Shown here: positions 1 through 33,851 of the stretch, one piece after another
Layout: every line of letters begins with the position of its first letter
Position numbering within the stretch: position 1 is the first letter of the stretch
The notes under the pieces: model-generated
The model's input: only the letters and a program-made list of their open reading frames with translations
Databases searched by the model: none
Told to the model about the DNA's origin: nothing
Made by a program: the position numbers and the translations under genes
Assembly: GCA_002897735.1 (NCBI GenBank)
Contig: BDTW01000045.1
Coordinates: forward strand, 1-33,851
Direction of reading: 5' to 3'
Length of the DNA stretch: 33,851 bases
Origin: a bacterium BMS3Bbin13
Lineage (GTDB): Bacteria > Pseudomonadota > Gammaproteobacteria > 21-64-14

Positions 1-596
1 GGCGAGCCAAGGGCAAGAAGGTCTTGACCGGCATCGCGGTGGAGATCCGGGAGCCGAAAGGATTCGGTCGTTGCCGGATGCTGCCGCTGGCCGATGCGTC
101 TTCCGCCTCGCTGCATCCCTTCGTGACAGATCACGTCGAGCCGGGCACGACGGTCATCACCGACGGTTGGCAGGGCTACCGGGGGCTGGAAAAGCTCGGC
201 TACGTCCACGACCGGCGCAGCCGGCAGGCGGCCCGCGCCCGCGGGGAGGACCCCGGCGAGCTACTGCCCGCGGTGCACCGAATTGCTTCGCTGGCCAAGC
301 GGTGGCTGCTGGGTACCCATCAGGGCTCGGTGGACGACGCGCACTTGGCCGGCTACCTCAATGAGTTCGTGTTCCGCTTCAACCGCCGCCGTTCCCGTAG
401 CCGCGGGATGGTGTTCTATCGGGTGCTCGAACTGGCCGTCGTTCCTGATCCGATGCGCTACCAGGATCTCATCGCCACCAAGCGACCTCGGGCTGTGGCG
501 CCCACACCGCCGCGAGGACGAGGGCACCCACCGAGCCTGGAGCGCCACCCAGCGAACTGCCCGTGGCGTGCTGCGGGTCTAGGCCGGTCCGGTTAA
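1..596 (+). CDS. IS1595-family transposase, 5'-truncated by the window edge
   Basis: This is the C-terminal part of an ISXO2-like DDE transposase, which cuts and joins the ends of its own element. The frame is open from base 3 (RAKGKKVLTG...), so the N-terminal zinc ribbon and the first catalytic Asp lie upstream. Visible family features are the second-Asp motif VITDGWQGYRGL, the stretch HRIASLAKRWLLGTHQG, and the closing helix YLNEFVFRFNRRRSRSRG followed by FYRVLELAV. The last 45 residues or so are Pro/Arg-rich and poorly conserved. The visible catalytic region looks intact; whether the gene is functional cannot be judged without the 5' part. Family assignment is confident, subgroup less so. 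Confidence 0.85.
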   Translation, partial: RAKGKKVLTGIAVEIREPKGFGRCRMLPLADASSASLHPFVTDHVEPGTTVITDGWQGYRGLEKLGYVHDRRSRQAARARGEDPGELLPAVHRIASLAKRWLLGTHQGSVDDAHLAGYLNEFVFRFNRRRSRSRGMVFYRVLELAVVPDPMRYQDLIATKRPRAVAPTPPRGRGHPPSLERHPANCPWRAAGLGRSG

Positions 597-609
597 ATGT
601 GGATACCCC
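1..609 (+). mobile_element. IS1595-family insertion sequence, 3' part
   Basis: The window opens inside an insertion sequence. Its transposase frame runs off the left edge and stops at 596. A candidate right terminal repeat overlaps the stop codon and reads inward on the minus strand as GGGGTATCCACATTTAACC (about 591-609). The left end and target duplication are outside the window, so the boundary at 609 is an inference. The element lies about 190 bp beyond tRNA-Cys, where E. coli has leuZ. Confidence 0.6.
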
Positions 610-796
610 ATAATCACATAATGCCAAGTGTCGCCTCGTTGGCGTTTCATAGCCATCGGTTGAGACAGCCCGGAAACTCGCCTACACAACCACATGACGG
701 GTGTCAAAAGGTTGTTCTTGGGTGTCAGGGGCTGTTTTCCGCTATGATTTTAGCCCGGAATGCCGACCCGTTGATTCCATAACCCCTTGTATTTTA
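597..796. other. IS-tRNA junction with a spaced direct repeat
   Basis: No gene is seen here. GGGTGTCA occurs twice, at 699-706 and 720-727, 21 bp apart start to start (two helical turns). Directly next to the tRNA-Cys 3' end there is an inverted repeat, TCCATAA (776-782) against TTATGGA (794-800), which includes the encoded CCA. No tRNA-Leu or remnant of one was found. Confidence 0.4.
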
Positions 797-870
797 TGGA
801 GGCTAGGCCCGGAATCGAACCGGGATACACGGCTTTGCAGGCCGCTGCATAACCACTCTGCCACCTAGCC
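797..870 (-). tRNA. tRNA-Cys(GCA)
   Basis: On the minus strand the 74-nt sequence folds as a cloverleaf. The acceptor stem is GGCTAGG/CCTAGCC, the discriminator base is U (expected for Cys), and the CCA is encoded. The anticodon loop CTGCAAA gives GCA, and the T-arm carries GGTTCGATTCC. It lies downstream of tRNA-Gly and pgsA in the same direction, as cysT does in E. coli, so it is probably cotranscribed and processed. Confidence 0.96.
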
Positions 871-1044
871 GGAGGGCGCACGATTGGGCGCCGGCGCGGC
901 CCCGGGAAGGGGGACCGACGGGGTCGCGATGATAGCAAGAGCCTCTGCGGTGGTCCACACCTGCGCCGATCGGTCGCCGGCGCGCGCACCCGATCTCCGG
1001 CGCGTAGATGTGCCGGGATCACATCGGGGAGTGGGGAAAGGACC

Positions 1045-1120
<76 letters not shown>

Positions 1121-1205
1121 GCAGGATGGATCATTGTAGCCGCGCCCTTCCGGCTGTCAAGGTGGTGGGCCGGACCCATCACGGGCGCCCGCCCGGCGGC
1201 GCCCC

Positions 1206-1766
1206 TCAGCGCTCGGCGCCTATCGCCGGCCACGCCGCGCGCAGGTACACGAACATCGACCACAGAGTCAGCACCGCGGCGACGTACAGCAGCAGCAGTC
1301 CCACCGTGTAGGTCGGGAAGGGTCCGATCGGATACTTGTAGAGGAGCAGTACCAGTGCCGCCATCTGTACCGCGGTCTTGAATTTGGCGACCACTGTAAC
1401 CGCGACGCGCATGCGCTTACCGATGTGCGCCATCCACTCGCGCAGGGCCGAGATGGCGATCTCGCGCCCGATAATGACCATCGCCGGGAGCACGAACACG
1501 AAGTGCGGATCGTCCTGTACCAGCAGCACCAGGGTCACGGCGACCATGAGCTTGTCGGCGACCGGATCGAGGAACGCCCCGAAGTGCGAAGTCTGTCCGA
1601 GGCGCCGGGCGAGGAAACCGTCCAGCCAGTCGGTCGCCGAGGCGATCGCGAACAGCACGGCGCAGGCGGCCCGCGCTCCCTGGAACGGGAGGTAGTAGAC
1701 CAGCACGAACACCGGGATCAACAGGATGCGCAGCGAGGTCAGCAGGTTGGGAAGATTCCACCTCAT
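1206..1766 (-). CDS. pgsA: CDP-diacylglycerol-glycerol-3-phosphate 3-phosphatidyltransferase
   Basis: PgsA makes phosphatidylglycerol phosphate from CDP-diacylglycerol and glycerol-3-phosphate in the inner membrane, the committed step to phosphatidylglycerol and cardiolipin. The 186-residue length matches the family. The CDP-alcohol phosphatidyltransferase signature is complete: D46, D49-G50, A53-R54, G63, D67 and D71 fit D-x2-DG-x2-AR-x8-G-x3-D-x3-D. The N-terminus MRWNLPNLLTSLRI is typical, and several hydrophobic helices follow. The start lies 5 nt after the uvrC stop, so the two are translationally linked, and tRNA-Gly and tRNA-Cys follow. Confidence 0.95.
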   Translation of the reverse strand: MRWNLPNLLTSLRILLIPVFVLVYYLPFQGARAACAVLFAIASATDWLDGFLARRLGQTSHFGAFLDPVADKLMVAVTLVLLVQDDPHFVFVLPAMVIIGREIAISALREWMAHIGKRMRVAVTVVAKFKTAVQMAALVLLLYKYPIGPFPTYTVGLLLLYVAAVLTLWSMFVYLRAAWPAIGAER

Positions 1767-1771
1767 CGCGT

Positions 1772-3622
1772 TCAGAGCTCCGCCGCGTGCAGCGAATCGT
1801 AGATGCGCTGCGCGAGCGCGCGGCTGATGCCGACCACGCCCGCCAGATCGTCCACGCCTGCGCGCATCACTTCGCGCAGGCCGCCGAATTGGCGCAACAG
1901 GCGCCGGCGCCGCGTCGGCCCGACCCCCGGGATCGACTCCAGCGACGAAACGTTGCGCGCGCGGGCGCGACGCTGCCGATGCCCGGTGACGGCGAAGCGA
2001 TGCGCCTCGTCGCGGATCTGCTGGATGAGGTGCAGGGCCGGTGAGTCCGGCGCCAGCAGCAGCGGCACGCCGCCGCCCGCGCGGTGCAGAACCTCGGCGC
2101 CCGGGCGCCGGGCCTCGCCCTTGGCGATACCGAACAGCGCCACCCCGCCGATCTGCAGCTCCTCCAGTACGCGCCGCGCCTGCTCGACCTGGCCACGGCC
2201 CCCGTCGATGAACAGCACGTCCGGCAGCGGCGCTTCGCCGCGGCGGATACGCGTGTAGCGCCGGCTCACCGCCTGATACATCGCCGCGTAGTCGTCACCG
2301 GGGGCGATGCCGCGCAGATTGAAGCGCCGATAGTCGGACTTCAGCGCCCCGGCGGCGTTGAACACCACGCACGAGGCGGTGGCCGCCTCGCCCATCGTGT
2401 GGCTGATATCGAAACACTCCAGCCGCTGCGGCGTCTCCTCGAGCGTCAGGGCCTCGCGCAGCGACTCGAGGCGATCGGCCATGCCCGCACGGCTCGACAA
2501 TCGCATGCCCACCGCCTGTTCGGCATTGAGCGCCGCCATGCGCAACCAGCGGGCGCGCTCGCCGCGCACCCGGGAGGAGATCGTAACCCGATGGCCGACG
2601 CGCGCCGCGAGCACCCGCTCGAGCAACTCCGGCTCCTCCGGGACCGCGTTGACCAGGATCTCGGCGGGGATTTCGCCGGGCGCCTCGCGCGTCGCATAGT
2701 ACTGGGAGAGGAACGCACCCAGGACCTCTCCGGCGTCCGCGCCCTCCGGAACCCGCGGCGTGAACTCCTTGTTGCCGAGGTTGCGCCCCCCGCGCACGAA
2801 GAACACCTGTACGCTCGCCGCGCCGCCGCGCACCGCGGCGGCCACGAGATCGAGATCGCCGCCCTCGCCGCTCACGTACTGGCGCTCGCGCACGCGGCGC
2901 AGGCTCGCGATACGGTCCCGGCAGTGTGCCGCCTCCTCGTAGTCGAGACGTGCCGCGGCCTCCTCCATGCGCTGCGCCAGTTCCTCGATCACCGTATCGC
3001 CCCTCCCTTCCAGGAAGCGCAACGTGCGTTCCACGTCCTCACGGTAGCGTGCCGGCTCCACCCTGCCCGCGCACGGCCCCGAACAGCGCCCGATCTGATA
3101 CTGCAGGCACGGGCGCGAGCGGTTGCGGAAGAAGCCGTCCTCGCACTGGCGTACCTGGAAGATCTTCTGCAGCAGGTTCAGGCTCTCGCGCACCGCGTGC
3201 GCCGAGGGATACGGACCGAAGTAGCGCCCCGGCGCGCGTTTCGGGCCGCGGTGGAAGGTGAGGCGCGAATATTCGTCGTCGGTGGACATGCGGATATACG
3301 GATAACTCTTGTCGTCGCGCAGCAGGATATTGTAGCGGGGGCGCAGATCCTTGATCAGGTGGTTCTCGAGAAGCAGCGCCTCGGCCTCGGTATGGGTGAC
3401 GGTGACCTCCACCCGGCGCATCTGCGCAAGCATCACGCGCGTCTTGCCGCTGCTCGCGGTTGCGCGGAAGTAGCTCGCCACGCGCTTGCGCAGGTCGCAC
3501 GCCTTCCCCACGTAGAGCACCCGGGCACCGGCGCCCACCATCCGGTAGACCCCCGGACGGTGCGGGACCGTGCGCAGGAAGGCGCGCGGCTCGAATGCCT
3601 CTTCGACCTCGGCTTTCGCCAT
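1772..3622 (-). CDS. uvrC: excinuclease ABC subunit C
   Basis: UvrC makes the two incisions of nucleotide excision repair in the UvrBC-DNA complex. From N- to C-terminus there is a GIY-YIG nuclease domain (GVYRM...VLYVGKA), the Cys-containing linker after QYQIGRCSGPC, a UVR motif that binds UvrB, the RNase H-like endonuclease half (ECFDISHTMGE, VLFIDGGRGQ), and a double helix-hairpin-helix (IPGVGPTRRRRLL). The start at 3622 (MAKAEVEEAFEP, 616 residues) matches relatives best; a GTG at 3646 would add eight residues. Neither start has a good Shine-Dalgarno. A TATAAT hexamer (minus strand, 3629-3634) lies just upstream of the ATG but has no matching -35. The gene overlies pgsA in a conserved gammaproteobacterial order. 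Confidence 0.95.
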   Translation of the reverse strand: MAKAEVEEAFEPRAFLRTVPHRPGVYRMVGAGARVLYVGKACDLRKRVASYFRATASSGKTRVMLAQMRRVEVTVTHTEAEALLLENHLIKDLRPRYNILLRDDKSYPYIRMSTDDEYSRLTFHRGPKRAPGRYFGPYPSAHAVRESLNLLQKIFQVRQCEDGFFRNRSRPCLQYQIGRCSGPCAGRVEPARYREDVERTLRFLEGRGDTVIEELAQRMEEAAARLDYEEAAHCRDRIASLRRVRERQYVSGEGGDLDLVAAAVRGGAASVQVFFVRGGRNLGNKEFTPRVPEGADAGEVLGAFLSQYYATREAPGEIPAEILVNAVPEEPELLERVLAARVGHRVTISSRVRGERARWLRMAALNAEQAVGMRLSSRAGMADRLESLREALTLEETPQRLECFDISHTMGEAATASCVVFNAAGALKSDYRRFNLRGIAPGDDYAAMYQAVSRRYTRIRRGEAPLPDVLFIDGGRGQVEQARRVLEELQIGGVALFGIAKGEARRPGAEVLHRAGGGVPLLLAPDSPALHLIQQIRDEAHRFAVTGHRQRRARARNVSSLESIPGVGPTRRRRLLRQFGGLREVMRAGVDDLAGVVGISRALAQRIYDSLHAAEL

Positions 3623-3680
3623 GGCGGCATTATACGGGATGGACACGCCCGCGCGCCCCGGATCCGAGTCCGATCGGCCG

Positions 3681-5114
3681 CTAGGGAGCGACTTCCACCA
3701 CCCGCGTGCCGCCGTGCGCCAGATCCACCCGCAACAGGTTGTGGGCGTTGGTATTCGCCACCCACAGTGCGTCGTCCTCGACGCTGATCCCGCCCGGCTC
3801 GATCACCCGCTCTCCGACGTCGAGGCCGCACACCTCGCGGGTGGAGAGGTCCATGCGTTTGAGCTTGTGGTTGAAGGTATCGGCGATCCACAAGGTCCCG
3901 CGTGCCGCGTCCGCCGCCACCCCCAGCGGGTGCTGGAGCTTCGCCTCCAACCCGGTGCCGTCCGCGTCCCCGAACTCGAACAACCCGATGCCCACGATCG
4001 TCTCGATCCGCTCGCGCCCCAGTTCGATGACGCGGATCGCCGAACTCTCCGAATCGGCGACATACAGGCACCCGCCGGCGAGTGCCAACCCCGAGGGCTG
4101 CGCCAGTGCGGCCGGGCGCAGCGGCCCGTCGACGAGATCCTCACGGCCGCTGCCGGCAAACACCTCGATGACGTTGCGCCTGAGGTTCATGCGCCAGATC
4201 TGGTGCTGACCGGCCATGGCGATGTAGAGGACGCCGTTGTCGTAGATCAGGTCCCACGGCGAGTTGAGCGCCGCCTTCAGGGGATCCGTGAAGCGGTCCC
4301 CGGCATAGCGGCCCTGCCCCCCGGTACCGGCGACGGTCTGCACCCCGCCGCGCAGCAGGTCGACGCGGCGGATCGCGTGATTGCCGGTGTCGGCTACGAA
4401 CAGATACTCATCGGCGCGCACCAGCCCCTGCGGGTCATTGAACGAGGACTCCTCCAGCCGCCCGTCGACCAGACCGAGCGATCCGGAGCCGAAGGCGCGC
4501 ACCATCGAGCCGTCGGTGCGCAGTTCCAGGACCCGGTTGTGACCGCTGTCGCTCACGTACACCCGCCCGCCGGCGGCGTGCACCTTGCCCGGAAAACTCA
4601 ACGGACCGCGCGGCTCGGGTCGCGGGCATACGGCCACCGGCTCGTGGCGCCGCAGACCGCGCTCCTCGGCCGCCTGCAGGTGTTCCTGGATGAGCCGGTC
4701 GATCTGGCGCCGGCGCCCCTCGCCGGGAAGCGCGCCGACGACGTAGCCCTCGGGATCGATGAAAATGACCGTCGGCCACGCACGCACGCCGTACTGGCGC
4801 CAGACCATGCACGTGGGGTCATTGGCGATCGGATGGCGGATGTGGGAGCGGTTGACGGCCTTGAGCACGTTCGCCGCGACCTTCTCGTTGGGGAACTTCG
4901 GCGAGTGCAGGCCGATCACGGTCAGCCCGTCGGGATATTTCTGCTCCAGATAGCGCAGGTCCGCGAGCACGTGCAGGCAGTTGATGCAGCAATACGTCCA
5001 GAAATCCAGCAATACGACCTTGCCGCGTTGGTCCGCGATCCGCACCGGGGCGTCGCAGTTTACCCATTCCAGGGCATCGGGCAGTTCCGGAGCCCGGATG
5101 CGGGATTCGCTCAT
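3681..5114 (-). CDS. Thioredoxin-like/NHL-repeat (NHLRC2-type) protein
   Basis: This 477-residue protein joins an N-terminal thioredoxin fold (about residues 10-160) to a C-terminal NHL beta-propeller (about 175-475). The redox motif is C43-I-N-C46 within WTYCCINCLH, which is characteristic of the NHLRC2 type, and a cis-proline segment RAWPTVIFID follows. Repeated blocks of the form VSDSGHNRVLEL, VADTGNHAIRRV, VADSESSAIRVI and IADTFNHKLKRM mark the propeller blades. No signal peptide is visible from this start, so it is probably cytoplasmic. The start at 5114 is chosen for GAGG about 10 nt upstream; a longer frame begins at 5183. The substrate is unknown. The gene separates uvrC from the UvrY-like regulators that adjoin it in E. 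coli. Confidence 0.85.
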   Translation of the reverse strand: MSESRIRAPELPDALEWVNCDAPVRIADQRGKVVLLDFWTYCCINCLHVLADLRYLEQKYPDGLTVIGLHSPKFPNEKVAANVLKAVNRSHIRHPIANDPTCMVWRQYGVRAWPTVIFIDPEGYVVGALPGEGRRRQIDRLIQEHLQAAEERGLRRHEPVAVCPRPEPRGPLSFPGKVHAAGGRVYVSDSGHNRVLELRTDGSMVRAFGSGSLGLVDGRLEESSFNDPQGLVRADEYLFVADTGNHAIRRVDLLRGGVQTVAGTGGQGRYAGDRFTDPLKAALNSPWDLIYDNGVLYIAMAGQHQIWRMNLRRNVIEVFAGSGREDLVDGPLRPAALAQPSGLALAGGCLYVADSESSAIRVIELGRERIETIVGIGLFEFGDADGTGLEAKLQHPLGVAADAARGTLWIADTFNHKLKRMDLSTREVCGLDVGERVIEPGGISVEDDALWVANTNAHNLLRVDLAHGGTRVVEVAP

Positions 5115-5217
5115 GGGCCAGTGACCTCGTCTGCGACGCGCGGGGAGAATCGCGCCGACGCATGCTGCGCGCAATGGTATCACGGTCGCGGGGGGAATCG
5201 CGCCGACGGGGGGAGGC

Positions 5218-5856
5218 TCAGGCGTCGGCGATCATGCCGTGGTGATGAGCGAGGCGTACCATCTCGACTTCGGAGCGCACACCGAGCTTGCCGCGCAGGC
5301 GTTGGCGGTAGGTATGGATGGTCTTCGGGCTGAGGCACAATCGATGCGAGATCTCGCCCACCGACTTGCCCTGGGCCACCAGCAGCAACACCTGGAACTC
5401 GCGCTGCGACAGTTCCCCGAACGGGGCGGCGCCGTCGCCGTTGAGCCGCGCCAGCACCCAGCGGCGCGCCAGGTCCCGACCCACGTAGCGGCGCCCGGCG
5501 GCGACCTCGCGGATCGCAGCGGCCACCTCGTCCACGGGCGACTCCTTGCTGAGAAAGCCGGCCACCACGCGCCGGGCCCAGCCGCGCGGCACCACGAAGT
5601 TGACGTGCTCGGTGATCAGGATCAGGCCCAGCGACGGGAAATGGCGCCGCAGGTGCAGGATCCCGTCCAAGACGTCGATCTCCGGGACGTTGACCACCAC
5701 GAGCGCCACGTCGGCGGCGCGTCGTCTCAGGACCGCGGCCGCCTCCCGGCCGTTGGTGACCGCACCCGCGACCACGAATTCCGTGTGATCCTCCAGCAGG
5801 CGGCGCAGTCCGTCTCGGACCAGCACATGGCTGTCGATAAGCAAAACGCGGATCAT
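5218..5856 (-). CDS. LuxR/NarL-type response regulator lacking the phospho-acceptor Asp
   Basis: This 213-residue protein has a receiver domain (1-120) and a LuxR-type helix-turn-helix (about 145-210, LSQREFQVLLLVAQGKSVGEI and LSPKTIHTYRQRLRGKLGV). It closely resembles the next gene upstream and the UvrY/GacA family. Aligned with that neighbour, where D54 is the acceptor in LLMD, this protein has valine at position 54 (ALVVVN). The second acidic-pair residue is also Ser (D8-S9). The conserved Thr (LILIT) and Lys (FLSKES) remain. It therefore cannot be phosphorylated in the usual way and may act constitutively or by partnering with its paralogue. The DNA target is not known. Confidence 0.9.
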   Translation of the reverse strand: MIRVLLIDSHVLVRDGLRRLLEDHTEFVVAGAVTNGREAAAVLRRRAADVALVVVNVPEIDVLDGILHLRRHFPSLGLILITEHVNFVVPRGWARRVVAGFLSKESPVDEVAAAIREVAAGRRYVGRDLARRWVLARLNGDGAAPFGELSQREFQVLLLVAQGKSVGEISHRLCLSPKTIHTYRQRLRGKLGVRSEVEMVRLAHHHGMIADA

Positions 5857-6030
5857 GGCCACGGATCTCAGGCAATAACACCCTGAATTGTTAGCGGCAC
5901 CATGCGGGTTTTCTCGAGGATCGGGGCGCGGAAATGGTGAATGGGTCACAGGTTCGCCCCGTTCCACACGCGCACAGGGGCCGGGAAGCGCGGGGGATCC
6001 GCAACCCGGGGGCGGCGGCCTGCGGCCGCG

Positions 6031-6675
6031 CTATGGGATGGCGGTATCGGCCATGCCGTAACGCAGCGCGAGGCGCGTCAATTCAACGTCGTTGCCGATA
6101 CCGAGTTTGCCGTAGAGCCGATAGCGGTAGGTGTTGACGGTCTTGGGGCTGAGTCCGAGCATCTCGGCGATGCGCTGCACGTTGTGCCCGCGCGTAAGCA
6201 GGCCCATCACTTCCAACTCGCGACGGGATAGGGTGTCGAAGGGTGAGCGCACGCCGCCGGGCAGCAGCGAGTGGGCCAGTTGCTGGGCGATGTCGCTACC
6301 CACGTAGCGCTCGCCCCGGTGCACGGCGCGGATCGCCGCGAGGAACTCCTCCACGGAACAGGCCTTGCTGAGAAAGCCCGCCGCGCCGCTCCCCAGGAGC
6401 GTTCCCGGATAAGGTTCGGCGCCTTGCGGCGTAAGTACGATGATCCTCAGCCTCGGCGCGCGCACGAGCAATGCCTGCACCGTCACGGCCGCCGTGACGC
6501 CGGGCGGGCGCACGTCCATCAACAGCACGTCCGGCGCATCGGCCTGCACCCGGGCGAGGACCTGTTCGGCGTCGTCGGCCTCCCCTGCCACCTGAACCCC
6601 GGGCGCCTCCTCGAGCAACCGGCGCAATCCGGCACGCACCAGACGATGGCTGTCCACCAGGACGACCCGGATCAC
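6031..6675 (-). CDS. LuxR/NarL-type response regulator, UvrY/GacA-like
   Basis: This is a 214-residue two-component regulator with a receiver (1-120) and LuxR-type DNA-binding domain (about 145-210, LSRRELEVMGLLTRGHNVQRI and LSPKTVNTYRYRLYGKLGI). D8 and acceptor D54 are present; the second acidic-pair residue is Ser9. The start is a GTG at 6675 with GGGAGG just upstream. Its position upstream of uvrC and its similarity to UvrY suggest a BarA/UvrY (GacS/GacA)-type role, but no CsrB-like RNA or cognate kinase is visible here. The downstream gene is a degenerate paralogue in tandem, so the pair may form heterodimers. Confidence 0.88.
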   Translation of the reverse strand: MIRVVLVDSHRLVRAGLRRLLEEAPGVQVAGEADDAEQVLARVQADAPDVLLMDVRPPGVTAAVTVQALLVRAPRLRIIVLTPQGAEPYPGTLLGSGAAGFLSKACSVEEFLAAIRAVHRGERYVGSDIAQQLAHSLLPGGVRSPFDTLSRRELEVMGLLTRGHNVQRIAEMLGLSPKTVNTYRYRLYGKLGIGNDVELTRLALRYGMADTAIP

Positions 6676-6744
6676 GGCACCCTCCCCGACCGGCGTCCGC
6701 GCCCCGAAATGGGCGCGAGGCTTACGTCATTGTGCAACAGACGA

Positions 6745-7419
6745 CTAGCCGATTGTAGGGATTTTTGCCCGTGCGTCGACCCGCGTGAGTACGACGGCGA
6801 GAAAACCGCCCATCAGACAACGTGCCGGCGCCAGCACCTCGATCGCGCGCGCCGCCGGTCCACCCGATGGCATGAACACGGCGCTACGGGCGGTCAGACG
6901 GGCCTGCGGCTGCAGGCCCCGCGCCCACTGCCGAACGTCGGCGAAGCGGTCCCAACGCGCCCCCGCGTAGCCACCGCGGCCATGCTTGTGACGATGCAGG
7001 AGACTCGCCCGGTTGAGCAGACCGAGGACCACCCCGGTGCGCGCGACCCGCCACGCCTCGCGCAACGCACGGGCGGGATCGGCGATGAAGCACAGGCTGG
7101 TGACGGCCGCCACCCAGTCGAAGGCACCGAAGGGAAACGGCAGCACCCCGGCGTCGGCGCGCACGTAACGCACACCGGCGCCGCGCGCCGCGGCGTATTC
7201 GAGCATGGCCGGGTCCGGGTCGACCCCGGTCACCCCGAAGCCCGCCGCCGCGAAACGGCGGCTGAACCGCCCGGTGCCGCACCCCACGTCGAGCAGCGTC
7301 GCACCCGCTGCGGGGGCCGTCAGGCGGCGCAGCAGCGCGAACTCGCGCGCCGCGATCCATGCCCCGCGCGGCGTGTCATACCAAGCGTCATAGTCCCGGG
7401 GCCGCAAACGATCAGCCAT
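6745..7419 (-). CDS. Class I SAM-dependent methyltransferase
   Basis: This 224-residue protein has the Methyltransf_11/UbiE-like Rossmann fold. Motif I is LLDVGCGTGRF (about 42-52), the acidic residue closing strand 2 is in GVDPDP (about 65-70), the ADAGVLPFP segment forms motif II, and DWVAAVTSLCFIADP is the post-motif loop. The start ATG overlaps the last 8 nt of the SHOCT gene (ATGGCTGA), so translation is coupled. The substrate cannot be inferred: this fold acts on small molecules, quinones and proteins alike. Confidence 0.82.
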   Translation of the reverse strand: MADRLRPRDYDAWYDTPRGAWIAAREFALLRRLTAPAAGATLLDVGCGTGRFSRRFAAAGFGVTGVDPDPAMLEYAAARGAGVRYVRADAGVLPFPFGAFDWVAAVTSLCFIADPARALREAWRVARTGVVLGLLNRASLLHRHKHGRGGYAGARWDRFADVRQWARGLQPQARLTARSAVFMPSGGPAARAIEVLAPARCLMGGFLAVVLTRVDARAKIPTIG

Positions 7420-7654
7420 CGAGCGTGCGCTTCATCTCCTCGTACTCGGCCTTGGAGATCTCGCCGCGCGCGAATCGCCGGTCGAGGATTTCGTGCGCGG
7501 TTTCCCGTGGCGGCGCGCCGTGAGCATCCCCGTACGGAGCTCGCACCCCGCGCAACAGCGCCACCACAAACAGCACCAGGACCAGCAGGAAGATTAGCGG
7601 AAATATCCACATCCAGCCGAAACCGTGGCCCATCCACCATGTGCCTTGTCCCAT
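7412..7654 (-). CDS. SHOCT-domain small membrane protein
   Basis: This 80-residue protein has a glycine/tryptophan-rich N-terminus (GQGTWWMGHGFGWMW), one hydrophobic helix at about 16-35, and a C-terminal SHOCT motif (ILDRRFARGEISKAEYEEMKRTL, in part). SHOCT domains are short oligomerisation segments found at the ends of many membrane proteins. A good Shine-Dalgarno (AAGGAGG, complement of 7661-7667) lies 6 nt before the ATG. It is the first gene of a two-gene unit with the methyltransferase. Function is unknown. Confidence 0.85.
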   Translation of the reverse strand: MGQGTWWMGHGFGWMWIFPLIFLLVLVLFVVALLRGVRAPYGDAHGAPPRETAHEILDRRFARGEISKAEYEEMKRTLDG

Positions 7655-7682
7655 CCTCGCCCTCCTTCACGCCTGGGGTAAC

Positions 7683-7712
7683 ACTATAGGACTTGCAGAT
7701 AATCTCTTGTAA
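7683..7712 (-). promoter_or_regulatory. Candidate sigma70 promoter of the SHOCT-methyltransferase unit
   Basis: On the minus strand TTACAA (7707-7712) and TATAGT (7683-7688) are separated by 18 bp. The expected start site leaves a short leader containing AAGGAGG before the SHOCT start at 7654. This is assigned by consensus match only. Confidence 0.45.
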
Positions 7713-7750
7713 ATCAGAAAAAAATTGACAACAAACCCTTCCTGGGTAAT

Positions 7751-7838
7751 TGGCGGAGAGGGAGGGATTCGAACCCCCGGACCCTTGCGGGTCAACGGTT
7801 TTCAAGACCGCCGCCTTCGACCGCTCGGCCACCTCTCC
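7751..7838 (-). tRNA. tRNA-Ser(TGA)
   Basis: On the minus strand this is an 88-nt class II tRNA. The acceptor is GGAGAGG/CCTCTCC with discriminator G and an encoded CCA. The anticodon loop CTTGAAA gives TGA. The long variable arm (TTGACCCGCAAGGGTCC) and the D-loop GGCCGAGCGGTCGAA are typical of tRNA-Ser. Confidence 0.97.
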
Positions 7839-7996
7839 GACCGGGGAAGCATAGCCGAACGGCCCGGGGTTGGACCACCGGAGTTGGTTTCGCGGGCCTC
7901 CAACCCCATGCTAAAGTGGAACTCGGCTCGCTGGACATGCTCTAATGTTTTGCCGGGCATACCATGACGCCCTGAACTGTGGAGGCCACTGACACC

Positions 7997-8671
7997 ATGA
8001 GATCGTATCCGGAAACGATTCCGCACGCCGCAGCAGCCAGCGGCGTCGCCGTCAACAAGGTGATTCGCAACACTTATATGCTGCTGTCGATGACACTGTT
8101 GTTCAGCGCCGCGATGGCGGGCTGGGCGGTGGTCGGCCATGTCCGGCCGATGAGTTGGATCGTCGTGATGGTGGGGTATTTCGGTCTGCTGTTCCTCACG
8201 AGCGCGCTACGCAACAGCGCCTGGGGGCTGGTGTCGGTATTCGCCCTGACCGGCTTCATGGGCTACACGCTGGGCCCGGTGATCAGCATGTATCTGGCAC
8301 TGCCGAACGGCAGCCAGATCGTGATGAACGCCCTTGGCGGCACCGGAGTGATCTTCCTCGGGCTCTCGGCCTACGCCCTGATCAGCCGCAAGGACTTCAG
8401 CTTCATCGCCGGCTTCGTGATGATGGGGATCCTGGTGGCGTTCCTGGCCGGCATCGGGGCGATGGTGTTCAATATGCCGGGCCTGTCGCTGGCGGTCTCG
8501 GCGATGTTCGTGCTGCTGATGAGCGGCTACATCCTCTACCAGACGAGTGAGCTGATCCACGGCGGTGAGACCAACTACATCATGGCGACCGTCTCGCTCT
8601 ATGTCGCCATCTACAATCTCTTCCTGAGTCTGCTGCAGTTGCTGGCGGCATTCAGCGGCAACAACCGCTGA
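7997..8671 (+). CDS. Bax inhibitor-1 (YccA/YbhL)-family membrane protein
   Basis: This 224-residue inner-membrane protein has about seven hydrophobic helices, starting at about residue 25 ([20 protein letters not shown]). It also shows the family's conserved LISRKDFSF segment and the C-terminal pattern [37 protein letters not shown]. Bacterial members are linked to the protease FtsH (YccA) or to proton/calcium leak, but no specific role follows from this sequence. The ATG at 7997 is preferred, with GGAGG 11 nt upstream; a GTG at 7979 would overlap that site. The gene is monocistronic and faces grxC. Confidence 0.9.
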   Translation: [224 protein letters not shown]

Positions 8672-8719
8672 AGCGGCGGCGCGCCGGTCGTTTGATACCG
8701 CGCGGGCTTCGACGTCGCC

Positions 8720-8737
8720 GGCCGGGCAAGCCCGGCC
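8720..8737. repeat. Palindromic repeat GGCCGGGCAAGCCCGGCC, copy 1
   Basis: A perfect hairpin with 8-bp arms and an AA loop sits about 50 nt after the Bax-inhibitor-like gene. The same 18 bases recur at 10306-10323, again in a convergent intergenic gap, which suggests a dispersed REP-like or terminator element. Confidence 0.6.
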
Positions 8738-8767
8738 CTGCCGGAGGCGGCGTCCTGCGATTCCAAG

Positions 8768-8787
8768 GGCGGGGGCTCGCCCCCGCC
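8768..8787. terminator. GC-rich hairpin between convergent genes
   Basis: GGCGGGGGC (8768-8776) and GCCCCCGCC (8779-8787) form a perfect 9-bp stem. It lies between the Bax-inhibitor-like gene and grxC and could terminate both directions, but no T-tract follows on either strand. The same core recurs inside a coding linker at 26857-26880. Confidence 0.45.
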
Positions 8788-8806
8788 GGCGGGGTGGGCC
8801 ACAGGG

Positions 8807-9085
8807 TCAGCGGGCGGCGTCGCGATCTTCGAGCAACGGCATGAGCAGCGGGTCCAGCCCCCCATCCATGTCGAGTTCGACCAGGTCGTCGAAGCCGCCG
8901 ACGTGGCGTTCGCCGATGAAGATCTGCGGCACGGTGTGGCGCCGCGTGAGGCGGGTCATCTCCTCGTAGCGCTCCGGGGCGAGGTCGACGCGAATCTTGT
9001 CGATGGCCACGCCCTTGCCGCGCAGCAGGCGCTCGGCCCGTGCGCAGTACGGGCAGGTATCGGTGCAGTACATTCGAACGGTCAT
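8807..9085 (-). CDS. grxC: Glutaredoxin 3
   Basis: This 92-residue cytoplasmic dithiol glutaredoxin reduces disulfides and mixed glutathione disulfides with electrons from glutathione. The active site is C11-P-Y-C14 after the first strand (VRMYCTDT). The cis-proline glutathione-binding motif TVPQIFIG and the GGFDDLVEL segment are present. Size matches GrxC (83-90 residues) with a short extra tail. It is separate from the following Sel1 gene by more than 100 bp. Assignment to the GrxC class rather than another CPYC glutaredoxin rests on length and motifs. Confidence 0.92.
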   Translation of the reverse strand: MTVRMYCTDTCPYCARAERLLRGKGVAIDKIRVDLAPERYEEMTRLTRRHTVPQIFIGERHVGGFDDLVELDMDGGLDPLLMPLLEDRDAAR

Positions 9086-9208
9086 GGCGGATTCTTTCGC
9101 GGTACGATCCGGCCGGGCATTGTATCCGGATTTTTCCGGCCGTGCGAACCGCCCCCGGCCGGGCCGCTGCAGCGCCGGGCACTCGGACGAGTCGCGCGCC
9201 GCCGCGGA

Positions 9209-9655
9209 CTATCTCTCAAATCCGGCCATCCGGTACCACTTGCCGGCTTCTTCGGGGTCCTTCTCCACGCCGTTGCCCTCGGCGTACATCATCCCAAGCG
9301 TGGTCTGGGAACCGGCCAGGCCCTGCTCCGCCGCGCGCCGAAACCACTTGACGGCCTCCTGCCCGTTGCGTTCCACGCACTCGCCTTGCAGATACATGAA
9401 GCCCATCCCGTGGCAGGCCAGGGCGTGCCCCTGGTCGGCGGCCGCACGCATCCACTGTAATGCCTTGGCTTCGTTGCGCACTCCGCCGAGTCCGTTTTGA
9501 CACATGATCGCCACCCGGTGCTGGGCCTCGGCGTTGCCGCACTCGGCCAGCGGCGAGAGCAACTGGATGGCGCGGGAGAACTGCTTGGTCTCGAACGCGG
9601 CGATGCCACTGGCCAGTTCGATCTCTTCCCGCTCTTTCTGTTCGTCGTCGGACAT
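9209..9655 (-). CDS. Sel1-repeat protein
   Basis: This 148-residue protein consists of a charged N-terminus (MSDDEQKEREE) followed by one TPR-like unit (GIAAFETKQFSRAIQLLSPL) and three Sel1-like repeats. The repeats show the consensus A-x2-G-x2-Y/M-x2-G-x-G-V-x-D-x2-E-A-x2-W, for example LGMMYAEGNGVEKDPEEAGKWY. Such solenoids mediate protein-protein contacts. No signal peptide is seen, so it is presumably cytoplasmic. The ATG at 9655 is preferred to the TTG at 9676, although the Shine-Dalgarno is weak in both cases. The partner is unknown. Confidence 0.82.
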   Translation of the reverse strand: MSDDEQKEREEIELASGIAAFETKQFSRAIQLLSPLAECGNAEAQHRVAIMCQNGLGGVRNEAKALQWMRAAADQGHALACHGMGFMYLQGECVERNGQEAVKWFRRAAEQGLAGSQTTLGMMYAEGNGVEKDPEEAGKWYRMAGFER

Positions 9656-10088
9656 ATCTCGATCTTCCCTTCCCAATCCTGTGGCCGGGGTGTCCCGACG
9701 CGCCGTATCCGATTTAGGGTATCATACTCCGTCCCCGGCGCCGGCAGGCCGCGCCGGTGGGCGTAGCACAAACGGAGCGCCCCGTATCCGCACCACGCAG
9801 GGAGATGGGCGCGCCCCCCCTATCGGGATATATAGGGTAGGGGGTTGCATTGCCTATACTGAGGCCGGCCGCGGCGTGGCGTCCGATGGGCGACACGTTG
9901 CGAATTCCGACAGCCCCTCTGAACATGGCGCCGAACATGCCCGCCTCGACCGCGCTGGGCGCGATGCGCGCCTGCATCCGGAAGGTCTCGACCGGCCCTG
10001 GACGATTCGGGAACGGCGCGCGCGATTCATGGAATGAGTGCGCGCCGGATTGGTTGTGCAACGTGACATACGAAGCGAGGTGCAAGCG
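9656..10088. promoter_or_regulatory. 433-bp divergent intergenic region
   Basis: No convincing gene is present. An inverted repeat CCCCCTA (9816-9822) / TAGGGGG (9838-9844) encloses a second TAGGG, and a good -10 hexamer TATACT follows at 9855-9860. There is no matching -35, an arrangement seen at activator-dependent promoters. If used, it would give the 65-residue gene a leader of over 200 nt, enough to hold a small RNA or a regulatory structure. Confidence 0.35.
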
Positions 10089-10286
10089 ATGAGCAATGCG
10101 TACTATGAAACGGTGACCAAGATGGAGAAGGCGGGGGTCGACCCCGAGTACGTCCGGGGTTGGGAAGGCGGATACCTGCACAGCCCCAAGCGCGAAGAGC
10201 AACGGATCACCGACACCTACACTGCCGGTTACGAGGACGGCCTGGCGCAGAAGACCGACGGTTATTCCGCCTGGGTCAAGAAATAA
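10089..10286 (+). CDS. Small protein of unknown function, 65 residues
   Basis: I do not recognise this gene. The 65-residue product is soluble, charged and rich in Tyr and Gly. Two short related blocks, YVRGWEGGYL and YTAGYEDGLA, suggest an internal duplication of a Y-x2-G-(W/Y)-E-x-G unit. There is no Cys and no signal peptide. The ATG at 10089 has GAGG 8 nt upstream, which supports real translation; an earlier GTG-type frame at 10038 lacks this. A perfect 13-bp-arm hairpin follows 14 nt after the stop. It stands alone, divergent from the Sel1 gene, about 4 kb from the dsr operon. Confidence 0.7.
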   Translation: MSNAYYETVTKMEKAGVDPEYVRGWEGGYLHSPKREEQRITDTYTAGYEDGLAQKTDGYSAWVKK

Positions 10287-10300
10287 GTCCCGACTGCACC

Positions 10301-10328
10301 CGTTGGGCCGGGCAAGCCCGGCCCAACG
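10301..10328. terminator. Bidirectional hairpin with the repeated core, copy 2
   Basis: A perfect inverted repeat has 13-bp arms (CGTTGGGCCGGGC) and an AA loop. It sits between two convergent genes, 14 nt past the 65-residue gene and 9 nt before the stop of the gene on the other strand. The core 10306-10323 is identical to 8720-8737. No T-tract is present. Confidence 0.6.
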
Positions 10329-10337
10329 GGCCGCGGT

Positions 10338-10886
10338 TCATACAAATAGGTTGCGCATCGTCTTGGTGAGGGTCTCGGTCGCCTCCGGCGCCGCAACTTC
10401 CATCACGTGTTCGAGAATCCAGCGCTGATCGCGCGGACCCATCGCCGCGGCTACGTGCCGGCCGAATCCGCGCAGGAAACCGATGTCCGGCCCGGACGCC
10501 TCGCTGAATCCGAACTCCGCGTACTCGGACATCCGCTCGTTCAGGGTATCGATGAACGACGCCCGATAGTCCCCGGGACCTTGCAGATCCGCGAGGTTGC
10601 CCGCCATCAGCTCGGCCGCCCGAACGCCGAAGGCGTTGATGAAACGCCCGCGCTCGTCCACGTCCATGCGAGTCGCCGTGAGGCGGTCGGCGACATGTAC
10701 CAGAAACGCCATGAACTCCTCGATGACCGTCAGACGCTGTAATTGCGTATCGGCCTGAAGTCCCCCGTTTTCCATTTCGAGCACGCTACGAGTGGCGGCG
10801 TTCCAGGCCACGGCGTTGAGCACGCTCGCGATCGCCTCCGGGGTATGGGCTTTACCGGGCTTGCTCCAGCGACTTTTAGCGCGCAC
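10338..10886 (-). CDS. Conserved-looking alpha-helical protein of unknown function
   Basis: I do not recognise this 182-residue protein. It appears wholly helical and soluble, without signal peptide or membrane segment, and has no cysteines. The start is a GTG at 10886 with GGAGG 8 nt upstream, a convincing initiation site. Segments such as FMAFLVHVADRLTATRMD and FINAFGVRAAELMAGNLADL resemble a helical bundle. The gene faces away from the 347-residue gene at 11190 and shares an upstream region of about 300 bp with it, so the two may be coregulated. Function is not inferred. Confidence 0.75.
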   Translation of the reverse strand: MRAKSRWSKPGKAHTPEAIASVLNAVAWNAATRSVLEMENGGLQADTQLQRLTVIEEFMAFLVHVADRLTATRMDVDERGRFINAFGVRAAELMAGNLADLQGPGDYRASFIDTLNERMSEYAEFGFSEASGPDIGFLRGFGRHVAAAMGPRDQRWILEHVMEVAAPEATETLTKTMRNLFV

Positions 10887-11189
10887 CTGCGGTTCCTCCG
10901 GCAGCCTGTCGAATTCAGGGGATTCGCGGCAAAGTGAGTGGGAGATCGAAGACCGTTTTCCGATCGTTTGAGGCGAACACCAGACACTGTCGACGAAAGC
11001 GGCGAGTATACGCCCATCCCCGGTGCAACTGGCAGACGTGCGGATCTCATGCTACGATCAATTCGCAAGTTTGCTTTTGTAAATCATTCCGATAGCTGGT
11101 TGACGGGTGAGTTCCGAGGTGCGGAGCCGGGGCCGTGCGAGGGTCGACCCCACGCCGCGGCGACGGCCCCCAAGCGGGCGGAAGGCGCC
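10887..11189. promoter_or_regulatory. Shared 303-bp upstream region of two divergent unknown genes
   Basis: No gene is supported here, although the plus-strand frame stays open from 10938. The stretch at about 11050-11100 is AT-richer than its surroundings and includes TACGAT and the small palindrome GCAAGTTTGC. I could not assign a confident promoter. Confidence 0.3.
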
Positions 11190-12233
11190 ATGTCCCTGAA
11201 ACTCGAGGCGCTACGCGCCACAGTACAGCACAATTGCCATGTTGCCGACGCGCGCCACGCCGGCGAGAATGGTCTGTGCGTCTACCTGCTCAAGATGCGC
11301 GAGTACTACCGCTGGGAGCAGGGTCATTCCTTTCGCGCCGTACTGTCAAAGAACGCCGTGGCCGATTGGATCACCGAGCGCGAACAGCTCTGGGATCGAC
11401 TGGAGGGCGCCTCCTTCGAGCCCGTCCGCTTCGACGGACAGGACTTCGAGCCCTTCGACACCGCGCGGATCAACGAAGCGGTCGGCGCGGACGGGCTGGT
11501 CTACAGCGGCGGCATCGGCCGGCAGGCGAAACCGCATTTCTTCCTGGGATGTCTCGAACGCCGCGAGGAGCACGACGGCTTCACCGTGCTCGTGTCCGCA
11601 CGCGAGTACGCCCGCGACCTGACGGCCCCGCCGGCCATGAGCCTGGACGGCATGATCTTCGTACGCCGTGAGTCACTGCGCCGGATGATTTGGGAGAAGG
11701 TCGAGGAGTGGCGCTGGAACCGGCGCGAGACCCCCATGAGACGTGCGATCGCCTACTACGACTTCGATCGCGACCCCGATCGTGCGCTCGACGAGATGAC
11801 GGAGAACGAACTCGAGACGCTGATCCTGCACGAAGTCGGCGAAGTGCGCGTCGGGCGGGAACTCGGCGGTGACTGGGAATCGCTGCTTGCGACCCTGCCC
11901 CGCTCCCGGGCGGAATTGATGGTGCGGGCCGTGCGCGACCACCTGGTCGACTGCGCCTCGGCCCTACCGGCGCTGTTCAAGGCGCTGGACCCCTCCTCCC
12001 TGCATTTCTATTTCGCGAACCTCGGCGGGATGCGCAAGGAGCTGTTTCCGACGTTGCGCGACGCCTACGACCGCTGGCTGGCGGAAGACGATCTCTCCGC
12101 CCTGGACGAAACCACCCGACGCGGAGCCGAGCACTGGCACTCGCTCGCCGAGCGGATACTCGATCTCCACCGGCGGGAGGGACCCGGGTGTATGCAGGCG
12201 ATCGAGGAGTTGATCGGTGCCAACCGCCTGTAA
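11190..12233 (+). CDS. Unknown conserved protein, 347 residues
   Basis: The ATG at 11190 follows GGAAGG at good distance and gives 347 residues; the frame is open further upstream, but that part reads as low-complexity and is unlikely to be coding. The product is soluble, rich in Arg, Glu and Trp. It shows the blocks DARHAGENGLCVYLLKMREYYRWEQG, in part, then LVYSGGIGRQAKPHFFLG, FVRRESLRRMIWEKVEEW, and SLHFYFANLGGMRKELFPTL. The pattern reminds me of a family that NCBI labels Sfum_1244, which I associate with sulfur-metabolising bacteria, but I cannot verify this. No catalytic motif is recognisable. It lies convergent to the cysteine-free DsrC gene. Confidence 0.75.
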   Translation: MSLKLEALRATVQHNCHVADARHAGENGLCVYLLKMREYYRWEQGHSFRAVLSKNAVADWITEREQLWDRLEGASFEPVRFDGQDFEPFDTARINEAVGADGLVYSGGIGRQAKPHFFLGCLERREEHDGFTVLVSAREYARDLTAPPAMSLDGMIFVRRESLRRMIWEKVEEWRWNRRETPMRRAIAYYDFDRDPDRALDEMTENELETLILHEVGEVRVGRELGGDWESLLATLPRSRAELMVRAVRDHLVDCASALPALFKALDPSSLHFYFANLGGMRKELFPTLRDAYDRWLAEDDLSALDETTRRGAEHWHSLAERILDLHRREGPGCMQAIEELIGANRL

Positions 12234-12259
12234 CGCCGTGGACACCGATAAAATCCCGG

Positions 12260-12277
12260 CGGGCGCCGCGGCGCCCG
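12260..12277. terminator. Hairpin after the 347-residue gene
   Basis: CGGGCGCCG/CGGCGCCCG is an 18-bp perfect palindrome beginning 27 nt after the stop at 12233. It could terminate that gene, but lacks a T-run. Confidence 0.45.
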
Positions 12278-12310
12278 TGTCGGGCATGTCCTCTGCATGT
12301 GGGCCGAGAC

Positions 12311-12334
12311 CCGGGCCGCCGCACGGCGGCCCGG
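12311..12334. terminator. Hairpin after the cysteine-free DsrC gene
   Basis: CCGGGCCGCC and GGCGGCCCGG form a perfect 10-bp stem with loop GCAC, ending 7 nt from the stop of the minus-strand gene at 12342. It is a likely terminator or mRNA-stabilising structure for the cas6-like/dsrC-like cluster. Confidence 0.5.
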
Positions 12335-12341
12335 ATGGGGG

Positions 12342-12683
12342 TCAGTAGCCGCCCTTGCGCCGGCTCTCCGGTAATCCCGCGATCCGCCCGCCCTGCTTGC
12401 TCGGATCGTGCGGAAACAGGGCGTAGAGGGTCTTGGCGTCCACTTTCTCCCCTTCCCACACCGACTGCATCCCCTTGACGAGGGTCCGCGTGTTGGGCTG
12501 CGCGCCGCCGTTGTTGAAGTATTGGTCCCGGAGGTGATCGATCACCTCCCAGTGCCGGTCGGTCAGCTCAATACCTTCCTCCGCGGCAATGGCGTGCGCG
12601 ATCTCTTTGTTCCAATCGTCCTGGTTCTCCAGAAATCCCATGGACGTCGTTTCGATTACCTTCCCGCCGATCTCCAGTGTCAT
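12342..12683 (-). CDS. DsrC/TusE-family paralogue without cysteines (RspA-like)
   Basis: This 113-residue protein has the whole DsrC fold: IGGKVIETTSMGFL, DWNKEIAHAIAAEEGIELTDRHWEVI, and the arm motif KQGGRIAGLPESRRKGGY. DsrC carries sulfur on a penultimate Cys (CysA) and forms a disulfide or trisulfide with CysB ten residues earlier. Here the CysB position is Gly99, CysA is missing, and no Cys exists anywhere in the chain, so sulfur transfer is impossible. Family members without both Cys have been termed RspA and proposed to be regulatory. A good GGGGAG lies 5 nt before the ATG. It is the last gene of the cluster behind the Cas6-like gene and lies across the divergent region from dsrE. Confidence 0.92.
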   Translation of the reverse strand: MTLEIGGKVIETTSMGFLENQDDWNKEIAHAIAAEEGIELTDRHWEVIDHLRDQYFNNGGAQPNTRTLVKGMQSVWEGEKVDAKTLYALFPHDPSKQGGRIAGLPESRRKGGY

Positions 12684-12783
12684 CTGCTCTCCCCTTTCAG
12701 TTCACTATCGGACCGCTCGTGTCCTTCGCCCCGTCCGGAGCGCCGGCACGCCGGTCCACGGTGGATGAAATCGTGTTTCGGCC

Positions 12784-13476
12784 TCAGCCGTCCTCGCCGC
12801 GCCGCACCGGCGCGATGCCCTTGTGCGGGATGAATAATCCACAGCCCATCATACGTCGGCGGCCGAGACCGCACTGTTGCAGGCGTACCGATTGCTCCGC
12901 GTCCAGGTCCGCCACCATCAGGCTGCGGGTGAAGATCGCGCCTTCCGGTGTACGCAGCGAGTGGGATCTTCCACACAGCAGCTTGCGTACGGGGATCCCG
13001 GTCTCGCGCAGCCGCGCGGCGGAGTCTTCCAGAAAATCCTCCTCACCCTGCGCCGTATCCGCGACCACATACCGGGCGAACAGGGTCGGCAGGGTGCTGA
13101 GCGGGCGTACCGTGGCCTCCCCGATACGCAACGCATACCCGGCGACATCCAGTTCACTCCCGCCAAGGGCGCGCGCATCGGCGACGCGTACCTTGGGCAG
13201 ACGCAACGTCATACGCGTGCGGCGCGAGAGGTAGAGTACGTCGCGCTCCGGGTCCTCGGGCCGATACCAGCCGTTGCCCGATTCCGCCCCGTGGATGAGA
13301 TGCACCCCGGCGCCGGGCTCGTGTGTCAGCCACGGCAGCGCCTCGCACAGCGCGCTCGAGAGCGCGTGGGCGTGATCCGGCGGCAGGCAGCGACAGGAGA
13401 CGGCGAATGCCAGGTCCACGATATCGTCGGGAACCACATAGTCCTGCGCCTGCTTGTCGTCTTCGTCCCAGTACAT
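12784..13476 (-). CDS. Cas6/Cmx6-like (subtype MYXAN) RAMP protein, orphan
   Basis: This 230-residue protein matches the pattern of the type I MYXAN Cas6 family (Cmx6), the RNA endonuclease that cuts CRISPR precursor RNA. The N-terminal VDLAFAVSCRCLPPDHAHALSSAL, in parts, holds candidate catalytic His35/His37 (CLPPDHAHAL). The middle has GVHLIHGA, RTRMTLRLPK and the paired LDVAGYALRIG-x4-RPL motif. The end has the glycine-rich RNA-binding loop GLGRRRMMGCGLFIP. About 15 extra residues precede the usual start. No CRISPR array or other cas gene exists in the window. GGAGG is 8 nt before the ATG, and the 64-residue gene ends 15 nt upstream. Substrate RNA unknown; the context points to sulfur metabolism rather than immunity. 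Family call is from motif memory. Confidence 0.75.
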   Translation of the reverse strand: MYWDEDDKQAQDYVVPDDIVDLAFAVSCRCLPPDHAHALSSALCEALPWLTHEPGAGVHLIHGAESGNGWYRPEDPERDVLYLSRRTRMTLRLPKVRVADARALGGSELDVAGYALRIGEATVRPLSTLPTLFARYVVADTAQGEEDFLEDSAARLRETGIPVRKLLCGRSHSLRTPEGAIFTRSLMVADLDAEQSVRLQQCGLGRRRMMGCGLFIPHKGIAPVRRGEDG

Positions 13477-13491
13477 CCGTGCAACCTCCGC

Positions 13492-13686
13492 TTACTCCCG
13501 CAGCGCGGCGGAAAACGCCGCCTCGAGCCGGTCTTCCCAATCCTCGGGGGTGTCCTGAAACGGTGGTTTGACGTCCATGCTGAAGAACATCTCCCCTTCC
13601 CGCGCCCGTTCCTGCACCGTGCGGACCAACTCGTCGAAGGAACCGAGATCGTGGCGCCGCAGCAGAATCTCACTCAACCAGAGCAC
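13492..13686 (-). CDS. Small unknown protein, 64 residues, first gene of the cas6-like cluster
   Basis: I do not recognise this family. The product is a charged soluble protein (LSEILLRRHDLGSFDELVRTVQER, in part, then EGEMFFSMDVKPPFQDTPEDWEDRL). The start is a GTG at 13686 preceded at 4 nt by a perfect AGGAGG, so translation is likely strong. It ends 15 nt before the Cas6-like gene, so the two are almost certainly one transcript. With a predicted N-terminal helix and an acidic C-terminal half it could be a small partner of the Cas6-like protein, but this is inference from position only. Confidence 0.75.
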   Translation of the reverse strand: MLWLSEILLRRHDLGSFDELVRTVQERAREGEMFFSMDVKPPFQDTPEDWEDRLEAAFSAALRE

Positions 13687-13835
13687 ATCACCTCCTCTCG
13701 CCGACGGAATGCCGGTCCCGTGCCGGCGATCCGGTCATGATAGCGCGCCCTGTGGAGTGATCGCGGCGAGAATGGCCCACCGTTCACCAATCAACTCTCG
13801 GAATCGATCGCAATTCACTGATTCCACAAAGGTCC

Positions 13836-13847
13836 ATTGTAAACAAT
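13836..13847. promoter_or_regulatory. Palindrome ATTGT-AA-ACAAT
   Basis: A perfect 5-bp-arm inverted repeat with a 2-bp centre lies 150 bp upstream of the minus-strand cluster. The size and AT character fit a dimeric repressor or activator site; no regulator is assigned. Confidence 0.35.
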
Positions 13848-14034
13848 CTATCGGGAAGACACCCGACGGGCTCACGGGGATGTTACCCTGCGATCCGAAG
13901 TTCGGAGACGAAGGGCCGCTCGACGCGGGCGTCAAGCTGCACCGTCATGCCGGGTGCGGATACGGCTCCCGGCAGATCCGGCGGCCATGCTCGCGCCGCC
14001 ATTAAGAAAAAACAACGAATGAATCGGCCGCACC

Positions 14035-14052
14035 ATACCCCATTGGGGGTAT
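14035..14052. promoter_or_regulatory. Palindrome ATACCCC-ATTG-GGGGTAT
   Basis: Perfect 7-bp arms flank a 4-bp centre in the middle of the divergent region, 300 bp before dsrE. The downstream half overlaps TATATT, which could serve as a -10 element. This is the strongest operator candidate for the dsr operon in the window. Confidence 0.45.
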
Positions 14053-14286
14053 ATTCGGTCCGACCGATTCCCCAATTGGTAGGATGTTCGCCTCTATGCC
14101 GCGCACCGTAGACTTGCGGGGTCGGGATGTCCGAGCACGACGGCCCCCACTCCGTCCGGGAGGCCCGCATAGCGGATATCCGTTGCGATGATTGCAGGCA
14201 TGAAGGAGGCCTCCACGAAACTCCGGATTCTGATCCAGATCAAGGACGGCGGGGGCATTCGAGCCAATAATTCATCAGATTAGATC

Positions 14287-14300
14287 GGCGGGTACCCGCC
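14287..14300. promoter_or_regulatory. Palindrome GGCGGGTACCCGCC in the dsrE leader
   Basis: A 14-bp perfect palindrome lies 52 nt before the dsrE start codon. It may be a DNA site or a small hairpin in the leader. The dsrE Shine-Dalgarno AAGGG (14340-14344) follows downstream and is not sequestered by it. Confidence 0.35.
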
Positions 14301-14351
14301 TCCACCCGGTGCAGGGATATCGGGCTCACGGGAATCGACAAGGGCGAACTT

Positions 14352-14744
14352 ATGAAGCTAGGCATACTGGTCAACGAGGGGCCGTATCAGCATCAGGCCT
14401 CCGATACCGCCTATCAATTCACCAAGGCGGCGCTCGCGAAGGGCCACGAGATCTTCCGCATATTCTTCTACAATGACGGGGTCAACAACGGAACACGCCT
14501 CGGTGTGCCGCCGCAGGATGATCGCAATGTCACGAAGCTATGGTCCGAGCTCGCTGCGGAGCACGATCTGGACCTGGTCGTGTGCATCGCCGCCGCGCAG
14601 CGCCGCGGCATCCTGGATGCGAGCGAGGCCAAGCGCCACGGGAAAGACAGTTCGAACTTGGCGCCCGGATTCCGGATCTCTGGTCTGGGACAGTTGATCG
14701 AGGCCGGCATCCAGGCCGACCGGCTGGTGGTGTTCGGGGACTGA
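14352..14744 (+). CDS. dsrE: Sulfurtransferase subunit DsrE
   Basis: DsrE is the persulfide-carrying subunit of the cytoplasmic DsrE2F2H2 complex, which hands sulfur to DsrC during sulfur oxidation. The 130-residue chain has the DsrE/TusD fold (MKLGILVNEGPY at the start) and conserves the catalytic cysteine C78 in LDLVVCIAAAQRRGI. AAGGG lies 7 nt upstream of the ATG. It is the first gene of the operon here, which is unusual because dsrA and dsrB normally precede it. The presence of DsrE and DsrH cysteines marks the oxidative type of pathway. Confidence 0.97.
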   Translation: MKLGILVNEGPYQHQASDTAYQFTKAALAKGHEIFRIFFYNDGVNNGTRLGVPPQDDRNVTKLWSELAAEHDLDLVVCIAAAQRRGILDASEAKRHGKDSSNLAPGFRISGLGQLIEAGIQADRLVVFGD

Positions 14745-14792
14745 CCGCCGACTGCCGCGATAACCGAATGCGAATGGGGAGTGACGCCCAAT

Positions 14793-15203
14793 ATGTCCAC
14801 ATCGATGCCGAGTGAGCCTGGGGAGCAACAGGAGAATGCCCCCGCCGTAAAGAAATTCATGTATGTTAACCGCCGGGCGCCTTACGGAACCATCTACGCC
14901 CTCGAATCCCTGGAGGTCGTCCTCATCACGGCCGCCTTCGAGCAGGATGTGAGCTTGGTGTTCATCGACGACGGCATCTACCAGATCAAGAAGGGGCAGG
15001 ACACCGGGGGGATCGGGATGAAGAACTTCTCGCCCACCTTCCGCGCCCTGGAAGGCTACGACGTCGAGAAACTCTATGTCGAAAAGGAGTCCCTGCAGGC
15101 CCGGGGTTTGTCGGAAGACGATCTGATCGTTCCGGTGCAGGTGCTGTCCCGTGAGGAGCTGCGGGAATTTATGGATCAGCAGGAAGTCATCCTTACGTTC
15201 TGA
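14793..15203 (+). CDS. dsrF: Sulfurtransferase subunit DsrF
   Basis: DsrF is the structural partner of DsrE in the DsrEFH hexamer and is homologous to TusC. The body from KKFMYVNRRAPYGTIYALESLEVVL onward is typical, in parts, as are SLVFIDDGIYQIKKGQDT and GIGMKNFSPTFRAL. The chain has no cysteine, consistent with a non-catalytic role. The start is uncertain: ATG 14793 gives 136 residues, GTG 14781 and ATG 14805 are alternatives, and GGGGAG lies at 14777-14781 just before the GTG. The first 18 residues are not conserved in the family. Confidence 0.95.
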   Translation: MSTSMPSEPGEQQENAPAVKKFMYVNRRAPYGTIYALESLEVVLITAAFEQDVSLVFIDDGIYQIKKGQDTGGIGMKNFSPTFRALEGYDVEKLYVEKESLQARGLSEDDLIVPVQVLSREELREFMDQQEVILTF

Positions 15204-15216
15204 GGCGTAGAAACCC

Positions 15217-15525
15217 ATGACCATGCTACACACCGTCAACAAATCACCTTTCGAGCGGTATACGCTCGATTCCTGCCTGGACCACGCTCTAAAGGGCAGT
15301 GCCATCCTCCTGCTGGAGGACGGTATCTACGCGGCGCTGAAGGGAACGGCGATGACCGACAAGATCAAGGACGCCGCCCGGGAACACTCCATCTACGTCC
15401 TCGGCCCCGATGTGCACGCCCGGGGGATGAGCGAGGATCAGGTGATCGAGGGGGTGTCCATCGTGGGTTACGACGGGTTCGTCGATCTCGTCACCACCCA
15501 TGACAACATCCAGTCGTGGTTGTAA
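15217..15525 (+). CDS. dsrH: Sulfurtransferase subunit DsrH
   Basis: DsrH is the third subunit of DsrEFH (TusB homologue). The 102-residue protein carries the conserved C20 in LDSCLDHALKGSAILLLEDG, which in characterised DsrEFH takes part in the interaction with DsrC. It starts 13 nt after dsrF. Together with C78 of DsrE this shows a sulfur-transfer-competent complex. Confidence 0.97.
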   Translation: MTMLHTVNKSPFERYTLDSCLDHALKGSAILLLEDGIYAALKGTAMTDKIKDAAREHSIYVLGPDVHARGMSEDQVIEGVSIVGYDGFVDLVTTHDNIQSWL

Positions 15526-15576
15526 ACCGAGCGTTCACAACGCAACGATCCAGACCATGGTGAAGGAGTAATCGAG

Positions 15577-15909
15577 ATGACGATCGAGGTGAATGGAAAG
15601 ACCCTGGAGACCGACGAGGAAGGTTATCTTACCAACCTGAACGAGTGGACCCCCGAGGTCGGCACGAAGATGGCGAGCGACGAAGGCTGCGAGCTCACCA
15701 ACAATCACTGGGAAGTAATCAACTTCCTGCGTGAGTACTACGACGAGTACCAGATCGCCCCCGCCGTCCGGGTTCTCACCAAGGCCATCGGCAAGAAGCT
15801 CGGCGCCGACAAGGGCAACAGCAAGTACCTTTACGAACTGTTCCCTTACGGCCCGGCGAAGCAGGCCTGCAAATACGCCGGCCTTCCGAAGCCCACGGGC
15901 TGCGTCTGA
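15577..15909 (+). CDS. dsrC: Sulfur carrier protein DsrC
   Basis: DsrC is the 110-residue sulfur carrier that receives persulfide from DsrEFH, presents it to DsrAB, and exchanges electrons with DsrK as a thiol/disulfide. Both essential residues are present on the C-terminal arm: CysB (C98, KQACKYAGLP) and penultimate CysA (C109, TGCV), ten residues apart. The family motifs IEVNGKTLETDEEGYL and NHWEVINFLREYY are intact. AAGGAG lies 8 nt before the ATG, the best ribosome site in the operon, in keeping with the abundance of DsrC in cells. A second, cysteine-free family member is at 12342-12683. Confidence 0.98.
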   Translation: MTIEVNGKTLETDEEGYLTNLNEWTPEVGTKMASDEGCELTNNHWEVINFLREYYDEYQIAPAVRVLTKAIGKKLGADKGNSKYLYELFPYGPAKQACKYAGLPKPTGCV

Positions 15910-15988
15910 TGCACGGGACGGGGGGGGAGAATCTCCCCCTTGCCCCGTCATCCCCCAACTTGGTGTCGGAGCCGGAGAGATCGCAAAC

Positions 15989-16729
15989 ATGGACTTTCTG
16001 AGCGTAGCGTATGCCCTGCTCTTTTACTTTGCCGCCTTCGTGCTGGTGGTCGGCGTGGGCCGCAAGATCGTTCAATACGCACGCACGCCCGCACCCCTGA
16101 AGATTCCCACAACGCCCGCGCCGACCACCGGCACGGGCGTTGTGTTGCGGCTCGGGCGCGAGGTCGTATTCTTCTCGAGCCTGTTCAAATCCAACAAGTG
16201 GACTTGGCTGTTCGGGTGGATGTTCCATCTCTGTCTGCTCCTCGAGGCACTCCGGCATCTGCGGTACTTCACGCAGCCGGTGTGGGGGTGGGTCGTGCTG
16301 GTGCAGCCGTTTGGGAAATACGCGGCCTTCGGCATAGTGATCGGCCTGCTCGGGCTCTGGGGCCGGCGCTTTTTCGTCGATCGTGTCCGCTACATCAGCG
16401 CCCCGTCCGATCACCTTATGCTGATCCTGCTGCTGAGCATCGCGACGAGCGGCATACTCATGACCTTTGTCGATCATACCGACATCGTAAGCCTCAAGGC
16501 TTTCGCCCTTGGTCTGCTGTACGCGGACTGGCAGCCGATCCCGCACGATCCGTTGCTGCTGATTCATCTGGCCCTTGTGGCGGCTCTCATGATCGTGTTC
16601 CCGTTCAGCAAGCTGTTGCACGGACCCGCGTTGTTCTTCAGTCCGACCCGCAATCAGATCGACGATGCCCGGGAAAAGCGTCATGTCACGCCCTGGGCCT
16701 CCGATACGGGCACGGGCGCCGCGGGTTGA
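15989..16729 (+). CDS. dsrM: Membrane cytochrome b subunit DsrM
   Basis: DsrM is the NarI-like haem b membrane subunit of DsrMKJOP and exchanges electrons with the quinone pool. The 246-residue chain has five membrane helices (about 3-23, 72-92, 109-127, 143-162 and 188-210). Histidines in helices 2 and 5 (H80, H90, H193, H211) are the likely haem ligands. The ATG at 15989 is chosen because MDFLSVAYALLFYF starts the first helix directly; the frame is open further upstream into dsrC. dsrK follows after 46 nt. Confidence 0.95.
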   Translation: MDFLSVAYALLFYFAAFVLVVGVGRKIVQYARTPAPLKIPTTPAPTTGTGVVLRLGREVVFFSSLFKSNKWTWLFGWMFHLCLLLEALRHLRYFTQPVWGWVVLVQPFGKYAAFGIVIGLLGLWGRRFFVDRVRYISAPSDHLMLILLLSIATSGILMTFVDHTDIVSLKAFALGLLYADWQPIPHDPLLLIHLALVAALMIVFPFSKLLHGPALFFSPTRNQIDDAREKRHVTPWASDTGTGAAG

Positions 16730-16775
16730 TCCCCGCCGGCCATCTTATTGCCGCTGCATGGTGAGGTAACGGAAC

Positions 16776-18266
16776 GTGGCGAAATTCCAGACCCCGGAGA
16801 TCAAGGAATACCCGGTCATCCCCCGGATTCGCGAAGGGGCGATGGCGGGTCTCAAACCCCTTACCGCGAAGCCGGATCATCAGCGGGCGCTCGGGTTTCC
16901 CGGCGAGCTGATGGACAACTGGAAGGAGGTCGCCATCGACAAGATGGCCGATCTCCTCGGGAAATATCGCTCCCTTCCGGTGTTTCTCGACGCCTGCGTC
17001 AAGTGCGGGGCTTGCACCGACAAGTGCCACTATTTCATCGGAACGGCCGACCCCAAGAATATGCCGGTCGCCCGGCAGGATCTGCTGCGTAAGGTCTACC
17101 GGCGTCATTTCACCTTCGCCGGAAAATATTTTCCGAAACTGGTCGGAGCGGTCGATTTAACCAAAGAGGTGCTCGACGACTGGTACAGCTACTACCATCA
17201 GTGCGCGGAATGCCGCCGGTGTTCGGTCTACTGCCCCTACGGGATCGATACCGCGGAGATCACCATGGCCGGGCGCGAAATTCTCGACAGCGTCGGGATC
17301 GGGGCCCGGTACAGCAATGAGATCATCGGCAAAGTCTACATTATCGGCAACAACCTGGGGCTGCCGGCGCCGGCCCTGAGAAACACCCTCGAGGGTCTCG
17401 AGGAGGATGTGAAGGAGGACACCGGTGTCGACGTGCGTTACCCCGTCGATGAAAAGGGGGCCGAGGTCCTGGTCATCGCCCCTTCGGCCGACTTCTTCGC
17501 GGAACCGCACGTCGACGGACTGATCGGCTACGGCAAGGTGTTCCACGAAGCGGGTATCAGTTGGACACTCAGTTCCTACGCTTCCGAGGCCGCCAATTTC
17601 GGGATCTTCATCGGCTCCTACGAGAACATGAAGCGGGTCGCGATGCGTATCCGTGAGGCGGCCCTCGATCTCGGCGTCAAGCGCATCGTCGTCGGCGAGT
17701 GCGGGCATGCCTGGCGCGTGGCCTACAGCTTCTGGAATACGCTCATCGGCCCGTTCGACTTCCTGGATCCGCGTTACCCGGCGCCGCAGCACATCTGCGA
17801 ACTCACCTATGACCTGATCCAGCGTGGTGCACTGACTCTGGACAAGTCCGCCAACGACCATCGGGTCGTGACTTTCCACGACTCGTGCAACGTGGCGCGC
17901 GCCACTCGTATGGGCAACAAGCCGGGCGGGCAGCTCACCATCCCCCGCGATGTGATCAAGGCGGTCTGCAATAACTTCTATGACATGGACGCGGGAACCA
18001 TCGGCGAGGCCACCGTCTGCTGCGGAGGCGGAGGCGGTCTGCTGACCGACGACTTGATGGAGTTGCGCGTGAAGGGTGCGCTCCCCCGCATGCAGGCGTT
18101 GCGCCACGTCGTCGAGGAACACGGGGTAACGCACATGGCCGCCATCTGCGCCATCTGCAAAACCCAGTTCGCCAAGGTGCTTCCGTACTACAATTTCTCC
18201 ATGGACCAGATCATTTCCGTACACCACTTGGTAGGTGACGCAGTGGTCCTCGGAGCCAAACAATAG
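16776..18266 (+). CDS. dsrK: Iron-sulfur protein DsrK (HdrD-like)
   Basis: DsrK is the cytoplasmic catalytic subunit of DsrMKJOP. It resembles heterodisulfide reductase HdrD and is thought to interconvert the dithiol and oxidised forms of DsrC. The 496-residue chain has two [4Fe-4S] sites, C74-x2-C-x2-C-x3-C84 and C143-x2-C-x2-C-x3-C153. CCG-type cysteine motifs for the special catalytic cluster follow (GECGHAW, HDSCNVAR, VCCGGGGG, CAICKTQF). The start is a GTG at 16776 with GAGG 9 nt upstream and a typical MAKFQTPEIKEYPVIP. All expected cysteines appear present. Confidence 0.97.
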   Translation: MAKFQTPEIKEYPVIPRIREGAMAGLKPLTAKPDHQRALGFPGELMDNWKEVAIDKMADLLGKYRSLPVFLDACVKCGACTDKCHYFIGTADPKNMPVARQDLLRKVYRRHFTFAGKYFPKLVGAVDLTKEVLDDWYSYYHQCAECRRCSVYCPYGIDTAEITMAGREILDSVGIGARYSNEIIGKVYIIGNNLGLPAPALRNTLEGLEEDVKEDTGVDVRYPVDEKGAEVLVIAPSADFFAEPHVDGLIGYGKVFHEAGISWTLSSYASEAANFGIFIGSYENMKRVAMRIREAALDLGVKRIVVGECGHAWRVAYSFWNTLIGPFDFLDPRYPAPQHICELTYDLIQRGALTLDKSANDHRVVTFHDSCNVARATRMGNKPGGQLTIPRDVIKAVCNNFYDMDAGTIGEATVCCGGGGGLLTDDLMELRVKGALPRMQALRHVVEEHGVTHMAAICAICKTQFAKVLPYYNFSMDQIISVHHLVGDAVVLGAKQ

Positions 18267-18327
18267 GTAGGGCCGGCCACGTGGCGGCTTCGCGAAATCG
18301 AAGATTGACCTTTACAGGAGAACGCAC

Positions 18328-20280
18328 ATGTCGACGTCGCGTGATGAAATGCAGGAGCCGAAGCTGACTTTTCGCAAGTTCCGCAACGGCGACCATGATT
18401 GGCGTAACTGGCGGAAACAGATCTTCGAGGCCGACCACTCCTTCAAGTGTCCCACCTACGTGCTGCGCACGCCGCCGTGCCAGGGCGGTTGCCCGGCGGG
18501 CGAGGAGATCCGCGGCTATCTGCAGATCGTACGCGGCATCGAGCGTCCGCCGGCGGATGTGGGCCGTCAGGAATACGCGTTCCGGCGCCTGACCGAGGCC
18601 AATCCGTTCCCGTCCGTGATGGGCCGCGTTTGCCCCGCGCCCTGCCAGGACGCATGCAACCGCAACGACGTGGACGACTTCGTCGGGATCAACGCGGTGG
18701 AGCAGTTCATCGGCGATACCGCGATCAGCGAGAAGTTCTCCTATCCGGCGGCGCAGGCCCTGGGCGACAAGAAGGTCGCGATCATCGGCGGGGGACCGGC
18801 CGGGCTGTCGGCCGCCTATCACCTGCGCCGTCGCGGCCATGCATCCACGATCTTCGACGAACACGACGAACTCGGCGGCATGATGCGCTACGGACTCCCC
18901 CGTTACCGTATGCCGCGGGATGTCCTCGACCGTGAGATCCAGCGCATTCTCGATCTCAATGGGATCGAGGTGCGGACCGGAACCCGCGTGGGCCGTGACG
19001 TTTCGAGCGCTGAGGTCGAGAAGGACTTCGACGCGGTCGTCTGGGCCCTCGGCTGCCAGGCCGGATACCCGCTGCCGGTGCCCGGCGCCGACGCGCCGAA
19101 CTGCGTCACCGGCATCAAGTTCCTGGAGGCGTTCAACATCGGTCGACTGAAGGTCGTCCCGCCCAAGATCGTCTGCGTCGGAGGCGGCGACACCTCCATC
19201 GACGTGGTCTCCGTGGCCCGGCGCCTCGGGTGCCTGAAGAACGCCCCCGCCGGCGACCTGCCCGAACGCGTGATCGAGGGATCCGCCGAGCACGGTGAGA
19301 TCCCCGACGATGCGCGCGCAAGTGCCGACGTCACGCTCACCTCGCTGTTCCCCAAGAGCCAGATGACCGCCGCCGCGCACGAGGTTCGCGACGCCATCAA
19401 AGAGGGCGTGAAAATCCTGGACGAGGTGATGCCCCTGGAGATTCTGCTCGACGAAAATGGTCGCGCACGCGGGCTGAAGATGGCCCGCTGCGACATGGTC
19501 GACAATCGGCCGGTACCCAAGGCGGGCACGGAGTTCGAACTGGAGTGCGACCTGATCGTCTCGGCCATCGGCCAGGGCGGCGATCTCACCGGGGTCGACG
19601 ACATGAACAACGGCCGCGGCCTGATCGACGCCGACAAGTTCTACCAGGTACCGAATCACCCGGGTCATTTCGTCGCGGGCGACATCATCCGACCGCACCT
19701 GCTGACCACCGCCATCGGCCAAGCCTCCGTCGCCGCCGAGACCATCGACCAGTACCTGCGCCACGTGGAGATACAGAAGCGCCCCAAGGTGGACAAGCAC
19801 CGGTTCAATCTGATGAACAAGCTCAAAGAGGCGGGCCTGGAACCCGAGGAGTACGACCATCAGCAGAAACGGGGTACTAACTCGAGCAACTTCGCGATCC
19901 ACAACTTCGAGGACCGTTCCGCCCACGAGATCATTCAGTCCTCGAAACTGTTCCTCGCGCAATTCCCCTACACGGCCCGCCTCAAGCGCCTGGAGATCGG
20001 TCCGACCGCGGACGAAGTCATCGGGCATTTCATGGAGCGCACCGTCACGCTGAACGATGAGCAGGCGCAGCAGGAAGCCAATCGTTGCATGAGTTGCGGC
20101 CTGTGCTTCGAATGCGACAACTGCGTGATCTACTGCCCGCAGAACGCGGTGTTCCGGGTCAAGAAGAACCAGTCCACCACCGGTCGATATGTCGACACCG
20201 ACTATACCCGTTGCATCGGGTGCCACATCTGCTCGGACGTGTGCCCGACCGGATATATCGACATGGCGCTGGGCGAGTAG
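18328..20280 (+). CDS. dsrL: NAD(P)H:acceptor oxidoreductase DsrL
   Basis: DsrL is a cytoplasmic iron-sulfur flavoprotein that couples the oxidation of sulfur bound to DsrAB/DsrC with NAD(P) reduction. In order it has an N-terminal GltD-like iron-sulfur domain with Cys at 41, 51, 55, 102, 106 and 110, an FAD site IIGGGPAG (about 152-159), an NAD(P) site VCVGGGDTSID (about 285), and a C-terminal ferredoxin region after a linker (about 490-560). That ferredoxin has CMSCGLCFECDNC and CIGCHICSDVCPTGYI clusters. The 650-residue length and the ferredoxin tail are typical of the DsrL of sulfur oxidisers. An AGGAG lies shortly before the ATG. Confidence 0.97.
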   Translation: MSTSRDEMQEPKLTFRKFRNGDHDWRNWRKQIFEADHSFKCPTYVLRTPPCQGGCPAGEEIRGYLQIVRGIERPPADVGRQEYAFRRLTEANPFPSVMGRVCPAPCQDACNRNDVDDFVGINAVEQFIGDTAISEKFSYPAAQALGDKKVAIIGGGPAGLSAAYHLRRRGHASTIFDEHDELGGMMRYGLPRYRMPRDVLDREIQRILDLNGIEVRTGTRVGRDVSSAEVEKDFDAVVWALGCQAGYPLPVPGADAPNCVTGIKFLEAFNIGRLKVVPPKIVCVGGGDTSIDVVSVARRLGCLKNAPAGDLPERVIEGSAEHGEIPDDARASADVTLTSLFPKSQMTAAAHEVRDAIKEGVKILDEVMPLEILLDENGRARGLKMARCDMVDNRPVPKAGTEFELECDLIVSAIGQGGDLTGVDDMNNGRGLIDADKFYQVPNHPGHFVAGDIIRPHLLTTAIGQASVAAETIDQYLRHVEIQKRPKVDKHRFNLMNKLKEAGLEPEEYDHQQKRGTNSSNFAIHNFEDRSAHEIIQSSKLFLAQFPYTARLKRLEIGPTADEVIGHFMERTVTLNDEQAQQEANRCMSCGLCFECDNCVIYCPQNAVFRVKKNQSTTGRYVDTDYTRCIGCHICSDVCPTGYIDMALGE

Positions 20281-20292
20281 CCGGGGGTGACA

Positions 20293-20841
20293 ATGACAGG
20301 TACATCCGGACACCGGCGCGGGTTCGCGCCGCTGCTGGCCGCCGCCCTCGCCATGCTGTTCTTCGCCTGGGGACCCGCGCGGGCGGATCAGCCCGCCGGC
20401 ACCGGGCGCGTACCGCTCCCGGTGCTGCCCAAGGCCACGGGCAAGCATTGTGTGAAACCCACCGAGTGGATGCGGCACAACCACATGAAGCTGCTGTTCC
20501 GTGAGCGGGACCTTACAGTTTACAAAGGCGAGTTTATCAAGGGCCGAAGCATAGAGGACTGCATTGCGTGCCATGTGCATCGGGAACCCGATGGGCAGTG
20601 GCCGAAACCGACCAGCAAGAAGTTCTTCTGCGAGACGTGTCACGCCTACGCGGCGGTGAAGATCGACTGCTTCGAGTGCCACGCAGCGCACCCGGTCAAG
20701 GCCCCGCCCGGAGTCGGCCCGAACGGTGGTAATCCGCTGCCGGCGGACGCCAAGCCGGTACCCGTCGGTGACCTGGGCGCAGGCGCACATGAACTGACGC
20801 CTATGCCCGTCTCCCAAGGCGCCGGAGGTGGATCCAAGTGA
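20293..20841 (+). CDS. dsrJ: Triheme cytochrome c DsrJ
   Basis: DsrJ is the periplasmic, membrane-anchored triheme cytochrome of DsrMKJOP. The 182-residue chain starts with an uncleaved-looking signal anchor (about 11-28, FAPLLAAALAMLFFAWG). It has exactly three CxxCH sites: C90-C93-H94, C113-C116-H117 and C126-C129-H130. C53 in GKHCVKP is the likely unusual His/Cys haem ligand of the family. The Pro/Gly-rich tail after 132 is not conserved. ATG 20293 is preferred to GTG 20287, as the GGGGG run then sits 5 nt upstream. The stop overlaps the dsrO start (GTGA). Confidence 0.96.
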   Translation: MTGTSGHRRGFAPLLAAALAMLFFAWGPARADQPAGTGRVPLPVLPKATGKHCVKPTEWMRHNHMKLLFRERDLTVYKGEFIKGRSIEDCIACHVHREPDGQWPKPTSKKFFCETCHAYAAVKIDCFECHAAHPVKAPPGVGPNGGNPLPADAKPVPVGDLGAGAHELTPMPVSQGAGGGSK

Positions 20842-21599
20842 GCAAACAACCCGAAGAAAACACCCTCGCCGCCCCCGAGCGGGCGCGGCGTCGATTCCTT
20901 ACCCAAGTCGCCGCCGTCACCGGCGCCGCCCTCGCCCCCGGTATGGTCCTGTTCGAGGTATCTCAGGCGCGGGCGCTGGATCAGCCGGTCTCCGGCAAAG
21001 TGCGCTGGGGGATGCTGGTCGATACCACCAAGTGCACGCGCGGCTGCGACCTCTGCGTCAAGGCCTGTGACAAGGAGAACGGAATCCACAGTCACGGCCG
21101 GCCCGAGACCGATTCGCAGTGGATTCGCAAGATCCGGCTCCGCGACCTGCACACCGGATACGTCCAATTTCTGCCGATGTTGTGCCAACACTGCAAGTAC
21201 GCGCCTTGCGTGGACGTATGCCCCGTCGGCGCCTCGTTCCGGCGCGCAGACGGTATCGTGCTCGTGAATCGGCACATCTGCATCGGCTGCCGTTACTGCA
21301 TGATGGCCTGCCCCTACAAGGCGCGCTCGTTCGTGTCCGAACCGCTTCACGATCAGGTCCCCTGGTCGCCGCGAGGTATGGGCACCGTTGAAGCCTGCAC
21401 GTTCTGTGTGCATCGCGTGGACCGCGGCCACAAGCCCGCCTGCGTCGACGCCTGTGCGGCGGATGGTCCGGGGGCGCTTGTGTTCGGCGATATGAAGGAC
21501 CCCGGGAGCAAGATCGCCAAAATGCTGGCCAAGGAACAGAGCAGCGAAGTACGCGCTGATCTTAAGCTGGACACCGGCGTGCGATACCACGGAATCTGA
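20838..21599 (+). CDS. dsrO: Periplasmic iron-sulfur protein DsrO
   Basis: DsrO is the exported ferredoxin-like subunit of DsrMKJOP that passes electrons between DsrJ and DsrP. The 253-residue chain begins with a Tat signal (R18-R19-F-L-T, then a short hydrophobic stretch ending near residue 46, ARA). It has sixteen cysteines in four groups (66/70/73/77, 116/119/124/128, 148/151/154/158, 187/190/202/206). The start is a GTG overlapping the dsrJ stop by 4 nt, with GGAGG 9 nt upstream, so the two are coupled translationally. Confidence 0.97.
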   Translation: MSKQPEENTLAAPERARRRFLTQVAAVTGAALAPGMVLFEVSQARALDQPVSGKVRWGMLVDTTKCTRGCDLCVKACDKENGIHSHGRPETDSQWIRKIRLRDLHTGYVQFLPMLCQHCKYAPCVDVCPVGASFRRADGIVLVNRHICIGCRYCMMACPYKARSFVSEPLHDQVPWSPRGMGTVEACTFCVHRVDRGHKPACVDACAADGPGALVFGDMKDPGSKIAKMLAKEQSSEVRADLKLDTGVRYHGI

Positions 21600-21709
21600 G
21601 CGGCCCCGGCCGGCGCGCATCGGCGGGCCAAGCGGGAACGGGGTGATTCGGCCGGCGGCACGAGGGCCGGGGGCAACTCCACAGCGGATCTTCTGGATAC
21701 ACGGAAACC

Positions 21710-22948
21710 ATGAAACAGCGGATACACTATCGGGAACTCGAGGGAGGCATCGGCTTCTGGGTCCTGCTCGCGGGATTCGGTGTGTTGATTGCCCTTGGAT
21801 TGGCGTCTGTACACTACATGGAGACCTACGGCCACTGGGTCACCGGTATGACCAACCAGGTGGTCTGGGGAATACCGCATGTGTTCGCGGTATTCCTGAT
21901 CGTGGCCGCCTCCGGGGTGTTGAACACCGCCTCAGTGGCCTCGGTGTTTGCGCGCACGCCGTACAAGCCGCTCGCCCCGCTCTCCGGACTGCTGTCCATC
22001 ACCCTGCTGATCGGCGGCCTCGCGGTCCTGGTTCTCGACCTGGGGCACTCCGATCGCATACTCGTGGCGATGACCCATTACAACTTCCGGTCCATCTTCG
22101 CGTGGAACATCTTCCTGTACATCGGCTTCATGCTCGTCGTCGCGATCTACCTGTGGTTCAACATGGAGCGGCGCATGAACCGCTACATTCGCCCGGTCGG
22201 ATTCGTGGCGTTCGTGTGGCGGATCACATTGACCACCGGTACCGGCTCGATCTTCGGCTTCCTGATCGCCCGGGACGCCTACGACTCCGCACTCATGGGC
22301 CCGATGTTCGTGATCATGTCCTTCTCCTTCGGACTGGCCATCTACATCCTGGTGCTGATGTCGAGCTACGCGGGGAGCGGCCGGCCTCTGGGTGACGCGA
22401 CCCTGCGCCGGCTGAAGAACCTGCTCGGGGTGTTTATTGCGGCCGTGCTCTATTTCCTCGCGATCTTCCACCTGACGAATCTTTACTGGGCGCAACACGT
22501 CGGGGTGGAGGAATTCATCCTGTTCGGCGGAAATGTGTACACATGGTTGTTCTGGGGCGGCCAGGTGTTGCTCGGCGGGCTGGTTCCGCTCGCCCTGCTC
22601 TACTCGCCTGCGACGGGAAACTCCCGATTCTGGATCGCCGTCTCCAGCGTCCTGGTGATCCTCGGCGGGCTCGCGCTGGTATATGTCATCATCATCGGCG
22701 GACAGGCCTACCCCCTCGACCTCTTCCCGGGTAAGGCGGTCAGCAGCACCTTCTACGACGGGGTCATCAACACCTACACGCCGAGCCTGCCGGAGATCCT
22801 GCTCGGCATCAGCGGCATCGCCATCTCACTGGCCGCCACGATGGTCGCGATCAAGTTCCTCCCGTTCCTGCCCGTGAGCCTCAAGGACGAAGTGGTGGAA
22901 CCGCCGGCGACCCCGCCGGCACCCGCGACCGCCGAGGCTCACGCCTGA
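21710..22948 (+). CDS. dsrP: NrfD-type membrane subunit DsrP
   Basis: DsrP is the polytopic quinone-interacting membrane subunit of DsrMKJOP, of the NrfD/PsrC family. The 412-residue chain contains about ten hydrophobic helices and starts MKQRIHYRELEGGIGFWVLL. The family-typical VLDLGHSDRILVAMTHYNFRSIF region, in part, lies at about 105-130. The Pro/Ala-rich tail after residue 385 (PPATPPAPATAEAHA) is cytoplasmic or disordered. A 110-nt gap separates it from dsrO, the largest in the operon apart from the head; I see no promoter there. Confidence 0.96.
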   Translation: MKQRIHYRELEGGIGFWVLLAGFGVLIALGLASVHYMETYGHWVTGMTNQVVWGIPHVFAVFLIVAASGVLNTASVASVFARTPYKPLAPLSGLLSITLLIGGLAVLVLDLGHSDRILVAMTHYNFRSIFAWNIFLYIGFMLVVAIYLWFNMERRMNRYIRPVGFVAFVWRITLTTGTGSIFGFLIARDAYDSALMGPMFVIMSFSFGLAIYILVLMSSYAGSGRPLGDATLRRLKNLLGVFIAAVLYFLAIFHLTNLYWAQHVGVEEFILFGGNVYTWLFWGGQVLLGGLVPLALLYSPATGNSRFWIAVSSVLVILGGLALVYVIIIGGQAYPLDLFPGKAVSSTFYDGVINTYTPSLPEILLGISGIAISLAATMVAIKFLPFLPVSLKDEVVEPPATPPAPATAEAHA

Positions 22949-23038
22949 GGCAGGCGGCGATCCGGGACGGCGGCGGACACCGGCACGGAAGTGCGGGTAT
23001 CCGCCGCCCCGCGACCGGGGCGGGAGTACCCTGAGCCG

Positions 23039-24481
23039 ATGGCCCACCTCCTCATCTCCGCCGCCCACAAGTCCTCCGGTAAGACCACTGTCACGATCGG
23101 GCTGTGCGCCGCCCTGGCGGGCGCCCGTCGGGTCGTGCAACCTTTCAAGAAAGGCCCCGATTTCATCGATCCGATGTGGCTGGGGCGTGCCGCGGGGCGT
23201 CCCTGCCATAACCTGGACTTCTATACGATGGGCGAGGCGGAGATCCTCGCCGTTCTGGCGCAACACGCGGCCACCGCCGACCTCGCACTGATCGAAGGCA
23301 ACAACGGCCTCTACGACGGCCTGGACCTCGACGGGAGCAACAGCAACGCCGCCCTCGCCCGCCTCACCGGCGCACCGGTCGTGTTGGTGATCGATGTGCG
23401 CGGCATAACCCGGGGCGTCGCGCCGCTGATCCTCGGCTATCAGGCCTTCGATCGGGAAATCCGCATCGCCGGAGTGATCCTCAATCAAGTCGGGGGTCGC
23501 CGCCACGAACACAAGCTGCGCGCGGTGATCGAGCACTACACGGACGTGCCGGTGCTGGGGGCGATCCACCGCGACCCGGAGCTGCAAGTAGTCGAACGCC
23601 ACCTCGGACTGGTGCCGAGCAGCGAGCACGGTGCCGCCGACGCCAAGATCGCCGCGATCGGTCGGGTGGTGGGTGCGCAGGTCGACCTCGACCGCCTGCT
23701 CGCGATCGCGCACGAGGCGACACCCCTCCCACCGCCCGCTGCGGCACATGCGGTCCCCACGGGCACACCGGACGTGCGCATCGGGATCGCCCGGGACGCC
23801 GCCTTCGGCTTCTATTACCCCGGCGACCTGGACGCGTTGCGATGCGCGGGGGCCGAGCTGGTGTTCTTCGACACCCTGCACGACACGCGGCTTCCGGATC
23901 TCGACGGCCTGTTCATCGGCGGCGGCTTCCCCGAAACGGCCATGGAACGGCTCGAGGCCAACCGCGCCCTGCGCGGCGAGATCCGTGTCCGGATCGAGGC
24001 CGGTCTGCCCACCTACGCCGAGTGCGGGGGGCTGATGTACCTGACCCGGAGCCTGTCCTGGCAGGGGCGGCGCTGCGAGATGGTGGGCGCGATCCCGGGC
24101 GACGTGGTCATGCACGAGCGGCCGCAGGGGCACGGCTACGTGCGCCTGGAGGAGAGCCCGGATGCCCCATGGCCCCCCGCCCCGGGATCGCCCCCGCGCG
24201 AGATCCGGGCGCACGAGTTTCATTACTCCAGCCTCGAGAACCTCGAGGGACCGACCACCTTCGCCTATCGTGTCCTGCGGGGTCACGGCATCGACGGTAC
24301 GCACGACGGCCTGATACGCAAGAACCTCCTGGCCTGCTACACGCATCTGCGGGACGTGGAGGGCAACCACTGGGCGGAGCGTTTCGTGCGCTTCGTCCAC
24401 GGCCGCCGCACCACCGGATCCGCGGGCCTATCCGGTCCCGGAAAGCCCGACTCCCGATCCCCTGCCGGGACTACCGCCTGA
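23039..24481 (+). CDS. dsrN: Siroheme amidase-like DsrN (cobyrinate a,c-diamide synthase family)
   Basis: DsrN resembles CbiA/CobB and is held to form the siro(heme)amide cofactor of DsrAB by glutamine-dependent amidation. The 480-residue chain has an ATP-binding P-loop SSGKTTVTIG (12-21), the DLALIEGNNGLYDG motif, and a C-terminal glutamine amidotransferase-like domain with the nucleophile Cys in YAECGGLMYL. ATG 23039 (MAHLLISAAHKSSGKT) is preferred because the P-loop then starts at the usual distance; an upstream frame from 22991 is Arg/Pro-rich. It is the last dsr gene here; no dsrR or dsrS follows. Confidence 0.95.
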   Translation: MAHLLISAAHKSSGKTTVTIGLCAALAGARRVVQPFKKGPDFIDPMWLGRAAGRPCHNLDFYTMGEAEILAVLAQHAATADLALIEGNNGLYDGLDLDGSNSNAALARLTGAPVVLVIDVRGITRGVAPLILGYQAFDREIRIAGVILNQVGGRRHEHKLRAVIEHYTDVPVLGAIHRDPELQVVERHLGLVPSSEHGAADAKIAAIGRVVGAQVDLDRLLAIAHEATPLPPPAAAHAVPTGTPDVRIGIARDAAFGFYYPGDLDALRCAGAELVFFDTLHDTRLPDLDGLFIGGGFPETAMERLEANRALRGEIRVRIEAGLPTYAECGGLMYLTRSLSWQGRRCEMVGAIPGDVVMHERPQGHGYVRLEESPDAPWPPAPGSPPREIRAHEFHYSSLENLEGPTTFAYRVLRGHGIDGTHDGLIRKNLLACYTHLRDVEGNHWAERFVRFVHGRRTTGSAGLSGPGKPDSRSPAGTTA

Positions 24482-24784
24482 TCACCACCACCGCGGCCGT
24501 CGTCGGACGGATCCGGCTCTCCGCCGAACCGGAGCACAGGGAAGGCCTCCCCTGCGCCTCGCCGCCAAACACGATTCGGAAACGCCGTCGCCCCCTATAC
24601 CGAGGATTCCGACCCGGTCCGGGCCGGAATCTGTTCCGCCGGCCGGGATTGTGCGTGGAATAAGGCCGCGAGGGACCACAAACCATGAGAAAACTGATAA
24701 ACTTTTGTTATATAGGGATCGGGAGATCCGTGGGTGGCGGGTAGGATCGGGTGCCCGCTGCAGTATGGTTCGAAATGACACGAT
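24482..24784. promoter_or_regulatory. 303-bp gap between dsrN and the histidine kinase
   Basis: The first part is GC-rich and holds the probable dsr terminator (24605-24631). The second part becomes AT-rich around 24680-24715, with TATATA at 24709-24714 and the small palindrome GGATC-GGGA-GATCC directly after it. The latter probably contains the kinase promoter, although no good -35 is evident. Confidence 0.35.
24605..24631 (+). terminator. Imperfect hairpin, probable end of the dsr operon
   Basis: GATTCCG-A-CCCGG and CCGGG-C-CGGAATC form a long stem with one mismatch, about 125 nt after dsrN. There is no T-tract, so it could be Rho-linked or mRNA-stabilising. Confidence 0.4.
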
Positions 24785-26443
24785 ATGCAGCGGGAAACCA
24801 AGCCCTCCGGGGACGAATGCCGGGATCGCTCCGCCCGACCGATCCCACCGGCGGCGGGTTGGTGCCCCAAGCGCGGCGCCGGCCTCTCTGCAAGCGGACT
24901 TTCGCTGCCATCACTGGGCATCGCCGCTGTCTTCGTCGTGTTGAGTGCCACCACCGTGGCGGCACTGATCCCCTTGGCACTGCCGACCGCTGGCCTCTTC
25001 GCGATCGTGGTCATCACTATTCCGCTGGGCGCCTTGAGTCTCGCCCTGCTCCACTTTCGCATCCACCACCAGCTCCTTGAGCCGCTGACCCATCTCCGGC
25101 ACTGGGCACTGCGGATGCAGGGCGGGAATCTCGCGGCCCGGATTCCGGAACCGGCGACCGGAGAATTTGCGGAACTCGCACGCGACATCAACCAACTCGC
25201 CGACAACTTGCAGACGCTCTCCCGGAGTCTCGACTTGCAGGTCCGGGAGCAAACCGCCCAACTCGTCCGGAAGACCCGGTCGCTGCAAATCCTCTACGGG
25301 ATGGCGGCCTGCATCAATGGCTCCCGCGACCTCAACGACCTGCTGAAACGCTTCCTCCCGGTATTGATGGATCTGGTCGGCGGCCGGGCGGGCGTGGTAC
25401 GCCTGCCGCGCCCGAACGGCTATATGGAGGTGGTCGCCAGCATGGGGCTCGATCCCCGCGTGCTGCACCGCGAACACTTCATGCCCGACGACTGCGGCCT
25501 GTGCGGCGAGGTGCTTCGCCTCGGCGCGACCGACTGCCAGGAAGGGCTCGATCCCTGCATGAATGCGCTTGGCATGCGCCTGTTCGGTAACGAGGCACTG
25601 GAGATGGTCGCCGTCCCGCTCATCCACCGCGGCCGCACTCTTGGTCTGTACAATCTGTTCCTCGAGCAGACCGGTACGCCGATGCGTTCGGAGATGAAGG
25701 AACTGCTCTCCAGCATCGGCCAGCACCTGGGCACCGCGATCGAGAAGACACGGCTCGAAGAACAGACCCGTGAACTGTCGGTCATGCAGGAACGCAACAT
25801 GATCGCCAACGAACTCCATGATTCGCTTGCCCAGACCCTGGCCAGTCTTCGTTTCCAGGTCCGGGTCCTGGATCAGACCGTACAGCAGTCCGGGAATTTC
25901 CAGACGATCCAGGAACTCGAGCAGGTGGAAAACAGCCTCGACGAGGCGTACTCGGACCTGCGCGACCTGATCGCCCATTGCCGGGTTCCGCTCGACAGCC
26001 CCGGCCTGGTGTCGGGCATCGAGAAGCTCATCTCGCGCTTCCGCAAAGAGAGTGGCATATCCGTGTACCTGCAGAACGAGTGGTGCAACGCACAGATCCC
26101 TTCGAGCCTCGAGATGCAGGTCGCCCGCATCGCCCAGGAGGCACTGGCCAATATCCGCAAGCACGCCAAGGCACACAACGTGCGCGTCCTGCTGCGCCGC
26201 GACGACGGCGGCAACCATCGACTGTTGGTGGAGGACGACGGCATCGGCTTCGACAGCCCCGTCACGGAAGGCGGAAAACCGGGAGAGCATCTGGGCCTGG
26301 TCATCATGCGGGAACGGGCCGGCCACATCGGGGGCGAGTTGCGCATCGAGAGCGAACCCGGCGAGGGCACCCGCATCGAGCTGTCCTTCCGCCACTCACC
26401 CGATCCGGTCATTCCACCGGTCGTATCCCGGGCGGCCTCATGA
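24785..26443 (+). CDS. NarX-like sensor histidine kinase with cysteine cluster
   Basis: This 552-residue membrane kinase has two adjoining helices (about 43-65 and 69-91) with almost no periplasmic loop, a HAMP segment (about 92-145), a coiled-coil linker, a GAF-like domain (about 180-320), a HisKA_3 dimerisation domain with phospho-acceptor His345 in ANELHDSLAQTL, and a HATPase domain (N-box QEALANIRKHAKAHN, G-box DDGIGFD). The central domain holds C237-x2-C240-x10-C251-x6-C258, reminiscent of the NarX cysteine region, and could bind an iron-sulfur cluster or sense redox state. Nitrate sensing in the periplasm is unlikely without a sensor domain. No clear Shine-Dalgarno precedes ATG 24785. 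It overlaps its regulator by 4 nt. Confidence 0.88.
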   Translation: MQRETKPSGDECRDRSARPIPPAAGWCPKRGAGLSASGLSLPSLGIAAVFVVLSATTVAALIPLALPTAGLFAIVVITIPLGALSLALLHFRIHHQLLEPLTHLRHWALRMQGGNLAARIPEPATGEFAELARDINQLADNLQTLSRSLDLQVREQTAQLVRKTRSLQILYGMAACINGSRDLNDLLKRFLPVLMDLVGGRAGVVRLPRPNGYMEVVASMGLDPRVLHREHFMPDDCGLCGEVLRLGATDCQEGLDPCMNALGMRLFGNEALEMVAVPLIHRGRTLGLYNLFLEQTGTPMRSEMKELLSSIGQHLGTAIEKTRLEEQTRELSVMQERNMIANELHDSLAQTLASLRFQVRVLDQTVQQSGNFQTIQELEQVENSLDEAYSDLRDLIAHCRVPLDSPGLVSGIEKLISRFRKESGISVYLQNEWCNAQIPSSLEMQVARIAQEALANIRKHAKAHNVRVLLRRDDGGNHRLLVEDDGIGFDSPVTEGGKPGEHLGLVIMRERAGHIGGELRIESEPGEGTRIELSFRHSPDPVIPPVVSRAAS

Positions 26444-27096
26444 CCATGCGCGTGTTGCTGATCGATGACCACGCCCTGTTCCGGGCCGGACTGCAGGGTC
26501 TGCTCGAGCAACGCGGCATCAAGGTGGCGGCGGCGGTGGGCGATGGGACGGAAGGACTGCGGCTGGCCCGGGACCTCGCGCCCGACGTCATCCTGCTGGA
26601 CCTGCGGATGCCCGAGATCAACGGGCTGGAAGTCCTGCACCGGCTGCGCGCCGGCGGCATGGAGATGCCCGTGGTGGTCCTGACCACCAGCAACGAAGAA
26701 TCGGACCTGGTCGCGTCGCTGCGCAACGGCGCCCAGGGCTATCTGCTCAAGGACATGGACCCCGATGAACTGGTCGGTGCCCTGCGTGACATCGTCGCCG
26801 GCAAGAATGTCGTCGCGCACCACCTGACCGACATGCTGGCGCGCGTGATACAGGGAGGGGGCTCCTCGGCCCCCGCCGGCCGACCCGATCCGTTCCTGGA
26901 ACTCACCCCGCGCGAGCGGGAAATCCTGCAACTGCTCGCCGAAGGTCAGAGCAACAAAATGATCGCCCGGAATCTGGACATCTCCGACGGTACGGTGAAG
27001 CTGCACGTCAAGTCGATCCTCCGGAAACTCGGCGTGCATTCGCGCGTGGAGGCGGCGGTGATGGCCGTGGAACGCGGCATCCCACGCAACGACTGA
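26440..27096 (+). CDS. NarL-type response regulator
   Basis: This 218-residue partner of the upstream kinase starts inside its stop codon (ATGA overlap). The receiver is complete: D9, D10, acceptor D54 (ILLDLRMPEI), Thr in VVLTTSN and Lys in YLLKD. A linker (about 137-150, GGGSSAPAGRPDP) leads to a LuxR/NarL helix-turn-helix (LTPREREILQLLAEGQSNKMIARNL, in part, then VKLHVKSILRKLGV). It probably regulates respiratory or sulfur genes; its position right after the dsr operon suggests but does not prove that dsr is a target. The linker codons match a GC-rich hairpin repeat. Confidence 0.93.
   Translation: MTMRVLLIDDHALFRAGLQGLLEQRGIKVAAAVGDGTEGLRLARDLAPDVILLDLRMPEINGLEVLHRLRAGGMEMPVVVLTTSNEESDLVASLRNGAQGYLLKDMDPDELVGALRDIVAGKNVVAHHLTDMLARVIQGGGSSAPAGRPDPFLELTPREREILQLLAEGQSNKMIARNLDISDGTVKLHVKSILRKLGVHSRVEAAVMAVERGIPRND
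26857..26880. repeat. GC-rich hairpin repeat inside the NarL-like linker
   Basis: GGGGGC (26857-26862) and GCCCCC (26869-26874) form a hairpin encoding the Gly/Ser/Ala/Pro linker. The unit is identical to 8771-8790 apart from a 4-base insertion (CTCG) in the loop, so the linker may derive from a dispersed repeat. Confidence 0.4.
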
Positions 27097-27128
27097 ATCA
27101 CCGGCCGCACGCGGGTGCGCAGGCCGCT

Positions 27129-27440
27129 TCAGACGTAGTGCTTACGTTCGTGTCGGCGCCGCCCGGCCTTCTGAATGACAATCCCCTTGATGGCGGAGAC
27201 CCCCGGGATCTCGATGCTCGGGTAGGCGTCATTGAGCGCGCGCAGCGACCAGCGTCCGCTCTCAATGATCAACTGCCGGAAGATATAATCCCCGTCGTGC
27301 ATCGCAACGACGTAGCTCCCGTTCTGCAGGACACCGCCGGGCTCCACCACAATCACCGTCCCGTCGGTGAACTCCGGCTCCATACTGTCGCCGAGCACTT
27401 GCAGGACGAACGGTTCGCTGGCGGCACAAGCGTCGTTCAT
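27129..27440 (-). CDS. S24-peptidase-fold (LexA/UmuD C-terminal-like) protein without DNA-binding domain
   Basis: This 103-residue protein consists only of the LexA-type peptidase fold. The nucleophile Ser19 is in the standard LGDSMEPEFTDGTVIVV context, and GSYVVAMHDGDYIFRQL is the second core block. At the place of the catalytic Lys (V-K-R-L in LexA) the sequence reads F-R55-Q-L, so the Ser-Lys dyad seems broken. No helix-turn-helix precedes it. The ATG at 27440 has GAGGAG 8 nt upstream. The basic tail (KAGRRRHERKHYV) may bind nucleic acid or a partner. It is not a prophage repressor by context, since no phage genes are near. Confidence 0.8.
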   Translation of the reverse strand: MNDACAASEPFVLQVLGDSMEPEFTDGTVIVVEPGGVLQNGSYVVAMHDGDYIFRQLIIESGRWSLRALNDAYPSIEIPGVSAIKGIVIQKAGRRRHERKHYV

Positions 27441-27685
27441 TCGTCGGACTCCTCGATCGGAAGGGGATGCAGGGCCAACCACAATGTTTTTCAGTTTACC
27501 AGATGGCGCCCGGCGCCGGAACGCACAAGCCCTGTCCGAGACTTCATCTATTTTCTGGAAAAGAAATCCATCGTGTTGTTTTATATCCCTCGATAGAAAA
27601 TCCGTAGAGCCCCCGCTTTCCGGCACCGTAGAGTGGGGAACGCCGGCCTGTGCGCGCACGAATCCCCCGAGAACCCCGTCCCGGA
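27441..27685 (-). promoter_or_regulatory. Upstream region of the S24-fold gene
   Basis: This 245-bp gap separates the ABC exporter's 3' end from the S24-fold gene. An AT-rich stretch at 27545-27600 contains the palindrome TTTTC-TG-GAAAA (27551-27562). A weak -35/-10 pair on the minus strand, TTCCGG and TAAACT with 17-bp spacing, lies at about 27491-27520. No gene is seen. Confidence 0.3.
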
Positions 27686-29512
27686 CTATTCGACTCCGCC
27701 CCCTGCGAGCCGCCCCTGACCCTCGGAGTAATCCTCCCGCTGCTGCAGGGTCCATAGCTTCGCGTACAGCCCATCACGCCCCAGGAGTTCCTCGTGGGTC
27801 CCCCGCTCCACGATCCGCCCGTGGTCGAGGACCAGAATCTGCGTCGCATCCACGATGCTCGAGAGCCGATGCGCAATCACCAACGTGGTGCGATGTGCGG
27901 CGACCTCACGTAGCGAGTACTGGATCGCCCGCTCCGAGGCCGAATCGAGACTCGAAGTCGCCTCGTCGAGAATCAGGATGGGCGGGTTCTTCAGGATCAC
28001 CCGCGCAAGAGCCACGCGTTGCTTCTCCCCCCCGGAGAGCTTGAGGCCGCGTTCGCCGACCACCGTGTCGTAGCCGCGCGGCAGCGACTCGATGAACTCA
28101 TGCACATGGGCCAGCCGTGCGGCGCGCACGATCGCCTCGCGCGGTGCCCCGGGGCGGGCGTAGGCGATGTTGAAATAGAGGGTGTCGTTGAACAGCACCG
28201 TGTCTTGCGGCACGATGCCGACCGCGTTGCGGGCGCTGCGCTGGGTGACCTCCCGCAGGTCCTGGCCGTCGATGCACACCGCGCCGGCGTCGACCTCGTA
28301 GAAGCGATAGAGCAACCGGGCGAGCGTGGACTTGCCGGCCCCCGACGGGCCGACCACCGCCACCTTGCACCCGGCCGGAATGACGAAATCGACGTCGGTC
28401 AGGATCGGGCGCTCGGGCTGGTAGGCGAAGTCCACGTGATCGAAGCGCACCTCCCCACCGCTCACCCGCAGCGGCGGTGCGCCCGGACGGTCGCGCACCT
28501 CGGGGTTGCGTTCGAGCAGCTTGAACAGCAGGTCCATATCCGCCAGGGCGTACTTGGTCTGCCGGTACACCACGCCGAGGAAATTGAGCGGCGTGAACAA
28601 TTGCAGCAGGAACGCATTGATCAGGACCAGGTCACCCAGGGTAAGGGAGCCGGCGGCAACACCCCGCGCGGCGAGAATCATGATACCGGTCACCGCGAGC
28701 GCGATGATCGCACCCTGACCGAAATTCAGCACCGACATGGAGGTCTGCGTACGGACCGCGATGTCCTCCCAATCATGCAGGGTCGCGTCGTAGCGACGCG
28801 ACTCGAAGGCTTCGTTGTTGAAATACTTGACGGTCTCGTAGTTGATCAGGCCGTCGATGGCCTGGTTGTTGGCTTGCGACTCCAGCGCGTTCATCCGGTG
28901 TCGGTATTCCATGCGCCACTCGGTGACCAGTAGCGTGAACACCACGTAGGCGACCACGGCACCGAGCGTGACCACCGTGAACAGGACGTCGTAGCGCGCC
29001 AGCAGAATTCCCACCACGAGGCCCACCTCCACCGCCGTGGGCAGGATATTGAAGACCATGTAGTTCAGCAGGGAACTCACACTGCGCGTGCCGCGATCGA
29101 GGTCGCGGGAGATCGCGCCGGTCCGGCGTTCCAGATGAAAGCGCAGTCCCAACGTATGCAGGTGATCGAGCACCCGGATCGACAGCCGGCGCATGGCGCG
29201 GTAGCGCACGCGCGCGAAGACGATGTCGCGCAGTTCGTTGAGCATCGCGCCGACCAGGCGTAGCGCCCCGTAGCCGATCAGAAGCGCGAGCGGAAGCACG
29301 AGCACCCTGTGAGTGCCGGCGTTCAGGTCATCTATGATGTATTTGAGTACCACCGGCACGCCGACCGACGCGCCCCGCGCGAGGATCAGAAACAGCAGCG
29401 CCGCCAAAACCCGACCCCGGTATTCCCAGAGGTAGGGCGCGAGGCGACGCAGGTTGCGCATGTCGTCCCGATCTTTGTGCGGCGTGTCGGTGTAGCGGAT
29501 GTGGGCGCTCAT
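27686..29512 (-). CDS. Atm1/HMT1-type ABC exporter, fused permease and ATPase
   Basis: This 608-residue half-transporter has an N-terminal six-helix exporter domain (about 20-310) and an ATPase (about 345-590). Walker A is GPSGAGKST, the signature is LSGGEKQR, Walker B is ILILDEATSSLD, and the H-loop is in LVIAHRLSS. The linker TKYALADMDLLFKLLE and FNIAYARPGA are typical of the Atm1/ABCB7/heavy-metal-tolerance group, which exports glutathione-linked sulfur or metal compounds. The transporter acts as a homodimer in the inner membrane. It has no clear Shine-Dalgarno. PhzF-like gene ends 85 nt upstream in the same direction. Confidence 0.92.
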   Translation of the reverse strand: MSAHIRYTDTPHKDRDDMRNLRRLAPYLWEYRGRVLAALLFLILARGASVGVPVVLKYIIDDLNAGTHRVLVLPLALLIGYGALRLVGAMLNELRDIVFARVRYRAMRRLSIRVLDHLHTLGLRFHLERRTGAISRDLDRGTRSVSSLLNYMVFNILPTAVEVGLVVGILLARYDVLFTVVTLGAVVAYVVFTLLVTEWRMEYRHRMNALESQANNQAIDGLINYETVKYFNNEAFESRRYDATLHDWEDIAVRTQTSMSVLNFGQGAIIALAVTGIMILAARGVAAGSLTLGDLVLINAFLLQLFTPLNFLGVVYRQTKYALADMDLLFKLLERNPEVRDRPGAPPLRVSGGEVRFDHVDFAYQPERPILTDVDFVIPAGCKVAVVGPSGAGKSTLARLLYRFYEVDAGAVCIDGQDLREVTQRSARNAVGIVPQDTVLFNDTLYFNIAYARPGAPREAIVRAARLAHVHEFIESLPRGYDTVVGERGLKLSGGEKQRVALARVILKNPPILILDEATSSLDSASERAIQYSLREVAAHRTTLVIAHRLSSIVDATQILVLDHGRIVERGTHEELLGRDGLYAKLWTLQQREDYSEGQGRLAGGGVE

Positions 29513-29597
29513 GGGTGTCGGTCAGGCGGATGAAGGGGGACGGTACTGAACGCCGCCCGCTGATGCAAACGACCCACCGCGGCGGCGCCTGCGCGGT

Positions 29598-30497
29598 TCA
29601 GTCCGGCAGCAGGATGGTCCCCTCCATCACCCGGACCGCATGGCCGCCGACCTGGATGGACCACGCATCGTCGGTGCCGCGCAGCGCCCGCACCGATACC
29701 CGGCCCGGGCGGCCGGCCTCGGCCCCCTGCTCGGCCGTGTACTCCAGGGTGCGCGCGCCGCGGCTCAGAAACCGCGCCACGTAGGCGGCGACCGAGCCGT
29801 TTCCGGAACCGCACACCGGGTCCTCCAGGACCCCCTCGCCGGGTGCGAAGGAGCGCAGCCGCACCCCCTCGCGGTACGTGGCGCCGCGCAGGCAAAACGC
29901 GGTCACTCCCACTGCGCCGATGCTCCGACAGCCCTCCTGGATGGCGATGAAATCCGGCCGCAACGCCGCGACCACATCCACCGAGGCAAGCGGCACGATC
30001 AACCAACGCACGCCGGTGGAGATCACCTGCAACGGGAGATCGGGGAGATCGCCGTAGCGGCATCCGAGCATCGACGCGCACTGCTCGCGGGTGATCCGCG
30101 CCTCGAACCACTCAGGCGGTGCCTGCGTCACGCGAAAGAAGGGACCCACCTCGGTGGGTTCGACATGGATCGGGATCACCCCCACCCCGCACTCCTGGTG
30201 CAGCACGAGCGGCGCGGTGGAGCCCCCCCCGCGCTCGTCCAAAACGGCGTAGGCGGCGGCGATGGTCGGATGCCCGGCGAAGGGCAGTTCGTTGCGCGGC
30301 GTGAAGATCCGCGCCCGGTAGTCGGCCTCGGCGTGCACCGGCTCGGAGAGAAACACGGTCTCCGATAGGTTCATCTCGCGCGCGATGGCCTGCAACACCG
30401 GGGTCGGCGCCCGCCCCGCGCCGAACACCACGGCCGCGGGGTTGCCCTGCAGCGGCACGCTCGTGAACACGTCGATCTGCGTGAAGCGGAGGTTCAT
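29598..30497 (-). CDS. PhzF-family isomerase-like protein
   Basis: This 299-residue protein has the PhzF/diaminopimelate epimerase-like fold. The start MNLRFTQIDVFTSVPLQGNP is diagnostic, the catalytic Glu is E46 in MNLSETVFL, and FTPRNELPFAGHPTIAAAYAVL, in part, and EDPVCGSGNGSVAAYVA are the other two conserved blocks. Real PhzF makes phenazine precursors, but most family members, including YddE, have no known substrate, and no other phenazine genes are present. It is therefore annotated by family only. It starts 81 nt after the AI-2E-family gene and is probably cotranscribed with the exporter. Confidence 0.92.
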   Translation of the reverse strand: MNLRFTQIDVFTSVPLQGNPAAVVFGAGRAPTPVLQAIAREMNLSETVFLSEPVHAEADYRARIFTPRNELPFAGHPTIAAAYAVLDERGGGSTAPLVLHQECGVGVIPIHVEPTEVGPFFRVTQAPPEWFEARITREQCASMLGCRYGDLPDLPLQVISTGVRWLIVPLASVDVVAALRPDFIAIQEGCRSIGAVGVTAFCLRGATYREGVRLRSFAPGEGVLEDPVCGSGNGSVAAYVARFLSRGARTLEYTAEQGAEAGRPGRVSVRALRGTDDAWSIQVGGHAVRVMEGTILLPD

Positions 30498-30578
30498 TGC
30501 ATCATCCCGCCGCTGCGCGTCGCTGGAGGCGCATTCCGCATACGGCGCCAGTATACCCCCGCAGGCCGCCCGACCGCC

Positions 30579-31703
30579 TCAACGCCCGAGAAACTCGCCG
30601 AGGTGCCGCAGCGAGGAGACGTGGTCGCAGACGATCTTCGCCGAGACGGTGATCGGCACCGCGAGCAGCACCCCGGCCACCCCCCAGATCCAACCCCAGA
30701 TGACCATCGCGACGAAGATTACGACCGGATTGAGCGCGAGCCGCTGCCCGAGGACGGCGGGCGTGATCAGTTGCCCCTCCACCGTCGCGAGGGCGATGAA
30801 CACGCCCGACACGAGCAGGGCGTGGCCGGGGTCCGGAAAGGTCACCAGCGCCACACCCCCAAGCACCACAGCGCTCACGGCCGCCCCCAGATAGGGCATG
30901 TAATTCAGCAACGCCACCATGAAGCCCCACAGTGCCGGGTCGGGCATACCCATCGCGTACGTGGCACCGGCCACCACCACCCCGAGCGCCCCGTTGATCA
31001 CCGTCTTGGTAACCAGATAGCGCACCATCTGACGCTCCATGCTGCGCGCAATGTGCACCGCGCGTCGCTTGTCGGCCTCGTGCTGGAGGACATGCACGAG
31101 CTTGTTCAGGAACACGTCACCGGAGGCGAGCAGGAAATACAGCAGGGCCAGAACGATGACCAGATTGAAGACGAGCTTGGGCGTGCCGGTGACCAGCATC
31201 GCGCCGAGACTGGGGCGCGAGACCACCACCGCCCGGGAGGCCGCACCACCCCCGAGGCTCGTGAGGTTGTCCACCGCATCCACGGCGCGCCTCACCTTTG
31301 CCAGTGGGGCACGGATATCCCGGATCTTGTGCTCGATTTGGGTCGCGGTCGCCGGCAGCTTCGTGACCCACGCGGCCAGTGGGCTAGACAGACTGTAGGC
31401 CCCCAGGCCGAGCACCGCCGACAACCCCACGACCACCGCGGCGGCGCCGACGCCGTACGGTACCCCGTAGCGGCGCAGGGCACGCGTAGCAGGCGTGAAC
31501 AGCATCCGCAGAAACAGTGCGAGCAACATGGGGACCAGCACCGGCCGGGCCAGGTACAGCGTGTAGAGAACGCCCAGGGCGAGCAGGCCGATATCGGCGA
31601 AGGTGCGCAGCCGCGCCCATCCATAGACCGGCTTCGCGGGCCGAGGCCCCTCGCCTCGCCGACCGGGCACGGCGCGCGACGGCGCTGGCGGACTCTTCGG
31701 CAT
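30579..31703 (-). CDS. AI-2E-family (TqsA/PerM-type) transporter
   Basis: This 374-residue membrane protein has about seven or eight hydrophobic helices (first pair about 30-65), a long extracytoplasmic/helical domain at about 90-170, and the C-terminal block typical of the family: LWGFMVALLNYMPYLGAAVSAVVLG, in part, LVSGVFIALATVEGQLITPAVLGQRLALNPVVIFVAMVIWGWIWG, in part. Members export diverse small molecules or ions (AI-2, Na+/H+), and the substrate here cannot be told. ATG 31703 has GGGAGG just upstream; the Arg/Pro-rich frame further upstream is discarded. Confidence 0.9.
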   Translation of the reverse strand: MPKSPPAPSRAVPGRRGEGPRPAKPVYGWARLRTFADIGLLALGVLYTLYLARPVLVPMLLALFLRMLFTPATRALRRYGVPYGVGAAAVVVGLSAVLGLGAYSLSSPLAAWVTKLPATATQIEHKIRDIRAPLAKVRRAVDAVDNLTSLGGGAASRAVVVSRPSLGAMLVTGTPKLVFNLVIVLALLYFLLASGDVFLNKLVHVLQHEADKRRAVHIARSMERQMVRYLVTKTVINGALGVVVAGATYAMGMPDPALWGFMVALLNYMPYLGAAVSAVVLGGVALVTFPDPGHALLVSGVFIALATVEGQLITPAVLGQRLALNPVVIFVAMVIWGWIWGVAGVLLAVPITVSAKIVCDHVSSLRHLGEFLGR

Positions 31704-31902
31704 CGGCCTCCCTGTATGCGCGACATGAACGGCGACACACACCGATTTTATCTTATCACCGCCCGGCCCCACCGCCGTTGCGGCGGGACAGCGATGGCGC
31801 ACACACCGGGGCGTCTGCGGCGGATCCCGCCGGGGAACGGTCAGACAGGGGATATCGCGCCGGCATGCGGACCGACCGGAGTAAACCGGAGCGGACGAAT
31901 TC

Positions 31903-33360
31903 TCAAGCGGACGCCGCGCTGCTGTCCGCGTCCGCCCCGCCGGCGGCACCCCCACCCTCCTCACGCTCGGCGGCCGGCGGATGGAACCAGTCGAGCTTCT
32001 CGTGCAGGCGCACGACCCCGCCCACGATCAGCAGCGACGGGGGCCGGATCTCCCGATCCTTCAACAGCCCCGGCAGTGTCTCCAGGGTCGCCGTGTAGAC
32101 CTGCTGGTGAATCGTGGTTCCGCGGTGCACGACGGCCGCGGGGGTGGTGGCGGGCATGCCGTGGGCGATCAGCTCCCGGCAGATCACCGGAGCCCCGCGC
32201 ACGCCCATATAGAACACCACGGTCTGCTGCGGTTCGACCAGCGCGTCCCAGTTGAGATCGATGGTGTCATCCTTGAGGTGACCGGTGACGAACACACAGG
32301 AATGGGCGTAATCCCGGTGCGTCAGGGGGATCCCGGTATAGGCGGAACAACCGGAGGCCGCCGTGATCCCCGGCACCACCTGGAAGGGAATCCCCTCCTG
32401 GGCCAGGGTGTCGATCTCCTCGCCGCCCCGCCCGAAAATGAACGGGTCGCCGCCCTTCAGACGCAGAACGCGCTTGTTCTCACGCGCGAGACGGACCAGG
32501 AGCCGGTTGATTTCCTCCTGCGGCACGGCGTGGTGGTCGCTCTCCTTGCCCACGTAGATCCGCTCGGCGTCGCGGCGCACCAGATCCAGCACCTCCGGGG
32601 CGACCAAGCGGTCGTAGATTACCACGTCGGCCTGCTGCATCAGGCGCAGGGCGCGGAACGTGAGCAGGTCCGGATCACCCGGACCACCGCCGACCAGATA
32701 GACCTCGCCCTGCGGTCGCGGATCGTCTCCGGCCGCGGTCAGCTCCCGCTCCAGGCCGCGCCGCGCCTCGGCTTCACGCCCGGCCAGCATCGCCTCCGCC
32801 GCAGGGCCCTGCAGCACCTGCTCCCAGAAGTGCCGCCGGCGGTTGCCGTCCGGGATACGGGCCCGCACCCGGGCGCGGAAGGATTCGGCGAGCCGGGCGA
32901 GTTGACCATAAGACGAGGGGATGAGGGTCTCCAGGCGCGCCCGCAGCAGTCGCGCCAACACCGGCGAGGCACCACCCGTGGAGACCGCCACCTGGATCGG
33001 CGAGCGGTCGATGACCGAGGGCATCACGAAAGTGCACAGGTCCGGCTGGTCGACCACGTTGACCGGCACGTTGCGCGCACGCGCCTCCTCCGAGACCCGC
33101 CGGTTGACCTCCTGGCGGTCGGTGGCGGCGATCACCACGATTTGCCCGGCGAGGTCATCCGGGGCGAACTCCCGGGGCTCGTGGCACACCTCGCGGCGCA
33201 GGGCCATGCCCGCCAAGACGCGGCCGAGCCGCGGCGCCACCACGGTCACTTCGCCGCCGGCGCGCAACAACAGCCCGACCTTACGGGCGGCCACCTCGCC
33301 GCCCCCCACCACCAGGCACGGGCGGGCGCGGATCTGAAGAAAAATCGGCAGATAATCCAT
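31903..33360 (-). CDS. cysG: Siroheme synthase, trifunctional
   Basis: CysG makes siroheme from uroporphyrinogen III by two methylations, NAD-dependent dehydrogenation and iron insertion. The 485-residue chain has the N-terminal precorrin-2 dehydrogenase/ferrochelatase (NAD site [13 protein letters not shown], then [20 protein letters not shown], in part) and the C-terminal SUMT methyltransferase ([55 protein letters not shown]). The tail after 465 is low-complexity ([17 protein letters not shown]). It serves sirohaem proteins such as DsrAB and nitrite or sulfite reductase. The start [11 protein letters not shown] is canonical, but no Shine-Dalgarno precedes it, and a promoter lies directly upstream. 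Confidence 0.96.
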
Positions 33361-33367
33361 GACGTTC

Positions 33368-33396
33368 TATATACACTGAACCATCCGCCGGGCCAA
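33368..33396 (-). promoter_or_regulatory. Candidate cysG promoter, leaderless layout
   Basis: On the minus strand TTGGCC (33391-33396) and TATATA (33368-33373) are 17 bp apart. The -10 ends 7 nt before the cysG ATG, so transcription would begin at or beside the A of the start codon. Confidence 0.5.
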
Positions 33397-33411
33397 TGGG
33401 AATATCCCATT
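33395..33411. promoter_or_regulatory. Operator-like palindrome AATGGGA-ATA-TCCCATT
   Basis: Perfect 7-bp arms with a 3-bp centre abut and slightly overlap the -35 hexamer of the cysG promoter. The position suits an activator or a repressor. No second copy was noticed in the window. Confidence 0.5.
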
Positions 33412-33556
33412 TTCGATACCATAATCCGGGCAGGAGAGCGACACGCCGAGAAGAGGACGGCAACCGGGAATGTCATATAATTTATTTTATATTTAATTAG
33501 TTATGATAATTTTCTGTCATCTCTGGTGAGATTTTCCCGCCCGGCGGTGTCCACTT

Positions 33557-33660
33557 CTTGACATCCTCCCCGGCCTGAAGGCCGGAGATTCCTACGGCGC
33601 TCAGGGGCGGCATCGAGCCGCCCCTGAGTCGCTTCGGCGGGTTCCTGCTGCTGGCGGCAT
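33557..33660 (-). ncRNA. Predicted omega (reRNA) scaffold 3' part of TnpB
   Basis: In IS200/IS605 elements the guide RNA of TnpB is transcribed in tnpB sense from the 3' end of tnpB through the right end, and its guide is the flanking host DNA. The region from within the tnpB 3' end to the right end fits this, with the 33570-33585 hairpin near the scaffold end. The 5' limit is a guess. Confidence 0.4.
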
Positions 33661-33851
33661 TACCGCACCGCTCACTTCACAGGCGAACCGGGCGTGTCCC
33701 GCCCTTAGAACATTGATCGCGCCGACCACATCGGCGTTTTCCTCGAAACCACATTCCACACACTCGAACCGGGCTTGGGTCTGCCGGTTGTCTTTCGACA
33801 CATGGCCGCAGCACGGACAAGTGCGGCTCGTGTTCTGCGGCGGTACTGGCA
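33601..33851 (-). CDS. tnpB: TnpB RNA-guided nuclease/IS605 OrfB, C-terminal fragment cut by the window edge
   Basis: The frame enters from the right edge and stops at 33601. It shows the C-terminal zinc ribbon VPPQNTSRTCPCCGHVSKD, in which CPCC and CVEC (FECVECGFEENAD) provide the zinc cysteines. The third RuvC catalytic Asp follows in ENADVVGAINVLRAG. The tail RFACEVSGAVMPPAAG is typical of many OrfB proteins. TnpB is an RNA-guided DNA endonuclease ancestral to Cas12. Only about 83 residues are visible, so activity cannot be assessed, but the visible motifs are intact. Confidence 0.92.
   Translation of the reverse strand, partial: PVPPQNTSRTCPCCGHVSKDNRQTQARFECVECGFEENADVVGAINVLRAGHARFACEVSGAVMPPAAGTRRSDSGAARCRP

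Follow-up and report, generated by a model that had tools for sequence, protein, structure and literature searches.

A widely conserved Cas6 protein that stands apart from CRISPR belongs to the reverse-dsr locus of Gammaproteobacteria. To our knowledge, Cas6 proteins are met almost only as processors of CRISPR RNA. Here a single, conserved cas6 gene lies beside the dsr genes of almost all sulfur-oxidising Gammaproteobacteria sampled, away from CRISPR, and it thus seems that bacteria have made a CRISPR RNA enzyme part of sulfur metabolism. The gene lies in a 33,851-nucleotide stretch of DNA (the window; contig BDTW01000045.1) from bacterium BMS3Bbin13, the features of which are listed in Table 1.

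Table 1. Features of the window discussed in the text
Feature	Position	Strand	Remarks	Basis
dsr-linked Cas6/Cmx6-family protein	12784..13476	-	230 aa, ATG start	profiles, conservation, model, fold matches
s64, 64-aa protein, no known family	13492..13686	-	15 bp upstream of cas6; in 106/131 loci	
DsrC-family protein	12342..12683	-	ends LPESRRKGGY, without C-terminal cysteines; 100 bp downstream of cas6	PF04358, 1e-33
dsrE	14352..14744	+	first gene of divergent operon in source genome	Pfam/NCBIfam profiles
dsrF	14781..15203	+		Pfam/NCBIfam profiles
dsrH	15217..15525	+		Pfam/NCBIfam profiles
dsrC	15577..15909	+	with C-terminal Cys	Pfam/NCBIfam profiles
dsrM	15998..16705	+	start approximate	tblastn, 71% identity
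dsrK	16776..18266	+		79% identity over matched stretch 16776-17912
dsrC-dsrM intercistronic stem-loop	15913..15948	+	candidate substrate	fold of 15907-15997, -34.4 kcal/mol

The open reading frame encodes a Cas6-family protein, and the family assignment of the original prediction was right. It matched PF09559 (Pfam Cas6) with an E-value of 3.4e-65 and 220 bits (cut-off 26.7) over profile positions 1-190 of 191, that is, end to end, and TIGR02807 (cas6_cmx6), the NCBIfam model for type I-MYXAN, at 1.2e-40 and 139.6 bits (cut-off 98.85). The source genome (2.69 Mb, 97% complete) holds one copy. Structural comparison, proposed at the outset as a check along with the profile searches, gave the same answer as the profiles. 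An AlphaFold2 model made from 11 input sequences (mean pLDDT 79.8, pTM 0.76) has the double ferredoxin-like RAMP fold of Cas6, and its top matches (Foldseek, VIA-align) were all Cas6 proteins. The best, a type I-B CAST Cas6 (8fcu_B, Z 23.3), superimposed on the predicted model at 2.4 Å over 194 residues, and further Cas6 structures matched at Z of about 14-16.

Cas6 endoribonucleases process repeat RNA by cutting a hairpin at its 3' base. In the dsr-linked protein, His35 stands at the start of helix 1, in the motif PxDH, at the usual position of the Cas6 catalytic histidine, and from general knowledge of these enzymes we take it to be the catalytic residue. An alignment of 128 dsr-group homologues with the CRISPR-linked Cmx6 proteins showed His35 in 126 of the 128 and in all three of the latter. 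R92, G203, G211 and G213 were invariant or nearly so in 60 sequences, CRISPR ones included, and the C-terminal glycine-rich loop (G203/G205/G211/G213) is conserved in dsr-linked Cas6; both the loop and N-terminal histidine candidates had been singled out at the start. By comparison, conservation of W3, N68, G69, W70, R86, K165 and K219 is largely confined to the dsr group. The Cas6 fold and His35 together suggest that the dsr-linked protein would cleave RNA. In the closest solved Cas6, from CAST (8fcj_B), Asn replaces His35, so the histidine can be lost in this family with the protein still part of an RNA-bound complex.

The distribution of the gene was followed in two samples. In the first, 369 gammaproteobacterial genomes drawn evenly, the dsr-type Cas6 family was present in 122, always as one gene (split into two fragments in one carrier), and dsrA, called at E < 1e-50 for true DsrA, in 121; both occurred together in 115 (Fisher p 1.8e-78, uncorrected for relatedness). 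The six genomes with dsrA and without Cas6 seemed exceptional at first, but in every one of them the contig with dsrA is truncated or ends at that gene; one still shows s64 and a TauD gene at its edge, just where cas6 would come next. The second sample comprised 397 genomes across the phylum, 44 of them with DsrA, and Cas6 was found in 6/6 gammaproteobacterial dsrA-bearing genomes and in 0/38 from other classes. Two of these six (the source genome and G074) are shared with the first sample; the four new loci, from other families, are all dsr-linked, in the arrangement dsrA <-> cas6 - DsrC-like - TauD. A family-profile search for a distant Cas6 in six non-gammaproteobacterial dsr genomes found none, which is a weak, empty answer, and plasmid-borne dsrA, sought as a further control, gave no match. 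As dsr-bearing genomes of other classes do without Cas6, the protein is not needed for the pathway itself. By its linkage to and co-occurrence with dsrA it is nevertheless a component of the gammaproteobacterial dsr locus. Its connection with sulfur metabolism is strongly supported, and the linkage suggests that it would act within the dsr programme. Genomes of only 1.0-1.1 Mb (G040, G139, G247, G276 and G335) have kept Cas6 and have no Cas1.

We collected 131 loci with this cas6 and clustered their open reading frames; such a survey of homologues near dsrC-like genes and away from CRISPR loci had been proposed as a check, and came out positive. The usual order is dsrQ (a TauD-like dioxygenase, PF02668) - s64 - [236-aa protein] - cas6 - DsrC-like. 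This cassette is transcribed away from dsrABEFHCMK: DsrA is divergent in 91/91 cases, and dsrABEFH genes were seen in 77 of the 94 loci with 7 kb of upstream sequence. According to PMC7596348, which cites Lenk et al. 2012, dsrQ is a known divergent gene upstream of dsrA. Among the 131 loci, s64 occurs in 106 and dsrQ/TauD in 91, a DsrC-like gene follows on the cas6 strand in 90 of the 123 with room downstream, and eight have no cassette partner nearby. The gap between s64 and cas6 is about 13 bp across loci, close to that in the window, where the 64-residue neighbour and the DsrC paralogue are both on the cas6 strand, as had been claimed. s64 has the pattern MLWLSEILL...DVKPPF.DTP..W..RLEAAF, with P41, P47, W50, E55 and F58 invariant; Pfam and NCBIfam profiles place it in no known family, and its fold had no PDB match. 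Of 97 cassette DsrC-like proteins, 88 have no cysteine among their last 12 residues, where 80/80 operon DsrC proteins have it, which makes sulfur transfer by the DsrC-like protein unlikely.

Other genes recur in and around the cassette. The 236-aa protein, of no family, sits between s64 and cas6 in L112 (8505-9215) and 41 other loci, about a third. Beyond the DsrC-like gene, window positions 10938-12233 (DUF6866 by cluster membership) and 10338-10886 (a 182-aa protein) have counterparts in 46-49 of 131 loci; in other genomes these genes are often found with 2OG-Fe(II) oxygenases.

The original prediction placed cas6 beside the dsr operon, which holds for dsrEFHCMK, adjoining it in the window, and fails for dsrAB, which are not in the window. 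In the source genome neither dsrAB nor dsrQ lies in the interval from s64 to dsrE, and the sole dsrAB stands alone on contig C24 (window 13690-14350 and L178 9585-11970). In G001, which belongs to the same genus, a complete locus coexists with an isolated copy of dsrAB, and the main copy was therefore probably lost in the source genome. Isolated second dsrAB copies recur elsewhere (L198, L199, L200 and L202). An inverted repeat, ATACCCCATTGGGGGTAT, occupies window positions 14035-14052, and words such as CACCCCAT, TATATCCC, GGGATAGA and CCTAGACTT are enriched in the dsrA leaders of about 90 loci; the repeat or these words could possibly be a regulator site of the divergent promoter. For A. vinosum the operon is given as dsrABEFHCMKLJOPNRS, and additional promoters are placed at dsrC and dsrS (PMC3368242).

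The dsr-linked Cas6 is not a stray CRISPR gene. The window, described initially as holding no CRISPR array or cas gene in 33.9 kb, contains no array-like repeats by a search that recovered the arrays on three plasmids with canonical Cmx6 as positive control. In the source genome Cas1 was not found, and Cas3 gave nothing above cut-off, only helicases below it; these two marker searches gave no sign of a CRISPR locus elsewhere in the genome lacking its own Cas6, which would have spoken against a new role. None of cas3, cas5, cas7, cas8 and cas1 was among the conserved neighbours in the 131 loci, and the eight without cassette partners had no recognisable cas genes either. One clear array was seen near any of 135 loci: in L144, from about 3488, 18 units of CTTTCTACCCCGAACGGGAAATTGAAA lie ~3-4 kb from a dsr-type cas6. 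Cas1 is present in 141 of the 369 gammaproteobacterial genomes and in 54 of the 122 Cas6 carriers (association p=0.11), leaving 68 carriers, the source genome among them, without it.

In an unrooted maximum-likelihood tree, one branch with support of 100/99 separates the CRISPR/CAST Cmx6 from the dsr proteins; the CRISPR side consists of five sequences only. This two-sided split is consistent with a single recruitment. The dsr-linked cas6 is under purifying selection, with dN/dS mostly 0.03-0.22 in same-genus pairs, and distances between Cas6 proteins correlate with those between DsrA proteins (r 0.43; 0/500 permutations). Five dsr-bearing genomes outside the Gammaproteobacteria have dsrQ-s64 and no Cas6; there, the pair precedes a ~70-80 aa protein, and next in line comes a gene that is SQR-like or siroheme-synthase-like (names given by eye, not by profile). 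The pair dsrQ-s64 thus appears to be older, with Cas6 and the Cys-less DsrC added in Gammaproteobacteria. In L235, L236 and L237 the ~70-80 aa protein, of no known family, reads APYGREIRLEDVAYESGMRLLR...REGRRFT.

The search for a conserved RNA target centred on the gaps between dsr genes. In 92% of 71 loci the dsrC-dsrM gap (median 76 nt) can form a hairpin below -12 kcal/mol, as against 44% of shuffles, seldom with a U-tract after it (8/71), and the dsrA-dsrB gap has a stem-loop in 65% versus 24% of shuffles; the signal stands out much less in the dsrH-dsrC, dsrB-dsrE and dsrM-dsrK gaps. The dsrC-dsrM hairpin as a Cas6-specific feature was weakened by the non-gammaproteobacterial dsr loci without Cas6, some of which also have hairpins there (6 loci, median -17 kcal/mol), and the hairpins vary in sequence, so that the intercistronic hairpins remain candidates only. 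No consistent conserved hairpin was found between cas6 and the DsrC-like gene, and a comparison of the window and seven related loci with Rfam yielded only tRNAs, elsewhere in the window. One hairpin, TTGATGCC-N4-GGCGTTGA..CAC, is common to the repeats beside three canonical Cmx6 genes; as a target in dsr loci it was rejected, its matches being scattered with no fixed position. The original interpretation stands, then, as to a CRISPR-free Cas6-family protein tied to sulfur oxidation, through co-occurrence with dsrA, the cassette and four more genomes; its suggestion that a structured leader or small RNA is cut fared less well, the search having given only candidate hairpins unspecific to Cas6-bearing loci.

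On balance we lean towards a recruited Cmx6-type Cas6 that controls the expression of sulfur-oxidation genes by acting on RNA, whether as a metal-independent endoribonuclease that recognises a given sequence or hairpin, or as an RNA-binding protein. It would have entered the module divergent from the reverse dissimilatory sulfite reductase operon once, in Gammaproteobacteria, and then been passed on vertically as one gene per genome; its partners are probably two further products of its transcript, the 64-aa protein and the Cys-less DsrC-like one. The best candidate targets are, speculatively, the dsrC-dsrM and dsrA-dsrB stem-loops, where a cut at the 3' base of the hairpin might release dsrC as a stable message and determine the ratios of the subunits. 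The narrower proposal, that this CRISPR-free Cas6 processes the polycistronic dsr mRNA at the stem-loops after dsrC and between dsrA and dsrB and so sets protein ratios, we put forward tentatively, as a possibility on the unlikely side; were it true, Cas6 would be a dedicated mRNA-processing factor of a metabolic operon.

Other readings share part of this evidence. The Cas6 fold might be kept with its catalysis unused, the protein being an RNA-binding regulator of dsr messages, e.g., a translational repressor. The CAST relative, a subunit of an RNA-guided complex without the histidine, is a precedent, and the invariants specific to the dsr group (W3, N68-G69-W70, R86, K165 and K219) suggest an altered binding surface; mere binding, however, would not need a histidine that is nearly invariant among very diverged members, and we consider this reading rather unlikely. 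RAMP folds can also serve as scaffolds, and since s64 and the DsrC-like protein are encoded together with Cas6, it could have lost its RNA activity and become their structural partner in a protein complex. This seems highly improbable in view of His35, Arg92 and the glycine loop, which are conserved and common to CRISPR Cmx6.

The target might instead be tRNA, or some other RNA connected with sulfur transfer: DsrEFH are related to TusBCD, and DsrC to TusE, of tRNA 2-thiolation (DsrEFH score as TusBCD and DsrC as TusE-like), and a DsrC-family gene follows cas6. Yet that gene's product mostly lacks the C-terminal cysteines, and cas6 tracks dsrA, which makes action away from the dsr messages improbable. 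Least credible is an ordinary CRISPR Cas6, left over or serving a distant CRISPR-Cas system of the same genome. TIGR02807 is a CRISPR equivalog model, many carriers also have Cas1, and L144 has its array about 4 kb away, but most carriers lack Cas1, the neighbourhoods show no cas genes, these loci do not conserve the hairpin typical of repeats beside canonical Cmx6, and the gene, always single and under purifying selection, tracks dsrA and not Cas1.

Under the preferred reading of a recruited Cas6 that controls sulfur-oxidation genes, the family offers a lead on the control of dsr expression, as well as a clean system for asking what Cas6 does outside immunity. In Gammaproteobacteria this Cas6 has become fixed in reverse-Dsr sulfur oxidation, a major energy pathway, even in the 1.0-1.1 Mb genomes, and many genomes are probably mis-annotated with a CRISPR type I-MYXAN gene. 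We found no report of a dsr-linked Cas6 in the open-licence papers covered by our searches (Cas6 with dsrAB, orphan Cas6, Cmx6/I-MYXAN, exaptation); the text of PMC7596348, the dsrQ paper, mentions neither Cas6 nor CRISPR, and the A. vinosum genome paper (PMC3368242) does not mention Cas6. A Cas6/Cmx6 on a Gloeobacter plasmid (L175 7974-8765), near a PAPS-reductase-like protein and with no annotated cas genes nearby, is possibly another CRISPR-free Cas6.

Among known systems, type I-MYXAN Cas6/Cmx6 (e.g., of Synechocystis 6714 pSYLB) belongs to the same family, with a full-length profile match and His35, R92, G203, G211 and G213 in common. It differs in sequence (26-28% identity, on a separate branch) and in setting, adjoining cas3, cas8/cmx8, cas5, cas4-cas1 and repeat arrays, whereas the dsr-linked Cas6 sits in the dsr cassette. 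The type I-B CAST Cas6 (PDB 8fcj/8fcu), to which the predicted fold comes closest (Z 23; 194-198 residues superimposed with an rmsd of 2.4-2.6 Å), works inside the Cascade of a transposon and has Asn where the dsr-linked protein has His35. The cassette DsrC-like protein shares PF04358 with the DsrC/TusE family and departs from it in having, in 88/97 cases, no Cys in its last 12 residues. The tauD-like dsrQ known from beside dsr operons is divergent, as it is here, where it heads a cassette with s64 and cas6; in the five non-gammaproteobacterial genomes, dsrQ-s64 is followed by the ~70-80 aa protein in place of Cas6.
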